Source of the DNA: Acidobacteriota bacterium
GTDB taxonomy: Bacteria > Acidobacteriota > Terriglobia > Terriglobales > Acidobacteriaceae
Direction of reading: 5' to 3'
DNA length: 64,000 nt
Assembly: GCA_021792135.1 (NCBI GenBank)
Contig: JAJYVF010000004.1
Span: 124,001 to 188,000 of the forward strand
The first letter of the stretch is position 1; every line of letters starts with the position of its first letter. Under the pieces are notes generated by a model that had not been told where the DNA came from, did not search any database, and saw only the letters and a list, made by a program, of their open reading frames with translations. This document shows, in pieces, positions 1 to 64,000 of this stretch. Both the position numbers and the translations under genes were made by a program.

Positions 1-58
1 GGTGGGCGTGGTCGAAGCGGACCACGTCATCGCATTCCTGCGAGCACGCGGCTACTGA
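1..58 (+). CDS. C-terminal end of an unidentified protein (partial)
   Basis: An open frame enters from the left edge and stops at TGA 56-58, ending in VEADHVIAFLRARGY. The composition looks coding and the frame stays open to the edge, but 18 residues are too few to name a family. It converges on the malate dehydrogenase gene. Between them lies a short inverted repeat (97-102 with 108-113) that could form a weak hairpin but lacks a T-tract. Confidence 0.35.
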   Translation, partial: VGVVEADHVIAFLRARGY

Positions 59-121
59 GGAATGCGATGACCCGTTCCCGCTGAACCACCTGGGACGACA
101 CGTGAACCGTGTCTGTGCCTC

Positions 122-1048
122 TTAAACGCCAATCACCGAGCACAGCTCCTTCACCGCCGCCGCGCTCTTCTTCAGGGCCGCATCTTCCTCGGCCGTCAGT
201 TTGATCTCCAGGATCTGCTCAATGCCGCGCGACCCCAGCTTGCAGGGCACACCGATGTAGTACCCGCTGATGCCGTACTCGCCTTCGAGATACGCCGCGC
301 AGGGCAGGACCTTCTTCTTGTCCTTCAGGATCGCCTCCGTCATCTCCGTCACCGCGGCGGAAGGCGCATAGTAGGCGCTGCCCGACTTCAGATACTTCAC
401 GATCTCGGCGCCGCCGTCGCGCGTGCGCTGCACAATGGCGTCGATCTTCTCCTTCGGCATCAGCTCGGTGATCGGAATCCCGGCCACCGACGAGTATCGC
501 GCCAGCGGCACCATCGTGTCGCCGTGGCCGCCCAGAACAAAGGCTGTCACGTTCTCGACGGAAACCTTCAGTTCCTCGGCGATAAACGACCGGAAGCGCG
601 CCGAATCCAGCACACCGGCCATGCCAATGACCCGTTCGCGATTGAACTTCGACTGGCGGAAGGCCGCCTGCGCCATGGCGTCGAGAGGATTCGAGACCAC
701 AATCAGGATGCAGTTCGGCGAGTTGGCCGTCACCTTGCCGACCACGTCCGACATGATCCTGTAGTTGGTCTGCAGCAGATCGTCGCGGCTCATACCCGGC
801 TTGCGTGGAATCCCCGCCGTGATGACCACCACATCGGAGTTCGCCGTATCCGCGTAGTCGTTGGTCCCGATCACATGACAGTCCGTCTTCGAGATCGGCA
901 TGGCTTCGAGCAGATCGAGTCCCTTGCCCTGGGGCACGCCTTCAATCACGTCGATCAGCACCACGTCGGCCAGTTCCTTGGCCACGATCCAGTGCGCCGT
1001 CGTGGCACCCACATTTCCCGCTCCAACAATCGTTACTTTCTTCCGCAT
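122..1048 (-). CDS. mdh: Malate dehydrogenase (LDH-like type)
   Basis: NAD-dependent oxidation of malate to oxaloacetate in the TCA cycle; cytoplasmic. The 308-residue protein has the Rossmann motif GAGNVG at residues 9-14 and an acidic residue (D33) ending the second strand, which fits NAD preference. The substrate loop IPRKPGMSR supplies R82 and R88, followed by N120, R151 and the catalytic H175 in GGHGD. Arg82 in the loop favours malate over lactate. The length is normal for the LDH-like MDH group. The start has a good AAAGGAG ribosome site. The icd gene lies just upstream on the same strand, separated by about 120 bases, so the two TCA genes may be co-expressed. Confidence 0.95.
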
Positions 1049-1170
1049 TCCATCTCCTTTGTTACCACCGGATACCAGTGGCTCTCGTGCACTTCTCCCG
1101 GTCCGGGTTCATTCGCGCCGGAGGCGCGTCTGCCCGGACAGCCTGCGCTGGGCTTGCCGAGGGGCCACTT

Positions 1171-2568
<1,398 letters not shown>

Positions 2569-2675
2569 GTGAGCTGATTTCCTTTGCTGTAGGAACCAAA
2601 TACCCAAGCTAACACCCGCCAAAGCAGCCTTGCAATCTGCGGGAACGACGCCGGAATCGGAGGTAACCCACGCCC

Positions 2676-3794
2676 ATGTTCAGCCGACAGCTGCGATTTT
2701 CTGCTCTGTTCGCCGCAATCTGTCCCGCGCTGCTGTGCGCGCAGATGTTTGCCCAGGTGCAGCCTGTTCGCGTTGCCATCGTTGGCCTCGAGCACGGACA
2801 CGTCGCCGGCTTCTTTCATCAGTTCCCCCTGCAGCATGACGCGGAACTCGTCGGCGTGGTGGATGCCAACGCTGCCCTGCGGGCGCGATACCAGCAGCAG
2901 TTCCATCTTGATCCCAGCCTCTTCTATGCGAGCCTGGGCGAAATGCTCGCGCACCGGCATCCGCAGGCTCTGCTCATCTACACCTCCATTGGCGAGCACC
3001 GGCACTGGATCGAAGAAGCGGCGGCGCACAACCTCGACGTGATGGTGGAAAAACCGCTCACGATCTCGCTGGACGACGCACTGGCGATCCGGCGGACTGC
3101 TCAGGAGCACCACATCCAGGTGCTGGTCAACTATGAGACGACCTGGTACTCGAGCAACCGCGAGGTTTACAACCTTCTGCGTCAGGGGCGGCTCGGCGAG
3201 ATTCGCAAGGTGATCGCGCGCGACGGCCACCAGGGGCCAAAGGAGATTGGCGTGCAGCCGGAATTTCTCAAGTGGCTGACCGATCCGGCGCAGAACGGGG
3301 CGGGCGCGCTCTACGACTTTGGCTGCTACGGCGCGGACCTGATGACGTGGATGATGCACGGCGAGGCTCCGCTGAGCGTGACCGCTGTCGCGCAGACGGA
3401 CAAGCCGCAGCTCTATCCGCACGTCGATGATGATGCGATCATCGTGCTGCGTTACAGGACGGCGCAGGCGGTTCTGCTGCCCTCCTGGAACTGGACCTTC
3501 AACGTGAAGAACATGGAGGTTTATGGCACGAAGGGATACGCCTTCGCTCTGGATCCAACCCGGGTGCAGGAACGGTTCAGCGAGCGATCAGCCGGAGAGA
3601 CGGTGACGGCGCCGCCGCTGGGCGCTCCGGAAGATACATCGCTGCACTACCTGGCCGCCGTGGTACGCGGGCAACTGGTGCCGCGGGGCGACCTGACGGC
3701 GCTGGACACGAACGTGATCGTGATGCAGATCCTCGACGCAGCCCGTCAATCCGCGCGTACCGGCAAAACGGTGAACCTGCAGCCGCTACCCTGA
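2676..3794 (+). CDS. Secreted Gfo/Idh/MocA-family oxidoreductase
   Basis: Putative NAD(P)-dependent sugar or polyol oxidoreductase of 372 residues. An N-terminal hydrophobic stretch ending in AQ (about residues 8-27) looks like a signal peptide, so the mature enzyme is probably periplasmic. The nucleotide-binding strand reads [14 protein letters not shown] in place of the usual GxGxxG, while the family hallmark VEKP is intact near residue 125. The C-terminal half has the expected sheet-domain character. GGAGGT at 2659-2664 supports the start. It is divergent from icd and 31 bases before the SCO1 gene. The substrate cannot be predicted. Confidence 0.82.
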
Positions 3795-3825
3795 CCGGGG
3801 CTCACGGCGGCGTATCCTTAAGACT

Positions 3826-4689
3826 GTGATTTGCAGTCGAGGTTGCGCCGTCGTTCTGGCCCTTGCCGGGCTGGTTGCCTCAGCTTTGCCCTGCCGGGCA
3901 CAGTACTCCGCGGACCAGCCGGTGGGCGCCACCGCGCAGCAGGCGCCCGCCTGGCAGAAGCATGCCGGAATCGATCAGAACCTGAACCGCCCTCTGCCGC
4001 TGAACGATGGGTGGGTGGATGAGTCAGGCCGCAGCGTGAAGCTGGGCGATTACTTCAGGGACAATCGCCCGGTAATGCTGGAGCTGATGTACTTTAACTG
4101 CAAGCTGCTTTGCCCGCAGGTGCTCCAGGGAATGGCGGACGCACTGCGCCAGAGCGGCTTCCATGCCGGGAACCAGTACGACGTGCTGGTCGCCAGCTTC
4201 GATCCGACAGATACTCCGGCGGAAGCGGCCATGAAGAAGCAGCAGTTCCTCTCGATGCTGGACGCGCCGAAGGCCGGCAACGCGGTACACTTCCTCACCG
4301 GACCGCAGGCCTCGATCACCGATCTGGCGGAGGCCACCGGCTTCCACTATGTCCGGGTGCCGGGGCCGGACGGCAAGATGGATCAGTTTGCCCACTCCAG
4401 CGTGATCATGATCGTCACGCCGGACGGCCGGATGTCCAAGTACCTCTTCGGCGTCAACTTCCAGTCGCGGGATGTGCGGCTGGCGCTGATCCAGGCCAGC
4501 ACCCGGCATATCGGCACGCTCAGCGATCTGGTGCTGCTCTACTGCTGCAACTACTCGCCTTCGCAGGGACGCTACACGGTGGCCGTTCTGCGCATCCTCG
4601 GGCTGGCCGGAGTCGGCTCGATCATCGCGGTGGTCCTCATGCTTTGGCTGCTCTCGAAGAAGCCGAAGGGCGCGACGGTCGGCATCTGA
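3826..4689 (+). CDS. SCO1/SenC family copper/thioredoxin-like protein, membrane-anchored
   Basis: SCO proteins deliver copper to, or act as thiol reductants for, cytochrome c oxidase CuA sites. The 287-residue protein has an N-terminal signal segment, the metal/redox pair C92 and C96 (CKLLC), and the distal ligand H190 in DQFAHSS, so all three copper ligands are present. A C-terminal hydrophobic helix (about 255-278) would anchor it with the thioredoxin domain outside. The start is GTG with no clear ribosome site. In this phylum such genes often precede cytochrome oxidase genes, but none follows here. A GC-rich inverted repeat at 4692-4705 lies just after the stop. Confidence 0.88.
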   Translation: MICSRGCAVVLALAGLVASALPCRAQYSADQPVGATAQQAPAWQKHAGIDQNLNRPLPLNDGWVDESGRSVKLGDYFRDNRPVMLELMYFNCKLLCPQVLQGMADALRQSGFHAGNQYDVLVASFDPTDTPAEAAMKKQQFLSMLDAPKAGNAVHFLTGPQASITDLAEATGFHYVRVPGPDGKMDQFAHSSVIMIVTPDGRMSKYLFGVNFQSRDVRLALIQASTRHIGTLSDLVLLYCCNYSPSQGRYTVAVLRILGLAGVGSIIAVVLMLWLLSKKPKGATVGI

Positions 4690-4691
4690 AA

Positions 4692-4712
4692 CCGCCGAGC
4701 GGCGGCGCAGTT
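4692..4712 (+). terminator. Possible terminator after the SCO1 gene
   Basis: CCGCC at 4692-4696 pairs with GGCGG at 4701-4705 around a four-base loop, and three T residues follow a few bases later. It lies immediately after the SCO1 stop and before a convergent gene. The T-tract is weak, so this is tentative. Confidence 0.3.
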
Positions 4713-4808
4713 TCCCGCAGCTGCGGTGAGTCGCAGGCCCCGGCGGTGCCCGCTCTCGCGACAATCCGGTCGCAGGATTGGACACACGCCCTGGGACTGC
4801 TGATTCTG

Positions 4809-5528
4809 CTACTGGTTGGAGCCAGTACCCGATGGCGAAGGGGAATTGCCAGTGTTGGGCGAGGCCTGCCCGGACCCGGCGCCTTGAGAGGCCCCTGCCT
4901 GAGGCAACGGCACAAGGACCACGTCATCCGTTTCAGATTGAATCGTGGCTTCTCCACAGTCGCTGTTATTGCCTGCTGCGTCAAAACGGCAACCATAGAG
5001 ATCGTCCCTGGGCACGCCGCAATCTCCCGCCTTCAGTTCGGAGACCCACCAGCCCGAGCCGACGGGCCGTTTGCGTGGGTTGCCCTTCGCATAGACAGCC
5101 ATCAACGTGGAACCGCTGGCCATCTGCCCATTTCCGCAGGTAAAGGTGCGATCGTTGCTGATGTAAAGGACCTTTGCTCGATTGTCCCAGGCTTCATCCA
5201 CCAAAACCGGGTTACCGGAGCCATCGACATCCAGGTGCTCCGCCCAGAAAGAACGGTCGCGCCGGCTTCCCTTGAAGTGAACTGCCGCCGCGCCCTTGCC
5301 GAAAGCCTCGGTGTCAGGCTTCCTGCTGGCCTTTGGCCCAGGCCTGGGAGCTGCTGCCTTTGCCTGGACAGGTGGAGTCACCTTAACGTCCGGCACAGAC
5401 GGTGCGGGTTTCGGAGCTGGTTGATTCACGGCTTTCTCGGGCTTAGGGGGTTCCTTGCAGGCAATTGCCATCAAAGCCAGAGCGGTCACGAGCGAAAAGA
5501 CGACTGAATGAGCAAACCGAGCCTTCAT
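4809..5528 (-). CDS. Putative lipoprotein with Pro/Ala-rich linker
   Basis: No family recognised. The 239-residue protein begins at ATG 5528 with GGAG upstream; an earlier in-frame ATG would place a charged tail before the signal peptide. A signal sequence ends in MAIAC, a lipobox whose Cys would be lipidated. A linker rich in Pro, Ala and Lys follows (about residues 27-75), then a compact domain with several cysteines (CGNG, AGDCGVP, YGCRFD, SDCGEA) that could form disulphides. The tail is rich in Gly, Ser and Pro. It is probably an envelope protein of the periplasm or outer membrane. Confidence 0.7.
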   Translation of the reverse strand: MKARFAHSVVFSLVTALALMAIACKEPPKPEKAVNQPAPKPAPSVPDVKVTPPVQAKAAAPRPGPKASRKPDTEAFGKGAAAVHFKGSRRDRSFWAEHLDVDGSGNPVLVDEAWDNRAKVLYISNDRTFTCGNGQMASGSTLMAVYAKGNPRKRPVGSGWWVSELKAGDCGVPRDDLYGCRFDAAGNNSDCGEATIQSETDDVVLVPLPQAGASQGAGSGQASPNTGNSPSPSGTGSNQ

Positions 5529-5687
5529 GTTTCTCCTCGGACATTTCAAAGATCTGGGTCGCGGCCCCATCAAGCAGGGACGCGCTCCGGGCGTTCATCG
5601 CCACCAGACCCACGAGGCTCCTGCAAGACGGTCGCCGGCGGTCCGAACTTCCAGAGCGTTCGCGGCGATTATATCGCTCGCACCGTG

Positions 5688-6545
5688 TCAGATGCGAAGC
5701 GGCCAGCCCTTTGTGGTTTTTTCAGGAACGCCCGCCGCTTCTCCGCGACCATTTTCGGCTGCGGGCTCGGGGTGCTCGTGCTCGGAAGGTTGGGTGGCCG
5801 CGTGGCCGCGGACCATCATGGCTGCGACATAGGCGGCGCCGAAGCCGTTATCGATGTTCACGACGCAGACATTGGGCGAGCAGGAGTTGAGCATGCCGAG
5901 CAGGGCGGCGACTCCGCCAAAGGCAGCGCCATAGCCCACGCTGGTCGGCACGGCGATGACCGGAGCGGCGACGAGCCCGCCGACAACGCTGGGCAGGGCG
6001 CCTTCCATGCCGGCACAGACGATCACCGCCCGGGCTGCCCGGAGGGATTCGCGCTCGGCGAGAATGCGGTGCAGGCCGGCGACTCCGACGTCCCAGATGC
6101 GGGTCACGCGGAGCCCCAGGTATTCAGCGGTGACGGCGGCTTCTTCGGCGGCAGGCAGGTCGCTGGTGCCGGCGCAGACCACGGCGAGGGTTCCGGCGTC
6201 GGGGCGCTCGGTCCGGCGCAGCCCGATGATGCGGGCGGTTTCGTGGTAGACGGCGTCGGGGACGCGGTCGAGGACGGCGATCCAGGCCTCGGGACTGCAG
6301 CGAGTCGCCAGGACGCTGCCGCCGGCAGCGGCCATGCGGGCAAAGATCTCAGCGACCTGGGTTGGAGTCTTGCCGGCGGCGTAGATCACCTCGGGCAGGC
6401 CGAGACGCAGGCTGCGGTGGTGGTCGATGCGCGCAAAACCGGCGTCCTCGTAAGGGAGCCGGGAGAGCTCGTGGAGGGCGGTTTCTGGAGCGGTGGTCCC
6501 GGTCTGGACGCTGCGCAGCAGTTCGAGGATGGTTTCGCGGGTCAT
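5688..6545 (-). CDS. larB: LarB, nicotinate adenine dinucleotide carboxylase/hydrolase
   Basis: First enzyme of nickel-pincer nucleotide synthesis: it carboxylates the pyridinium ring of NaAD and hydrolyses the phosphoanhydride. The 285-residue product has the PurE/AIR-carboxylase-like core (CAGTSDLPAAEEA at about 124-136, CAGMEGALPSVVGGL at 177-191) and C222 in the NSCSP motif near VVNIDNG, matching the Cys that forms the enzyme-substrate adduct in the family. The start ATG overlaps the larC stop as ATGA at 6542-6545, so translation is probably coupled. The C-terminal 40 residues are variable and His/Glu/Pro-rich. Last gene of the larE-larC-larB unit. Confidence 0.92.
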   Translation of the reverse strand: MTRETILELLRSVQTGTTAPETALHELSRLPYEDAGFARIDHHRSLRLGLPEVIYAAGKTPTQVAEIFARMAAAGGSVLATRCSPEAWIAVLDRVPDAVYHETARIIGLRRTERPDAGTLAVVCAGTSDLPAAEEAAVTAEYLGLRVTRIWDVGVAGLHRILAERESLRAARAVIVCAGMEGALPSVVGGLVAAPVIAVPTSVGYGAAFGGVAALLGMLNSCSPNVCVVNIDNGFGAAYVAAMMVRGHAATQPSEHEHPEPAAENGRGEAAGVPEKTTKGWPLRI

Positions 6546-7852
6546 GCACTGGCCTTCTTTGATTCGCCCCAGGCGGCGAGGGCAGCTTCCATCGCGGCGC
6601 GGAGGGGGACGGAGTGTTCGCGGGCGGCGCGGCGGCAGTCCTCGTATTCGGGCATGGCGTTGAGGATCTCGCCTGTGGAGGAGGCGATCTTGACGCGGAT
6701 CTTGCCGTATTCCGTGTCGACGGGGACCCATTCGCGGTCGAGGATGACGCGGTCTTCCTCATGGCAGCGGATGCCGAGGGTGGTGGTTTCGCGGAAGAGC
6801 AGGCGCTGGAGCGGCCCCTCGTCGCCGGGGCGGGCAAGCACGGTGAGCAGCGTGCCGGGGCGGCCTTTCTTCATGACGACGGGCGCAGCCATCACATCCA
6901 GAGCGCCGTGTTCCAGGGCCAGTTCCATGGCATGGGCCAGAACCTGGGGGGTGACGTCGTCGAGGGCGCACTCCAGAACCATGACGCGATCGCCGGGGAA
7001 ATCTGTGCTGACGGCGCGGCGCGTGGGCGTGCCGACCGAGAGGCGCAGGACGTTGGGGAAGCCCTGGGGATCGTGATTCCCTGCCCCGTAGCCGAGGGCG
7101 CTGTTCGCGAGGGGCGCGTGGTCGTCGAAGCGGCAATCGAGGGCGCGGAGCAGGGCGGCTCCGGTGGGGGTGGTCAGCTCCATCTGCGGGCCGGCGGAAT
7201 AGACAGGGATGCCTTTCAGCAGCTCGGCGGTGGCCGGGGCAGGGACCGGGAAGCGTCCGTGGGCGCAGTTCACAAAACCGCTGCCCACGTTGACCGGGGT
7301 GCAGCGCCATTGGGAGACACCGAGGGAATCGAGCCCAGCCGCCGAGCAGACGATGTCGACGATAGAGTCGACGGCGCCAACTTCGTGAAAGTGGACCTTT
7401 TCGACAGGGATGCCGTGGACCTTTGCTTCGGCTTCGGCCAGCAGCTCGAAGGCGCGGAAGGCGATGCGCCTGGCGCCCTGGGGAATGGCGGCCGCGGTGA
7501 TCAGATCGCGAATCTGCGGCCAGTTGCGCGCGTGGCTGTGAGGATGCCCGGCCGACGAGTGGTCGTGGTCATGCGGGTGGTCGTGATCGTGGTGGTGATG
7601 ATCGTGATCGGGGCCCTCGTCGTGGTGATGATGGTGGTCGGAACCGTCGGCGGGTCGGCCGTTTTCCAGCACCTCGACCCGGGTGGCCTGGATGCCGCTG
7701 CGGTTGACGGAACGGATGCGCAGCTCCGCGCCGATGCCGAGGCCGGCAGCGGTCTTCTGGAGGAGTTCGGCGGGGACGCCGGCGGCGATGAGGGCGCCAA
7801 GCATCATGTCGCCGGAGATTCCGGCAAAGCACTCGATGGATCCGGTGGTCAT
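6542..7852 (-). CDS. larC: LarC, nickel insertion protein for the pincer cofactor
   Basis: CTP-dependent nickel insertase that completes the nickel-pincer nucleotide used by lactate racemase and related LarA-type enzymes. The gene encodes one continuous 436-residue protein, unlike the Lactobacillus plantarum gene, which needs a programmed frameshift. The N-terminal domain contains CFAGISGDMMLGAL at residues 8-21. A histidine-rich segment at about 72-108 is a likely metal-storage or metal-binding stretch. HFHEVGAVDSIVDIV and the C-terminal domain with ALDDVTPQ and MKKGRPGTLL follow. It starts 7 bases after the larE stop and overlaps larB by four bases. Confidence 0.93.
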   Translation of the reverse strand: MTTGSIECFAGISGDMMLGALIAAGVPAELLQKTAAGLGIGAELRIRSVNRSGIQATRVEVLENGRPADGSDHHHHHDEGPDHDHHHHDHDHPHDHDHSSAGHPHSHARNWPQIRDLITAAAIPQGARRIAFRAFELLAEAEAKVHGIPVEKVHFHEVGAVDSIVDIVCSAAGLDSLGVSQWRCTPVNVGSGFVNCAHGRFPVPAPATAELLKGIPVYSAGPQMELTTPTGAALLRALDCRFDDHAPLANSALGYGAGNHDPQGFPNVLRLSVGTPTRRAVSTDFPGDRVMVLECALDDVTPQVLAHAMELALEHGALDVMAAPVVMKKGRPGTLLTVLARPGDEGPLQRLLFRETTTLGIRCHEEDRVILDREWVPVDTEYGKIRVKIASSTGEILNAMPEYEDCRRAAREHSVPLRAAMEAALAAWGESKKASA

Positions 7853-7859
7853 AGAGAGT

Positions 7860-8711
7860 TCAGGAGGCCTTTGCAGGCGGCCGCGCCTTCGCTGCGAGCA
7901 TCTCGGCGGGCAGCAGCTCGTTCATCGATCCGGAGCGGTAGCCGTCGCAGTCCACGGCGACATAGGGAAAGCCGGCGCTGCGAACGCCGGCGGCGATCCG
8001 GTGGAAGAAGTCGGGCGAGAGCGCCGCAGCCATCTCCTCTTCGGCAATTTCGATGCGGGCGACACTGCCGTGATGGCGAACGCGGAAGCGGCGCAGGCCG
8101 AGGGCGCGGAGGGCTTCTTCGGCCTCCTCGACCTGGCGGAGGGCCTCAGTGGTGACGCGGCGACCGTATTCGATGCGCGAAGAGAGACAGGCGGAGGCGG
8201 GCTTGTCCCAGACGCGCAGGCCGGCCTGCTGGGCGAGGGCGCGGATGTCGGCCTTGGTGAGGCCGGCTTCGGCCAGCGGAGCGGCGACATGATGTTGGGT
8301 GGCGGCGCGCTGGCCGGGGCGAAAATCCTTGCCGTCGTCGAGGTTGAGGCCGTAGGCGACGGCGTCAAAATTGCGGCGGGCCCGCACGCTTTCGAGGACG
8401 GTGAAGAGCTCGTCCTTGCAGTGGAAGCAGCGGTTGCCGTCGTTGACGGCGTAGGCCTCGTGCTCCAGCTCCCTGGTTTCGACAACGAGGAGCGGAATGC
8501 CCTGCTCGCGGGCGAATTGGAGGGCGTCGTGATAATGGCTGCGGGCGAGCGAGGCAGAATCGGCAAGGACGGCCTGCATGCGGTCGCCGAGGGCGCGGTG
8601 GGCAGCCCAGGCAAGCCAGGCGGAATCGACTCCGCCTGAATACGCGACGAGAACGCTGCCCAGCTGGCGGAGCCGGGCGTCGAGAGCGGCCTGCTTTTCG
8701 TCGAGGTTCAT
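7860..8711 (-). CDS. larE: LarE, ATP-dependent sacrificial sulfur transferase
   Basis: Transfers sulfur to the pyridinium dicarboxylate mononucleotide during nickel-pincer cofactor synthesis. The 283-residue protein has the PP-loop SGGVDS at residues 25-30 and a single Cys (C175) in KPASACLSSRI, aligned with the sacrificial Cys176 of the L. plantarum enzyme. The two extra cysteines of the iron-sulfur LarE type are absent from that motif. A separate CFHC pair occurs at 95-98. I chose ATG 8711 because it places the PP-loop at the usual distance; the open frame upstream looks non-coding. First gene of larECB. Confidence 0.92.
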   Translation of the reverse strand: MNLDEKQAALDARLRQLGSVLVAYSGGVDSAWLAWAAHRALGDRMQAVLADSASLARSHYHDALQFAREQGIPLLVVETRELEHEAYAVNDGNRCFHCKDELFTVLESVRARRNFDAVAYGLNLDDGKDFRPGQRAATQHHVAAPLAEAGLTKADIRALAQQAGLRVWDKPASACLSSRIEYGRRVTTEALRQVEEAEEALRALGLRRFRVRHHGSVARIEIAEEEMAAALSPDFFHRIAAGVRSAGFPYVAVDCDGYRSGSMNELLPAEMLAAKARPPAKAS

Positions 8712-8909
8712 AAGCCGGTGCAGCCTGCCTTTGATCCTAGACCGTTTCGGCGCTGTCTGCACACCGGAACAAGCCCGGCGGAAGGGCTGCGGATTCCGCG
8801 GAGCGGGAAGCAGAAAAAAAGGCCCGAGACCCGCGGCACCGGCCGGAGATTTCGCTGCATCAGAGGAGATGCGCGGGTAAAGAGCGTGAATCTGGGAAGA
8901 TAGAGAAAG

Positions 8910-10100
8910 ATGACAAGTCCCCAAACGGCCACAATCCTGACCCCGGAAGAACGGCTAGCCAGGCGCAATCTGATCGTGCGGGACGCGTTCTCGCTGCTGA
9001 CGCTTTTCCTGATTACGACGGCGATTTTCGGCCTCACCTGGCTGCTGTACCAGTCCTTCCGCGGGCATCAGCAGGAGCTGGGCCTGCGCTGGAAGGCCCG
9101 CGGGGAAGCGGCTCTGCAGGCTGGCCGTCCCAGGGAGGCGGTCGATGCGTTGCGCTCGGCGCTGATGTATGTGCCGACGCGGGAGACGGAGATCGAGCTG
9201 GCGACGGCGCTGGCTGCGGCGGGCAGGACGCCGGAGGCTGCGTCTTATTTCGAATCGCTGTGGGAATCGGCGCCGGGCGACGGCTTGATCAACCTGGAGC
9301 TGGCGCGCCTGGCGGCGAAACAGGGACAGGAAGCGGCGGCAATCCAGCATTACCAGGCGTCGCTGGACGGTACCTGGCAGGGAAACGGGTTTAACCGCCG
9401 GCGCGAGATCCGGCTGGAGTTGGCGCGGTACCTGATTTCGCGGAAGCAGGATGGCCAGGCACGGGCGCAGCTGCTGATCGCATCCAGCAATGCGCCGGAC
9501 GATCCGGCCATCAAGCTGGAGGTCGCGGGACTGCTGGAGCAGGCGAACGATCCGCAGGATGCGCTGGGGATCTATCGGTCTGTAGCCGCGCGCAAGAATG
9601 CGCCGATCGCGGCATCGCTGGATGCGGGAAGAACCGCCTTCGGTCTGGGGCAGTATCGGGTCGCCGCGCAGTATCTGGGGCGGGCACTGGGGAGTTCGCA
9701 GGTGGAGAAGCTGCCGGACAACGAGAAAATGGCGGAACGGAATATGCTGGATACATCGCTGCACATCCTGCTGCTGTATCCGGCCCTGAATCTGGCGCCG
9801 GACCAGCGCGCGGAGCGTATCCTGTCGGCCAGGAGTACGGCACGGGCGCGTCTGTTGGAGTGCGCGGCGAGCAATGGGACGGCAGCTGGCCAGCTGGCGC
9901 CGCTGGTGGCGCGCTGGGATCAGTTGCCAGCCAGGCTGACGCTGAAAGCTATGGAACAGGATCCGGATCTTGAGCAGTCCATGATGCAGCTGATTTATGA
10001 CACGGAGATACTGACAGCTCAGGTCTGCGGCCCGCCCGCCGGCGACGACGCGCTTCTGTTGCGGATTGCGCAGAACCCCGACGGAGTGGAGCTGGACTAG
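8910..10100 (+). CDS. Membrane-anchored TPR protein
   Basis: Function unknown. The 396-residue protein has a cytoplasmic N-terminal tail, one transmembrane helix at about residues 24-47, and a solvent-exposed domain of tetratricopeptide-like helices, as in GEAALQAGRPREAVDALRSA and similar segments to about residue 270. Purine-rich GAGAAAG lies just before the ATG. Its stop (TAG) is followed directly by the ATG of the ClC channel gene, so the two are one transcriptional and probably translationally coupled unit. The TPR domain may scaffold or regulate the channel; that is inferred from context only. Confidence 0.75.
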   Translation: MTSPQTATILTPEERLARRNLIVRDAFSLLTLFLITTAIFGLTWLLYQSFRGHQQELGLRWKARGEAALQAGRPREAVDALRSALMYVPTRETEIELATALAAAGRTPEAASYFESLWESAPGDGLINLELARLAAKQGQEAAAIQHYQASLDGTWQGNGFNRRREIRLELARYLISRKQDGQARAQLLIASSNAPDDPAIKLEVAGLLEQANDPQDALGIYRSVAARKNAPIAASLDAGRTAFGLGQYRVAAQYLGRALGSSQVEKLPDNEKMAERNMLDTSLHILLLYPALNLAPDQRAERILSARSTARARLLECAASNGTAAGQLAPLVARWDQLPARLTLKAMEQDPDLEQSMMQLIYDTEILTAQVCGPPAGDDALLLRIAQNPDGVELD

Positions 10101-11897
10101 ATGGCAGAACGCACGGCCGCCTCTCTGGAAACCGCAACGCCCCTGAGCGCCCCGCCGAGGGCAGGGGCACCGGCCCTGGCTCCGGAAACCAAACCGAAAT
10201 CCAGCCTGGCCGCCGCGATGGAGCACATCGCTCCGACGCGGGACGAGCGGCTCTTTCTGGTGCTCTCCATCTTTATTGGGGTGATTTCGGGGCTGCTGGT
10301 GGTGGCGTTCCGGATCGCGATCGAGTGGATTCAGCTACTGGCGATGGGCTCATCACCGCACGCCGGGCAGCTGCGGCTGCTGTTCGTGCCGGGGATTGCC
10401 GGGTTGGTGGTGGCGGCGCTGGTGGTGTGGTTCTTCCCGGCTGCTCGGGGCAGCGGGGTGAATCAGACCAAGGCTGCTCTGTACATCTACGACGGCTACA
10501 TCTCCTTCCGGACGGTAATCGGGAAGTTCATCACGGCGGCGCTGGCGATTGGCGGCGGCCATTCGCTGGGCCCCGAGGACCCTTCGCTGCAGATCGGGGC
10601 GGGGGTGGCTTCGATTGTGGCGCGGAACCTGCGGCTGTCGCGACGACGGCTGCGGATGTTTGCGCCGATTGGCGCGGCGGCCGGTCTGGCGGCGGCGTTC
10701 AATGCGCCCATTTCTGCGATCCTGTTCGTCATCGAGGAGGTTATCGGGAGCTGGAGCGCGGCGGTGCTGGGCTCGCTGGTGCTGGCGGCGATCTCGAGCG
10801 TGGTGGTGGTGCGCGGCTTCCTGGGCGCGGAGCCAATGTTCCGGATCCCGTCGATCACGGTGAAGGACCCGCGGGAGCTGATGGCGTATGCGGTGCTGGG
10901 CGTCATCGGCGGGCTGCTGGCGCCGGTCTTCGCCATCATCCTCGGCTACCTGCGACCACGGCTGCGCGCCATGCCGAGGTGGACCCAGTTTGTGCAGCCG
11001 GCAGTGGCGGGGCTGATGGTGGGAGCGATCGGGTATTTCGGATTCCCGCAGGTGATGGGGGTCGGCTACGACATCATCGACCAGGCCATGCACGGGCAGT
11101 TTGTGTGGCAGATGCTGCTGGCCCTGACGCTGCTGAAGCTGCTGGCCACGACGTTTTCGTTCTCCAGCGGGACGCCGGGCGGGATGTTCGCGCCGACGCT
11201 GTTCATCGGGGCGATGCTGGGCGGCGCGGTAGGAGCCTTCGAGAAGCACTTCTTTCCGCACCTTACGGGGACGATCGGAGCCTACTCGCTGGTAGGGATG
11301 GGCGTGCTGTTTGCGGGCTTTCTGCGCGCTCCGCTGACCTCGGTTTTCATGGTGCTGGAGGTCAGCGGGAACTATTCGATCATCCTGCCGCTGATTCTGG
11401 CGAACACACTGTCGTTTCTGCTGTCGCGGACACTGCAGCCGGTGGGGATATTCGAGATTTTCACCCAGCAGGACGGGCTGGATCTGCCTTCGATGGAGGA
11501 GCAGCGGGAGGAAGCGGCCCTCCACATTGAGGATGCGCTGCGGCCGGTGGCAGTACCGGTGGCACGGGGCAGCGATACGCTGTCGGCGGTGGCGGAGGTG
11601 CTGGCGCGCGGCGGCGCGCGGGCGTGTCTGGTGCAGCTGATTGACGGATCGTGGTACCCGATGAGCGCGGAGGAGCTGGCCACGGCTTCCGCCACTCTGG
11701 CGCCGGAAACGCCGGTCCAGCGGGCGCTGAAATCCGACCGTGCGCCGCTGCTCTTCCCGGATATGCCGCTGGACAGCGCGCTGCATTATTTCCCGCGCTG
11801 GCCGCTGCTGCCGATTCTGAACCGCGCCAGCCGCGAAACGCTGGAAGGGATGCTCACGCTGGACGATGTGCTGCACCGCTATCGTGCGGGAGAATAG
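10101..11897 (+). CDS. ClC-family chloride channel/antiporter with C-terminal CBS-like region
   Basis: Voltage-gated-type chloride transporter of 598 residues with about ten or more hydrophobic helices. The three anion-selectivity signatures are present: GSGVN at 117-121, GPEDP at 157-161 (with E159 at the place of the gating glutamate of ClcA) and GGMFAP in the second half. The GREGP motif of E. coli ClcA is thus altered to GPEDP but keeps the glutamate. The last 130 residues resemble a degenerate CBS pair that could sense nucleotides. Whether it is a channel or a proton antiporter cannot be told from sequence. Confidence 0.9.
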   Translation: MAERTAASLETATPLSAPPRAGAPALAPETKPKSSLAAAMEHIAPTRDERLFLVLSIFIGVISGLLVVAFRIAIEWIQLLAMGSSPHAGQLRLLFVPGIAGLVVAALVVWFFPAARGSGVNQTKAALYIYDGYISFRTVIGKFITAALAIGGGHSLGPEDPSLQIGAGVASIVARNLRLSRRRLRMFAPIGAAAGLAAAFNAPISAILFVIEEVIGSWSAAVLGSLVLAAISSVVVVRGFLGAEPMFRIPSITVKDPRELMAYAVLGVIGGLLAPVFAIILGYLRPRLRAMPRWTQFVQPAVAGLMVGAIGYFGFPQVMGVGYDIIDQAMHGQFVWQMLLALTLLKLLATTFSFSSGTPGGMFAPTLFIGAMLGGAVGAFEKHFFPHLTGTIGAYSLVGMGVLFAGFLRAPLTSVFMVLEVSGNYSIILPLILANTLSFLLSRTLQPVGIFEIFTQQDGLDLPSMEEQREEAALHIEDALRPVAVPVARGSDTLSAVAEVLARGGARACLVQLIDGSWYPMSAEELATASATLAPETPVQRALKSDRAPLLFPDMPLDSALHYFPRWPLLPILNRASRETLEGMLTLDDVLHRYRAGE

Positions 11898-11942
11898 AAG
11901 GGGTCTCATTAAGCAGTCTCGAGGCCTGGTCGAAAGCATGAG

Positions 11943-11962
11943 CCCGCGTCAGCGGCGGGTTT
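11943..11962 (+). terminator. Possible terminator after the ClC gene
   Basis: CCCGC at 11943-11947 pairs with GCGGG at 11955-11959 and is followed by TTT. It lies 45 bases after the ClC stop and before the kinase gene. The stem is short, so confidence is low. Confidence 0.3.
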
Positions 11963-12082
11963 CATCCGCAGTCATTCATGGCGAGCGCGCTGGGTTGACG
12001 GGACCAGTTCCGGAGGTTCCCGCTTGCATCGCCAGGGCCGCGCCACTAGTCTCAAGCTTCGAAGGTCTTCGATTCACGCCTC

Positions 12083-13897
12083 ATGCTGAGTCTCTATCAA
12101 AGGCTCATTCTCGGATGTGTCCTGCTCATAGCACTGGTCACCGCCGTGAGCTTCCTGGTGCGGACATCCTTTGTCCGGCTGGCGGCGCTGGACGTGCAGG
12201 TGCGGGTAGCGGAATCCGCGGTGGCTTCGCTGGCGTCGGCGCGGGGCGCCATGGCGCACGAAGAACTGATTGCGGTGCAGAGAGCGACAGGCAGCGCGAC
12301 CGAGGCGGAGTTCCGCGACCAGGCCGCGCGGACGCAGACGCTGCTCCGCATGGCGGCGGACGACATGCGGCAGTTCGACAGTTCCCTGCGGGTGGATCTG
12401 GTGGCGGACCGGCACGAGCGGCTGCTGCGGCATCCGCCGGAGAGCGAGGTGGAGCTGACGCGCCAGCTGGAGGCGCTCCATCTTGAGATCCGGCACGACC
12501 TGGATCAGGTTTCGGCGCGGCGCGACGCGGTGGTGCGACCGCTGCGAGGGCAGGAGGACGCGCTGCGAGCTCGCTTGATTGCCGCCTGCGGGCTGAGCAT
12601 CGTGGCCGCCGCTGCGATCTCTGCGATGATGCTGGCGCTGGTGATCGTGCCGCTGCGGCACACGGCCCGCGTGGCGCGGTGCATCGGGCAGGGCGACCTG
12701 CACCAGCGGGTGGAGTGGCGCTCGAAGGACGACCTGGGAACGATCGCCACGGAACTGAACCGGCTGGCAGTGCGATTGCGAGACCTGCGGGAAACGGAAT
12801 CGGGCCGGCGGCAGATGGAGTTCCAGCTGATCGATGCGGTGGTGCGGTCCATCTTTGAGCCGGTGATTGTGACCGACGGGCGCGGGCAGGTGCTGAAGCT
12901 GAACCAGGCCGCTGTGGAGTTGCTGGGCAGCACCTCGCACGGCGCGGAACTGGACCGGATGGTGCTGGCCAATACTCCGGGCGGGGACAAGATCCTGAGC
13001 GCGATCCGCTCCGCCGTCTCCATGCAGCGCGCGACGACCGGCGAAGAGGGAGAAGCGGCGCTGCTGCCGATGCGCATCGGCCAGGCGGAGCGCAGCTATC
13101 GCTTGCGCACCACGCCCATGCGGGACAGCGAAGGGAAACTTCTGGGGGCGGTCACGCTGCTCGAGGACGTAACGGAAATTGCCGAGGTGGACCGCTTCAA
13201 ATCGCGGTTCCTCTCCGTGGCGTCGCAGAGGCTGCGCGATCCTCTGCAGCGGCTGCGGCTTTCCCTGTACGCGCTGACCCAGGGGCACGCCGGCGAGATG
13301 CGTCCCCTGCAGATGGATCTGGCCACCAGCGCCGCGGAGGAGGCCGAGCACCTGGACGACCTGATGCTGGACCTGGTCGAAGTGGCGGAGCTGGAGACGG
13401 GGCGGCGGCAGCTCAGGATCGAGAAGCTGCGTCCCATCGACGCGCTGCGCGATGCGGCGGCCCGCTACCGCGACCGGGCGCGGGAGAAGAACATTGATGT
13501 GGAAATCGTGGCCTTCGAGGACATCGCGTTCGTGCAGGCCGACCGGCGGGCGCTGCGCACGATCCTCGACAATCTGCTGAACAACGCGCTGCGCTATACG
13601 CCGGAAGGTGGGCAGATCCGCCTGGGCGCTTCGGAACAGCAGGAGCGGGTCCAGTTCTTCATTCACGATAACGGGCGGGGGATCGAAGCGGAGCGGCTGC
13701 CGACCATCTTCGGGCGGTTTACCGGCGATCCGGGCAGCGGAGGGACGGGCCTGGGACTGGCAATGGTGCGCCGCCTGGTGGAAACGCAGAGCGGCCAGGT
13801 CTCCGTGGAGAGCCGGCTGGGCTCGGGGACCACCTTTCGGTTCACGCTGCCGGTGGCCGTCTCCGAACCCGAGCGGCACCCGGTGGAGGCGGGATGA
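12083..13897 (+). CDS. Histidine-kinase-like membrane sensor lacking the phospho-acceptor His
   Basis: 604-residue two-component-type sensor: transmembrane helices at about 7-27 and 164-190 around an extracytoplasmic helical region, HAMP at 190-243, PAS at about 245-365, then a dimerisation helix and HATPase domain. The ATP-binding boxes look intact: N box with N497 and N501, DNGRGI at 529-534, FGRF and GGTGLGL. The H-box reads SQRLRDPL, so the position of the conserved His is Gln382 (codon CAG at 13226-13228). It cannot autophosphorylate in the usual way at this site. Its stop overlaps the start of the KdpD-domain gene (ATGA), suggesting a complex of both products. A signalling pseudokinase is the simplest reading. 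Confidence 0.85.
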   Translation: MLSLYQRLILGCVLLIALVTAVSFLVRTSFVRLAALDVQVRVAESAVASLASARGAMAHEELIAVQRATGSATEAEFRDQAARTQTLLRMAADDMRQFDSSLRVDLVADRHERLLRHPPESEVELTRQLEALHLEIRHDLDQVSARRDAVVRPLRGQEDALRARLIAACGLSIVAAAAISAMMLALVIVPLRHTARVARCIGQGDLHQRVEWRSKDDLGTIATELNRLAVRLRDLRETESGRRQMEFQLIDAVVRSIFEPVIVTDGRGQVLKLNQAAVELLGSTSHGAELDRMVLANTPGGDKILSAIRSAVSMQRATTGEEGEAALLPMRIGQAERSYRLRTTPMRDSEGKLLGAVTLLEDVTEIAEVDRFKSRFLSVASQRLRDPLQRLRLSLYALTQGHAGEMRPLQMDLATSAAEEAEHLDDLMLDLVEVAELETGRRQLRIEKLRPIDALRDAAARYRDRAREKNIDVEIVAFEDIAFVQADRRALRTILDNLLNNALRYTPEGGQIRLGASEQQERVQFFIHDNGRGIEAERLPTIFGRFTGDPGSGGTGLGLAMVRRLVETQSGQVSVESRLGSGTTFRFTLPVAVSEPERHPVEAG

Positions 13898-15018
13898 GCG
13901 ATCTGACGCCGCCCCGCCACGAGATGGCGGAACCGGGACGTCTGCGCGTGTATCTGGGCGCGGCTCCGGGCGTGGGCAAGACCTACCGGATGCTCGAAGA
14001 CGCGCATCTGATGCGCCGCCAGGGGATCGAAGTCGTGATCGGGCTGGTGGAGCCGCACGGTCGCGCCGACACCGCGGCGCTGATCAATGGGCTGGAGGTC
14101 ATCCCGCTGCTGGACGTGCAGTACCGCTCGGTGACGCTGCACGAGATGAATGTCGACGCGATCCTGCAACGCCATCCGAGCTGGTGCATGGTGGATGAGC
14201 TGGCTCACACCAATGTTCCGGGATCGCGCAATCGCAAGCGCTACGAAGACGTTCTCGAGTTGCTGGACGCCGGCATCAACGTGATGACGGCGGTGAATAT
14301 CCAGCACCTCGAGACGCTGAACGACGCGGTGGCCCGCTCGGCGAGCACGCAGATCCGGGAAACGGTTCCGGACAGCTTCCTGCGTCGGGCGAACGAGGTC
14401 ATCAACGTCGACATCACCGTCGACGAGCTGCGCGCGCGCCTGCGGCAGGGGAAGATCTACGCGGCGGAAAAGGTGGAGCAGGCGCTGGCGAACTTCTTCC
14501 GCAAGGGCAACCTGAACATGCTGCGGGAGCTGGCGCTGCGGACCACCGCCGAGCAGGTAGGCACCGCCGCTGCCGAATACCGCCGGACGCAGGGGCTGGA
14601 ACAGGCTCCGATGCCGGAAAAGGTGATGGTGTGTGTTTCGGCGCGGGCAGGGATGGAGCGGGTGCTGCGTGTGGGCGCGCGCATCGCCGGGCGCCTGGCC
14701 ACGGACTGGTATGTGGTGTATGTGGAGACGCCGGACACGGATCACCGGCACGGCAATCCGGAGGCCTTTGCGCGGATAGAGGAGTACCAGCGGATGGCGC
14801 GGGATCTGGGGGCCCGGGTGGTCTTGCTGCACGACACAAAGGTGGCCAACGCGCTGATCGAATTTGCGCGCAAGGAGAATATCTCCCACGTGGTGTTTGC
14901 ACAGTCCGCCCGCTCGCGGTGGGATATTCTGCTGCGTGGCTCGATCATCAACCGCTTCCTGAACGAAATGCGGGACACCACCGTGCAGGTGGTGCCGGTG
15001 GAAAGAGAGAGGAGATAG
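13894..15018 (+). CDS. Stand-alone KdpD sensor domain with universal stress domain
   Basis: 374-residue soluble protein equal to only the N-terminal part of KdpD, the potassium/turgor sensor. It has Walker A GAAPGVGKT at 22-30, the Walker B-like region VDELAHTNVPGSRNRKR at about 100-116, and a C-terminal UspA-like domain (about 240-370). No transmembrane helices and no kinase domain follow. Short KdpD proteins of this kind are known from cyanobacteria such as Anabaena. The overlap with the preceding His-less sensor gene suggests the two act together as a split KdpD. No kdpFABC or kdpE genes lie in the window. Confidence 0.9.
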   Translation: MSDLTPPRHEMAEPGRLRVYLGAAPGVGKTYRMLEDAHLMRRQGIEVVIGLVEPHGRADTAALINGLEVIPLLDVQYRSVTLHEMNVDAILQRHPSWCMVDELAHTNVPGSRNRKRYEDVLELLDAGINVMTAVNIQHLETLNDAVARSASTQIRETVPDSFLRRANEVINVDITVDELRARLRQGKIYAAEKVEQALANFFRKGNLNMLRELALRTTAEQVGTAAAEYRRTQGLEQAPMPEKVMVCVSARAGMERVLRVGARIAGRLATDWYVVYVETPDTDHRHGNPEAFARIEEYQRMARDLGARVVLLHDTKVANALIEFARKENISHVVFAQSARSRWDILLRGSIINRFLNEMRDTTVQVVPVERERR

Positions 15019-15072
15019 GCTGCGCCTGCGGGCACGCGGGAAGGGTGCGGCCGGTGTGCTATATGTTGCCAG

Positions 15073-16443
15073 ATGCCCTGCCACTCCTGGTGCTCCTCCG
15101 CTGTCCTTGCCGCAAGCCTCGCAACCCTGACCGCGCTGCATGCGCAGAGCCCCGCGCCATCGCCTCCCATGGGCTGGACAGAATGGGACGCGTACGGCCT
15201 GCCGGTGACCGAAGCTGACTTCCGGGCGAATGCCGAGGTATTGGCGGGGCTGAAGCAATACGGCTGGGAGTATGCCCTGCTCGACGCGGGCTGGTATGAA
15301 CAGGACCCCACAGCCCGCGCCGCCGCCACCAAACACTATGTGTGGGACGCGAACGGTCGCCTGATCCCCGCCGCCAGCCGGTTCCCTTCCGCCGTCGGCG
15401 GAGCGGGCTTTCGGCCGCTGGCCGGCTGGCTCCACGCACAGGGGCTGAAGCTCGGCATCCACGTGATGCTGGGCATTCCGCGGCAGGCAGTGGACGCCAA
15501 CCTGCCCATCGCCGGCTCCGGCTTCCGGGCGGCTGATGCGGCCGACACGCGCCAGACCTGCTCCTGGGACCGCGAGTTCTACGTCGTGAAGGACAACGCC
15601 GCCGGGCAGGCCTGGTATGACTCCATCGCGCGGCAGTATGCGGACTGGGGAGTCGGCTTCATCAAGCTGGGGTGTGTGAGCGACCAGCCCTTCCACCCCT
15701 CCGAGATTCGCCAGATGAGCGAGGCGATTCGCAGGACCGGGCGTCCCATGGTGCTCAGCCTTTCGCCCGGGCCGCCGCCGCGGGAGTATGCGCAGTTCGT
15801 CTTCCGCTACGCCCGGATGGTGCGCTTCTCGGCCGAGCACTGGGACCTGTGGGCGCCGCCGCCGGGAAAGGACGGCTATCCGGTGGGTCTGCGCGAGGAT
15901 TTCGATCTCTTCGCGCAGTGGGAGGCGTATGTGAAGCCAGGACACTGGATCGATGGCGATGTGCTGCCGGACGGGTGGCTGGCTCCGCATCCGCCGGTGG
16001 GCGAGCCCCGGCACTCGCGCCTGAGCCCCAATGAAGAGCGCAGCCAGTTCGCTCTGTGGGCCTTTGCCCGTGCGCCTCTGATCGAGGGTGCCAACCTTTC
16101 CCGACTGGACGCGCTGACGCGCAGCCTGATGACCAATCGCGCCCTGATCGACATTGACCAGCACGCGCGCGAAAGCCACCCTCTCACGAACCTGCCACGG
16201 GGCTTCGAGCACGTCCGCGTGTGGGAGGCGCACATGGGCACGCCGGATCAGCCTCGCCGCTGCTTTGCCTTTTTTAATCTGGACGACGCGCCGGTGACGC
16301 TCAGGGCCGCCTGGACGCAGCTGGGGCTCACCCCGGGATCCCATGCAGCCCGCGATCTGTGGACGGGCCGCGCGCTGGCGCCCTCAACCGGCGTCGAGGT
16401 GCGCCTGCCGCCCCACGGAAGCGCTGTCGAGCAGGTGCGGTAG
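15073..16443 (+). CDS. Secreted GH27-like (alpha-galactosidase family) protein, nucleophile missing
   Basis: 456 residues with a signal peptide (about 1-24) and a GH27-type barrel: MGWTEWDAYG at 33-42, LLDAGWY at 69-75, and HWIDGDVLP at 291-299, where D296 matches the acid/base Asp. The strand that normally ends in K-x-D with the catalytic nucleophile reads FIKLGC, so residue 200 is Gly (GGG) and 201 is Cys. The usual double-displacement mechanism should not work. It may be a binding protein, use another residue, or be decaying, although the frame is otherwise intact. No strong ribosome site is visible before the ATG. Confidence 0.8.
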   Translation: MPCHSWCSSAVLAASLATLTALHAQSPAPSPPMGWTEWDAYGLPVTEADFRANAEVLAGLKQYGWEYALLDAGWYEQDPTARAAATKHYVWDANGRLIPAASRFPSAVGGAGFRPLAGWLHAQGLKLGIHVMLGIPRQAVDANLPIAGSGFRAADAADTRQTCSWDREFYVVKDNAAGQAWYDSIARQYADWGVGFIKLGCVSDQPFHPSEIRQMSEAIRRTGRPMVLSLSPGPPPREYAQFVFRYARMVRFSAEHWDLWAPPPGKDGYPVGLREDFDLFAQWEAYVKPGHWIDGDVLPDGWLAPHPPVGEPRHSRLSPNEERSQFALWAFARAPLIEGANLSRLDALTRSLMTNRALIDIDQHARESHPLTNLPRGFEHVRVWEAHMGTPDQPRRCFAFFNLDDAPVTLRAAWTQLGLTPGSHAARDLWTGRALAPSTGVEVRLPPHGSAVEQVR

Positions 16444-16452
16444 GCCGCCGCA

Positions 16453-16678
16453 ATGCACCGACTGCCACGGCAAGCTGGGCGAGCGCTGACGGAGGTAGGC
16501 AAGCCGGACCAGGCGATCACCGAACTGCGGCAGGCAGCGGCGCTCGCGCCGAAGGACCTGAAGCTGCATTACGATCCGGGGCGCGTACCGGGCGGCGAGC
16601 AGGATGGATGAGGCCAGAACCGTACTGGCGCTGAGCGCCAAACTGTACGGCTCGAAGGATTCGGCGGGGCCGAAGTAG
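16453..16678 (+). pseudogene. Decayed TPR-protein C-terminal fragment
   Basis: Between the GH27 stop and the next gene lie two out-of-frame pieces of one TPR protein. One piece (from 16453) reads ALTEVGKPDQAITELRQAAA and onward to LAPKDLKLHYD. The other, one base out of phase, runs from 16607 as DEARTVLALSAKLYG then SKDSAGPK to the TAG at 16676-16678. A further short piece, CHGKLG, lies in a third frame near 16463. At least two frameshifts are needed to join them, so this is a relic. It may be the tail of a gene once associated with the CRTAC genes downstream. Confidence 0.6.
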
Positions 16679-16780
16679 CGCGACCTGCAGGCGGAGCCTG
16701 GCGGCATTGTATTCTGGAAGGGCCCACCTCACAACACATGGCTGCGGCGGTCCGCGGAAGGACGCAGAAGGAAACAGGGA

Positions 16781-18667
<1,887 letters not shown>

Positions 18668-18668
18668 C

Positions 18669-20572
<1,904 letters not shown>

Positions 20573-20576
<4 letters not shown>

Positions 20577-22654
20577 ATGCCGATCTCTCGCCTGTGAGTA
20601 AAGATGCTGCTCCGCAGCGGAGCAGATCGCTGAGGTTTCTCCCACTGACAATCCTGGGCTTTGCGCTTCCCCTGAGCGCACAAATCACGGTGGAACAGCC
20701 GATCCCGCAGCTGGCAACGGTGCATGTGGATGCGAGCCGTTCCGCGGGGCCGGAGATCCCGCGCACCATCTTCGGCAGTTTTCTGGAGCCGATCGGGAAC
20801 TCGACCTACAACGGGCTTTGGGCGGAGTTGCTGCAGAATCCGAGCCTCGAAGCGGGTCTCTGGGATGCGATGCATGTGCGGCAGATGCTGGAGGAGGATC
20901 CGGAGCTGGCGCGAGCCTCGCAGCTCGACCTGCCGCTCCCCTGGCAACCGCTGGCGATCAATGAGGGCAATCGCTACGAGATCCGCTATGGAGATGCGGC
21001 CAACTCCTGGCAGTACGTCCGGATTTTCGGTGTGCCGGGCGAGCCGACGGGCATCCGGCAGGAAGTCTATCTTCCGGTTCAGCGAACGCTCGAATATCGC
21101 GGCAGCCTGTATGCGCGCCATGTCAGTGGCCCCACCAGGCTGACCGTTTCGATCCGCGCGCGCAACAGCCGGGACGTGCTGGCCTCGGCGCACATCGAGG
21201 CGAGCAGCGATGCGTGGATGAAGTATCTGTTTCAGTTACAGATTCCCGCCAATGCGCTACACCGGCTGGACCCCGCGGACTTCGTCGTGCAGCTGGAAGG
21301 CGATGAGGAGGTCGATGTAGATGAGCTGTCGCTGATGCCGGCGGATGCGCTGGACGGACTCGATCCGGATGAGGTGGCGATGGCGAAAGCGCTTGAGACG
21401 CCGCTGGTGCGCTTTGGCGGGAACTTTACTTCCGGGTATCACTGGAAGGACGGGATCGGGCCGGAAGACAAGCGCATCAGCATGCGCAACATGGCGTGGG
21501 GCATTCCCGAATACAACACCTTCGGCACGGACGAGTTTCTGCACTTCTGCAGCCTGATTGGAGCGCAGCCACAGATTGCGCTGAACCTGGGCAGCGGCAC
21601 TCCGGAGGAAGCAGCCGGCTGGGTGCGCTATGTGGACGCGCACTGGTCGCGGCACAGCGGCAACTTATGGGAGTTAGGCAATGAGTTATGGGGTGACTGG
21701 AACCTGGGCTATCCCACGCTGGGCCAGCTGGCAGCGCGGACGCTGGCCTTCAGCAGAGCGGTGCGGGCGGTCGATCCGGATGCGCGGCTGATTGCCACCG
21801 GCGCCGACCCGGATGACTTTACGGAGTGGAACGCGGCGCAGCTCAGCAATCCGGCGGGGACCTTCGATTACCTTTCCACGCATTTCGTGGTCACCAACAC
21901 GGCGACGGAGACCCGCAATGCTTCCGCCGATTTCATAGCAGCCGCGGCATTTGCTCTTCCCGTCGGGCTGGGCCGGAAGATCGAGCAGGAGCAGAACCAG
22001 ATCAACCAGTTCCCCGCTTTCGCGAACAAAGCCCATGTGGCGTTTACGGAATGGCTGTTTATCGGGCGTCGGCCAGGCACGCCGAACTACACCAATCTCG
22101 GCGGAGCCATCAATACCGGCGGATTCCTGAACATGATCATGCGGCAGTCCGCGATCGTGCCCATCTCCGACATGACGGGCATCATGGAGTTCGCGGGCAT
22201 CTGGAAGAAACGCAGCCAGATCTTTGCCGCGCCGGGATATTACGTGCTGCGGATGTACTCGACCGCGCACGCGACGCGGCCGGTCGCGGTGGAGACGCAG
22301 AGCGGCAGCTACTCCGTACAGCATGGGGTAACGCGGCTGCCGGATATTTCAGGCGTTCCCTACCTTGACGTGGTTGCGGCGCTGAATGATTCGGGCTCCG
22401 CACTGACGCTGTTCTGTGTGAACCGCAGCCTGGACACCGATATTCCCGCGGAGATTCACATCGACGGCTTTGCCGCCGGATCGATAGCCGATGTGCAGAC
22501 GCTCGCGGGGAGCAGCATCGACGATGCCAATGACGAAGACGATCCGGAGCACGTCATTCCCGCAAAGACCAGGGATGCTGTCGCGGCCGGAGCTTTCCGG
22601 CATACTTTTCATCACGAAAGCGTAACTGTCATTACTTTTCACAGACAGATGTAA
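20573..22654 (+). CDS. Secreted alpha-L-arabinofuranosidase (GH51)
   Basis: Hydrolyses terminal alpha-L-arabinofuranosyl residues from arabinan, arabinoxylan or related hemicelluloses. The 693-residue protein has a signal segment at about 19-37, an N-terminal carbohydrate-binding-like region with TIFGSFLEPIGN at 66-76, and a TIM barrel. The acid/base E371 lies in WELGNELWG and the nucleophile E493 in FTEWLF; both catalytic Glu residues are intact. The start ATG overlaps the stop of the second CRTAC gene, so it is probably translated by coupling. Presumably works outside the cytoplasm with the other exported proteins of this locus. Confidence 0.9.
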
Positions 22655-22662
22655 AGGAACCA

Positions 22663-24858
22663 ATGATCGAAGCTGGGAGTGAGAAAGATATGGAATCGGC
22701 GAGCGGCAACGGAGCAGTGATTCGGGAGTCAGCAGCAGGCAGTTCCTTGCGGAACGGAGTTCGGCGCCGGTCGCGCGAGCTCATGGTTTCCATTCTTGCG
22801 CTGGCCTGTGCGGCGCCTGTTCTCGCGCAGCAGCCGCTGACGGTACGGACTCCGGCGACGCCGCTGGTGCTGCACGATCCTTATTTCAGCATCTGGTCGT
22901 TTAACGACACGCTGAACGGCGGGCCCACGCGTCACTGGACGGGGACCGAGCAGCAGCTGAACGGGTTCATCCGAATCGACAACAGGAATTACCAGTTCAT
23001 GGGGCATGCGCGGGAGGTGCCCCCGCTGCCGCAGATTTCAAGAACGCTGTGGCCGACGCGCACTATCTACGAGTTCGAGGGCGCGGGCATTCATCTGACC
23101 GCGACCTTCTTCACGCCGGCTTTGCCGCAGGACATCGAGGTGCTGTCGCGGCCGCTGACCTATCTGACGTGGAGCGTGCACTCGGTGGACGGGCGCAGCC
23201 ATACGGTACGGCTCTCCGTGAGCGCAAGCGCGCAGCTGGCCGTGGACAACGAGCACCAGGCCGTGGTGTGGGGCACGAGCCATGTGGGCGATCTGACAGT
23301 GATGCATATCGGCACCGATACGCAGGCGATGCTGGAGAAAGCCGGTGACAATCTGCGCATCGACTGGGGCTGGGCGGATCTGGCGGTGCCGTCGCAGCCG
23401 GGAATGTCGGTGGAGACGGTGGGCGCACACGAGTTCGCCCACGACGTGATGAGCGGCACACCGGCTAAGAGCGACGACCTCGACATGCCGCGGACTTCGC
23501 GGGTGGATCTGCCGATGCTTGCCGTCGATTTCGACCTGGGCGAGGTATCGGCAAGTCCTGTGACGCGGCGGGCCATGCTCGCCTACGATGATCGGCGCGC
23601 GATTGAATATCTGCACCGCCAGCTGCCGGATTACTGGCGGCGCCATCGGGAGACGATGGCCGATCTGCTGCTGACCGCCGAGCGCCAGGAGGACTCTCTG
23701 AACAGCCGGTCCGAGGCGTTCGACAAGGAGATCGTCAGCGACCTGACAGAGGCCGGAGGCGAGCATTATGCGCAGCTGGCGATCCTTGCCTATCAGCAGG
23801 CTCTGGCCGCGCACAAGATCGTCGCGGATATCGACGGCACGCCGCTGGTCTTCTCCAAGGAAAACTCCAGCAACGGCTGTACGGACACCGTCGATGTTAC
23901 GTATCCCGCGTCGCCGTTTTTCCTTCTCTTCAATCCGAAGCTGCTGGAGGCGGAGCTGCGTCCGGTGATGGAGTATGCATCTTTGCCGCGCTGGCCGTGG
24001 CCCTTTGCGCCGCACGATGTGGGCACCTATCCGCTGGCGAACGGGCAGGTGTACGGCGGCGGAGAGCTGACGGAAGAGGACCAGATGCCGGTGGAAGAAA
24101 GCGGCAATATGCTGATCCTCTTCGACGCGCTGGCCAAAGCCGAGGACAATGCGGATTTTGCCTCGCAGTACTGGACGCTGCTTTCGCGCTGGGCCGCGTA
24201 TCTGCGGGCGAAGGGGCTCGATCCGGAAAACCAGCTCAGCACCGACGACTTCACAGGCCACCTGGCGCATAACGCGAATCTGTCGATCAAAGCGGTGATC
24301 GCGCTGGGCAGCTACGCTCAGCTGGCGGAGATGCTGCACAAGAACGACGAGGCCGCGACGTACCGCCAGGCCGCGCAGCAGATGGCCAACGACTGGATGC
24401 GCATGGCGCAGGAAGGCGATCACACGAAGCTGGCCTTCGACCTGCCGAGCACCTGGAGCCAGAAGTACAACCTGGTGTGGGACCGCATCCTCGGGCTGAA
24501 TCTGTTTCCGCCGTCGCTGGCGCAGGGCGAGATCCGGTTCTACCTGCAGCATCAGAATGGATTCGGCCTGCCGCTGGATAACCGCCATACTTATACCAAA
24601 CTGGACTGGAGCGTGTGGACGGCAACGCTGGCGACCAATCAGCAGGACTGGGATGCGCTGATCAATCCACTGTACCGCTTCATGACGGAGAGCCCGACGC
24701 GGGTTCCGCTCAGCGACTGGTTCGATACGGTGAGCGGAGCGCAGGTGGGATTTCAGGCGCGTTCGGTGGTGGGCGGCGTTTACATTAAGATGCTGACCCT
24801 GCCGCAGATGTGGAAGAAATGGGCCGCACAGCCCCAACACCGCGATTCCGGGCAGTAA
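22663..24858 (+). CDS. Secreted GtaA-like (glutaminase A/DUF4965) protein
   Basis: 731 residues with an exported N terminus (hydrophobic stretch at about 41-56, ending in LAQ). The body has the domain order of the glutaminase A family (DUF4964, DUF5127, DUF4965, DUF1793): TPLVLHDPYFSIWSF early, then a helical toroid with DVTYPASPFFLLFNP and SWQKYN-like TWSQKYNLVWDRILGL. The founding fungal enzyme is reported to act on glutamine, but many bacterial members sit with glycosidases, and a carbohydrate substrate is as likely here. AAAGGA lies before the ATG and only 8 bases separate it from the GH51 gene. Converges closely with bcsC. Confidence 0.85.
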   Translation: MIEAGSEKDMESASGNGAVIRESAAGSSLRNGVRRRSRELMVSILALACAAPVLAQQPLTVRTPATPLVLHDPYFSIWSFNDTLNGGPTRHWTGTEQQLNGFIRIDNRNYQFMGHAREVPPLPQISRTLWPTRTIYEFEGAGIHLTATFFTPALPQDIEVLSRPLTYLTWSVHSVDGRSHTVRLSVSASAQLAVDNEHQAVVWGTSHVGDLTVMHIGTDTQAMLEKAGDNLRIDWGWADLAVPSQPGMSVETVGAHEFAHDVMSGTPAKSDDLDMPRTSRVDLPMLAVDFDLGEVSASPVTRRAMLAYDDRRAIEYLHRQLPDYWRRHRETMADLLLTAERQEDSLNSRSEAFDKEIVSDLTEAGGEHYAQLAILAYQQALAAHKIVADIDGTPLVFSKENSSNGCTDTVDVTYPASPFFLLFNPKLLEAELRPVMEYASLPRWPWPFAPHDVGTYPLANGQVYGGGELTEEDQMPVEESGNMLILFDALAKAEDNADFASQYWTLLSRWAAYLRAKGLDPENQLSTDDFTGHLAHNANLSIKAVIALGSYAQLAEMLHKNDEAATYRQAAQQMANDWMRMAQEGDHTKLAFDLPSTWSQKYNLVWDRILGLNLFPPSLAQGEIRFYLQHQNGFGLPLDNRHTYTKLDWSVWTATLATNQQDWDALINPLYRFMTESPTRVPLSDWFDTVSGAQVGFQARSVVGGVYIKMLTLPQMWKKWAAQPQHRDSGQ

Positions 24859-24882
24859 CTTGCCGGCCTCCTGCCGAAGAAG

Positions 24883-27800
24883 TTACGGCGCCTTAAAGGG
24901 CCTCAGGCCATCCCACGGATACAGTCCGGTTGGACCCAGATCCGTGGGAACCTGCGGCCGGATGAGATAGCGCACATAGAAGCCCACGATCTGATTGTTG
25001 TAGCTGCGGGTGTTGTTCATGTTGAGGAAGCCGCCGGCATACCAGTGATCGGTAAGGTGGTAAGCCGCCTCGCTGTTCAGGTTGTAGTTGGCGCTCACGA
25101 TGCTCTGCGCGGGATAGGAAGGGTTGTTGGCCGCAATCTCGATCGCCGAATCCAGCGGGAAGTACTGCGAGCTGTCATCCTGGAAGGCCTGCACACCGAG
25201 ACCGGCAACCACCGTGTAGTGGAGGTTCACGCCGTAATGGCCGGTCCAGGAGACGGGTACATTCGCCAGGAAGTACGCCTGCGGGCTGAAGTATCCGCCC
25301 TGACCGTAGGTGAAATAGAAGGAGTTGACGGCGTAGTGCATCCCGAAGAAGTTGGCGCCCACGGTGAGGGTGCCACGGTCGGGAACCTCCTTCATACGCC
25401 AGTACGCGCCCGCGTCGCCGTCGATGCGGTGATTGGTCTGGACATGCACGCCGTTGATGTACTGGTAGCCGCCGCTGACGTAATAGCCGGAGCCGGCATC
25501 GCCTTTGCCGAACGCGGCTTCCCCGCCGGTGGTCATGACGCCGCCCCAGACGTTGCCGTCGTAGCCCGGACGGGCTGAGCCCGGATCATGCAGACCGGAC
25601 CAGGATAGCTGCGAGTCTTTCACGGAGTCGCGAGTGAAGCTAAAAGTGAATGGCCCGTTGGCAGGGCGCCAGTTCATCCGCCCGATAGCGTTGGCCACCA
25701 GGAAGCCGTAGGGGGAATAACCGACGCTGGCGGCGAAGGTGGACATCGCCAGCTGCACCTCACCCCCGATGCCGGTGGCGTTCTGCTGCGTGAGGATCGC
25801 GGTGATGGGGGCCGTGCCCAGGCGCTCCGTCGCTCCGTTGGGGAGGATCGGGGCCGTGGTGGGAGCGCCCGCGTCGAGGAATGTGGGCTCGCTGACGACG
25901 GTCAGGCGGGCTGAGGTTCCCAACGGCTCCGAGGCTTCAAAGGGCGCCTGCAGCGCGCTGAGCGAATCGAAACCGGCGGTGCCGCTGCGGTGGTTCACAA
26001 ATCCCGTGCCACCCAGCCACGGGCTGTAGCCGCCCTCGATATTGGCGATTTGCTGCTGCGCCTCTTCGCGCGGGTTGGGCGTGCGCACGACAGCCGGGCG
26101 CTGGTAAGGCCCGCGCAGCGGCGGCAGGCTCTCCTGCATGAGCTGCTCGTCGGTGGCTCCGGGGGTCACGGGCGCGTTCTGCGCCTGAGCCGCCAGGTCT
26201 GCCGGAGAATCATTGAGAACCGCCGGAGGCCGCTGGTAGTCGAACGGCTGCTGGGCCTGCTGCGAGGAGGATTCCGGTTGCTGCGGGGGGATCTGTTCCG
26301 TACCCGGTTCGTACTGCGTGGCGACGGCGGATGGGTCGATGGGCTGGCCGGCCGCGGCCAGAGCAGCCTGCGCGCGCTTCATGGCCTCGTCGCCGGCGTT
26401 CGGGAGCTGAGTCAGCGCCGTGCTGGTATCCAGGCCCAGTTGCTCGGGCTGCTGCTCGGCAATGCTGGCGCTCGTGGTCGGCGCATTCGGTTCGACCTCA
26501 GCCGGAGGCGGCAACGGGAACGGCGCTGCGGAGGTGGGCACTGGCCCCGTCGACGGAGCGGAGGTGGAACTTTCGGCCGTGGCCGGAGGCGCAGGCGATT
26601 GCAGCGAAGCCTCCGGCGTATGAGCGGCCGGTTTGGGCGCGGCGGCGTGCGGCCTCCGGGACTTTCGCGGCGAAGGCCTCGGGGTCAGCTGCTCGACCGG
26701 CGCGGGAGCCGGTACAGTCAGGGGCGTTCCTGTCTCATCCTGCAGTACAGGCGCAGTACTCGCGGGCGGCAGGCTGCCGGTGTCGGCAGCAGGCGGAGGC
26801 TTGACGTTGCTGAGCTGAACGGGGGCCGTTCCCATGGTGTACGGGTCCGGGCCATAGGGCTCGTTGCTGGCGCGGGCTGTATCGTCGGCCCGGGGATTGC
26901 GGTAGCCCGGGAGCGGCACGGCCGGGGCGTCGCTGTCGCCGGGATTGAGCAGGCTGACCAGATCGCTTCCGTGCTGCGGCTTCGATCTTGCCTGCGCCAC
27001 GACATCGGGCTGGTCGAGCTGGTGAGCCAGCTCGGTTGCGGGGCTCACCGGGGGCATGGCATTCAGCGATGCCTTCCAGTACTCCGCGGCCCGGGCGCTG
27101 TCGCCGCGGGCCTGCTCGAAGCGGGCGGCGGAGGCCAGCACCTGGGGGTCTCTTGGAAATTTCTCGAGCGCCTGGCGCAGCCAGCTTTCCGCCAGTTTCA
27201 TGTTCTGCGCTGCGAGGGCCGCGCCGATCATGCTCTGGTAGTCGGAGGATGTCGCGTTGGTCAGGTTGAGTGACTGGTAGATGGCCACAGCGTCCTTCGC
27301 CTGACCGGCCTGGAGGTAGCCGCCCGCCAGTGCCTTGCTGACGGCAGGATTGTTGGGGAAGGCGCGCGCAGCCGCGCTGAGGATCTCGATGGCGCGATGC
27401 TGGTTGCCGGCAGCCGCGGCCTGGGCAGCGCGGCGCTCCGCCCAGGATGCCCAGATGGTCTGCACCCGGCGGCGCTGCTCGTCGGTCATGTCGGTGCGGT
27501 CGCCGAGAGCCATGAGCTGGCGGTAGAGGTCGGGATCGTCATTGGTATTGAAAAGCAGCCAGGCATTCTGGATCTCCACATCGGCAGGCGGCATCATACG
27601 CAGCGCGCGGTAGTGATCCTCCACGCGGGCGGTCAGGCCCAGCGCGATCTGCGGATGCCCGGTGGCCGCGTAGATGGCGGCCGCGGCCTGCTGGTACTGG
27701 ACATTCGAATCGAGGCGGCGGAGCACATCGGGAGGAATCTGCTGAATCTGGGCCAGCGCGTCCGCATCGTGGCCGGTGGCGTGAAGAGCCGCAATGAGCC

Positions 27801-29715
27801 CGGTCCATGCGTCCAGGCTGTCCGGATGCTGGGTGAGCGCGCTGCGATAGATGCGGTAGGCAGCTTCAGGATGGTCGCGCTGCAGATCGACGGCGGCGAT
27901 CTGCAACTGTAGCGGGATGGGCAGTTCCTGGCCGTTGTCTTCGTAGAGCTTCACAGCGCGGTCGAGGAATTCCTGGGCGACGTCGGGATGATTCTGGCTC
28001 TGATAAATCGAAGCCAGCATGAGCAGAAAGCCGCCGTCGCGCAGGGCCTCGTCGTAGGCATCGGGCGGCATGCGCTCCACGGTGGTGATGGCCTGCGGGT
28101 CGCGGCCTGCCTCATGCTCCAGCGCGACCAGCCCCTGCCATGCGTTCACGTTGTCGGCGTCGGCAATCAGGAGGTCGCGGTAGTTGGCCGCGGCCTCGGC
28201 AAAATGGCCGCTGGCTGAGAGCAGAGCAGCGTACTGCAGCTCGATTTCGCCTTTGAGTTGCGGATTCGTCCGGGCGAGGTTCAGCGCCTGGGCATAGACG
28301 CGCTGCGCTTCGGGCATCTGGCCGACCGCAGCCCACGCGCCCGCCAGCGTGCGCAGGTAGTCCGGATCATTGCCGAGCCCCGTGCTCACCGCCGGGGGAA
28401 TGTGCTGGACGGTCAGGAGAGCTGCGCGATGGTCGCCTGCCAGCGCCTGAGCCATGAAGAGCCCTCGCCAGGCGGTTTCCGACTTCGGCTGCATCTTCAC
28501 GATCTGCTGGTAGATCGGAATGGCAAGCCGCGGCTGCTGCGCCTTCATGTACGAGCCAGCGAGTCCGGCCATGGCATCGGGACTGGCGGGACGCATGGCG
28601 AGAGCCACCCTGAATGCCTGCTCGGCGTCACCAGTGCGGTTCTCGCTGAGGGCCTGAGTTCCCTTCTGCACGGCGCCCCAGAAGCGCGACGTGGCCAGTG
28701 ACTCGTCGATGATGGCGCTGTGCAGCCCGTTCTCTTCGGCGTGCTCAAACCAGGTGGTGGCTTCCGCGAAGTTGTTCTGCTTCATGCGCAGAAATCCGAG
28801 GCCGGCCATCACGCGCGGGTTCTGCGGCTCCCGGTCATGCAGGCTGGTCAGCTGGCGCTGGGCCGCTTCGAGGTGGTTGGCAGCCAGCTCGGCATAGGCA
28901 TCGCGCTCGGCGGGCGTCCGAGCGAGGCCCACCGCGAACCTGCTCTGCTTCTGCTCGGTTTCGGTTAGCTCTTTGGCCAGCTGCTGGTCGGGGTGTTCCC
29001 TCAGATACTCGCGGATCTCCGGGGAGGCCGCGGGATTCTGCACATCCCACTGCAGCGCCTGGCGCAGCGCAGCCTCGGCCTGCGGGTCCTGCGGATAGCG
29101 GCTGAGGGTCCGCTCCCCTTCGGCGCGCGTCCTGGCGTTGTAGGTGAGCGTGCGCCCAAGGTCGATGGCGTACTGCGGATCTTCGGGGTACTTTTCCATC
29201 AGGCCGCGAAGACCTCGGACGGCATCGTCGCGGGTGGAATCCAGAGCCGCCTCGGTGTCGTAGTAGGCCATCGCCCAGTTATCCGGAGGCGTGGTGCCAA
29301 ACGCCTGGTGGAAGATTTTCAGCGCCTGTTCCGGGCGGCCGGCCTTGGCCAGCGTGGCCGCCTGCTGCAGAAGCTGGTCCTCGGCCTTGCGGCTCATCAG
29401 CGACTGCACGCGCGCGATCTCCGGACTGTTGGGGTTCACCTCGCGGAGACGCTGGATGTACTTCTCCGATTCGGCATCGTTGCCGCTGATCTTCGCCCAG
29501 CGGGCCAGGCCGGCAAGCGCCTCCTGATTATTGGGATCGGAGAGCAGGACCTGCTGCCAGGACTGCGCGGCAAGATCGATGTGGCCGGACTGCTCGAGCG
29601 CGTGCGCTTTGTCGAGCAGCGCCTTTTCGGCGGGTGACTGGCCGAGCGCGGGCAGGCACGCCAGAAGGGCGGCGAGGCCAAACCCGAGGATCACTTTTCG
29701 GCCATATCGATTCAT
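24883..29715 (-). CDS. bcsC: BcsC, cellulose export outer-membrane protein with TPR periplasmic domain
   Basis: Guides nascent cellulose through the periplasm and outer membrane. The 1610-residue protein has a signal peptide (about 1-25), a very long TPR superhelix to about residue 930, a Pro/Ala/Gln-rich linker (about 960-1240), and a C-terminal beta-barrel of about 340 residues that begins near IANIEGGYSPWLGG and ends with alternating aromatic strands. This matches the BcsC architecture but is longer than the E. coli protein (about 1150), mainly through extra TPRs and the linker. The ATG at 29715 follows the bcsZ stop by two bases; an ATG five codons earlier overlaps bcsZ. Last gene of the bcs operon. 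Confidence 0.92.
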   Translation of the reverse strand: MNRYGRKVILGFGLAALLACLPALGQSPAEKALLDKAHALEQSGHIDLAAQSWQQVLLSDPNNQEALAGLARWAKISGNDAESEKYIQRLREVNPNSPEIARVQSLMSRKAEDQLLQQAATLAKAGRPEQALKIFHQAFGTTPPDNWAMAYYDTEAALDSTRDDAVRGLRGLMEKYPEDPQYAIDLGRTLTYNARTRAEGERTLSRYPQDPQAEAALRQALQWDVQNPAASPEIREYLREHPDQQLAKELTETEQKQSRFAVGLARTPAERDAYAELAANHLEAAQRQLTSLHDREPQNPRVMAGLGFLRMKQNNFAEATTWFEHAEENGLHSAIIDESLATSRFWGAVQKGTQALSENRTGDAEQAFRVALAMRPASPDAMAGLAGSYMKAQQPRLAIPIYQQIVKMQPKSETAWRGLFMAQALAGDHRAALLTVQHIPPAVSTGLGNDPDYLRTLAGAWAAVGQMPEAQRVYAQALNLARTNPQLKGEIELQYAALLSASGHFAEAAANYRDLLIADADNVNAWQGLVALEHEAGRDPQAITTVERMPPDAYDEALRDGGFLLMLASIYQSQNHPDVAQEFLDRAVKLYEDNGQELPIPLQLQIAAVDLQRDHPEAAYRIYRSALTQHPDSLDAWTGLIAALHATGHDADALAQIQQIPPDVLRRLDSNVQYQQAAAAIYAATGHPQIALGLTARVEDHYRALRMMPPADVEIQNAWLLFNTNDDPDLYRQLMALGDRTDMTDEQRRRVQTIWASWAERRAAQAAAAGNQHRAIEILSAAARAFPNNPAVSKALAGGYLQAGQAKDAVAIYQSLNLTNATSSDYQSMIGAALAAQNMKLAESWLRQALEKFPRDPQVLASAARFEQARGDSARAAEYWKASLNAMPPVSPATELAHQLDQPDVVAQARSKPQHGSDLVSLLNPGDSDAPAVPLPGYRNPRADDTARASNEPYGPDPYTMGTAPVQLSNVKPPPAADTGSLPPASTAPVLQDETGTPLTVPAPAPVEQLTPRPSPRKSRRPHAAAPKPAAHTPEASLQSPAPPATAESSTSAPSTGPVPTSAAPFPLPPPAEVEPNAPTTSASIAEQQPEQLGLDTSTALTQLPNAGDEAMKRAQAALAAAGQPIDPSAVATQYEPGTEQIPPQQPESSSQQAQQPFDYQRPPAVLNDSPADLAAQAQNAPVTPGATDEQLMQESLPPLRGPYQRPAVVRTPNPREEAQQQIANIEGGYSPWLGGTGFVNHRSGTAGFDSLSALQAPFEASEPLGTSARLTVVSEPTFLDAGAPTTAPILPNGATERLGTAPITAILTQQNATGIGGEVQLAMSTFAASVGYSPYGFLVANAIGRMNWRPANGPFTFSFTRDSVKDSQLSWSGLHDPGSARPGYDGNVWGGVMTTGGEAAFGKGDAGSGYYVSGGYQYINGVHVQTNHRIDGDAGAYWRMKEVPDRGTLTVGANFFGMHYAVNSFYFTYGQGGYFSPQAYFLANVPVSWTGHYGVNLHYTVVAGLGVQAFQDDSSQYFPLDSAIEIAANNPSYPAQSIVSANYNLNSEAAYHLTDHWYAGGFLNMNNTRSYNNQIVGFYVRYLIRPQVPTDLGPTGLYPWDGLRPFKAP

Positions 29716-29717
29716 CT

Positions 29718-30854
29718 TCACTTCTTCCATGTCACTCTGAGTTCGCCGTCGCGCTCGAAGCGAAAGCGGCGCGATTGCCAGCCTTCGCCAAACATGGCAA
29801 GGTTCTGGTCATAATACGCCGGCGGATGTCCGTACAGTCTCGTGCCGGGATCGATCTGCGCGGTCAGCCGGTCCTGCTGTTGGGTCAAAGCAGCATTCTC
29901 TCCCAGCGCGCTCAGATAAGGAACTACCGCTGCCGAAAATCCGACCGGGCCCTCGGCGGTTGCGGGCACACCCTCGCCGGAGACCTGGACGGGCGGGAAC
30001 ATGTGCGACTTCAGCCAGGCAGCCATGCCTCCCACTGCGGTCAACAGAGATTTGCTCCCGGGATCGGCGGCGCTGGTCATGCCGGCCCACAGATACACGC
30101 GGATGGCATCGTAGCCGCCCATGGGCTGGGCCTTCGCATTGCCGGGAGCGGCGATCGGCCGAAATCCCTGGACGGGGTTGTAGCTCACCCAGTCCATGGC
30201 GAAACCGTGGGGAGAACTTCCTGCGAGAAGCGCGGGCAGTTCTCGAGCCATCGCCGCCCATGGACCTGCGGGGTCGCTGTGCGCGAGCCGCCGCAGCACC
30301 GGCAGGGGCAGATAGCTGGGGTTGAGCAGCCAGACCTCGGGCGCGGGATGAAAGCCATCGGTCCCCGGCAGCAGCATCGGGCCAAAGGCTGGGAGTCTTG
30401 CGACCTCCTGCCGCGCGATGCGGGCGGCCAGGATGCGGCTGAGCGCGGTATAGCTGGGATCGTTCCAGAGACGTCCCGCCTCGCTGAGCGTGTAGCACAT
30501 CCACAGGTCCGCATCCGCTGCGGAGTTGCCGTCGAGGAGCCTCCACTTGCCGTCGGGGGCCTTGCCCCAGTCCCAGCCGATGCGGTGGGTGGTCATGTCG
30601 CCCTGGGCGAGGTTGTCGCGGGTCCAGGCCAGCAACGCGTCGAAGCGCGCGCGGTCGTTGGCGACCAGCGCGAAGAACATGGCATAGGCCTGGCCCTCGG
30701 AGGTGGTGCGGTCACCGTTCTGGTGGTCGATGACCCGGCCCTGCCCGTCGACGAAGACATGGCAGTAGGCCTGCCACAGAGACCACGGCTCCGCCTGGCA
30801 GGTAACCGAAGCCAGGAGCAGGAGCGCAGCCGCCAGGGTTTTCCCCGCACGCAC
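29718..30854 (-). CDS. bcsZ: BcsZ, periplasmic endo-beta-1,4-glucanase (GH8)
   Basis: Cellulase associated with cellulose synthesis, thought to trim or proof-read emerging chains. The 378-residue protein starts at GTG 30854, chosen because GGAGGG lies nine bases upstream, at the bcsAB stop, and because it immediately precedes the signal peptide (about 5-21). The acid E53 in TTSEGQAYAMFF and the Asp of GYDAIRVYLW (D249) match the catalytic pair of E. coli BcsZ (E55 and D243). The open frame continues upstream inside bcsAB but is a shadow. Its stop is followed within two bases by the bcsC start. Confidence 0.92.
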   Translation of the reverse strand: MRAGKTLAAALLLLASVTCQAEPWSLWQAYCHVFVDGQGRVIDHQNGDRTTSEGQAYAMFFALVANDRARFDALLAWTRDNLAQGDMTTHRIGWDWGKAPDGKWRLLDGNSAADADLWMCYTLSEAGRLWNDPSYTALSRILAARIARQEVARLPAFGPMLLPGTDGFHPAPEVWLLNPSYLPLPVLRRLAHSDPAGPWAAMARELPALLAGSSPHGFAMDWVSYNPVQGFRPIAAPGNAKAQPMGGYDAIRVYLWAGMTSAADPGSKSLLTAVGGMAAWLKSHMFPPVQVSGEGVPATAEGPVGFSAAVVPYLSALGENAALTQQQDRLTAQIDPGTRLYGHPPAYYDQNLAMFGEGWQSRRFRFERDGELRVTWKK

Positions 30855-30859
30855 GGGCG

Positions 30860-33800
30860 TCAGCCCTCCATAACCTGCAGCCGCCGGCGCGCTCTGCCGC
30901 GCAGCCAGCCGCGGATCCAGATGGCAAAGATGAAGCTGATGGCCAGCACCGCCAGGTCGACCATCCACGGCACCTGCATGAACCACAGGCTCAGCGCAGT
31001 CCACCAGGGCAGATTGCCGACGTGGTAGACGTTGTTGCCGATCCGGTAGTTCCGGAAGCGGTTGCCGTCGAGCACGGTTACCGTGCCGGAAACGGCGCTG
31101 GACTGCGAAAGCTGCAGAAAGCCGGTCATGAAGGGATCGAAGTTGGCGGCGCTCTTCATATCGATCAGCACCACCGTCCGGCCGCTCGAATACGGAGATT
31201 CGATCTCCTCGACGAGGCCGTCGGGAATGCCGACGGTGCCCAGTTCGCCGGACTCCTGCTCGTCGCTGGAACGGATCTTCCACCACGCGTGGTGAAAGGT
31301 GGTGAAGAAGCCGCGCGTATCCTGCACGCGAAGCCCGGCGTCTCCGATGGCCACCGGCATCTCGCCCGAGAGCCTGCCGATGGCGCTGTTATCCTGCCCG
31401 GTTCCGATGACCAGGAAATCCGTGTCGGCTCCGGCCTGCATGGCCTCCGGCCCGGCGACCGCTACCCGGAAAGCCGGATAGCCGGTCTCGGCGCCGAAGT
31501 GGCCGAGCATGGTCAGGTAGAGTTCGATCTCCTGCTGCGCAGGCTGATCCGGCAGGATGACTTCAGTCTGGCTGAGGTCGGCGAAGCGGGTGAAGGGAAA
31601 GCCGGCGTTCGAGAAGAGCTCGAGGTTGGGCAGCGCCGCCCAGTGCGGGAAGCCGCGCAGGTCGATGTAGGAGCTGCGCAGGATGGAGCCGATCAGGTTG
31701 GGAGGAGTGCTGTCCTTGCAGCCTCCGCTCTTGAGCAGCTGGAAGGTGAGGTTGAAGCGCAGCGAATTGGAGAAGGGACGCAGGTTGACGACGGGAATAG
31801 CGAGATCGACCTTCGATTCCCGCGAAGCCTGGCGGCCAGGCACCAGGGGCACGGATCCCAGGTAAGCATCGTTCGACTCCACCTGCATGCTGGAGATCGG
31901 GCCGATGGGGATCGAATCGTAGCGGTAGTCGAGGTGAAGCAGAACATTCTGCTGGTCGCCGAAGAAAAGATCCGGAGGTAGCCGGTAATAGGTCGCCATG
32001 GGCGTGCTGCCGTCTCCCTGGAGCGACTGCGCTGTGCTGTAGTCCCAGAGCTGAACCTTGTCGTCGGGGAGTGACCAGCGCGGAGCATCGTCGGGCTTGC
32101 TGACGGCCGGTAAGTGGAAATCGGTGATGGCGGTGGTCGGACCCTGGATGCCGCTCCAGCCGATGGCCAGGGCCTGGGCGGCAACCAGCGTCTGGTCGGC
32201 ATCCGCTCCGGTGACGATGAGGACCTTGCCGTAGGGGTCGACGGGGTTGGTGCGCACGGCCAGCGTCGGCGCTTCGGGAGTACCCAGGTTCAGGCCCAGG
32301 GGCAGATGGCCGCCGTTCTCCGCGATCAGCACGACATTGCCCGGAGGCAGGATGCCTTCAGCAACCGGAAAGCGCATCGGACGGTAGTCGCCGAGGGCCC
32401 CGAACCAGGATGCGACGATGCCGGCCGCCTCCAGACCCCTGACGGACGGGGTCGCCGTGAAGGCGATGGGAATGACCGGCGGGCGAGCGAGCGCGGAATC
32501 GAAGAAAGGCAGCGGCAGCAGCTTGAGGTCGTCGGTCAGAGGCAGCAGGTCGCCGGCCAGCGTGATGCGGCTGTCCGCATCCACATGCGCCCACAGCACG
32601 GTGTTGGCCGGATCCTCGCAGGTCATGACGTAATGGCCGATGAATTCGAAGGTGAGCTGATTGTTGCGCACCAGCAGCTCGGCCGGCATGGTCAGGTCGG
32701 TTTCCAGGGTGAGATGGTCGGCGGCATTCTGCGGGACGGGCAGGGTCGCAAACAGCGTCCCGTTGAGCATCACCTTGAGGTGGCTCATGGAAGGGATGAG
32801 GCTGGGCGAGAAGTGGTAGATCAGGTGCATCGTCGCCTGCTTCACCACCTCGTTCTGCGGAACGGCGAAGTAGACGCTGTGGTAGGCATCGATGCCGCGC
32901 AGGTTGATGGTGTCGGGAACACCCAGCTCCTGGAGCGTCTGCTCGGTGCGGAAGGTGCCGGGCGGGACGGCGGCCGGCGGGGGGCTTTGCCTCGCCACCA
33001 CGAAGCCCCCGGCGTCCGGCCCACCTGCGGTCTGGGCTTGCACACGTCCGCCCAGGGCAGGAAGCGCGAGGCCGAGCGCCAGAAGCAGCAGGGGCGCGAC
33101 GCGCTCAGCGGCCGCCAGCCCGCCGGCCTTGGCGCGCGACCGGCGGCGCGGCAGCACGGCGGCAAGCGCGACGCCCATTCCATTCACGGCAATCCGCATG
33201 ATTCTTCCCAGACTCCGCAGCGGCTGATCGATCTCGCGCGCCTCGCCCCATCCCAGCCACGAGTCGGCCCGCGAGTACAGCACCACCGTCAGCATCTCCT
33301 CTTCGAGGACGGTCAGTGCCTCGAAATGCGCGCGCAGAACACCGTTGGTAAACTCCACCGCGCTGGCGGGCAGTTCGGCATCGCCGGTGCGCAGCGGGAA
33401 AACCACCTGCAGCGGTTCACCCTGCTGGATATCCAGATCATCGAGCAGCTCGACGGCGAGACCTCCGCTGGAGACATCGATGGTCTGCCCGGGAATGACG
33501 CGGCCATCCTCGGTCTTGATTCGCACCGGAACGGCGAAGTTGATACGCACGTGGGCGCGGGTCTGTTTCGCCTCGCGGGCCACGGCCACGCACACGCTCA
33601 GGATCACGATGTTGAACATCGTCCACAGCGCATTGGTGATGATGGTTCCCGGATGCGTCCCGTCCCACAGAAACTCCAGCCCGGGGATGTGCAGGAAGCG
33701 CGGGAAGATCATCAGCAGGCCGAGCACATTGAAGGCCAGCAGGACAATGAAGGGCTGAGCGATGCGCGTATCGAAGAAAGTCCGGGTAACCAGGCCACCC

Positions 33801-35299
33801 TTGGCCGTCACATTGAATTTACCCATCTTCGGGTTGACCATGGCCATGAGGGTGGGTAGCAGGATGTAGGGCGAGAGCACCGTCTCGTAAATCTCGTTCC
33901 AGAACGAGTGCCGGTGATAGCCCTGGATGCGCGAGTTGGTCACGCTGGAAAGCGTCAGGTGCGGCAGCGCGTAGGCCAGGATGGCGATCCAGTATCCCGG
34001 CACGTTGGTAAATCCGAAGACCAGATAGATCAGGGGAGCCGTGAGGAAGATGAGACGCGGCAGCGCATAGAGGAAATGCGTCATCGCGTTGAAGTAGCAC
34101 AGCCGCTGCGACAGCTTCAGACCCGGCGCGAAGAGCGGATTATCGGTGCGCAGGATCTGGATCATGCCCCTGGCCCAGCGAATGCGCTGCTTCACGTGGC
34201 CGGAGAGACGCTCCGTAGCCAGCCCTGCCGCCTGGGGGATGTTGATGTAGGCTGTATTCCAGCCCTTGATCTGCATGCGCAGAGAGGTGTGCGCGTCTTC
34301 GGTGACGGTTTCGACGGCGATGCCGCCGATTTCATCCAGGGCTTCGCGGCGCAGGACCGCGCAGGATCCGCAGAAAAAGGAGGCATTCCAGAAGTCGTTG
34401 CCGTCCTGGACGATGCCGTAGAAGAGCTCGCCCTCGTTGGGGATCACGCGGAACTGGCCGAGGTTCCGCTCAAAAGGGTCGGGTGAATAGAAATGGTGCG
34501 GGGTCTGCAGCATGGCCAGATTGGGATCGCGGAAGAACCATCCCATGGTCATCTGCAGGAAGCTGCGGGTGGGCACGTGGTCGGAGTCGAAGATCGCCAC
34601 GAACCGGGAATCCAGGTGCTCGAGCGCCCGGTTGATATTGCCGGCCTTGGCATGCGCGTTGTCGCTGCGCGTCATGTAGCCGATGCCGGCCTCGATGGCG
34701 AACTGGCGGAACTCCTCGCGATTGCCGTCATCCAGGATGTAGACGTGCAGCTTCTCGGCCGGCCAGTCGATGTTGACGGAGGCGAGAGCCGTGTAGCGCA
34801 CGACATCGAGCGGCTCGTTGTAGGTCGGGATCAGCAGATCGACATCCGGCCACTCATCGGGATCGTCGGGGAGCGGAACCGGCGCACGCCGCAGCGGCCA
34901 GAGCGTCTGGAAGAATCCCAGATAGAGGATGGAGAAGGCGTAGGCCTCGGCGCCCAGCAGCAGGATGATGAAAAACGCATCCACCGGACCCCACTTCGAT
35001 CCGGGATCCTGAAAAAAGCCGGCGACCGTGCTGACGCGCCACCACGCATAGCGGAAAGTGGCGAACATCGACATCATCATCAGGGTGAGGGTGACGAGAT
35101 AGGAGTCCGAGGCGCGGCTGAGCCAGATGCAGAGCAGCAGGATGAGCAGGCCCAGAACCGCCTGCTGCGGCCAGGTCAGGGGCAGGGTGCCGAAAAAGAA
35201 CAGCGCCAGCACGCCAAAGCCGATCAGGAACCAGCGCAGGACCCGAAAGAAAGGACCGCGCCCGGATTCAAATCCTTCCCATAGTTCCGCCTGGGTCAT
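30860..35299 (-). CDS. bcsAB: BcsA-BcsB fusion, cellulose synthase catalytic and periplasmic subunits
   Basis: One 1479-residue polypeptide. The BcsA half (1 to about 710) has transmembrane helices around a GT2 domain with the UDP-binding Asp pair at 190-191, DSD at 238-240, TED at 333-335 and QRIRW at 371-375. It also has the gating-loop motif FNVTAK at 495-500 and a PilZ domain with RAHVR at 581-585 and DVSSGG at 608-613, so allosteric activation by c-di-GMP should be intact. A second signal-like segment (about 732-756) begins the BcsB half: periplasmic carbohydrate-binding and ferredoxin-like domains ending in one C-terminal membrane helix. Such fusions are known in Komagataeibacter AcsAB. 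The start overlaps the bcsQ stop (ATGA). Confidence 0.95.
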   Translation of the reverse strand: MTQAELWEGFESGRGPFFRVLRWFLIGFGVLALFFFGTLPLTWPQQAVLGLLILLLCIWLSRASDSYLVTLTLMMMSMFATFRYAWWRVSTVAGFFQDPGSKWGPVDAFFIILLLGAEAYAFSILYLGFFQTLWPLRRAPVPLPDDPDEWPDVDLLIPTYNEPLDVVRYTALASVNIDWPAEKLHVYILDDGNREEFRQFAIEAGIGYMTRSDNAHAKAGNINRALEHLDSRFVAIFDSDHVPTRSFLQMTMGWFFRDPNLAMLQTPHHFYSPDPFERNLGQFRVIPNEGELFYGIVQDGNDFWNASFFCGSCAVLRREALDEIGGIAVETVTEDAHTSLRMQIKGWNTAYINIPQAAGLATERLSGHVKQRIRWARGMIQILRTDNPLFAPGLKLSQRLCYFNAMTHFLYALPRLIFLTAPLIYLVFGFTNVPGYWIAILAYALPHLTLSSVTNSRIQGYHRHSFWNEIYETVLSPYILLPTLMAMVNPKMGKFNVTAKGGLVTRTFFDTRIAQPFIVLLAFNVLGLLMIFPRFLHIPGLEFLWDGTHPGTIITNALWTMFNIVILSVCVAVAREAKQTRAHVRINFAVPVRIKTEDGRVIPGQTIDVSSGGLAVELLDDLDIQQGEPLQVVFPLRTGDAELPASAVEFTNGVLRAHFEALTVLEEEMLTVVLYSRADSWLGWGEAREIDQPLRSLGRIMRIAVNGMGVALAAVLPRRRSRAKAGGLAAAERVAPLLLLALGLALPALGGRVQAQTAGGPDAGGFVVARQSPPPAAVPPGTFRTEQTLQELGVPDTINLRGIDAYHSVYFAVPQNEVVKQATMHLIYHFSPSLIPSMSHLKVMLNGTLFATLPVPQNAADHLTLETDLTMPAELLVRNNQLTFEFIGHYVMTCEDPANTVLWAHVDADSRITLAGDLLPLTDDLKLLPLPFFDSALARPPVIPIAFTATPSVRGLEAAGIVASWFGALGDYRPMRFPVAEGILPPGNVVLIAENGGHLPLGLNLGTPEAPTLAVRTNPVDPYGKVLIVTGADADQTLVAAQALAIGWSGIQGPTTAITDFHLPAVSKPDDAPRWSLPDDKVQLWDYSTAQSLQGDGSTPMATYYRLPPDLFFGDQQNVLLHLDYRYDSIPIGPISSMQVESNDAYLGSVPLVPGRQASRESKVDLAIPVVNLRPFSNSLRFNLTFQLLKSGGCKDSTPPNLIGSILRSSYIDLRGFPHWAALPNLELFSNAGFPFTRFADLSQTEVILPDQPAQQEIELYLTMLGHFGAETGYPAFRVAVAGPEAMQAGADTDFLVIGTGQDNSAIGRLSGEMPVAIGDAGLRVQDTRGFFTTFHHAWWKIRSSDEQESGELGTVGIPDGLVEEIESPYSSGRTVVLIDMKSAANFDPFMTGFLQLSQSSAVSGTVTVLDGNRFRNYRIGNNVYHVGNLPWWTALSLWFMQVPWMVDLAVLAISFIFAIWIRGWLRGRARRRLQVMEG

Positions 35300-36816
35300 C
35301 GCTCACTCCAGCGCACGCCGCGGTGTGTACCCGCAACGGCGGCGGAGCTGCTGCGAACCCAGTTCACCAGATTCAGGATGTCTTCGGCGGCCGGAGAGCC
35401 GGGAGCGTAATCGATGACGGTCATCCCTTCGGCCAGCGCTTCGCTGACGGCCGGGGTGCGATGGATGGCAAAGGGCAGCAGGCGCTCGCCCAGCTGCTGG
35501 CGCAAAACTTCGCGCAGATCGAGGTGCAGGGGCAGGGCGGGATCGAACTGATTGAGCACGTACCAGACCTGCGGAGGCCGTCCGCCGGCGCTCTCCTGGC
35601 TGCGGAAGAAGCCGTCGAGCGGCTGAAGGGTCACGACCGAGGCGACGTCGGGCATGATCGGCACCAGCACGGTGGGAGAAAGGCGCAGGGCCTGGCGAAG
35701 CATGGAGGCCGAACCGGTGCTTACATCAATGAGCACGCGCGTCGCATCCTGCAGCGAGCGCGCCGCCTCACGGCGCAGCAGGTCAGGCTCGCTGCTTTCG
35801 CGGTCCATGTCGAGACTGAGGATGCGGATCGGCGGATCGCTGGGCCCGCCACCGAAGGTGCGTACCCCACCCGGCTTCACTTCCCGCGCGCCGAAATAGA
35901 AGGGCAGCAGCCCGAAGTTGCAGGCATCGGCCAGCAGGACGCGTTCGCCGCGGGCTGCGAGAGCGCGGCCGAGGCTGGCGACGAGGCTGGTTTTGCCGAC
36001 GCCCCCGGCCAGAGAAAACACCGTCAGCACGGGCACGCGGAACTCGCTTCCCTCCGCCCGCTGCGCTTCGCCGGCGCGGCCGAAGATGCCCTGCAGGGCA
36101 AACCATCGCGAGGCCACCCGCTCCCGGGACTGCAGGAGGGTTTCGCTCGGCGGCGCCTGAGCGGAGATGCTCTTTTCGGAGAGCCAGGCGGGACGCACCG
36201 CTTCGGCGTCGGCCTGGCTGGCGCCGTTGCGGGGATATTCCTGCTCCCGGCCCGGAAGCGCGAAGGCGCCGGATTTGGGTGGGGTCTGCGATCCGGATTT
36301 TGGCACCGGACAGGCCGCGGATTTGGCTGACCGGGCTGTCGACGGATCCGCGACCCCGTTCTCATGGGCCTGCACCGTGCCGGAACTGAGGCGCCGCGCT
36401 TCCGCGGCGGCTTCGAAGGCATCGGCCAGCTCCTGGGCGCCGGAAGATGGCCGGTTGCGAGGAGGGGGCGCCGGGAGCATATCGCTCCAGACGGCGTGCT
36501 CGCCACTGGAGGGCTGGTCGCGCTGCGTTTCCTCTCGCGCCGTACGCGCCTGCTCTGCCAGGGCGCGCTGCCGCATCTGGGCGCGAACCTCCTGGCGCGA
36601 GGCGCTGAAATCGCGGTATTTGGCCCCGTGCAGATTCGCCCAGGAGTACAACGTCGCGACGTCGTCCGCCTGCTCGCTTTCCTGGTTCTTCTTCCCCGTC
36701 TTGTCCTCTTCCTGACCCATCGGGCGCTTCACCCCGGACGCCTGGCTGCCAGGCGGCTTCGCGTCATTCGTTCCGTTGATTGCACTCACTCCAGGATTCT
36801 CAAGGTGCGCAGTCAT
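35296..36816 (-). CDS. bcsQ: BcsQ-like ParA/MinD ATPase with N-terminal BcsR/BcsP-like motif
   Basis: Likely assembles or localises the cellulose secretion complex at the pole or membrane. The 506-residue protein has an N-terminal tail with LYSWANLHGAKYRDFSASR at about 56-74, similar to the short motif of BcsR/BcsP-type proteins. A disordered Pro/Ser/Ala-rich linker (about 95-230) and a MinD-type ATPase domain with LAGGVGKTS at 269-277 follow. The first position of the deviant Walker A (usually K in KGGxGKT) is Ala, so the signature Lys is absent, as in E. coli BcsQ. AGGA precedes the ATG closely, and a hairpin lies against it. First gene of the bcs operon. Confidence 0.87.
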   Translation of the reverse strand: MTAHLENPGVSAINGTNDAKPPGSQASGVKRPMGQEEDKTGKKNQESEQADDVATLYSWANLHGAKYRDFSASRQEVRAQMRQRALAEQARTAREETQRDQPSSGEHAVWSDMLPAPPPRNRPSSGAQELADAFEAAAEARRLSSGTVQAHENGVADPSTARSAKSAACPVPKSGSQTPPKSGAFALPGREQEYPRNGASQADAEAVRPAWLSEKSISAQAPPSETLLQSRERVASRWFALQGIFGRAGEAQRAEGSEFRVPVLTVFSLAGGVGKTSLVASLGRALAARGERVLLADACNFGLLPFYFGAREVKPGGVRTFGGGPSDPPIRILSLDMDRESSEPDLLRREAARSLQDATRVLIDVSTGSASMLRQALRLSPTVLVPIMPDVASVVTLQPLDGFFRSQESAGGRPPQVWYVLNQFDPALPLHLDLREVLRQQLGERLLPFAIHRTPAVSEALAEGMTVIDYAPGSPAAEDILNLVNWVRSSSAAVAGTHRGVRWSER

Positions 36817-36822
36817 AGTCCT

Positions 36823-36851
36823 GGGACTCTATCACAGTGACAGAGAGTCCC
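36823..36851 (-). promoter_or_regulatory. Inverted repeat/hairpin abutting the bcsQ ribosome site
   Basis: GGGACTCT at 36823-36830 is perfectly complementary to AGAGTCCC at 36844-36851. The spacer itself contains TCACAGTGA, a second inverted repeat. On the bcsQ transcript the hairpin would end six bases before the start codon and cover the approach to the AGGA site. It could control translation or serve as a DNA operator; there is no T-tract, so a terminator is unlikely. Confidence 0.5.
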
Positions 36852-36865
36852 CGGGCCCGGCCATA

Positions 36866-36934
36866 CCACCTTCGGCGGTTATTCCATTCCACTTTTGTGG
36901 GATCCTTCGCACCACTTTGGTGGAATCCCTCACA
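36866..36934. repeat. Three tandem 23-bp palindromic repeats upstream of the bcs operon
   Basis: Short palindromes start at 36866, 36889 and 36912, an exact 23-bp period. Their cores are CCACCTTCGGCGG, CCACTTTTGTGG and CCACTTTGGTGG, followed by TTATTCC, GATCC and AATCC. The first copy is more diverged. They lie 50-120 bases upstream of bcsQ, where an operator array would sit, but could also be a dispersed intergenic repeat of this lineage. No further copy is seen in the window. Confidence 0.55.
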
Positions 36935-37053
36935 CTCCCATGGCGGCGCGCCCGGGCAACGCATTGCATCCTCCGGACTTCCGGGGGAAGTTTCGACCAA
37001 GGTACCGCCTCGGATGGGACTAAAGATATTCCTCTTCGGTAACACCATGAGGG

Positions 37054-37332
37054 TTACGTCGGTAGGGAGAGGTTAACAGGGGCGAGGCATCCTGGATCGA
37101 GGCCACGAGCAGGTCCCTTGTGTCCCCCCGCGACACTCTCGATCAACCGTTCCCACAACAGCCCTCCGATTCGGGCCGAAACCATTCGACGGCGCATTGA
37201 TACCTGAGTCTCATCGGTGAACCGTACCGAGTCCTGGCTGATCTCAGGGATGCGCAGAGTGAACTCTCTGCCTTCGATCTCTTTGAGTTCGCGGCTCTTG
37301 AGGTAGTGCATAACCGTCGACCTGATCTGCAT
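37054..37332 (-). pseudogene. Truncated Gp157-like phage protein remnant
   Basis: The open frame reads in part SRELKEIEGREFTLRIPEIS then QDSVRFTDETQVSMRRR, the pattern of the C-terminal half of siphovirus Gp157 family proteins (an E-G-x-x-F-T-L-R-I strand followed by S-V-x-x-x-D-E). The coiled-coil N-terminal half is missing: upstream the frame continues as ASERKAMQIRSTVM for only about 17 more codons before a stop. No phage genes are adjacent. I read this as a leftover of a prophage or of a transferred piece. The family match is by eye only. Confidence 0.4.
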
Positions 37333-37514
37333 CGCCTTGCGCTCGCTCGCGCGGCCTCGCTCCGGCAGTACTGACCGTCTCTGTGTCTGGCCCTGTCAGG
37401 AGCCGGGCACATTGCGCTCTCTGCGGCGCGTCCCGTAATGTGTTTTCTTTGGCAGCAGATCGGGCACTGAGCGTAAAGGCCTGTTCGCCATCAGGGAATG
37501 CTGCAGGAGAGCCG

Positions 37515-39887
37515 GTGAAAGGATCCGGAACGCGATTCAGGCTGGAACCCGTACCATTGCGCCCGAAACGCCTTTCGGGTCACTCGCCGTCCGTCGGGAT
37601 GCCCTCCGCGCGGAGACCTCGGGTTCTCCGTTGCAGTCCGGTTCTGGTTCCTGTCCTCGGCTTCCTTTTCATGGGCGCACCGAATCAGGTTTCCTCGCAG
37701 CGGGTTTCGACCGCATCGGGCGGCAAGGCTCTGTACCGGCAGGCGGGCGCTCCTGTCGAGCAGCGTATCGACGACCTGATGGGCCGGATGACCCTCGCCG
37801 AAAAAGTCCGGCAGCTTGATATGTATTCCGGGGCAAAGGACCTGATGAGCCGGCGCCTCGACCCAACCCACGCGGCTCCGGATGCGGTCTTTCTGCCGGA
37901 CAAGGCCCGGCGGGTTTTGGGCGATCTGGGCGTCGGGTCCGTCCACGACCTCTATCCCACTCCGGAGCAGGCGAATGCCATCCAAAAGTGGGTGACCGCC
38001 CACAACCGGCTGGGAATTCCCGCTCTCTTCATTGAGGAAGGGCTGCACGGCTACAACACGGGGACGGTGTTTCCGGCACCGATTGGCCTGGCCGCCACGT
38101 GGGATCCGGGCATCGCGCAACGGACCGGCGCAGCAATTGCGGCTGAAACACGTTCAACCGGTGTCGACATGATCCTCGCTCCGGTGCTGGACCTGGCGCG
38201 CGATCCGCGCTGGGGAAGGGTCGAAGAAGACTTTGGCGAGGATCCTTACCTGACGGGGCAGATGGGCCTCGCCTACGTGCGAGGGGCGCAGGGGGAGAGC
38301 CTGGCCAGCGATCACACGGTGGTGGCCGAGCCGAAGCACTTCGCCGGCCACGGTTCGCCGGAGGGCGGCACCAACACTTCGCCGGTCCATATGGGCGAGC
38401 GAGAACTGCGGACCATGATGCTGCCGCCCTTCGCCGAAGCCATTCGCGAGGGGCATGCCATGGCCGTGATGGCCGCCTACCATGAGATCGACGGGATTCC
38501 AATCACCGACGACCCGTTCCTGCTGAAGACGATTCTGCGGCGGGAGTGGGGCTTTCAGGGATTTGTGCTCTCCGATCTGGGCGCGATCGAGAGGCTCTAC
38601 TCGGCCCACCATGTGGCCGCCAGCCCCCAGGATGCCGCGTGTATGGCGATCCGCTCCGGCGTGGACATGCAGTTTTACGACTTCGATCATGCGGTCTTTC
38701 AAAACGCGCTCATCGACTGCGTCCAGAACCACACCCTGCCCCTCGCCGATCTGGACCGCGCGGTGCGGTCGGTGCTGCGGGTGAAATTCGAGCTGGGGCT
38801 CTTCGATCATCCCTTTGTCGATCCGACACTGCGGGCGAAGGTCTACCGCTCTCCCCGGCACCTCGCGCTCTCGCTCGAGTCAGCTCGCGAGTCCATGACG
38901 CTCGTGAAGAATGACGGGCAGCTGCTGCCGCTCTCGAAATCTACCAGACAGATTGCTGTGATCGGGCCGAATGCGGCCGTGGCGCGTTACGGCGACTATG
39001 AAGATGAGAAAAACGGAGAGCGCATCAGCATCCTCGAGGGCATCCGCGATCTCCTGCCCACATCGACAGTCATCTTCGATCCCGGCACGAATATTCCGGC
39101 GGCGGTCGAGACGGCGGCTCGGGCGGACGTCGTGATCCTGGCCCTGGGCGAGCACCAGGGTATCTCGGGCGAGGGGTTCGATCGCTCCTGTCTCGATCTG
39201 CCCGGCAATCAGGAGCTGCTGCTGGAGGCGGTAGTGGGCACGGGGAAACCTGTGGTGCTGGTCCTCGAAAACGGACGTCCGCTGACAATCGACTGGGCGG
39301 AGCAGCATGTTCCCGCGATTCTTGAAGCGTGGTATCCCGGCGAGTTTGGCGGCAAGGCCGTTGCCGAAACTCTGTTCGGCGATAACAACCCAGGTGGCAG
39401 GCTGACGATCACCTTCCCGCGCAGTGTGGGGCAGCTGCCGGATTTCTACAATGCCGATCCATCGAGGGTCTGGAAATATGTCGACAGCAGCGGCGAGCCT
39501 CTCTTCCCGTTCGGGTTCGGCCTGAGCTACACCACCTTCCGCTACGACAGGCTGGCCGTTCAGACGCCGGCGCCGGGCAGCCACGGCGATATTCGTGTCT
39601 CCGTTGATGTGACGAATACCGGCGACCGGGCAGGAGATGAGGTGGCACAGCTGTATGCGCGGGAGGATGTGAGCAGTGTGGAGGCGCCGGAGCGGGCTCT
39701 GAAGGGCTTTTCGCGCATCCCTCTGCAGCCGGGGGAGACGCGCACCGTGACCTTCCTGGTTCCGCAGAGGCAACTCGCCGTGTGGAATGCCGAGAAGAAG
39801 TGGGTGGTGGAAGCGGGCCGCTATACGGTCTGGGTGGGCGGCTCTTCCCGGGCCCGTCTGAGCGCCGAGTTCAATCTCGAGCCATGA
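37515..39887 (+). CDS. Secreted GH3 beta-glucosidase/beta-xylosidase
   Basis: Exo-acting hydrolase of beta-linked glycosides. From GTG 37515 (AGGAGA five bases upstream) the protein has 790 residues; ATG 37599, just before the signal-like segment LRCSPVLVPVLGFLFMG, is the alternative. Three GH3 parts are seen: an N-terminal barrel with the nucleophile D354 in FVLSDLGAI and the substrate-binding KHFAGHG, a second alpha/beta domain with ESMTLVKNDGQLLPLS and a GEGFDRS loop, and a C-terminal FnIII-like domain ending near VGGSSRARL. All expected parts are present. It stands alone between two decayed genes, which suggests relatively recent arrival. Confidence 0.9.
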   Translation: MKGSGTRFRLEPVPLRPKRLSGHSPSVGMPSARRPRVLRCSPVLVPVLGFLFMGAPNQVSSQRVSTASGGKALYRQAGAPVEQRIDDLMGRMTLAEKVRQLDMYSGAKDLMSRRLDPTHAAPDAVFLPDKARRVLGDLGVGSVHDLYPTPEQANAIQKWVTAHNRLGIPALFIEEGLHGYNTGTVFPAPIGLAATWDPGIAQRTGAAIAAETRSTGVDMILAPVLDLARDPRWGRVEEDFGEDPYLTGQMGLAYVRGAQGESLASDHTVVAEPKHFAGHGSPEGGTNTSPVHMGERELRTMMLPPFAEAIREGHAMAVMAAYHEIDGIPITDDPFLLKTILRREWGFQGFVLSDLGAIERLYSAHHVAASPQDAACMAIRSGVDMQFYDFDHAVFQNALIDCVQNHTLPLADLDRAVRSVLRVKFELGLFDHPFVDPTLRAKVYRSPRHLALSLESARESMTLVKNDGQLLPLSKSTRQIAVIGPNAAVARYGDYEDEKNGERISILEGIRDLLPTSTVIFDPGTNIPAAVETAARADVVILALGEHQGISGEGFDRSCLDLPGNQELLLEAVVGTGKPVVLVLENGRPLTIDWAEQHVPAILEAWYPGEFGGKAVAETLFGDNNPGGRLTITFPRSVGQLPDFYNADPSRVWKYVDSSGEPLFPFGFGLSYTTFRYDRLAVQTPAPGSHGDIRVSVDVTNTGDRAGDEVAQLYAREDVSSVEAPERALKGFSRIPLQPGETRTVTFLVPQRQLAVWNAEKKWVVEAGRYTVWVGGSSRARLSAEFNLEP

Positions 39888-39925
39888 CCGCGTCGGAACA
39901 GTCGTGGCGGGAACGACCAACAGCT

Positions 39926-40395
39926 TCAGCAACGATACTTCGGCCCGAAGGAGTTGGGGAATTCCATGGCCGAGGTGGCGATGAAGATCTCGTACTGCCG
40001 GACCAGCAGCCGCAGCACGCGCTGGCTGTCTTCCATCACCGGCAGGTCCTCGAAGAAGTCCTCGGAGCGCATATAGCCTTCGAGGCGGTCGTGGCGTCCC
40101 CGAACCCCGATTAGTGTCGGCAGGCTGGCTGATCAGCCCACAGCAGCCGTGAAGTTCGGACGGATCGACGCCGCCCTGGAGGATGTTGCTCGCGCCATCG
40201 AGCGTACCCGGGAGTATCTCTTCTTTCGGCAGTCTCCGGAAGGCTGTGGCGGTCGATGGACACGATGTCCCACAGCCACTTGCCTTCGAGATCGGCCTTG
40301 GTGATGGCCTCGCGGTGATCGCGGTTGTAGCGGGCGATGTGCTCGGCCAGGGTACCGGCCAGCACCTCATCCATGTCGATGGCGATGCGCTGCAT
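39926..40395 (-). pseudogene. 5'(3')-deoxyribonucleotidase pseudogene interrupted by an insertion
   Basis: The N-terminal part (from ATG 40395) reads MQRIAIDMDEVLAGTLAEHI and onward to LWDIVSIDRH, the DxDxV motif of NT5C-type HAD phosphatases. The continuation DRLEGYMRSEDFFEDLPVME then RQYEIFIATSAMEFPNSFGP is found at 39926-40096 in another frame. Deleting 155 bases joins the two parts perfectly in frame. The protein also stops at TGA 39926 just after FGPKYR, losing its C-terminal half where the GH3 gene begins. So the gene is dead twice over. It followed the zinc-ribbon gene by seven bases in the original operon. Confidence 0.75.
40097..40251 (+). other. 155-bp insertion carrying a squalene-hopene-cyclase-like N-terminal fragment
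   Basis: This segment interrupts the 5'-nucleotidase pseudogene and is bounded by copies of GTGGCG at 40091-40096 and 40246-40251. On the plus strand it encodes KFGRIDAALEDVARAIERTR followed by EYLFFRQSPEG, the pattern of the N terminus of squalene-hopene cyclases, ending just where the conserved YW would follow. It holds no transposase and no clear terminal inverted repeats. Family assignment is by eye on about 32 residues. Confidence 0.45.
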
Positions 40396-40402
40396 GCCCC
40401 CT

Positions 40403-41176
40403 TCAGTCGATGCCGGCCTCGGGCACTCGCCTGCCGCGCTTCGGCTTTTCCGGTTCCGGCTCGGGCTGCGGCTCCAGCGCCGGATCGTAGTAGAGCAGCC
40501 GCCCGCAGGACTCGCAGGTCAGCACCTCGCCATCGCGGATCTGGTTCCACATCTGCGGCCGCACAAACATGTGGCATCCCAGGCAGCGGTGGCCCTGGGC
40601 GCGCGCAATCCCCGTTCCGCGCGTCGAGGAGACCCGGTCGTAGACCCGCAGCAAATCTTCAGGAACGGTGGCTCGCTCCTTCGCCCGCCGTCCGGTGAGC
40701 TCGTCCAGCTGACTCTGCTGCTCGGCGGAGGCCAGCCGCGCGTCTTCCTGCTCGATCTCCACCACCCTTGCGCTGTCGGCCAGCTTCGTCTGCGCTTCCT
40801 TTAGCTTCCGCGCCAGCTGCTCCGAGCGCTCCATGCTCTCCAGTTCGCGGTCCTCGATCCCGCGGATCTCCTCCTCGGCGAAGGATATCTCGTGCTGGAA
40901 GGCCCGGAATTGCTCGTTGGTCTTCACGCTGGACGACTGATCGCGGAACTTCGCGATCTTCTGCTGCTGGTCCTTGAGATCACTTTCCAGCCGCCTGCGC
41001 AGCGCCTCTTCGTCCTTCAGCGCTTTGGTGGCCTGCTCCACGGCCTTCTTCTCCGCCTCCAGCCGCGCCTCCAGCGAAGCCAGGCGTTTGGGCAGCGCCG
41101 CGATCTCTCCGCGCAGCTGCGCCGTCTCTCCGTCGATCTGCTGCAGGCGCATCAGCGCCTCAAGTTCTGCTCGCAT
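40403..41176 (-). CDS. Coiled-coil protein with C4-type zinc ribbon
   Basis: 257 residues: a long antiparallel coiled coil (about 1-175) rich in Glu, Leu, Lys and Arg, then a C-terminal zinc ribbon with CLGC and CESC pairs (about residues 199-227), and a Pro/Glu-rich tail. This is the CT398/zf-RING_7 architecture found widely in bacteria, whose role is not settled; RNA, ribosome or nucleotide-related functions have been suggested. GAGG lies close to the ATG. The dead nucleotidase gene follows 7 bases later in the same direction. Confidence 0.82.
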   Translation of the reverse strand: MRAELEALMRLQQIDGETAQLRGEIAALPKRLASLEARLEAEKKAVEQATKALKDEEALRRRLESDLKDQQQKIAKFRDQSSSVKTNEQFRAFQHEISFAEEEIRGIEDRELESMERSEQLARKLKEAQTKLADSARVVEIEQEDARLASAEQQSQLDELTGRRAKERATVPEDLLRVYDRVSSTRGTGIARAQGHRCLGCHMFVRPQMWNQIRDGEVLTCESCGRLLYYDPALEPQPEPEPEKPKRGRRVPEAGID

Positions 41177-41229
41177 AGCCTCGAATTCAGCAGGATATCA
41201 CCCGCTGCCGGGGGCGTTTCGACCGGACC

Positions 41230-41676
41230 TTATCGCGGCATGGTCGCAGCATGGCTCCGCTTTCGGGCAAACTCCAGCAGCGCCCGGTCGAAGGTGACCA
41301 GGGTCGCGCCTGTTCCTGCCGCGAAGGCCAGCAGCCAGCAGTCGCCTACCCATTTTGAGGCGGGCCTGGCTGCGAAGGGTTCTGTCGCCTCGCGAAAGGC
41401 CGAATCGATGTTGCGCGGCTCCGGGTAGAATTCCACCCGCGGATCATCCCTCCAGCCGTCATAGACCTTCCAGGCTTCACCCGGGGTAAGGGGCTGATTT
41501 CCGGTGACCGCAGGATTGGTCAGGAGCCGCAACAGACCAAGCTGCGTGAACCTGGAAAATACCAGCCGCAGGCCGGCCGATTGTGAATCCAACCATGCCC
41601 AGGCCGTTTCGCTATGCGAGTGATCGACGACCGACAGCGCAAGCCAAACATTCACATCAGGGAAAAATAAGGTCAT
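41230..41676 (-). CDS. VapC-type PIN-domain toxin
   Basis: Probable toxin ribonuclease of 148 residues. PIN-domain acidic residues are visible as D7 (FFPDVNVWLAL), D112 (WVGDCWLLAFA) and D130 (VTFDRAL). The usual Glu in the second helix is replaced in SRFTQLGLLRLLTN, which is typical of one VapC subgroup. The start overlaps the 3' end of the antitoxin gene by 20 bases. Together they form a type II toxin-antitoxin pair; RNA target unknown. Confidence 0.85.
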   Translation of the reverse strand: MTLFFPDVNVWLALSVVDHSHSETAWAWLDSQSAGLRLVFSRFTQLGLLRLLTNPAVTGNQPLTPGEAWKVYDGWRDDPRVEFYPEPRNIDSAFREATEPFAARPASKWVGDCWLLAFAAGTGATLVTFDRALLEFARKRSHAATMPR

Positions 41677-41887
41677 GCGGGTTCTCGTCGACAGGGAAGC
41701 GAGGTCCCTTCCTGCCCCGCAGTTTCACCATCGGCCCGGTCACCCTTTTGCCCTTACGCCCCTCCGCGTAGGTCTCTTCCAGGGCATGCACAATCAGTGA
41801 ACGGATGGAGACGCCCGTACTGGCGGCGCGGTGCCGCAGACGCTCATGGAGCGGCTCCGGAATATCGACGGTGGTCCTGACGGCCAT
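41657..41887 (-). CDS. Antitoxin of the VapBC pair (ribbon-helix-helix type)
   Basis: 76 residues. The N-terminal part, VRTTVDIPEPLHERLRHRA then STGVSIRSLIVHAL, fits a ribbon-helix-helix DNA-binding fold with a dimer beta strand. The basic, Pro-rich C-terminal part (KRVTGPMVKLRGRKGPRFPV) would wrap the toxin. No ribosome site is visible: a 16-bp perfect palindrome abuts the ATG, so the transcript may be leaderless and the gene autoregulated. Confidence 0.82.
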   Translation of the reverse strand: MAVRTTVDIPEPLHERLRHRAASTGVSIRSLIVHALEETYAEGRKGKRVTGPMVKLRGRKGPRFPVDENPHDLIFP

Positions 41888-41902
41888 GACATAATTATGT
41901 CA
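41887..41902 (-). promoter_or_regulatory. Perfect palindromic operator at the VapBC start
   Basis: TGACATAATTATGTCA is a perfect 16-bp palindrome whose last base is the first base of the antitoxin ATG. Read on the minus strand it contains CATAAT, which with six further bases would place a transcription start at the ATG itself. It is the expected place for repressor binding by the antitoxin dimer. Confidence 0.6.
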
Positions 41903-42036
41903 CGAACAGCGGACTTCATCCGGAATAACGCCGGCGAGGCCGGGCTCGACGTGCCGGCCCCACTTGCCTGGATTCCCTGGGCGGCGCGGAAACATCCTGC
42001 ATCCTGCTGCTACACTGCCTTCTCCAACGAACATCG

Positions 42037-43644
42037 ATGCCCCAGGAATCCGCTGAAATCTGGAAGCCGAAGCACAACCCCTGGGCTGTGGCGCTCACCG
42101 TGACCCTCGCCACCTTCATGGAGGTGCTGGACACCTCCATCGCCAACGTGGCCATCCCGCACATTGCCGGCGGTCTGGGCGCCTCCCAGGACGAAGCGAC
42201 CTGGGTCCTGACTTCCTACCTCGTTTCTAACGCCGTGATCCTCCCGGCCAGCGCTTACCTGGTCGCGTTCGTCGGGCGCAAGCGCTTCTACATGATCTGC
42301 GTGACGCTGTTCGGCCTCAGCTCGATGCTGTGCGGCCTCGCGCCCTCGCTGCCGCTGCTGATCTTCTTCCGCGTGCTGCAGGGAGCGGGCGGCGGCGGGC
42401 TGCAGCCCTGCGAACAGGCCATCCTTGCCGACACCTTTCCGCCCCGCCAGCGCGGCCAGGCCTTCGCCGTTTACGGCATGGCCGTCGTCCTCGCTCCCGC
42501 CATCGGCCCCACCCTGGGTGGCTGGATCACCGACAATTACGACTGGCGCTGGATCTTCTTCATCAATATTCCCGTCGCCATCCTCTCGCTTGCCCTGTCA
42601 TCGCGCATGGTCGAGGACCCGCCCCATATTCAGGAAGAGGTCGCCCGCAACCGCAGGATCGGCCTCAACCTCGACTATTTCGGGTTTGGTCTGCTGGCGC
42701 TGGGCTTCGGGTCGCTTGAACTTGTGCTCGACAAGGGTCAGGAGGACGACTGGTTCGGCTCCCATCTCATCAGCACCTTTTTCGTGCTGTGCGTCACGGC
42801 GCTGGTTGTCCTCATCGTCTGGGAAATCGCCCAGATTCGCCGCCGCCACAGGCCCATCCTCGACCTCACCATGTTCCGCAACCGCACCTTCGGCATTTCT
42901 TTCCTGCTGATGTTCGTGCTCGGTTTTGCTCTTTTCGGAACAACGGTGCTCATCCCGCTCTTCGTGCAGCAGATGATGGGCTACACCGCCGAACAGGCGG
43001 GGCTGGTTATCTCTCCCGGCGGCGTCGCGATTCTGTTCCTCATGCCCCTGGTCGGCTTCCTGGTCGCGCGGGTCGATCCCCGCTATCTCATCGCCTTCGG
43101 ATTCGCCATCCTCTCCGCGGCCCTGGCCGCCCTGCACACCATCGACACCCAGGCCAGCTACTCCTACGTCGCCTGGATGCGCATCTTCCAGTCCTCCGGC
43201 CTCGCCTTCCTCTTCGTGCCCATCAACACCCTCTCTTATACCGACGTGCCCCGCGAGAAGAACAACGACGTCTCCGGCCTGATGAACCTCGCCCGCAACA
43301 TCGGCGGCAGCTGCGGCACGTCGTTCTTCGTTACGCTGCTCGCCCGCCGCAGCCAGTTCCACCAGGAGCGTCTGGCCGTGTTTTTCAATGGCGCGAGCAC
43401 CGAAGTGCGCCAGCGGGTCAATGCGCTCGCGAACTACCTGCAGCACGCGGGCGGCCTCACCGCCTCGGCCGCTCAGGCCCGCGCCCTGGCCCGCGGCGAC
43501 CTCTATCGCCAACTCATCCGCCAAAGCACCCAGCTCGCTTATCTTGACGTGATCGCCATCCTGGCTGTGGGCACCGCGTGCATGATCCCCCTCATCTTTC
43601 TTATGAAGAAGCGCACAGGCGGAAGCCCCGCCGCGGTGCACTAA
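42037..43644 (+). CDS. EmrB/QacA-type (DHA2) MFS exporter
   Basis: Proton-driven drug or metabolite exporter of 535 residues with about 14 hydrophobic helices, the number typical of DHA2. Family motifs: LDTSIANVAIP in helix 1, R in the helix 2-3 loop (VGRKRFY), RVLQGAGGGGLQP in helix 4, and the antiporter motif GPTLGGWITD in helix 5. No EmrA-type adaptor, TolC or local regulator is adjacent, so the partner genes, if any, are elsewhere. The ribosome site is weak. Substrate unknown. Confidence 0.88.
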   Translation: MPQESAEIWKPKHNPWAVALTVTLATFMEVLDTSIANVAIPHIAGGLGASQDEATWVLTSYLVSNAVILPASAYLVAFVGRKRFYMICVTLFGLSSMLCGLAPSLPLLIFFRVLQGAGGGGLQPCEQAILADTFPPRQRGQAFAVYGMAVVLAPAIGPTLGGWITDNYDWRWIFFINIPVAILSLALSSRMVEDPPHIQEEVARNRRIGLNLDYFGFGLLALGFGSLELVLDKGQEDDWFGSHLISTFFVLCVTALVVLIVWEIAQIRRRHRPILDLTMFRNRTFGISFLLMFVLGFALFGTTVLIPLFVQQMMGYTAEQAGLVISPGGVAILFLMPLVGFLVARVDPRYLIAFGFAILSAALAALHTIDTQASYSYVAWMRIFQSSGLAFLFVPINTLSYTDVPREKNNDVSGLMNLARNIGGSCGTSFFVTLLARRSQFHQERLAVFFNGASTEVRQRVNALANYLQHAGGLTASAAQARALARGDLYRQLIRQSTQLAYLDVIAILAVGTACMIPLIFLMKKRTGGSPAAVH

Positions 43645-43780
43645 CTCCTGGCGTTTCCGATTCACTGCGCCCCTCCGGGAAGCGCTTTTCCTGGGCGCGG
43701 CCTCGGGCGACGGGATAAAATGCTCTTTCAAATTCGCTGCCCGGTTCCGCGCCGCGTCCGGGCCGAATCGGAGCTCTCGC

Positions 43781-46057
43781 TTGAAATGCAAGACTTTTCC
43801 TGCCCTCTGCGTTTGCGTAGTTCTTCCTGGTTTCTGTGCTGCTTCCTTTTTGCAGTGTGCCCAGGCCCAGCGCAACCACCCCTGGACGGTGCAGGAAATC
43901 TTTGGCCACGAGGGCGAACTCACCGGCAATCCTCCGCAGAACATCAACTGGTCGCCGGACGGTCAGCGGGTCGTCTGGCTCGACGACAGCGGCAACCTCA
44001 TGCAGCTGGACCCCACCGATCCGCATCCCCGAAAATTGATCCCTTACGTCAGGATTTCCCGCCTGCTCGACGCCAGTATCAGCGAACGTGACCGCGACCA
44101 CCGCAGCCGCTACGATGAGCCCTATTACATCTGGTCGCCCGACTCCCGGCATCTGCTCTTCGACACCAACGGAGAGCTCTGGCTCTACGACCTCGACAAC
44201 CTCAACCGTGTCCAGATCGGCGACACCGGCATGCAGTCCGGCGACGATCCCAAATTCTCCCCCGACGGCCAGGCCCTCTCCTGGCTGCACGACCATAACC
44301 TCTACGTGCAGAGACCGGAGCCTGCGGCCACACCCGTGGCCCTTACCGCCGACCACGACCCCGCTCTGCTCGACGGTGAAGTGGACTGGGTCTACCTCGA
44401 GGAACTCGACGTCCGCAGTAACTACTTCTGGTCACCGGATTCAAAGCAGATCGCCTACCTCCAGATGGACGAAACCCACGTTCCGCAATATCCGCTGGTG
44501 GACTGGATCCCGGTGCACCCCACCGTCGACCTGCAGCGCTATCCGCAGCCCGGCGATCCCAACCCTGCGGTGCGCGTCGGGATCGTCAGCACCGCCGGAG
44601 GCCCCACACGCTGGCTCAAAGTCCCTCTTTCTGCGGGCAATGACTACATTCCGCGCTTTGGGTGGGTGAATTCTCAGGTGGTCTGGGTTGAAACCCTGTC
44701 ACGCAACCAGCAGCATCTCAATCTCTGGTTTGCCGACGCCCGTACCGGCCAGATTCGCCTTGTCCTCGAGCAGTCCGAGCCGAAGTACTTCAACACCACT
44801 TATGACCTGAAGTTTGTCGGCGATCATCAGTTCCTCATCCTGAGCTGGCGCGATGGCCACACGCACATCTACCGTTACGCCTTCGACGCCGCCAACCCCC
44901 TGGGTTCCGAGGCTACTTTCGTCAACAAGGTGGAAAGCGGCGAGTACGAAGTGATGGCCATCAAGGGTTTCGACGAAAGCACCCAGACCCTGTGGTATCT
45001 ATCCGATCAGAACAACCCCCGCGAGCAGCAGATCTGGGCGGTGCAGCTCGACGGCAGCGGGCGGCACCAGGTCTCACGTACCCCCGGCGTTCACAAGCCT
45101 GAATTCTCCGCGCACGGCGGCTCCTATGTCGACACGTCGTCGTCGTTGCTGTCCCCGCCCACCGTCTCCGTCTGCACACCCGCCGGCCAATGCACCCCGT
45201 TCTGGCGCTCCACCCCCCTTCAGGGACACAGACTTCTCGCTCCCCATCTGCTGGAGCTTACTGCCGCCGACCGGGCCACGAAGCTGTACGGCACGCTGCT
45301 CCTGCCGCCGGGAAAGCCGCCCGCCCGCAGCGTTCCCCTCATCGTCAATCCCTACGGGGGGCCGGGCGTCGGCGCCAGCCGCAACGAATGGGGCGGCAAG
45401 CGCTTCCTCTTCGACCAGCTCCTCGCCGAGCACGGCTTTGCTGTCCTCCACGTCGATAACCGCGGCATGGCCGGCCGCGGCCGCGACTTTGAGCAGGTCT
45501 GCTGGCACAACTTCGGCCCCCCGCAGTTCGCCGACCAGATGGCCTCCATCGATCAGGTCCTTCGCGACTACGCTCAGATTGATCCTCACCGTCTCGGCTG
45601 GTGGGGATGGAGCTGGGGCGGCAGCTTTACCCTCTTCTCCCTCTCTCACAGCGACAGCTTCCTCGCCGGCGTCTCCGTCGCCCCGGTCACCGACTGGCGC
45701 AATTACGACTCCATCTACACCGAGCGATACATGGGGCTCCCCTCCGAGGACGATCAGAACTATCGCGACGACTCCGGCGTCACCCGCGCCGCCGATCTCC
45801 ACGGGCGCATCCTTATCCTTCATGGCACCGGCGACGACAACGTCCACATCGGCAATGACGTGCAATACATCCAGAAGCTGATCGAGGCGGGCATTCCTTA
45901 CGGTTACAACATTTATCCCCGCAAGACCCACTCCATCGCCGGAACCGATGACCGCACGGAACTCTTCAGCGCCATCCTCGATCACTTCGAGCACTATCTG
46001 ATGCATCCTTCCTCTCAGTCGCAGAGCCCCCGGGGGCATGGCCGTGCACCCCGCTGA
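43781..46057 (+). CDS. Secreted dipeptidyl-peptidase IV-like serine peptidase (S9)
   Basis: Removes N-terminal dipeptides, usually X-Pro, from peptides. The 758-residue protein has a signal peptide (about 1-29), an N-terminal propeller, and an alpha/beta-hydrolase domain from about 495. Catalytic S611 lies in GWSWGG, D685 in HGTGDDNVH and H717 in KTHSI. The DPP IV hallmark that grips the substrate amino group is present as E207-E208 in DWVYLEEL. Length is as expected. The last 20 bases overlap the start of the MBL-fold gene, which may be coupled to it. Confidence 0.9.
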   Translation: MKCKTFPALCVCVVLPGFCAASFLQCAQAQRNHPWTVQEIFGHEGELTGNPPQNINWSPDGQRVVWLDDSGNLMQLDPTDPHPRKLIPYVRISRLLDASISERDRDHRSRYDEPYYIWSPDSRHLLFDTNGELWLYDLDNLNRVQIGDTGMQSGDDPKFSPDGQALSWLHDHNLYVQRPEPAATPVALTADHDPALLDGEVDWVYLEELDVRSNYFWSPDSKQIAYLQMDETHVPQYPLVDWIPVHPTVDLQRYPQPGDPNPAVRVGIVSTAGGPTRWLKVPLSAGNDYIPRFGWVNSQVVWVETLSRNQQHLNLWFADARTGQIRLVLEQSEPKYFNTTYDLKFVGDHQFLILSWRDGHTHIYRYAFDAANPLGSEATFVNKVESGEYEVMAIKGFDESTQTLWYLSDQNNPREQQIWAVQLDGSGRHQVSRTPGVHKPEFSAHGGSYVDTSSSLLSPPTVSVCTPAGQCTPFWRSTPLQGHRLLAPHLLELTAADRATKLYGTLLLPPGKPPARSVPLIVNPYGGPGVGASRNEWGGKRFLFDQLLAEHGFAVLHVDNRGMAGRGRDFEQVCWHNFGPPQFADQMASIDQVLRDYAQIDPHRLGWWGWSWGGSFTLFSLSHSDSFLAGVSVAPVTDWRNYDSIYTERYMGLPSEDDQNYRDDSGVTRAADLHGRILILHGTGDDNVHIGNDVQYIQKLIEAGIPYGYNIYPRKTHSIAGTDDRTELFSAILDHFEHYLMHPSSQSQSPRGHGRAPR

Positions 46058-46928
46058 GCGCGCCGATTCGGCGGACCTCATCCGCGGCCGCGCTTTCCCT
46101 GGCGACTTTGAGCTGACCGTTCTCAGCGACGGCTGGTATCTGCTCGACGGGGGAGCCATGTTCGGCGTGGTGCCCAGGCCGCTCTGGTCGAAGCGGGTGC
46201 CTGCCGACGAGGAAAACCGCATCCTCCTCGGGCTGAACACCGTCGTCGTCCGCACCGGCCGGCATACCGTTGTCATCGAGACGGGAATCGGGAACAAGCT
46301 CAGCGACAAATTGCGCGCCATCTACGCTGCAAAGGAGCAGCTGCCCCGCGCCTTTGAGGCCGCCGGTATCCGCCCGGAGGAAGTGGATGTCGTCATCAAC
46401 TCCCATCTGCACTTCGACCACTGCGGCTGGAACACTACCCGCACTCCCGACGGGCGCCTCGCACCGACCTTCGCGAATGCCCGCTACTTCGCCCATCGCG
46501 GCGAAGTCGAGCACGGCCGTCTCCAGCTCGAACGCGACGCCATCAGCTACATCTCGGACAACTACGACCCCCTCGTCGAAAGCGGACAGATGACCCTCCT
46601 CGACACCCGTCCCGGCGAGATGCAGCCCATCGTCCCCGGCATCTCCGTCGAGTGCTTCCCCGGCCATACCGCGCAGCTGCTCGCCATCCACATCGACTCC
46701 GCGGGGCAGCACGCCACTTACATCTCCGACCTCATCCCTACCAGTGCCCATCTCGACCTCACCTGGGGCATGGGGTACGACCTCGATCCGCTCGCCGTGA
46801 TCGAGCAGCGCAAGCGCTTCTACGCCCGGGCCATTCCGGAACAGTGGCTGGTGCTCTTCACCCACGATCACCACACGCCCTTTGGTACTGTCGGGCTGAA
46901 TGAGAAGGGGAAGCCGGTGATGCGGTAA
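46038..46928 (+). CDS. MBL-fold metallo-hydrolase
   Basis: 296-residue cytoplasmic metallo-beta-lactamase-fold hydrolase. The zinc motif HLHFDH is at 123-128, followed by PGHTAQ, ISDLIPT and a late THDHH that supply the remaining ligands. The overall order resembles the quorum-quenching lactonase/methyl-parathion-hydrolase branch, but the substrate is not predictable. The start lies inside the end of the peptidase gene (20-base overlap). The downstream 400 bases hold only a remnant. Confidence 0.85.
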   Translation: MAVHPAERADSADLIRGRAFPGDFELTVLSDGWYLLDGGAMFGVVPRPLWSKRVPADEENRILLGLNTVVVRTGRHTVVIETGIGNKLSDKLRAIYAAKEQLPRAFEAAGIRPEEVDVVINSHLHFDHCGWNTTRTPDGRLAPTFANARYFAHRGEVEHGRLQLERDAISYISDNYDPLVESGQMTLLDTRPGEMQPIVPGISVECFPGHTAQLLAIHIDSAGQHATYISDLIPTSAHLDLTWGMGYDLDPLAVIEQRKRFYARAIPEQWLVLFTHDHHTPFGTVGLNEKGKPVMR

Positions 46929-47209
46929 ATGCTTCTCCGGCGCCCCTGAATCGAGCTGCTGTCCCGCGGTCTGAGGAAGATCCGCTCTGGTACAGACTCC
47001 AGGAGCGTGGCCTCACCGGAGCCCAGCTCCCTTTCAAGCGGGCGCGGCTCGCTGCTGTGTCCGGCAAGGGTGTCAAGGGGAGGATCCTCGACATCATTAA
47101 CATCATCCTGGGCAGTATCCCCGGTGCTGATCCCAGCAAGGAATTCAAGGAATTTACCGAGGAGGCGATTGACGATCCCGATGCCCCGCTCCAGGCGCGT
47201 TTCCGGTAA
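46904..47209 (+). pseudogene. Remnant or unrecognised small gene
   Basis: A frame is open from 46904 to TAA 47207-47209 and reads like real protein: PLWYRLQERGLTGAQLPFKR, later GRILDIINIILGSIPGADPS and KEFKEFTEEAI. There is no ATG; the only standard start is GTG 47057, giving 50 residues. The latter part resembles short hypothetical proteins I associate with this phylum. It may be the truncated 3' end of a lost gene or a small gene with an unusual start. The rest of the 46929-47340 gap shows nothing else. Confidence 0.35.
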
Positions 47210-47340
47210 CAGACGTGGTGCCGAAGCTGAAGCAGGTTAAGCATCACAAGCATCCGTCAGGACTTCACGGGATCCGCCGAAAACCGAACCTGCGGAGCGG
47301 GGACACGCAAATAACAGCCGCGTGGCTCACAATAGGAGCA

Positions 47341-48336
47341 ATGGCCAGCGCGACCACATCGACACTCCTCACCCTCTCCGACTTCCGCGAGGCGCAGGCG
47401 CGTATCCGCGGCGTCGCTGCCCGCACGCCGCTGGTCCGCCTTCTCGTTCCCGGACTCGACGCCGAAACCTACGTGAAAGCGGAAGGCCTCCAGCCCATCG
47501 GCAGCTTCAAGCTCCGCGGCGCCTACAACAAGATCGCCCAGCTCGCCCAGGAGGATCGCCGCCGGGGCGTCATCACTTACTCCAGCGGCAACCATGCCCA
47601 GGGAGTCGCCTACGCCGCCCGGGCTGTCGGCGCTAAAGCTGTCATCGTGATGCCTTCGAATGCGCCAGAGGTCAAGAAGCGCGCCACCGCCGCCCTTGGC
47701 GCGGAGATTGTGGAAGTCGGTCCCGCCAGCTCCGACCGCAAGCTCAAAGCCGAGGAACTTCAGGCGAAATACGGCTACCTCATGATCCCACCCTACGACG
47801 ACGAGCAGATTATTGCCGGCCAGGGCACCTGCGGCCTCGAAATCGTCGAAGACCTGCCCGATGTCGACCTCATCCTCGCGCCCGTCAGCGGCGGCGGTCT
47901 TCTCAGCGGCATCGCCACGGCCGTCAAACATCTCAACTCCGCCATCCGCGTCATCGGCGTGGAGCCTGAGCTGGCGGCGGACGCCCACGAGAGCTTCCGC
48001 TCCGGCAGGCTCACCGCCTGGCCCGCCGACATGACCAGCCGCACCCTCTGCGACGGCCTTCGCACCCAGAGCCTTGGCCGGCGCAACTTCGAGCACATCC
48101 GCGCCTACGTCGACGACATCATCACCGTCAGCGAAGCCGAAATCCGCGAGGCGATGCGCGTCCTGCTCTTCGGCGCCCGGCTTACGCCGGAGCCCAGCGG
48201 TGCAGCCTCCACGGCCGGCGTGCTCTTCCACCGGGAGGAACTGCTGCCGTTCCGCAAAGTCGTCGTGGTGATGAGCGGAGGCAACGTCGAACCGGAAATC
48301 CTTACCTCCGTCCTCGCCGAGCAGCAGCGCAAATGA
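47341..48336 (+). CDS. Threonine ammonia-lyase/serine-threonine dehydratase-like PLP enzyme
   Basis: Deaminates threonine to 2-oxobutyrate (or serine to pyruvate). The 331-residue fold type II PLP enzyme has the Schiff-base K57 in GSFKLRGAYN, the SSGNHAQGVA substrate loop, and the phosphate-binding SGGGLLSG. The C-terminal ACT regulatory domain of biosynthetic IlvA is absent, so this is the short TdcB/serine-racemase type. AGGAG lies three bases before the ATG, which decides this start over an earlier in-frame GTG. The stop overlaps the next gene (ATGA). Confidence 0.88.
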   Translation: MASATTSTLLTLSDFREAQARIRGVAARTPLVRLLVPGLDAETYVKAEGLQPIGSFKLRGAYNKIAQLAQEDRRRGVITYSSGNHAQGVAYAARAVGAKAVIVMPSNAPEVKKRATAALGAEIVEVGPASSDRKLKAEELQAKYGYLMIPPYDDEQIIAGQGTCGLEIVEDLPDVDLILAPVSGGGLLSGIATAVKHLNSAIRVIGVEPELAADAHESFRSGRLTAWPADMTSRTLCDGLRTQSLGRRNFEHIRAYVDDIITVSEAEIREAMRVLLFGARLTPEPSGAASTAGVLFHREELLPFRKVVVVMSGGNVEPEILTSVLAEQQRK

Positions 48337-49376
48337 GACGAACCGCCTCTGTCCCGCGTCATATCTCCGTCATGCATCTCCGCTCCGCCTCTGTTCTGCT
48401 GCTGGTTCTGGCGGCTGCCGTCGCCTCCGCCCAGCGGCCGCTGCCCCGCGAGCCAATGCCCAGCAACGGCACTATCGCCACCCTGGTCCGTGAAGCCAAC
48501 CTCTACGCTAATGCCGACAAGAACTCTGCCCAGATCGCTGAAATCATGCCTGGCCGCGAGCTGGTCATCTCCGAGCGCAACGGCAAATGGCTCCGCGTCT
48601 TCGCCAACACCGACGCGCCCGACGCCAGCAAGGCCGACATGCCCGTCTTTGGAAGCGAGGGCCAGGCCCAGCCCATCTCTGGCTGGATGCTGGATAAGGG
48701 CATCGTCGACGTGAATACGCCTCGTGGCGACCTGATCCTCTTCGGCGCGGCGGACGCCACCGAACTGGCCGCCGCGGTCCCGGATCCTCCGCCCAACCTG
48801 GCCGAAGAGGCCCGCCTGCTCTACCGCCGGGTCGTTATGATGTTCCCGCAGTCGCCCTGGACCCCTGAAGCCATGTTTCGCGCCGCCGATATCCGCTGGC
48901 AGCTCCAGAAAGCCGATGCCTCCACGCTTCCTTCGGCTCACGAAAAGCAGGCCTTCCTGCGCGAACAGATGGATGAGGACGAGATGCGGAACGTGATCAG
49001 GTACTTCCCTGGCACCCGCTGGGCCGCCCTCGCCGCCTTCGACCTCATCGACAACAAGCTTTGTGGCGACTGGCAGGGCTCGGAAAAGTGCCCCGAACAG
49101 GAAACGGCCTATTTCATGAGGTATGTGGACCAGTACCCTGCCTCCCCCAAAGCCGCTGAAGCCCTCTATGACGCCGCCTGGCGCCAGGCGGCCGCCGGGG
49201 ACCTGTGGCAGACCGACGGCAATCCCAGGCGTGCCGACGAGGACCGCCGCAACGCCCAGGGGATCGTCGACCGCATGGTGCAGAAGCTCCCCGACTCCTC
49301 GTTTACCGCCCGCGCCGTCAGCATGATGTACAAGGTGGCTCAGGGCATCCCGGTTTATGGCAGCAGCCGGGAGTAA
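48333..49376 (+). CDS. Exported SH3-domain protein with helical repeat domain
   Basis: 347 residues. A signal peptide (hydrophobic at about 18-32, cleaved after SAQ) is followed by a bacterial SH3-like domain (about 45-125, with LVREANLYANADKNSAQIAEI) that may bind cell wall. An alpha-helical region with TPR/Sel1-like spacing comes next (LYRRVVMMFPQSPWTPEAMFR, MRYVDQYPASPKAAEALYDA), similar to BamD or YbgF folds. Start is either ATG 48333, overlapping the dehydratase stop, or ATG 48372 nearer the signal peptide. A role in the envelope is likely; the exact function is unknown. Confidence 0.75.
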   Translation: MRRTASVPRHISVMHLRSASVLLLVLAAAVASAQRPLPREPMPSNGTIATLVREANLYANADKNSAQIAEIMPGRELVISERNGKWLRVFANTDAPDASKADMPVFGSEGQAQPISGWMLDKGIVDVNTPRGDLILFGAADATELAAAVPDPPPNLAEEARLLYRRVVMMFPQSPWTPEAMFRAADIRWQLQKADASTLPSAHEKQAFLREQMDEDEMRNVIRYFPGTRWAALAAFDLIDNKLCGDWQGSEKCPEQETAYFMRYVDQYPASPKAAEALYDAAWRQAAAGDLWQTDGNPRRADEDRRNAQGIVDRMVQKLPDSSFTARAVSMMYKVAQGIPVYGSSRE

Positions 49377-49504
49377 GTGTTGCTGGGGAGGTTCTCCCTC
49401 CATTTTCCGCACCCTCATCCCCCTCCCGATCTGGAATAATGGTCTTGCTCTGGTGGTTTGGCACGCCGCCCTCCGTCCGAGGCGGCCAGCGACCGTATGC
49501 CCCG

Positions 49505-52015
49505 ATGAAACCCGTACGGCTGGTCCTCACGCCGACTCGCAACCGCCGCCTGAATGAGCTGATCGGGCTGCTGGTGCTGGTTTCCGGCGTCCTCCTTCTT
49601 CTCGCGCTCGTCTCCTTCCGTCCCACCGACCCCTCCTTCGATACCGTCGGCTCCGGCCCGGTGCGTAACTGGATCGGCCCCATTGGCGCGTGGATCGGCG
49701 ACCTGATGCTTCAGGTGGAGGGCATCTCCGCTTTCCTCCTTCCCCTGCTCATCGGCGCCCTCGGCCTGACCTGGATTCGCTCCCGCCCTGCCAGTTCGCC
49801 GCTGGCGAAGCTCATCGGCATGGTCCTCGCCGTCCTCTTCGCCCCAGCCCTCTTCGGTCTGCTGCCGAACCGTCCCCATTTCCTCTATGGCCTGCCCATC
49901 GCCGGACTTACCGGCCGCCTGGTCGCCGACCTGCTCGTTCGCTGGCTCAACTTTCCCGGCGCCTGCATCGTCACCGTCACCCTGGTCATCGCCGCTGCCT
50001 ATCTGTCTACAACCTTCAGCTTCAACACGGCCCGCGAGTGGCTCAGCGTCAAGTTCGCCTTCGTTCTTGCCTGGCGCGATCGCTGGAAGAACTGGCGCCT
50101 CGCCCGTGCCCGCAAGCGCGAGCTGAAAGCCGCCATCAAACAGGACAGGATCCGCGAGAAGGAGATGCAGAAGGCTCGTAAGGCCGCGGAGATAGCCGGC
50201 AAGGCTGAAAAGGCTCCGCCCATCCCCGTCACGTCCTTTGCCGAGGACCGCGACGACCTCCCGCACCGCCATTCGGGTTTTGCCGAAACCGCGGCTCCGG
50301 CTCCGATGACACCCACCCCGGCCCCGCCGCCGGCGCTCTGGGATCAAATGCCCCGCGCCGTCGCCGCCGAACCCATCCCCGAACCGCCGCCGATCCTCGA
50401 AGCCGAGCCGGAGCTGCCCCGCGCCCCCGCAGCCCCGCTCCGTCCCCAGCTGATCGCCCGCCGCGAGGCGCCCCGCGAGCCGGCCATCGGTGAACGTGCC
50501 GACACCGACGCCCGCGCCGTCACCGTCATTTCGAAATCCGTCACCGGATTCCGCCTGCCGCCCAGCACCCTCCTGCATCGCAGCGACGATCCCTCACCGG
50601 TCAAAGAAGACGAGTTGCGCGCCTCCGCCCAGGTCCTCGTCGAGAAATGCGCCGAATTCGATGTCCTCGGCCAGGTGGTCCAGATTAACCCCGGCCCCGT
50701 CGTCACCACCTTCGAATTCCGCCCCGAAGCCGGCATCAAGTACAGCCGCGTCACCGGCCTGGCGGAAGATCTCTGCCTCGCCACCCGCGCCGAATCCATC
50801 CTCATCGAGCGCATGGCCGGCAAAAGCACGGTGGGCATCCAGGTGCCGAACCATCAACGCGAGACCATCTGGCTCCGCGACGTGATCGAGTCGGAGAGCT
50901 TTGCCGCCTCGAAGAGCAAACTCAGCCTGGCCATGGGCAAGGACATCAACGGCCGCATCGTCGTCGCCGATCTGGCCACCATGCCCCACGTCCTCATCGC
51001 GGGCTCGACGGGCAGCGGCAAATCGGTGGCGATCAACGCCATGATCATGTCGGTGCTCTATAAGTCCACACCGGAGCAGGTGCGGCTCATTCTTGTCGAT
51101 CCCAAACGCGTCGAGCTGGGCATGTACGAGGGAATCCCGCACCTCTTCACGCCCATCATTGCCGAGCCCAAGCTCGCCGCCAATGCCCTCCGCAACGCTG
51201 TCCGCGAAATGGAGCGCCGCCTCAAGCTCCTGGCCTCGCGCTCGGTGCGCAACATCGACCAGTACAACCGCCTCTTCGACGGCCAAACGCCGAATCTCTT
51301 CGAGGACACCCCCGACGAGCAGCCGCTGCCCTACATCATCATCATCATCGACGAGCTGGCCGACCTGATGATGCTGGACAAGGCCAACGTCGAGGAGTCC
51401 ATCACCCGGCTTGCACAGATGGCCCGCGCCGTCGGCATCCATCTCGTTCTTGCCACCCAGCGCCCCTCGGTCGACGTCATCACCGGACTCATCAAGGCCA
51501 ACGTCCCCACCCGCATCTCCTTCCGCCTCGCCACCAAGGTCGACTCCCGCACCATCCTCGACTCGAACGGCGCCGAGGCTCTGCTCGGCCGCGGCGACAT
51601 GCTCTTCCTGCCGCCCGGAACCTCGCGCCTGCAGCGCGTCCACGCCCCCTTTGTTACCGAAAAAGAGATCGCCGCCGTTACCGATTTCTGGAAGAAGCAG
51701 GGTGAGGCCGAATACGTCCAGGGCTTCCTCGATGCTCCCAAAGAAGCAGGGAACAGCGACTCCGGAGCCGGTACGGACGAAGGTGACGATGCCAGCGACG
51801 ACCTCTTCGAAGATGCTGTGCGCCTGGTTCTCGAATTCGGCAAGGCTTCTACCTCGCTCCTCCAGCGCCGCCTCCGTATCGGCTACGGCCGCGCCGCGCA
51901 TCTCATCGACATGATGGAGCGGGATGGGATCGTGGGTCCGGCCGAGGGCTCCAAACCTCGCGAGATCCTCAAGCCGCCTGACTGGCTCAACGAGGTCGAA
52001 TCGACCATGCGATAG
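49505..52015 (+). CDS. ftsK: FtsK/SpoIIIE DNA translocase
   Basis: Pumps chromosomal DNA at the division septum and promotes dimer resolution. The 836-residue protein from ATG 49505 has four or five N-terminal transmembrane helices (to about residue 190) and a charged and Pro/Ala-rich linker (about 195-340). The RecA-like motor has Walker A GSTGSGKS at 500-507 and a Walker B region with IIIIIDELADLMM. A C-terminal gamma winged helix (VLEFGKASTSLLQRRLRIGYGRA) reads KOPS-type polarity signals. The start is uncertain because no clear ribosome site is seen; another in-frame ATG is at 49439. Confidence 0.93.
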   Translation: MKPVRLVLTPTRNRRLNELIGLLVLVSGVLLLLALVSFRPTDPSFDTVGSGPVRNWIGPIGAWIGDLMLQVEGISAFLLPLLIGALGLTWIRSRPASSPLAKLIGMVLAVLFAPALFGLLPNRPHFLYGLPIAGLTGRLVADLLVRWLNFPGACIVTVTLVIAAAYLSTTFSFNTAREWLSVKFAFVLAWRDRWKNWRLARARKRELKAAIKQDRIREKEMQKARKAAEIAGKAEKAPPIPVTSFAEDRDDLPHRHSGFAETAAPAPMTPTPAPPPALWDQMPRAVAAEPIPEPPPILEAEPELPRAPAAPLRPQLIARREAPREPAIGERADTDARAVTVISKSVTGFRLPPSTLLHRSDDPSPVKEDELRASAQVLVEKCAEFDVLGQVVQINPGPVVTTFEFRPEAGIKYSRVTGLAEDLCLATRAESILIERMAGKSTVGIQVPNHQRETIWLRDVIESESFAASKSKLSLAMGKDINGRIVVADLATMPHVLIAGSTGSGKSVAINAMIMSVLYKSTPEQVRLILVDPKRVELGMYEGIPHLFTPIIAEPKLAANALRNAVREMERRLKLLASRSVRNIDQYNRLFDGQTPNLFEDTPDEQPLPYIIIIIDELADLMMLDKANVEESITRLAQMARAVGIHLVLATQRPSVDVITGLIKANVPTRISFRLATKVDSRTILDSNGAEALLGRGDMLFLPPGTSRLQRVHAPFVTEKEIAAVTDFWKKQGEAEYVQGFLDAPKEAGNSDSGAGTDEGDDASDDLFEDAVRLVLEFGKASTSLLQRRLRIGYGRAAHLIDMMERDGIVGPAEGSKPREILKPPDWLNEVESTMR

Positions 52016-52102
52016 CCCGTTGGCTCAGGTCGCTTTGGCGATATCGAAACTCCGGCCAACTTCCTCCGCCCTTTGGTGTCGATAGAGGAGGTGGAGGAAT
52101 TT

Positions 52103-52462
52103 ATGAAGGAGGCCTGGGTACGCTGCGCTCACATCCTGGCACTGCTTTGGGCCCTGTTCTGGATGTTCTTCTTCATCGCCGAGTCGGCGGTCTGGCAGAC
52201 GCCACTGGCTTTCGCTCTGCCCTGGATGGGCCTCGGCCTGATCCTCGTCATCGTCGCCCTGATTCCTCGCCAGTCGGAAGGCATCGGAGGGCTGCTGCTG
52301 ATGGCTGCCGGTCTTCTGGGTGGCCTTGCTTACGCCCTTGCGTCCCCGCTGGAGCTGCCGCTGGCCAGCCGTATGCTCACCACCCTTGTTTTCGGCGTTC
52401 CTCCCATTGCCGCGGGAATCCTCTTCCTGATGCACAGCCGCACAAGGCCAGCCAGCGTCTGA
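52103..52462 (+). CDS. Small four-helix membrane protein
   Basis: 119 residues starting at ATG 52103, chosen for the GGAGGAATTT site upstream; a GTG 30 bases earlier is in frame but lacks one. Four hydrophobic helices are evident (WALFWMFFFIAE, PWMGLGLILVIVALI, GLLLMAAGLLGGLAYAL and LVFGVPPIAAGILFLM). Acidobacterial genomes contain similar small proteins of unknown role. It follows ftsK by about 90 bases on the same strand. Confidence 0.65.
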   Translation: MKEAWVRCAHILALLWALFWMFFFIAESAVWQTPLAFALPWMGLGLILVIVALIPRQSEGIGGLLLMAAGLLGGLAYALASPLELPLASRMLTTLVFGVPPIAAGILFLMHSRTRPASV

Positions 52463-52709
52463 GGCGGTCGCGCCAGCGCAGCTCCTTCCGGACCCGGGAG
52501 TCTCCTGCCGCAATTCGCCCGGTTTTCGTGTCCTCACGCGCATCTGCATCATCACGCTGCCCCCCTGCCCTCCTTTCTTACCCGCTGTGCATTCTCCCGC
52601 CGATCGCCTCAGAACGACCTGGTCCCATTGAACGCGACGTTACCCCTCGACCACTGCCGGGTACCGGTTTTGATATAACGAAGAAAACCATGTCTGTACG
52701 GAGCCGCCA

Positions 52710-53141
52710 TTGCAATTTCGACGGATACTTACCCTGCTTACGCGTGGGCTTGCTGCGGCCGCGCTGCTTTCTCTTCTTTCTTCGCCGGTGCTTCGCGCCC
52801 AGCACACCATCCCTGACCCGGCACAGGACTCTCACATTGTCACGCCGGGCGACCTGCAGCGGCAGCTTCAGTCCTCAGCGGCCGATCGCCAGAGCAACAT
52901 CGACTCGCTGACGCAGTTCCTCTCGAGCCCCATGGCGAAGCACGCCATGAAGTCCGCGCACATCGATCCTGCTCAGGTAAAAACCGCTATTCCGACCCTG
53001 TCGGACGCGGAACTGGCCAGCCTTTCCCAGCGCGCCGCCCGCGCCCAGCATGACTTCGCCGCCGGCTATATCAGCGACAACACGCTTCTGCTCATCATCC
53101 TCGTCCTGGTCGCCGTCATCCTCATCGCGGTCATCCGGTGA
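52710..53141 (+). CDS. PA2779-like small exported membrane protein
   Basis: 143 residues from TTG 52710, with CGGAG seven bases upstream. A signal peptide (about 10-30, ending in RAQ) precedes a helical domain with DSLTQFLSSPMAKHAM and VKTAIPTLSDAELASL, and a C-terminal membrane helix (LLLIILVLVAVILIAVI). This is the layout of the PA2779 family, usually next to a PA2778-type cysteine-peptidase-like gene, which is not present here. The 247-base gap before it shows no gene; GATATAAC at 52672-52679 could be a -10 element. Confidence 0.6.
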   Translation: MQFRRILTLLTRGLAAAALLSLLSSPVLRAQHTIPDPAQDSHIVTPGDLQRQLQSSAADRQSNIDSLTQFLSSPMAKHAMKSAHIDPAQVKTAIPTLSDAELASLSQRAARAQHDFAAGYISDNTLLLIILVLVAVILIAVIR

Positions 53142-53178
53142 TCGCAGCCCGCCGGGCCTCGCAGAACCCGCGGGGCTC

Positions 53179-54531
53179 TCAGGCTCCTCCCGAACGTCCC
53201 GCGGCGCTGCGCAGGTTCAGCCAGTCTTTCTGGTAGACAAAGCTCACCGTCAGCAGCAGCGCCCCCAGGCCGAGAAAACTGAGCACCCGGAAGCCCTCGC
53301 TCAGCGTTCGCATGTCCACCAGAAAGACTTTCCCGATGCTCGCGCACAGCAGCAGCAGTCCCTGCCAGCGCAGCGCCGCTGCGCGCCGCCAGAAGCCCGC
53401 CGTCAGCAGCAGCGCCCCGAAGACCATGAACCAGGCTGAGTAGCAGATCTCGGCGTGGATGTCCCGGTCTGCCGCCGTGGAACCCAGCCAATAGCTGTAG
53501 ATTCCCAGCGTCACGCTGGCCAGGACAAAGCAGTTTGCCGTCGCCAGGTGCAGTCCCCCAATTCGCCTCGGCCGCGCCAGAAGATAGTAGAGCCCGCCCA
53601 GCGACAGGCAGGCCCACCCCCGGGTCCCCGTCTCGAACAGAAAGATCGCCGCCACAAATGCGAACATCGCATTCAGAATCGCCACTGTCAGCGCGATCCG
53701 CGAGAGCCGCGCCTCTCCCTCGGCCGCCACTCCGCCCCGTGCTATATAGGGCACTGCCACGAACAGCAGCACGATGAGGATTCCGAACACCAGCGTCAGC
53801 CCAAACTGCGCGTCGGTGTAATACACCGCGTACCAGCCCACGCCGTACGCCGCCGTTGCCAGAAAGGCCCCCATCGCCAGCCGAGGCCAGGGCCGAGCGG
53901 CCATGGAGGCCAGCGCCGCCGCATCCAGCATCAGCAGATAGCTGAAGAGCGTCCCCTCATGGTTGTGGCCATCGCTCAGCAGCAGCGGTGTCAGATATCC
54001 GCCGATTGCCGCGTAGAACGCCAGCAGTTCCGAGGCCCGCATCCACGCCAGAACCCCGATCCCCGCGGTCACGATGACCATCGCCACCGCCGCCACCGGC
54101 AGCGGGAAGAGCTGGAAGAGCGACCACCCGGCCCAGAGCGACAGATACAGCAGCCCGGCTCCGACGGCATTCAGCGAGTACGAAAATGCGTCGTAACCGT
54201 GCCGGCGAAACCGCTCCGACCAGGCTAACAACCCCAGCCCCGCCGCAATGCCCGCCGTCACCTTGCCCGCAGCGCCCAGCCAGCGGTTATCGAAGGCAAT
54301 CTTCAGGAACCAGGCCACGCCGATGAGCACCGCAACAATGCCAACCCGGTTGAAAAGCCGCGAACCGATTCGAGCCTCCAGGCTCTCGCCCGGTCCGGCT
54401 GCTGCCGCCTGGGCCACCAGTTCGGGCAGCGGTTTTGCCTGCTCCTGAGCCTGAGCCCGTGCCTCCAGCCGCGCGACGCGCCGCTTCAGTTCGGCAATTT
54501 CCTGCCGGATCTCATCCTGACCCGCATCCAC
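53179..54531 (-). CDS. DUF2339 multi-pass membrane protein
   Basis: 450 residues: an N-terminal coiled coil (about 6-35), then LEARIGSRLFNRVGIVAVLIG, the typical opening of DUF2339 proteins, and about a dozen hydrophobic helices to the C terminus. Members are widespread in envelope-related contexts, and the function is unknown. It lies divergent from the REC-Hpt gene, with a 100-base shared upstream region. Convergent with the PA2779-like gene. Confidence 0.8.
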   Translation of the reverse strand: MDAGQDEIRQEIAELKRRVARLEARAQAQEQAKPLPELVAQAAAAGPGESLEARIGSRLFNRVGIVAVLIGVAWFLKIAFDNRWLGAAGKVTAGIAAGLGLLAWSERFRRHGYDAFSYSLNAVGAGLLYLSLWAGWSLFQLFPLPVAAVAMVIVTAGIGVLAWMRASELLAFYAAIGGYLTPLLLSDGHNHEGTLFSYLLMLDAAALASMAARPWPRLAMGAFLATAAYGVGWYAVYYTDAQFGLTLVFGILIVLLFVAVPYIARGGVAAEGEARLSRIALTVAILNAMFAFVAAIFLFETGTRGWACLSLGGLYYLLARPRRIGGLHLATANCFVLASVTLGIYSYWLGSTAADRDIHAEICYSAWFMVFGALLLTAGFWRRAAALRWQGLLLLCASIGKVFLVDMRTLSEGFRVLSFLGLGALLLTVSFVYQKDWLNLRSAAGRSGGA

Positions 54532-54632
54532 CCCCTCACTTTAGTGCATTTTTTCGACTGCGCGAGGAGAAACACCGCATTGAAGCTGCGGCGCCGCGAG
54601 AGGAGCTTCCGCTGGCATCCCCCAAAGGTTCT

Positions 54633-55409
54633 ATGGGTCATTTGTTCCCGGTCTGTGTAAAATGTGCCGGAGTGGCCTCCCTCCCTCAACCCACGCCGCG
54701 CCTCGTCCTTGTCGTCGACGATGATCCTGTCAGCCTCGCCATCGCCGCGCTCCTGCTGGAGTCGGAAGGCTGCGACGTCCTTCAGGCGGAAAGCGGTGAA
54801 GAGGCCGTCGAACTCCTGGCCGCACTCAATCACAAGTCGGAACTGCCGCACTCTATTCTCACGGATCTCCGCATGCCCGGCCTTTCGGGCACCGAACTGG
54901 CGCAGCGCCTGCGTCGGGCCACTCCGCAGGCCCTTCTGCTGGCGATGAGCGCCAGCCCGCCTCCCGCGGTGGAGGGCTTCGACGGCGTAATTAAAAAGCC
55001 CCTCACTCCGGAGGCTCTGGCCACCGTCATGGCTCCCCGCCACATGGCTCCGTGCTCCGAGGCCGCCGCGCCCTACAGCCACTCCGACGACCTGCTGGAC
55101 AGCAAGGTCTTCGACCGGCTTCGCCGTGCCATCTCCCCCGCCGCCCTCGAGGAGGTCGTCGCAACCTTCTTTCACGACACCCGCACTCGGATTGCCGCCA
55201 TGCGCGCTGCGGATCCTGACACCCGCCGCCGCGAAGCCCACACCGTGAAGGGCGGAGCTGCTATGATCGGCGCCCTTCGGATTTCTCTCATCGCCGCCGC
55301 TGTCGAATCAGGTATTGACGACACAGAGGCGTGTTCGCGCAAACTCGATGAGATGGAAGCTTATTGCCATCGCACCGAGATCACTCTTAAGCAGAGGCTC
55401 GAAACATGA
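54633..55409 (+). CDS. Receiver-Hpt fusion phosphorelay protein
   Basis: 258 residues from ATG 54633 (AAAGG upstream). The receiver domain (about 22-135) has the acidic pocket DDD at 29-31, phospho-acceptor D78 in LTDLRMPG and a Lys in IKKPL. A linker and an Hpt domain follow, with H203 in EAHTVKGGAAMIG. It can therefore pass phosphate from D78 to H203 or receive it from a partner. GTG 54672 is an alternative start: TGTGTAAAAT just before it looks like an extended -10 that would give a nearly leaderless message. Its stop overlaps the NarL-type gene (ATGA). No kinase is adjacent. Confidence 0.83.
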   Translation: MGHLFPVCVKCAGVASLPQPTPRLVLVVDDDPVSLAIAALLLESEGCDVLQAESGEEAVELLAALNHKSELPHSILTDLRMPGLSGTELAQRLRRATPQALLLAMSASPPPAVEGFDGVIKKPLTPEALATVMAPRHMAPCSEAAAPYSHSDDLLDSKVFDRLRRAISPAALEEVVATFFHDTRTRIAAMRAADPDTRRREAHTVKGGAAMIGALRISLIAAAVESGIDDTEACSRKLDEMEAYCHRTEITLKQRLET

Positions 55410-56134
55410 CCACTCCCACCCGGCCAGTTCGCATCCCCTCTCCCACGAGAGTCGCCGCCCCGAGACCCGCCGCGGCCCCGATTCGCATCCTCCTCGCCGA
55501 CGATCACCCCGTTATCCGGATCGGTGTCCGCAACATGCTCCAGGCCGAGGAGGGCTTTGAAGTTGTCGGTGAATGTGCCGACGGCGACGAGGCCATCACC
55601 CAAACCCTCGAGCTGCTTCCGGATATCCTTCTGCTCGACCTGTACATGCCGCGCCTGCCCGGCCTCGAGGCCATGCGGGCGATCATGAGCGGCTCACCCA
55701 CGGTCAAGATCATTCTGCTCACCAGCACCATCAGCACGCAGCAGATCATCGAGGCCCTGCAGATCGGCGCTCGCGGCATCATCCTCAAGGACGCCCTTGG
55801 CGATCACGTGACCACCGCCATCCGCACCGTCTCCGGCGGCGATTACTGGATCGGCGGCCGCCGCGTCGTCAACCTCGTCGGCGCTCTCCACGAACTGATG
55901 CAGAAGGCCGCCACGCCCGACCGCAAGACCTTCGGCCTCACGCCGCGCGAGATGGAGGTCGTCGGCTGCATCGTCGAAGGCTGCTCCAACCGCGACATTG
56001 CGAAGCAGTTCAGCCTCAGCGAGGAAACCGTGAAGCGCCACCTGTCGAACATCTTCGACAAGACCGGCGTTTCCACCCGGCTGGAACTCGCCATGTTCGC
56101 CATCGCTCACCACCTCGTCGCCACCGAGCACTGA
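55406..56134 (+). CDS. NarL/FixJ-type response regulator
   Basis: 242-residue transcription factor: a Pro/Ala-rich N-terminal tail of about 25 residues, a receiver domain with D32-D33, phospho-acceptor D78 in LLLDLYMP and the Lys of ILKDA, then a LuxR-type HTH (about 172-232) with LTPREMEVVGCIVEGCSN and SEETVKRHLSNIFDKTGV. Start overlaps the REC-Hpt stop, so the two are made together and probably form a relay Hpt-to-receiver. Targets unknown. A strong inverted repeat follows its stop. Confidence 0.88.
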   Translation: MTTPTRPVRIPSPTRVAAPRPAAAPIRILLADDHPVIRIGVRNMLQAEEGFEVVGECADGDEAITQTLELLPDILLLDLYMPRLPGLEAMRAIMSGSPTVKIILLTSTISTQQIIEALQIGARGIILKDALGDHVTTAIRTVSGGDYWIGGRRVVNLVGALHELMQKAATPDRKTFGLTPREMEVVGCIVEGCSNRDIAKQFSLSEETVKRHLSNIFDKTGVSTRLELAMFAIAHHLVATEH

Positions 56135-56149
56135 GCGGGCAAAAATCGA

Positions 56150-56178
56150 AGAGGCTGGAATCCGGAACTCCAGCCTCT
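56150..56178. terminator. Bidirectional stem-loop terminator
   Basis: AGAGGCTGGA at 56150-56159 is perfectly complementary to TCCAGCCTCT at 56169-56178, giving a 10-bp stem with a 9-base loop. It lies between the convergent NarL-type and kinase genes; the A-rich CAAAAA at 56140-56145 would be a U-tract for the leftward transcript. Confidence 0.7.
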
Positions 56179-56221
56179 CGTCATCGCGTCATCGCGGCGC
56201 TGCTCCCCGGCTGCGCCGGCG

Positions 56222-58663
56222 CTACGTTTCGGGTGCGGCCAGCAGCCGCTTCCAGGTCCGCTGGTTGCGCCGGAAGCTCTTCTTCAGATCCTCGAGGATG
56301 CGCTCGAAATCCGCGTGGCCGTGCAGCCGGTTCCACGCGGGATTCTTCGAAAACCACGGATAGTTCTCGTTGCCCAGATAAATGGCCCGGCGCAGCCAGT
56401 GCAGAGCTTCGCTTTCATCCCCGTCCACGGCGAAGTATGTTGCCAGCCGGTAGGCCATTTCGCTGTCCGCCTCGGCCGCGGCCATCGACTCCTCGGTGAT
56501 CAGCGACGCCGCCCGCTCGCGGTCGCCCATCTGCACGTAGCACATGGCCAGTGTCGGTACCGCGATCCGCATCGAGCTGTCGTCGCGGATGACCGTCTCG
56601 AGGATATCGACGGCCTGGTTCAGATCGCCCTGGCGCATGCGCTGGTATGCCAGCGAAGTGCGCAGCAGCGGATAATTCGGCTCCAGCGTCAGCCCCTTCT
56701 GCAGCTCCTCTTCTGCGAGTTCGAGCTGATTCTGGTACTGGTAGACCCGGGCACGGTGGTTGTAGATCACCGCGGCATTCGCAGGATTGAGCGTGAGCGA
56801 GCGATGGAACTGATCGAGCGCCTCCTCGTACATGCCGTCGATGCGCAGCGTGATGCCGGCGACCAGGTGCACGTTCCAGTCGTTGGCTGCGGTGTGCAGC
56901 AGATGTTCGATGCCGTGGCGCGCGCTCTCCTTTTCTCCGCGGGAGAGCAGCATGTAGACGCGGTACAGATTGGCTTCCACCGATCCAGGGTCCAGTTCCA
57001 GGGCACGATCCAGCGCCCTGCGCGCGGCCATCACGTGCATGTGGCCACCGAAGCCGTGGCGGATGTACTGCAGCTGCGTGATCCCCAGGCCGCTCCAGGC
57101 CGGCGCGAAGGTGCCGTCGCGCTCCACCACCGCTTCGAAAAGCTGCCGCGCCCGCTCCAGATCGGCGCGGCTGCCGGTGCGCTGCATGAATCCCGAAAGC
57201 ATCGCCCGCGCCTGCAGATATTCCTCCGAAAGCTCCTCTCCCAGGTTGGTGTGGCGCAGCCCGCTGCCTTCGGCGGCAGGCCGTAGCTGGCCGATTCCCT
57301 GCAGCGACGCGAAGACCTCGTTGCAGATTTCCGTCTGCACGGCGATCAGGTCGAAGGACGGAACGCTGACCGTGCCGCCGCTGCGCACGCTCTGGCTGTG
57401 AACTTCCAGCAACTGCCAGTTCAGGTCGAAGCCGTCGGCGGAGCGAAGGAAATTGCCCGCCAGCACCCAGCTCACCAGCAGCTTCTGACCGATCTCCAGG
57501 GGGTCCATCCTGGCCAGCGGCAGGTGCATCAGCGTGCTCGATGGACGTACCACCAGCGACGACATGCGCGCAATCCGCGCCGCGATGGCGTCCGCCAGGG
57601 CAAAACCGTACAGCGGCGCCACTTCCGTTGCCCCCAGGTTCTGGAACGGCAGCACCAGGATCGTGTTCTGCGCGACCTTCTCTCCGGAAGGCTCGCGGAA
57701 GCGCTCCGCCAGCATCGAGAGCAGGCCGGTATTGCGCTTCTCCTGCTCGGTGGACGTGGAGGGCGGCAGCACCGCAGCAGCATCGCCGGGAATGATGCCA
57801 GTCTCGATCTGCAGCGCCTTCATGATGGTCTTCAGCGCCTCGCGTACCTCGGCCGCGCTCGCATAGCGATCAGCGGGAGTCTTCCGCAGACAGCGCATAA
57901 TGACCGAGTTCAGCTCGGGGGGAATCTTGTCCAGCGGATCGGGCTCAAGAAACTGAATGGCGCGGATGCTCAGGAACTCGTCGCCGTCCGGACGCGCAAA
58001 AGGATGGCGCCCGCTGGCCAGCTCATAGAGGATCAGCCCCAGGGCCCACAGGTCGCTCTGCACGCTGCTCTGCCCGGTCACGAACTGCTCCGGAGCCATA
58101 TACGCGATAGTTCCGCCTCGCGCCGTATAGGTGGCGGTGGGTGCGCCCGGTTTGCGGTTGGAGGCCTTCGCCGGGTCGAATTCCAGCTCCTCCGGAGGCA
58201 GCCGGCGTGCCAGACCGAAGTCGAGGATCTTCACCAGACCGCCATCGGTGAGCATGACATTTGCCGGCTTCAGGTCGCGATGGAAGATGCCCAGCGAGTG
58301 GGCCGCGCTCAGGCCGTCGGCGATCTGGATGCCGACCGAAAGCTCCAGCTGGAGGCTCGCCGGCCCCCGGGCAATGATCTTGTCCAGCGACTGGCCGGGG
58401 ATGTACTGCATGACGATGAAGGCTTCTTCGCCTTCCTCGCCGACCTCGTAAATGGCGCAGACATTGGGGTGCTCGATGGCGGAGGCCATGCGCGCCTCCC
58501 GCAGCACGGTGGAGCGCATCTGCTCGAGCGAGAGCGCACCGCGCTTGAGCACCTTCAGCACGACCGGGCGCATCAGCTGGGTGTCATTCGCCAGGTACAC
58601 GATACCGCTGCCGCCCGCGCCCAGCTTGCGGACGAGTTCGTAGTGCTTGATAACGCGTGCCAT
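56222..58663 (-). CDS. Ser/Thr protein kinase with TolB-like and TPR domains
   Basis: 813 residues. The kinase domain (about 8-275) has the Gly loop GAGGSG at 15-20, K37, HRDLKPAN with D130, DFG at 148-150 and APEQ, so it should be active. A middle region beginning ILVLPFQNLGATEVAPLYGF resembles the TolB/FlgO-like module seen in adenylate cyclases and acidobacterial kinases. The C-terminal half is TPR-type repeats (for example EEALDQFHRSLTLNPANAAV). No transmembrane segment is evident, so it appears cytoplasmic. ATG 58663 puts the Gly loop at the usual place. Divergent from the AbrB/PIN pair and may share its control region. Confidence 0.9.
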   Translation of the reverse strand: MARVIKHYELVRKLGAGGSGIVYLANDTQLMRPVVLKVLKRGALSLEQMRSTVLREARMASAIEHPNVCAIYEVGEEGEEAFIVMQYIPGQSLDKIIARGPASLQLELSVGIQIADGLSAAHSLGIFHRDLKPANVMLTDGGLVKILDFGLARRLPPEELEFDPAKASNRKPGAPTATYTARGGTIAYMAPEQFVTGQSSVQSDLWALGLILYELASGRHPFARPDGDEFLSIRAIQFLEPDPLDKIPPELNSVIMRCLRKTPADRYASAAEVREALKTIMKALQIETGIIPGDAAAVLPPSTSTEQEKRNTGLLSMLAERFREPSGEKVAQNTILVLPFQNLGATEVAPLYGFALADAIAARIARMSSLVVRPSSTLMHLPLARMDPLEIGQKLLVSWVLAGNFLRSADGFDLNWQLLEVHSQSVRSGGTVSVPSFDLIAVQTEICNEVFASLQGIGQLRPAAEGSGLRHTNLGEELSEEYLQARAMLSGFMQRTGSRADLERARQLFEAVVERDGTFAPAWSGLGITQLQYIRHGFGGHMHVMAARRALDRALELDPGSVEANLYRVYMLLSRGEKESARHGIEHLLHTAANDWNVHLVAGITLRIDGMYEEALDQFHRSLTLNPANAAVIYNHRARVYQYQNQLELAEEELQKGLTLEPNYPLLRTSLAYQRMRQGDLNQAVDILETVIRDDSSMRIAVPTLAMCYVQMGDRERAASLITEESMAAAEADSEMAYRLATYFAVDGDESEALHWLRRAIYLGNENYPWFSKNPAWNRLHGHADFERILEDLKKSFRRNQRTWKRLLAAPET

Positions 58664-58682
58664 GATCCAGTTTACCGGATGA

Positions 58683-58706
58683 AAGTAAAGAATGTTATCT
58701 TTACTT
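58683..58706 (+). promoter_or_regulatory. Likely operator of the AbrB/PIN toxin-antitoxin pair
   Basis: AAGTAAAG at 58683-58690 and CTTTACTT at 58699-58706 form a perfect 8-bp inverted repeat with an 8-base spacer. A third half-site, GGTAAAG, overlaps the ribosome site of the antitoxin gene. The placement between divergent start codons suggests autorepression by the AbrB-type antitoxin. Confidence 0.6.
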
Positions 58707-58724
58707 CTGGAAATGGAGGTAAAG

Positions 58725-58988
58725 ATGGGCCGCTCCAGCACCGTCAGCAGCAAGGGTCAGGTGACGATCCCACAGGAAGTTCGTGTCCGTCTCGGGCTGA
58801 GGCCGGGAGATCGCGTGGAGTTCGTCGCACAGGGCGACCGGACGGTGATCCGGCCGGTACGGGAGCATGTGAATCCCTTCGATCAGTACATTGGCAAGTT
58901 TCCGCACCTCCGGACGCGCAGGGAAATCCATGACTGGATCAGCGCGGTCCGTGGGCGTAATCCAGACGGCGAAGTGGGCTGGGAATGA
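58725..58988 (+). CDS. AbrB/SpoVT-family antitoxin
   Basis: 87 residues from ATG 58725, chosen because GGAGGT lies a few bases before it. The swapped-hairpin AbrB fold is shown by STVSSKGQVTIPQEVR then LGLRPGDRVEFVAQGDR. The C-terminal tail (FDQYIGKFPHLRTRREIHDWI) would bind the toxin. The last four bases overlap the toxin start (ATGA). Confidence 0.87.
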   Translation: MGRSSTVSSKGQVTIPQEVRVRLGLRPGDRVEFVAQGDRTVIRPVREHVNPFDQYIGKFPHLRTRREIHDWISAVRGRNPDGEVGWE

Positions 58989-59404
58989 GGACGGCCATCG
59001 ACACGAATGTTCTCCTGGCGCTCTGGGCCGGGGAGGCATCGGCTGAGAAAGCCTCGAGGTTTCTGGATCTGGCCATGGGACAGGGCGCGCTGGTGATCAG
59101 CCCGATTGTCTACGTGGAGGGACTGGGGAATCCGAGCATTTCGGAAGATGCGATGAACGAGTTCCTCGAATCGACGCGGATCACGGTGGACTGGTCGCTG
59201 GAACGGCGGGTCTGGGGTCTGGCGGCTTTGCGGTTCGAGCAGTATGCGAAACGCCAGCCAACCCACGGATCGGGAGAGGTGCGTCGTCTGCCGGCCGATT
59301 TCATCATCGGGGCACATGCCACCCTGCACGCGGACCGGCTGGTGACGCTCGATCAGCGGCGGTACCGTGCCGATTTTCCGGAATTGATGCTCGTCGAACT
59401 GTGA
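58985..59404 (+). CDS. PIN-domain toxin
   Basis: 139 residues with all PIN acidic residues visible: D6 (IDTNVLLAL), E45 (VYVEG), D105 (PADFIIGAHA) and D123 (VTLDQRRY). It is a probable ribonuclease toxin neutralised by the AbrB-type protein encoded just upstream. The start overlaps the antitoxin stop. Second toxin-antitoxin pair of the window, unrelated in antitoxin type to the first. Confidence 0.87.
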   Translation: MRTAIDTNVLLALWAGEASAEKASRFLDLAMGQGALVISPIVYVEGLGNPSISEDAMNEFLESTRITVDWSLERRVWGLAALRFEQYAKRQPTHGSGEVRRLPADFIIGAHATLHADRLVTLDQRRYRADFPELMLVEL

Positions 59405-59443
59405 TACCGGACTGGCGCGATGGAGGCCGGGGTTCTCCTCCGC

Positions 59444-59770
59444 TTATTCCCCTCCCACGATCTTGCGCAGCCGGATGCCCTGACGGTTCAGTTCTTCCAC
59501 GAACTCTTCAATACGGGTCAGGAAATCCTGGCCGGAACGCAGAAAGCGCGGCATCGAATTCCAGACCTCGCGCACCGCTTCCGGATTCTCGAGCAGGGCG
59601 ACCGCGGCTCCGGCGGCGGCTACGGCGACTCCGGATTTGCGCCTGCCGCTAAGCAGCAGGAACGCGCCCACGATGAGGGACCCAGCAGCCACGCTGCGCG
59701 TCCAGTGATGGGCGGATGCGGTGGTTTCGATCTGCGGAGCAAGTGTCATAGTTCTGATTTTGCCGTCCAT
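59444..59770 (-). CDS. Small membrane-associated protein of unknown function
   Basis: 108 residues (or 101 from ATG 59749). Two adjacent hydrophobic stretches, VAAGSLIVGAFLLLSG and GVAVAAAGAAVALL, are separated by RRKS and probably form a membrane hairpin. The rest (about 60-108) is a charged amphipathic helix (RIEEFVEELNRQGIRLRKI). No ribosome site decides between the two starts. It follows the small zinc-binding protein gene by about 20 bases. Confidence 0.55.
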   Translation of the reverse strand: MDGKIRTMTLAPQIETTASAHHWTRSVAAGSLIVGAFLLLSGRRKSGVAVAAAGAAVALLENPEAVREVWNSMPRFLRSGQDFLTRIEEFVEELNRQGIRLRKIVGGE

Positions 59771-59790
59771 GGAATTTGTGATCGCCTGCC

Positions 59791-60102
59791 TTAATCGAGA
59801 TCGAATTCGCGCAGTGGCTTGCCCACATCCGGGGTCTCCTTCGCTTTGCGCAGAGCTTCTTCAAAACGCTTGTTGAAGACGTCTTCCCGGTTCTTCTCCG
59901 CTTCCATCGACTGCCGGAACAGGCTCTCCTTGCGCTCCTCGGCTTCGCGCAGAGCGCGCGTGGCGGCGTCGAAGTCCTCGAAGGTGCGCTTGCGTGGCGC
60001 GGGCGTGTGGGCGATGACCGCCCGCGAGGCAACATCGATTTTGAGCATCGCCCCGCAGTCGGGGCAGGCAATTTCCAGAATCGGACTGGTTTTGGGAGCC
60101 AT
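59791..60102 (-). CDS. Small zinc-ribbon-like protein with charged helix
   Basis: 103 residues. An N-terminal CPDCG pair (13-17) sits in a beta-rich start (EIACPDCGAMLKIDVASRAVIAH), suggesting half of a metal-binding site completed by dimerisation. A long charged helix follows (REAEERKESLFRQSMEAEKN). No family name is certain. Lies in a leftward group with the membrane protein gene downstream. Confidence 0.6.
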   Translation of the reverse strand: MAPKTSPILEIACPDCGAMLKIDVASRAVIAHTPAPRKRTFEDFDAATRALREAEERKESLFRQSMEAEKNREDVFNKRFEEALRKAKETPDVGKPLREFDLD

Positions 60103-60219
60103 ACCGCATTCACCCAGGACAACTACGTTTCCAGAGGCTGAGTGTAACGCCCGGGCAGCGGGTGGCGCAAACTGTGGCGACCTTCGGCAACTACTGATTT
60201 TTAAGACAGTCGAACCTCG

Positions 60220-61836
60220 TCAGAGGCAGATCGCCTTGTGCCCCGGACACTCCTGGGCCGCTCGCTCGATGAGCGTATCGATCAGGGAAGCTCCATAGCG
60301 CGCCAGATAGGCAATGCCGCCGATGGTGCGCTCCTGCGGATGGCGGTCGGGGAACAAGTTGAAGAAGATGGTGTCCACATGGCGGCGGATGCTGGCCTCG
60401 CGCTGCAACTGGTAGTTGGCCGCGAGGCGGCGCAGGCGGTTCATCTGGTAGCGCATCTTCGAGGCCGAAACCTGCGCGGCGCGTCCCAGGCCGGGGTCGA
60501 GAGACTGCGCCCATTTCACCAGCGATTCAAGCTCGCCGTCGAGAGCATTGCCTGTGGCCGCCAGCTGCTGTTTCCCCTCGATGGGAATGGCCCGCGCGCC
60601 CAGGCGCTGCGACAGTTCGTCGGGATGCGACTGCAGGATGTCGGCCAGCGACAGCTCATGCTGCGCGAGCACCCTGGCGATGGCCGGCTCGATCAGCGTG
60701 GCGCTGAGCCGCGGCAGAACCGGCGTGGTGCGCCCCAGAATCGCCTGATAGAGCACCTGCGACTGCGCAAAATAGGCAATCTCCGCCGGGCCTCCGACGT
60801 AGGCCGCCGTCGGCAGCAGCCGATCCTGGAAGACGGGACGAAGCAGCGCATTGGGGCTGAGGCGCTCGGGAGCCGTCTCGAGAATGCCCAGCAGCTCGTC
60901 GCCGGAGTACGCCGTCTTTCCAGCGAGCCAGGAGTTTCCCTTCCGGCGAAGCGGCTGCCGCGTGCCCGTGGCCTCGTCGATGAGGAACAGCAGACTGCTG
61001 CCCGGCGCAACCAGCACCTGGGAGTGGTAGCCGCGCTCGGCCAGCAGTCGGTCGCGTGCATGCAGCGCAGCCTCGAGATCCTCGGCGTGTTCAATGGCGT
61101 GGCGCAGAACCTCGCCGCCCAGGGCATGAGCGCGGCGATCGGCCGCATCCAGAACGACCAGCCCCTGCTCCCGGAAGATTGCAGCCAGCAGACGCGCGAA
61201 CGCCGATGCGAAGGTGGCTTCCGGCGTGTAGCTGGCCACGAGCAGATCGAATTCCGGGGTGCCGCCGATCAGCTCCGCCGCACGGTCGAGCAGCGCGCAC
61301 ACACCGGAACCCAGGGGAATATTGCCGGCCGACCGCCCTGCGTGGGGCTGTTCCGGATCGAGGCGCAGCGTGTGCAGCGCGTGCCGCGCGGGCAGCACGA
61401 TATGATCGGCTTCCGCCAGGTCATGGTCCTCGGTGGCCAGCCAGAAGATGGGCACGGCGTTTGCTCTCCGCGCACGCTGGATGATGGTGGACGCTTTCAG
61501 CAATGTGAACAGCGGGCCGCCGAAGAGCGCCACCTGCTGCCCGGTGACCAGAGCGGATGCGCCGCCGCGCAGCCGTTCAATACTGGCAAGCGTCTCTTCC
61601 CCCGCGCCCCAGGAGAGGTTCTGTTCGCGGAGCAGATCCGCGACCGCGGCCCGGTGCGTCGCATCCTGGACCGATATGGCGTCCTTCCAGGGCTGGGACC
61701 ACGGAGTGGAGACGTAGAAGGGCGCGAGAGGTTCGCGGCTGTCGGCGAAGTCCAGAAAGAGCCGGCTGAGCCGCGGAAGCATGGAGATGGGATAGCAGTC
61801 GATCTGCACGGCAGCAGCCTGATCCGAGTTCGTCAC
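60220..61836 (-). CDS. bshC: BshC, bacillithiol synthase
   Basis: Adds cysteine to glucosaminyl-malate in the last step of bacillithiol synthesis. The 538-residue protein matches BshC in length and in landmarks: ALVTGQQVALFGGPLFTLLK at about 95-114, FWLATEDHDLAEADHI at about 131-146, YVGGPAEIAYFAQ and a C-terminal coiled-coil region. Its presence implies bacillithiol as a low-molecular-weight thiol. The start overlaps the stop of the DUF2520 gene (ATGA), so the two are coupled; other bsh genes are not in the window. Confidence 0.92.
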   Translation of the reverse strand: MTNSDQAAAVQIDCYPISMLPRLSRLFLDFADSREPLAPFYVSTPWSQPWKDAISVQDATHRAAVADLLREQNLSWGAGEETLASIERLRGGASALVTGQQVALFGGPLFTLLKASTIIQRARRANAVPIFWLATEDHDLAEADHIVLPARHALHTLRLDPEQPHAGRSAGNIPLGSGVCALLDRAAELIGGTPEFDLLVASYTPEATFASAFARLLAAIFREQGLVVLDAADRRAHALGGEVLRHAIEHAEDLEAALHARDRLLAERGYHSQVLVAPGSSLLFLIDEATGTRQPLRRKGNSWLAGKTAYSGDELLGILETAPERLSPNALLRPVFQDRLLPTAAYVGGPAEIAYFAQSQVLYQAILGRTTPVLPRLSATLIEPAIARVLAQHELSLADILQSHPDELSQRLGARAIPIEGKQQLAATGNALDGELESLVKWAQSLDPGLGRAAQVSASKMRYQMNRLRRLAANYQLQREASIRRHVDTIFFNLFPDRHPQERTIGGIAYLARYGASLIDTLIERAAQECPGHKAICL

Positions 61837-62756
61837 GCGCGTTGGGCGCTCCCCGCGCCGGGCCGGGGCCTGCCCGTTCCGGATGCTTTTCGATTCCTGC
61901 CTGCCGCCAGCGCCCGCAAAAGAGCAGGCCGGTCGCGGACCGGAAGGGACTCCAGGGCATGGACCGCAAGGGAACGGTAGACGCCCTCGAGAATCGGATG
62001 CCCGTCCAGGGCCTGAAGATGCAGTTTGACGGTGGAGGCATCTCCGCGGGCGAATGGCCCGCTGAAACTGCTGTGCGCTCCCTGGGTGAAGACATTCCGC
62101 ACCGTCGCCTGTGCAAGCGCCTGAACCATGTCGCTGGCATCATGCTGCCGGAGGCCAGCCGCACGGGCCGTCTCGATCGCAGCGGTCAGCACGCTCACCA
62201 GCAGCGGCGATGCCAGGGTGCCGGCGGCATGGTAGAGCGCCTTGCCGCTGCTGTCGATCCGGAAGGGTGTTCCGCCCAGGCGGCGGATCAGCGCATTGAG
62301 CCTGCCGCGCACGGCGGGCGAGGATGCTTCCACCCCGAAGAGCACGCGCGAAAGCGGCACAGGGCTGCGTGTGGGGAAGGTCATCACCGGATGCACGGCT
62401 GCGGTGAGCGCTCCGGCTTTGCGAACCGCCTCCAGGACGTCGACGGTGAGCGCGCCGCTCGAGTGCACGACCGTCTGGCCGCGCAGACTGCGGCCTTCGG
62501 CCAGGCGCGCGACCACCTCGGGAATGGCGGAGTCGGGGACGCAGAGCCACAGGATCTTCGCGTCGAGACGCGCCTTCTTCCACGAGAGGGCAGGGAGGCC
62601 CGAAAGCCGCCGCGATGTGCTGTTGCGCAGAATGATTTCGCGCGGAGTCATGCCTGCGCTGAGCAGGCCGTAGGCGAGCGAGGTGCCCCAGTTCCCGAGG
62701 CCGATCAGAGCAACGCTGGGCCCCGTATTCCGTTTTGCGTGCCTGGTTACGGGCAT
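61833..62756 (-). CDS. Rossmann-fold oxidoreductase-like protein with DUF2520
   Basis: 307 residues: nucleotide-binding GLGNWG at 19-24, the strand ILWLCVPDSAIPEV, VVHSSGALTVDVL and AAVHPVMTFP, typical of the DUF2520/6-phosphogluconate-dehydrogenase-like group, then a helical C-terminal domain with KALYHAAGTLASP and a basic tail. Some relatives are linked to pantothenate or short-chain metabolism; the reaction here is unknown. Directly upstream of bshC with a four-base overlap. Divergent from the NUDIX gene. Confidence 0.82.
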   Translation of the reverse strand: MPVTRHAKRNTGPSVALIGLGNWGTSLAYGLLSAGMTPREIILRNSTSRRLSGLPALSWKKARLDAKILWLCVPDSAIPEVVARLAEGRSLRGQTVVHSSGALTVDVLEAVRKAGALTAAVHPVMTFPTRSPVPLSRVLFGVEASSPAVRGRLNALIRRLGGTPFRIDSSGKALYHAAGTLASPLLVSVLTAAIETARAAGLRQHDASDMVQALAQATVRNVFTQGAHSSFSGPFARGDASTVKLHLQALDGHPILEGVYRSLAVHALESLPVRDRPALLRALAAGRNRKASGTGRPRPGAGSAQRA

Positions 62757-62798
62757 AGTTGGACCTTCACTGGATGCTACCGTAAGACAGAGGGAATA

Positions 62799-63431
62799 AT
62801 GGCGAAGAAGAAGAAACCGTCAAAGAAAGATCCGCATGCGGTTCCGGTGCGGAAGAAGCTGAAGATCGACGCCGGGCGCCCCGCCCAGGTGCTCGAGTCG
62901 CAGGTCGTCTATGAGGGCCCTCTCTTCCGCATCGTAAAGGATCGTATTCGCGAGCCAGGCGGCACGGAGGCCCGCCGCGATGTGATCCGGCACAACGGTT
63001 CAGCCGTCATGCTGGCCGTCGACCGTTCCAAAAGCAAAAAAGATCCGCTGGTGCTGATGGAGCGTCAGTTCCGCCACGCCGCGCAGCAGTTTCTCTATGA
63101 GCTTCCGGCCGGCACCATCGAAGAGGGCGAAGACCACCTCGCCGCCGCCAAACGCGAACTGCGGGAGGAGACCGGCTACCAGGCGAAAAAATGGACGAAG
63201 CTGGTGAAATACTTTGCCAGCCCCGGCTTTCTGGGCGAATGGATGCAGGTCTTTCTGGCCGAAGATCTGATCCCGGGAGAGGCCCAGCCGGAGGACGATG
63301 AGTCTCTGGAACTCCAGTTTGTGCCTCTTTCCGAACTGCTGCGGCTGATTGACATCGGGAAGATTCTGGACGGCAAAACCCTCGTTTCTCTGATGTGCTA
63401 TTCCCGCCTGATCCGGAAAAAGAGCAGGTGA
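62799..63431 (+). CDS. NUDIX hydrolase, ADP-ribose pyrophosphatase-like
   Basis: 210 residues from ATG 62799 with GAGGGA before it. A lysine-rich tail of about 25 residues precedes the domain. The Nudix box is complete: G-TIEEG-E-DHLAAAK-REL-REETGY, preceded by RQFRHAAQQFLYELPAGT as in ADP-ribose/GDP-mannose pyrophosphatases. Cleaves nucleoside diphosphate-linked compounds with Mg2+. The exact substrate is not set by sequence. Confidence 0.87.
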   Translation: MAKKKKPSKKDPHAVPVRKKLKIDAGRPAQVLESQVVYEGPLFRIVKDRIREPGGTEARRDVIRHNGSAVMLAVDRSKSKKDPLVLMERQFRHAAQQFLYELPAGTIEEGEDHLAAAKRELREETGYQAKKWTKLVKYFASPGFLGEWMQVFLAEDLIPGEAQPEDDESLELQFVPLSELLRLIDIGKILDGKTLVSLMCYSRLIRKKSR

Positions 63432-63539
63432 CCGGGCCTTCTCCGGCAGTTTCAGAAAACCAAAGCCCTGACGGCAGCGTCTCTATGGAGAGTGGCTGTC
63501 TCCCCAGCCACAGTCTGCCTGAGAGGAAGGTTCGTGTTT

Positions 63540-63758
63540 GTGGCTCAGTACAAAGGCAAGGTAAAGTGGTTCAACAATGCGAAAGGATACGGGTTTATCG
63601 GCCGTGACGACGGACCCGACGTGTTCGTCCACTACAGCGCCATACAGGTAGATGGCTATAAGAGCCTGAAGGAAGGCGATGATGTGGAGTTCGACATAGT
63701 ACAGGGCCAGAAGGGGCCGCAGGCCGATCAGGTGGTGCGAGCCCGCGAAGTTGCCTGA
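63540..63758 (+). CDS. Cold-shock (CspA-family) RNA chaperone
   Basis: 72 residues forming one OB-fold cold-shock domain with RNP1 KGYGFI and RNP2 VFVHYS. It binds single-stranded RNA and DNA. Start chosen at GTG 63540 because AGAGGAAGG lies nine bases upstream; GTG 63534 is too close to it. The 108-base stretch between the NUDIX stop and this start may act as a leader. A strong terminator follows. Confidence 0.92.
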
Positions 63759-63799
63759 AAAGCACGCCGCCGTATTTTTCTTCTTCATACTGGTTTCAA

Positions 63800-63834
63800 A
63801 CCTGCGTTCCCGCGAGCGCAGGTCTTTTCTTTCT
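63800..63834 (+). terminator. Rho-independent terminator after the cold-shock gene
   Basis: ACCTGCG at 63800-63806 pairs with CGCAGGT at 63817-63823 around a ten-base loop, followed by CTTTTCTTTCT. It is the clearest intrinsic terminator of the window. Confidence 0.85.
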
Positions 63835-63917
63835 GTTTGCGGATCACCGTCCGTAGTGCTCGGGCCGAATACCCGCCGATGGATTCCGCTTCCGGGATCG
63901 TGGTGTAATCGTCTGCA

Positions 63918-64000
63918 ATGGACAACCGGTCGATTGCCCAGTTGCTGGCGGAGACTGCCGACCTGCTGGAAATCGGTGCGGGCGACCCGTTTCGCATTCG
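63918..64000 (+). CDS. Start of a PolX-type DNA polymerase/PHP protein (partial)
   Basis: The ATG at 63918 opens a frame reading IAQLLAETADLLEIGAGDPFRIR to the window edge. This is the usual opening of bacterial family X DNA polymerases, whose N-terminal helix-hairpin-helix region begins with a nearly identical pattern. Only 27 codons are visible, so the polymerase and PHP domains cannot be checked. The ribosome site is weak. Confidence 0.65.
   Translation, partial: MDNRSIAQLLAETADLLEIGAGDPFRI

Follow-up and report, generated by a model that had tools for sequence, protein, structure and literature searches.

The gene pair and its domains

The window, i.e., the whole stretch of 64,000 nucleotides analyzed here, holds two forward-strand open reading frames that overlap by ATGA. 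Both frames, their coordinates, and the overlap are exactly as an earlier note on this DNA described them, as are the HAMP and PAS domains, the ATP boxes, and the glutamine codon at the histidine position of the first protein. The features are as follows:

10101..11897, +: CLC-type chloride channel, directly upstream of the pair
12083..13897, +: pseudo-histidine kinase gene, 604 aa, ATG start (open reading frame, Pfam, predicted structure)
12641..12784, +: HAMP domain, sensor residues 187-234 (Pfam)
12830..13177, +: PAS domain, sensor residues about 250-365 (Pfam PAS_4)
13199..13402, +: degenerate HisKA/DHp, sensor residues 373-440 (below the Pfam cut-off)
13226..13228, +: CAG codon of Gln382, in the phospho-accepting His position (codon reading, alignment), within FLSVASQRLRDPLQRL
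13541..13858, +: HATPase_c domain, sensor residues 487-592; N, G1, F, and G2 boxes kept
13874..13894, +: conserved C-terminal tail RHPVEAG, sensor residues 598-604 (alignment)
13894..15018, +: stand-alone KdpD/USP protein, 374 aa, ATG start; predicted atypical serine kinase
13957..13983, +: Walker A-like GAAPGVGKT (G-x5-GKT), KdpD residues 22-30 (alignment)
14191..14199, +: Walker B VDE, KdpD residues 100-102, with D101 and E102 invariant (alignment)
14614..14967, +: USP domain, KdpD residues 241-358 (Pfam)

The sensor begins with a long helical region containing predicted membrane segments, followed by a HAMP domain just above threshold (25.2 bits, Pfam cut-off 25), a PAS_4 domain (38.2 bits), a HisKA region that stays sub-threshold in Pfam (20.7 bits, cut-off 26.9), and a clear HATPase_c domain (98.6 bits). 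The predicted structure (mean pLDDT 74.7, pTM 0.38), which backs the domain layout only, places the DHp helices at residues 364-401 and 408-439. In the C-terminal tail, E602 and G604 are invariant in 26/26 orthologues; the RHPVEAG tail was not seen in the two sensors of family f12 or in eight more distant relatives.

The downstream protein matches PF02702 (KdpD) with 304 bits and Usp with 27.5 bits. It scores 408.8 bits against the NCBIfam model NF038185 (KdpD_non_kinase), under the curated cut-off of 550, and 351.3 bits against NF007793 (full-length KdpD), for which the cut-off is 1123. Only the KdpD and Usp parts were found of the full-length layout, in which KdpD, USP, DUF4118, GAF, DHp, and CA lie in one chain.

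Loss of the H-box histidine

The H-box His is absent from all 73 genes compared (71 from the window's family, window included, and two from f12), and likewise from 7/7 further family genomes. Altogether, 81 family genomes hold the sensor, and none of the 78 readable at the H-box has a His (71 read first and seven later; G021, where the gene is cut by a contig end, G101, and G122 were left out). The 60 family loci that were fetched came mostly from the top of the match list and are not a random sample. A second collection, which shares genomes with the first, so that the counts overlap, gave no His in any of the 78 readable among its 80 loci. Close relatives carry Gln, Arg, Glu, Leu, and others at this position, nine residue types in total, which disposes of the earlier note's caveat that the Gln might be unique here. 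We rejected a local mutation or an error in the assembly as the source of the Gln, the His being absent from all orthologues read.

Active kinases of the HK853 type have an acidic residue after the His and Thr or Asn at His+4. The sensor has neither the phospho-accepting His nor this pattern: the residue after the His position is Arg383 in the window and Lys or Arg in orthologues, with mostly Asp in the second place. The N, G1, F, and G2 boxes are retained in all 26 orthologues shown. With its His replaced, its ATP-binding domain kept, and a PAS domain present, the sensor has the DivL-like feature set. As to the other caveat raised earlier, an alternative conserved His, none lies in the DHp helices among the 26 aligned orthologues. 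Only two columns are at least half His, namely 269 in the PAS domain (14/26, the window's sensor not among them) and 599 in the C-terminal tail (25/26).

The freedom with which the His position varies could mean that a broken kinase gene is being lost here. However, purifying selection is seen in every sensor domain (pN/pS 0.19-0.46 overall against seven relatives, and 0.11-0.28 in PAS and DHp), the C-terminal tail is conserved, and the pseudo-sensor occurs in 16 genera of the sample, all of which makes a decaying relic exceedingly improbable. KdpD lies directly downstream of the pseudo-sensor in 69/71 family loci, both misses falling at contig ends, and in 77/78 loci of the second collection, where the miss is 328 bases from a contig end. 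The sequence comparisons support the view that the sensor is a genuine pseudo-histidine kinase and that both it and its pairing with KdpD are conserved.

The His has been kept in more distant relatives from other families of Acidobacteriota, each with a response regulator nearby. A regulator lies within 3 kb in 7/7 of these His-bearing relatives versus 0/71 family loci, in a search with one receiver domain at E 1e-6 that could miss distant regulators and in which 56/73 loci reach 3 kb on both sides. One tree, built without L216 and L217 (two of the 71 genes, cut by contig ends), holds both the relatives with His and adjoining response regulator and the conserved pseudokinase with neither.

A rival reading is a reversed flow of information, as in DivL, whereby the old docking face would bind a phosphorylated regulator (e.g., KdpE~P) and report to KdpD, tying the pump to the transcriptional state. 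DivL (4q20) is the best PDB sequence match of the sensor (E 7.5e-29), and its core, at ranks 12 and 13, is among the better structural matches of the model; DivL itself is described as having neither kinase nor phosphatase activity and as a binder of DivK~P (PMC4211667), and KdpE is present in the genome. However, the DivL match is unspecific as a sign of pseudokinase state, since the His-bearing relative L143 also matches DivL best, and the search of 3 kb around the pairs in the family turned up no regulator gene. We regard reversed flow as unlikely.

KdpD as a predicted serine kinase

Published work, in which the activity was shown with KdpD from E. coli and from D. geothermalis, describes the KdpD domain as an atypical serine kinase that acts on KdpB and shuts it off (PMC11018627). 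This activity had escaped the earlier note, as had the f12 gene order described below. Of 61 aligned KdpD proteins, 35 share only ~40% identity with that of the window and were treated as belonging to another subfamily. The remaining 26 all retain the serine-kinase residues, i.e., Walker A G-x5-GKT, the Walker B Asp-Glu, and Arg182, the latter matched to E. coli Arg190 by motif position only. The adenine-binding pair of E. coli is Trp39/Arg190; in place of the Trp, 23 of the 26 proteins have Tyr directly after GKT and three have Phe.

The motif in the USP domain is RXXXR-X8-WXVVY, as in E. coli, and differs from the c-di-AMP motif; the former was found in 19/26 KdpD proteins, window included, and the latter, SXS-X20-FTAXY, in 0/26 with a loosened pattern. 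This motif test is weak: the family's other kind of KdpD also lacks the c-di-AMP motif (0/35), though a cyclase is present in one half of the genomes in the family, and a missing motif alone therefore proves little. No match to the diadenylate cyclase family (PF02457) was found in the window's genome. Given this lack of a cyclase, the c-di-AMP sensing suggested earlier for the window's KdpD is unlikely.

Cyclase and pseudo-sensor exclude each other strongly (1/36 versus 74/114, Fisher p 7e-12). We rejected this exclusion as support for a replacement of c-di-AMP, as it reflects one deep split of the family tree: in a tree of RpoB and RpoC (37 of 40 hand-chosen genomes, three without an RpoB match being left out and one represented by RpoC only), four independent pairs were found, with the cyclase differing in none. 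The exclusion is therefore not counted as independent evidence. Some genomes (G012, G064, and G089) have neither cyclase nor pseudo-sensor, yet carry the other kind of short KdpD, which shows that solutions without c-di-AMP are not limited to the pseudo-sensor.

Gene neighborhood and the Kdp system of the genome

As noted earlier, no kdpFABC or kdpE lies near the pair; the single KdpA of the genome is encoded on a different contig, where KdpE adjoins it. Beside kdpABC lies a KdpD-type kinase half with an intact His (DUF4118-HisKA-HATPase, ITHDLRTPL) that has no KdpD domain. A search of the genome with PF02702 matched the window's KdpD and no other protein. The earlier view of a KdpD split in two stands as far as a stand-alone KdpD domain paired with a pseudokinase is concerned; the sensor as the kinase half was rejected, given the intact DUF4118 kinase in the same genome.

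The pair might still serve that kinase in trans, pseudo-sensor and KdpD joining it as regulatory subunits that set the kinase/phosphatase balance towards KdpE. The DUF4118 kinase would then obtain its missing domain from the pair, the genome's only source of one, and locus L139 has psHK, KdpD_N, a KdpHK-like kinase, and KdpE in a row. However, among 31 loci from the rest of the phylum that carry the window's kind of KdpD, 25 show no sensor relative beside it (two of the 25 being one-chain KdpD), so the system works elsewhere without the sensor, and separate chains are described as commonest in Acidobacteriota and Chloroflexota (PMC11018627). We consider this arrangement rather improbable.

In family f12, the gene order is kdpA-kdpB-kdpC-psHK-kdpD_N (2/2), with the pseudo-sensor inside the kdp operon. 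KdpA was found in 75/81 family genomes with the pseudo-sensor versus 82/114 without. In the 75 genomes with both pair and KdpA, the two are separated by at least 49 kb or do not share a contig. The pair without any KdpA match occurs in G019, a genome that is 99% complete, so KdpB is unlikely as the KdpD target there. The KdpB of the window's genome has TGES at 153-156.

A CLC gene lies upstream of the pair in 24/71 family loci, and in 18/28 of those whose upstream flank is 4 kb or longer; it is linked to the pair but not obligatory. A DUF6798 membrane protein is found at 47/71 loci, 45 of them on the same strand. These neighbors, together with the separation from kdpA in all genomes compared and the lack of a KdpA match in G019, could indicate that the pair has left Kdp and that KdpD, under pseudo-sensor control, phosphorylates another target, e.g., the co-oriented CLC or another K+ transporter. 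Against this, KdpA accompanies the pair in most genomes, the KdpD serine-kinase residues are unchanged, and CLC is missing at 10/28 loci with sufficient upstream sequence. A departure from Kdp is, in our view, decidedly improbable.

A candidate switch for the KdpD serine kinase

The reading we tentatively prefer, at somewhat less than an even chance, is that the pseudo-histidine kinase is an input module, or switch, for the KdpD serine kinase and not a classical two-component kinase. The pair would then form a potassium-homeostasis module made of a sensor and a serine kinase. By its sequence, the sensor is a former histidine kinase that lacks its autophosphorylation residue and has kept its anchor, HAMP, PAS, dimerization helices, and ATP-binding domain. 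With no phosphotransfer, signal- and nucleotide-dependent changes of its core may reach the soluble KdpD by contact; KdpD, whose catalytic residues are present in the window's protein, would, when switched on, phosphorylate the KdpB TGES serine (the presumed target in this genome) and shut the KdpFABC pump. The pseudokinase would thereby take the place of the K+-sensing transmembrane/GAF domains of E. coli KdpD, and that held by c-di-AMP for the short Deinococcus KdpD, while transcription of kdpABC would depend on KdpE and on the DUF4118 kinase, which is intact and encoded apart from the pair.

His loss alongside kept ATP boxes and pN/pS constraint, the conserved pairing with KdpD, and the serine-kinase residues point this way, lending the switch a probability that comes close to one half. 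We also counted in its favor the f12 operon order, the KdpA frequency, the TGES of the genome's own KdpB, the sole PF02702 match, and the lack of a regulator and of a cyclase. Counted against it were the location of the pair away from kdpA, G019, and the short KdpD of G012, G064, and G089.

In evolutionary terms, it is conceivable, though we would wager slightly against it, that a histidine pseudokinase was turned into a membrane-bound subunit devoted to regulating an atypical serine kinase, controlling the Kdp pump or another transporter post-translationally without c-di-AMP. Contact signaling would have replaced phosphotransfer, and the cognate response regulator would have been lost; this would have happened once in the common stem of two families and perhaps again in a third (L146). 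If true, this would be a new post-translational control route for the Kdp pump (or another transporter) in bacteria without c-di-AMP. Control of the KdpD serine kinase is still to be further characterized, c-di-AMP being all that is shown for the short form (PMC11018627), and the gene pair offers a concrete candidate for this open switching step. The pair occurs in cultured soil Acidobacteria, among them Silvibacterium bohemicum S15 and Acidipila rosea, and would provide a two-protein system for a histidine pseudokinase regulating a serine kinase.

Comparison with known systems

The short KdpD of Deinococcus geothermalis (PMC11018627) resembles the window's in being a stand-alone N-terminal KdpD plus USP with catalytic residues, and a separate intact kinase and KdpE in the genome agree with what that paper describes for Acidobacteriota. 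It differs in being activated by c-di-AMP, whereas no diadenylate cyclase was found in the window's genome, and the window's KdpD is coupled, as a gene pair, to a pseudo-histidine kinase. In Deinococcus radiodurans, the truncated kdpD sits in the kdp operon (PMC5716572), unlike the window's pair, which is away from kdpABC.

Full-length E. coli KdpD shares Walker A/B, the USP domain, and the USP motif type with the window's protein, but the window's pair has no DUF4118/GAF and no active DHp and is made of two chains. Caulobacter DivL (4q20, PMC4211667) likewise has PAS, a replaced His, and a retained ATP-binding domain, and signals without being a kinase. DivL serves the DivK/CckA cell-cycle circuit, whereas the window's sensor is membrane-anchored with HAMP, belongs to a lineage in which the His position is variable, and has a predicted serine kinase as gene partner.

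The nearest His-bearing relatives of the sensor in the tree (L143, L144, L147, and L170) come from other families of Acidobacteriota, where these sensor kinases are encoded near kdpABC-kdpD_N. L143 shares the HAMP/PAS/HisKA/HATPase order; all four differ from the window's pair in gene order, in an intact HELRTPL, and in a response regulator within 30 bases.

Gene Layout and the H-Box of the Sensor

The sensor gene of the window overlaps the gene of a stand-alone KdpD/USP protein and is preceded by a CLC channel gene.

10101-11897, + strand: CLC channel (ORF)
12083-13897, + strand: sensor, 604 aa (ORF; Pfam HAMP, PAS, HATPase_c)
13226-13228, + strand: codon CAG of Gln382, at the His position of the H-box
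13894-15018, + strand: KdpD/USP protein, 374 aa (ORF; Pfam KdpD and Usp), with an ATGA overlap with the sensor

The reading frames agree exactly with the earlier note in placing Gln382 where the H-box His should stand, and confirm that the downstream gene encodes the KdpD/USP part only. In Pfam, HATPase_c is a strong match and HAMP and PAS are matched too, with HisKA below threshold (20.7 bits vs. a cut-off of 26.9). HK853-type kinases need the His, an acidic residue next to it, and Thr or Asn at His+4 for their kinase and phosphatase activities. Gln382 is followed by Arg, where Glu or Asp is expected, and Asp stands four places past it, where Thr or Asn is expected; by these HK853-type roles, the kinase and phosphatase residues are therefore both gone.

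Several neighboring genes were recorded. A ~500 aa membrane protein matching DUF6798 lies between the CLC and sensor genes, or upstream, in 47 of 71 loci (e.g., L078, L085, and L174). Divergent from the TPR-CLC-sensor-KdpD genes, the window carries LarC-like, LarB-like, and LarE-like genes (6500-8924), which we take to be nickel-pincer cofactor genes; among 26 loci compared, 15 have the LarC-like gene. On the other side, a glycosidase-like gene (15073-16443) precedes two adjoining FG-GAP/VCBS-repeat-like proteins of 628 and 686 aa (16781-20576), named by eye.

Conservation of the Sensor

We compared 60 loci around KdpD genes of the window's family, 25 with orthologues of both sensor and KdpD and 35 with another kind of KdpD, ~40% identical to the window's, and, after adding further loci, read the H-box of 81 related sensors. 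Seventy-three sensors score above 500 bits, 71 from the window's family (f1, window included) and two from family f12. None has His; the position is occupied by R (37), Q (21), S (4), K (3), E (2), D (2), A (2), L (1), or N (1). Similarly, seven further family genomes (G008, G111, G124, G142, G240, G245, and G278) have Q, R, or E, so that 78 of the 81 family genomes found to hold the sensor have been read at this position, none with His. A second, named collection, overlapping the first in genomes (122 relatives found, 80 kept), has His in none of its 78 readable H-boxes; named hosts of the sensor include Silvibacterium bohemicum, Acidipila rosea, Paracidobacterium acidisoli, Terracidiphilus gabretensis, and Occallatibacter savannae. 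Close relatives share the loss of His, with several residues besides Gln at the position. The DHp helices offer no other conserved His among 26 aligned orthologues, all of which retain the ATP-binding boxes. Gene-wide pN/pS is 0.19-0.46 (window vs. seven relatives), and in most comparisons the minimum falls in HAMP, PAS, and DHp. Judged by its sequence, the sensor is a conserved pseudokinase, as had been proposed.

Two other regions stand out. The long N-terminal region is absent from many sensors, where the match begins near residue 160-176, which makes a cytoplasmic position of the conserved input more likely. The C-terminal tail, R-H-P-V-E-x-G in its window form, has E602 and G604 invariant in 26/26 orthologues, was not recognized in either f12 relative or in eight more distant ones, and is a candidate contact site.

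The KdpD Partner

KdpD lies directly 3' of the sensor in 69 of 71 family loci, the other two being cut off at contig ends, and the two loci from f12 show the same arrangement. Among the named set, 77 of 78 sensors adjoin a KdpD gene, the exception lying 328 bases from a contig end. All 26 KdpDs compared have Walker A, the Walker B Asp-Glu, and Arg182 intact, and the adenine-stacking Trp of E. coli KdpD is replaced by Tyr or Phe. PMC11018627 describes short KdpD as a serine kinase, with replacement of the Walker B glutamate abolishing E. coli KdpD activity. Because the catalytic residues are kept, the window's KdpD would, on that account, most simply be a serine kinase of this type.

Tandem KdpD/USP genes occur at L083:10120-12300 and L170:11500-13720, the upstream copy lacking the Walker B glutamate (IDG/VDG for DE); these copies are candidate pseudo-serine-kinases beside an intact one. 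PF02702 doublets also lie side by side in G049, G077, G084, G104, G106, and G128.

Origin of the Pair

Window-type KdpD was found in 36 of 396 genomes of a phylum sample (37 matches scoring at least 527 bits, the next match at 397). Outside the family, 26 of 31 such loci are co-directional after kdp genes, three lie beside divergent kdpABC, and two have no kdpABC in the stretch. In f12 (L139, L140), the order is kdpA-kdpB-kdpC-psHK-kdpD_N (sensor and short KdpD last), with Asn or Ser replacing His; at L139, a KdpHK-like kinase and KdpE then follow. Sensor relatives in f23, f77, f48, and f83 retain HELRTPL, and L173 (f44) has HQLKTPL. A response regulator lies within 3 kb of all seven His-bearing relatives (six within 40 bases), vs. 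only L139 among the 73 His-less loci, 56 of which reach 3 kb on both sides; there, it is the KdpE beside the other kinase.

A quick tree of 79 sensors shows two changes between His and no His, one on the branch that leads to f12 and f1 together and the other at L146 of family f72, whose placement is unsure because of its long branch. The L146 sensor (L146:6790-8622) follows kdpABC-kdpD_N, has the H-box AAQALQEPL and no neighboring regulator that we found, and is perhaps an independent His loss. In the simplest history, the module would have started out within a kdp operon, its kinase still active and accompanied by a regulator; the His and the regulator would then have been lost, in either order, and in the window's family the module would later have moved out of the operon.

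Is c-di-AMP the Input?

The earlier note had also raised c-di-AMP sensing, which the following results disfavor. The c-di-AMP motif of the USP domain, as defined in PMC4686210, occurs in 0/26 window-type KdpDs; 19/26, including the window's, strictly match the E. coli-type motif. The other KdpD kind matches neither (0/35), which makes the motif a weak test by itself. Diadenylate cyclase has no match in the window's genome; it is present in 75 of 150 family genomes, including one of the 36 with a pseudo-sensor (G021, whose sensor copy is a contig-edge fragment). Since no cyclase was found in the other 35, their input is unlikely to be c-di-AMP.

An RpoB+RpoC tree of 37 genomes reduces this pattern to a single deep split and yields no independent pair that is informative, so the mutual exclusion gives no independent support for c-di-AMP replacement. 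Three genomes (G012, G064, and G089) have the other kind of short KdpD and neither cyclase nor pseudo-sensor. The fragment of the window-type pair, at G021:C60, comes from a genome of the cyclase-bearing clade with a second KdpD on another contig, and may stem from gene transfer or contamination.

Location of kdpABC and a Proposed Mechanism

The reported absence of kdpFABC and kdpE near the pair was borne out: the single KdpA of the window's genome is on contig C8, with KdpB, KdpC, KdpE, and a DUF4118 kinase with an intact ITHDLRTPL. That kinase, beside kdpABC, argues against the sensor as the kinase half of a split KdpD. The window's KdpD is the genome's only PF02702 match. KdpA accompanies the pseudo-sensor in 32 of 36 genomes of one family sample (missing from G058, G122, and G142, all <85% complete, and from G019; the G099 match is a fragment) and in 43 of another 45 (missing from G287 and G305, <90% complete). 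Among the 114 sampled family genomes that lack the pseudo-sensor, 82 have KdpA. Where a genome holds both (75 cases), KdpA maps to a different contig from the pair or lies no less than 49 kb away, and the flanks of the 71 family loci (0 to ~11 kb) show no KdpA.

Taken together, conservation of the pair, retention of the ATP site, and absence of a regulator suggest that signals leave the sensor through contact, and KdpD is its constant neighbor. We propose that the sensor would serve the KdpD serine kinase as input subunit; the main target of that kinase may be KdpB, encoded in the unlinked kdpABC operon. The best reasons to consider a target other than KdpB are two: G019 (L177), a 99% complete genome, carries the pair without any match to KdpA, and a CLC channel gene stands 5' of the pair in 24 of 71 loci. 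G089, of the same genus as G019, has KdpA together with the other kind of KdpD and lacks the pseudo-sensor.

Comparison with Known Systems

The pair was not found described in titles or abstract openings under KdpD/Acidobacteriota or histidine pseudokinases, a search covering few subscription papers or preprints. ChrS of Corynebacterium is reportedly a pseudokinase. In Deinococcus radiodurans, kdpD is truncated and the kinase is a separate protein (PMC5716572). The nearest known systems are the short KdpD serine kinase and DivL.
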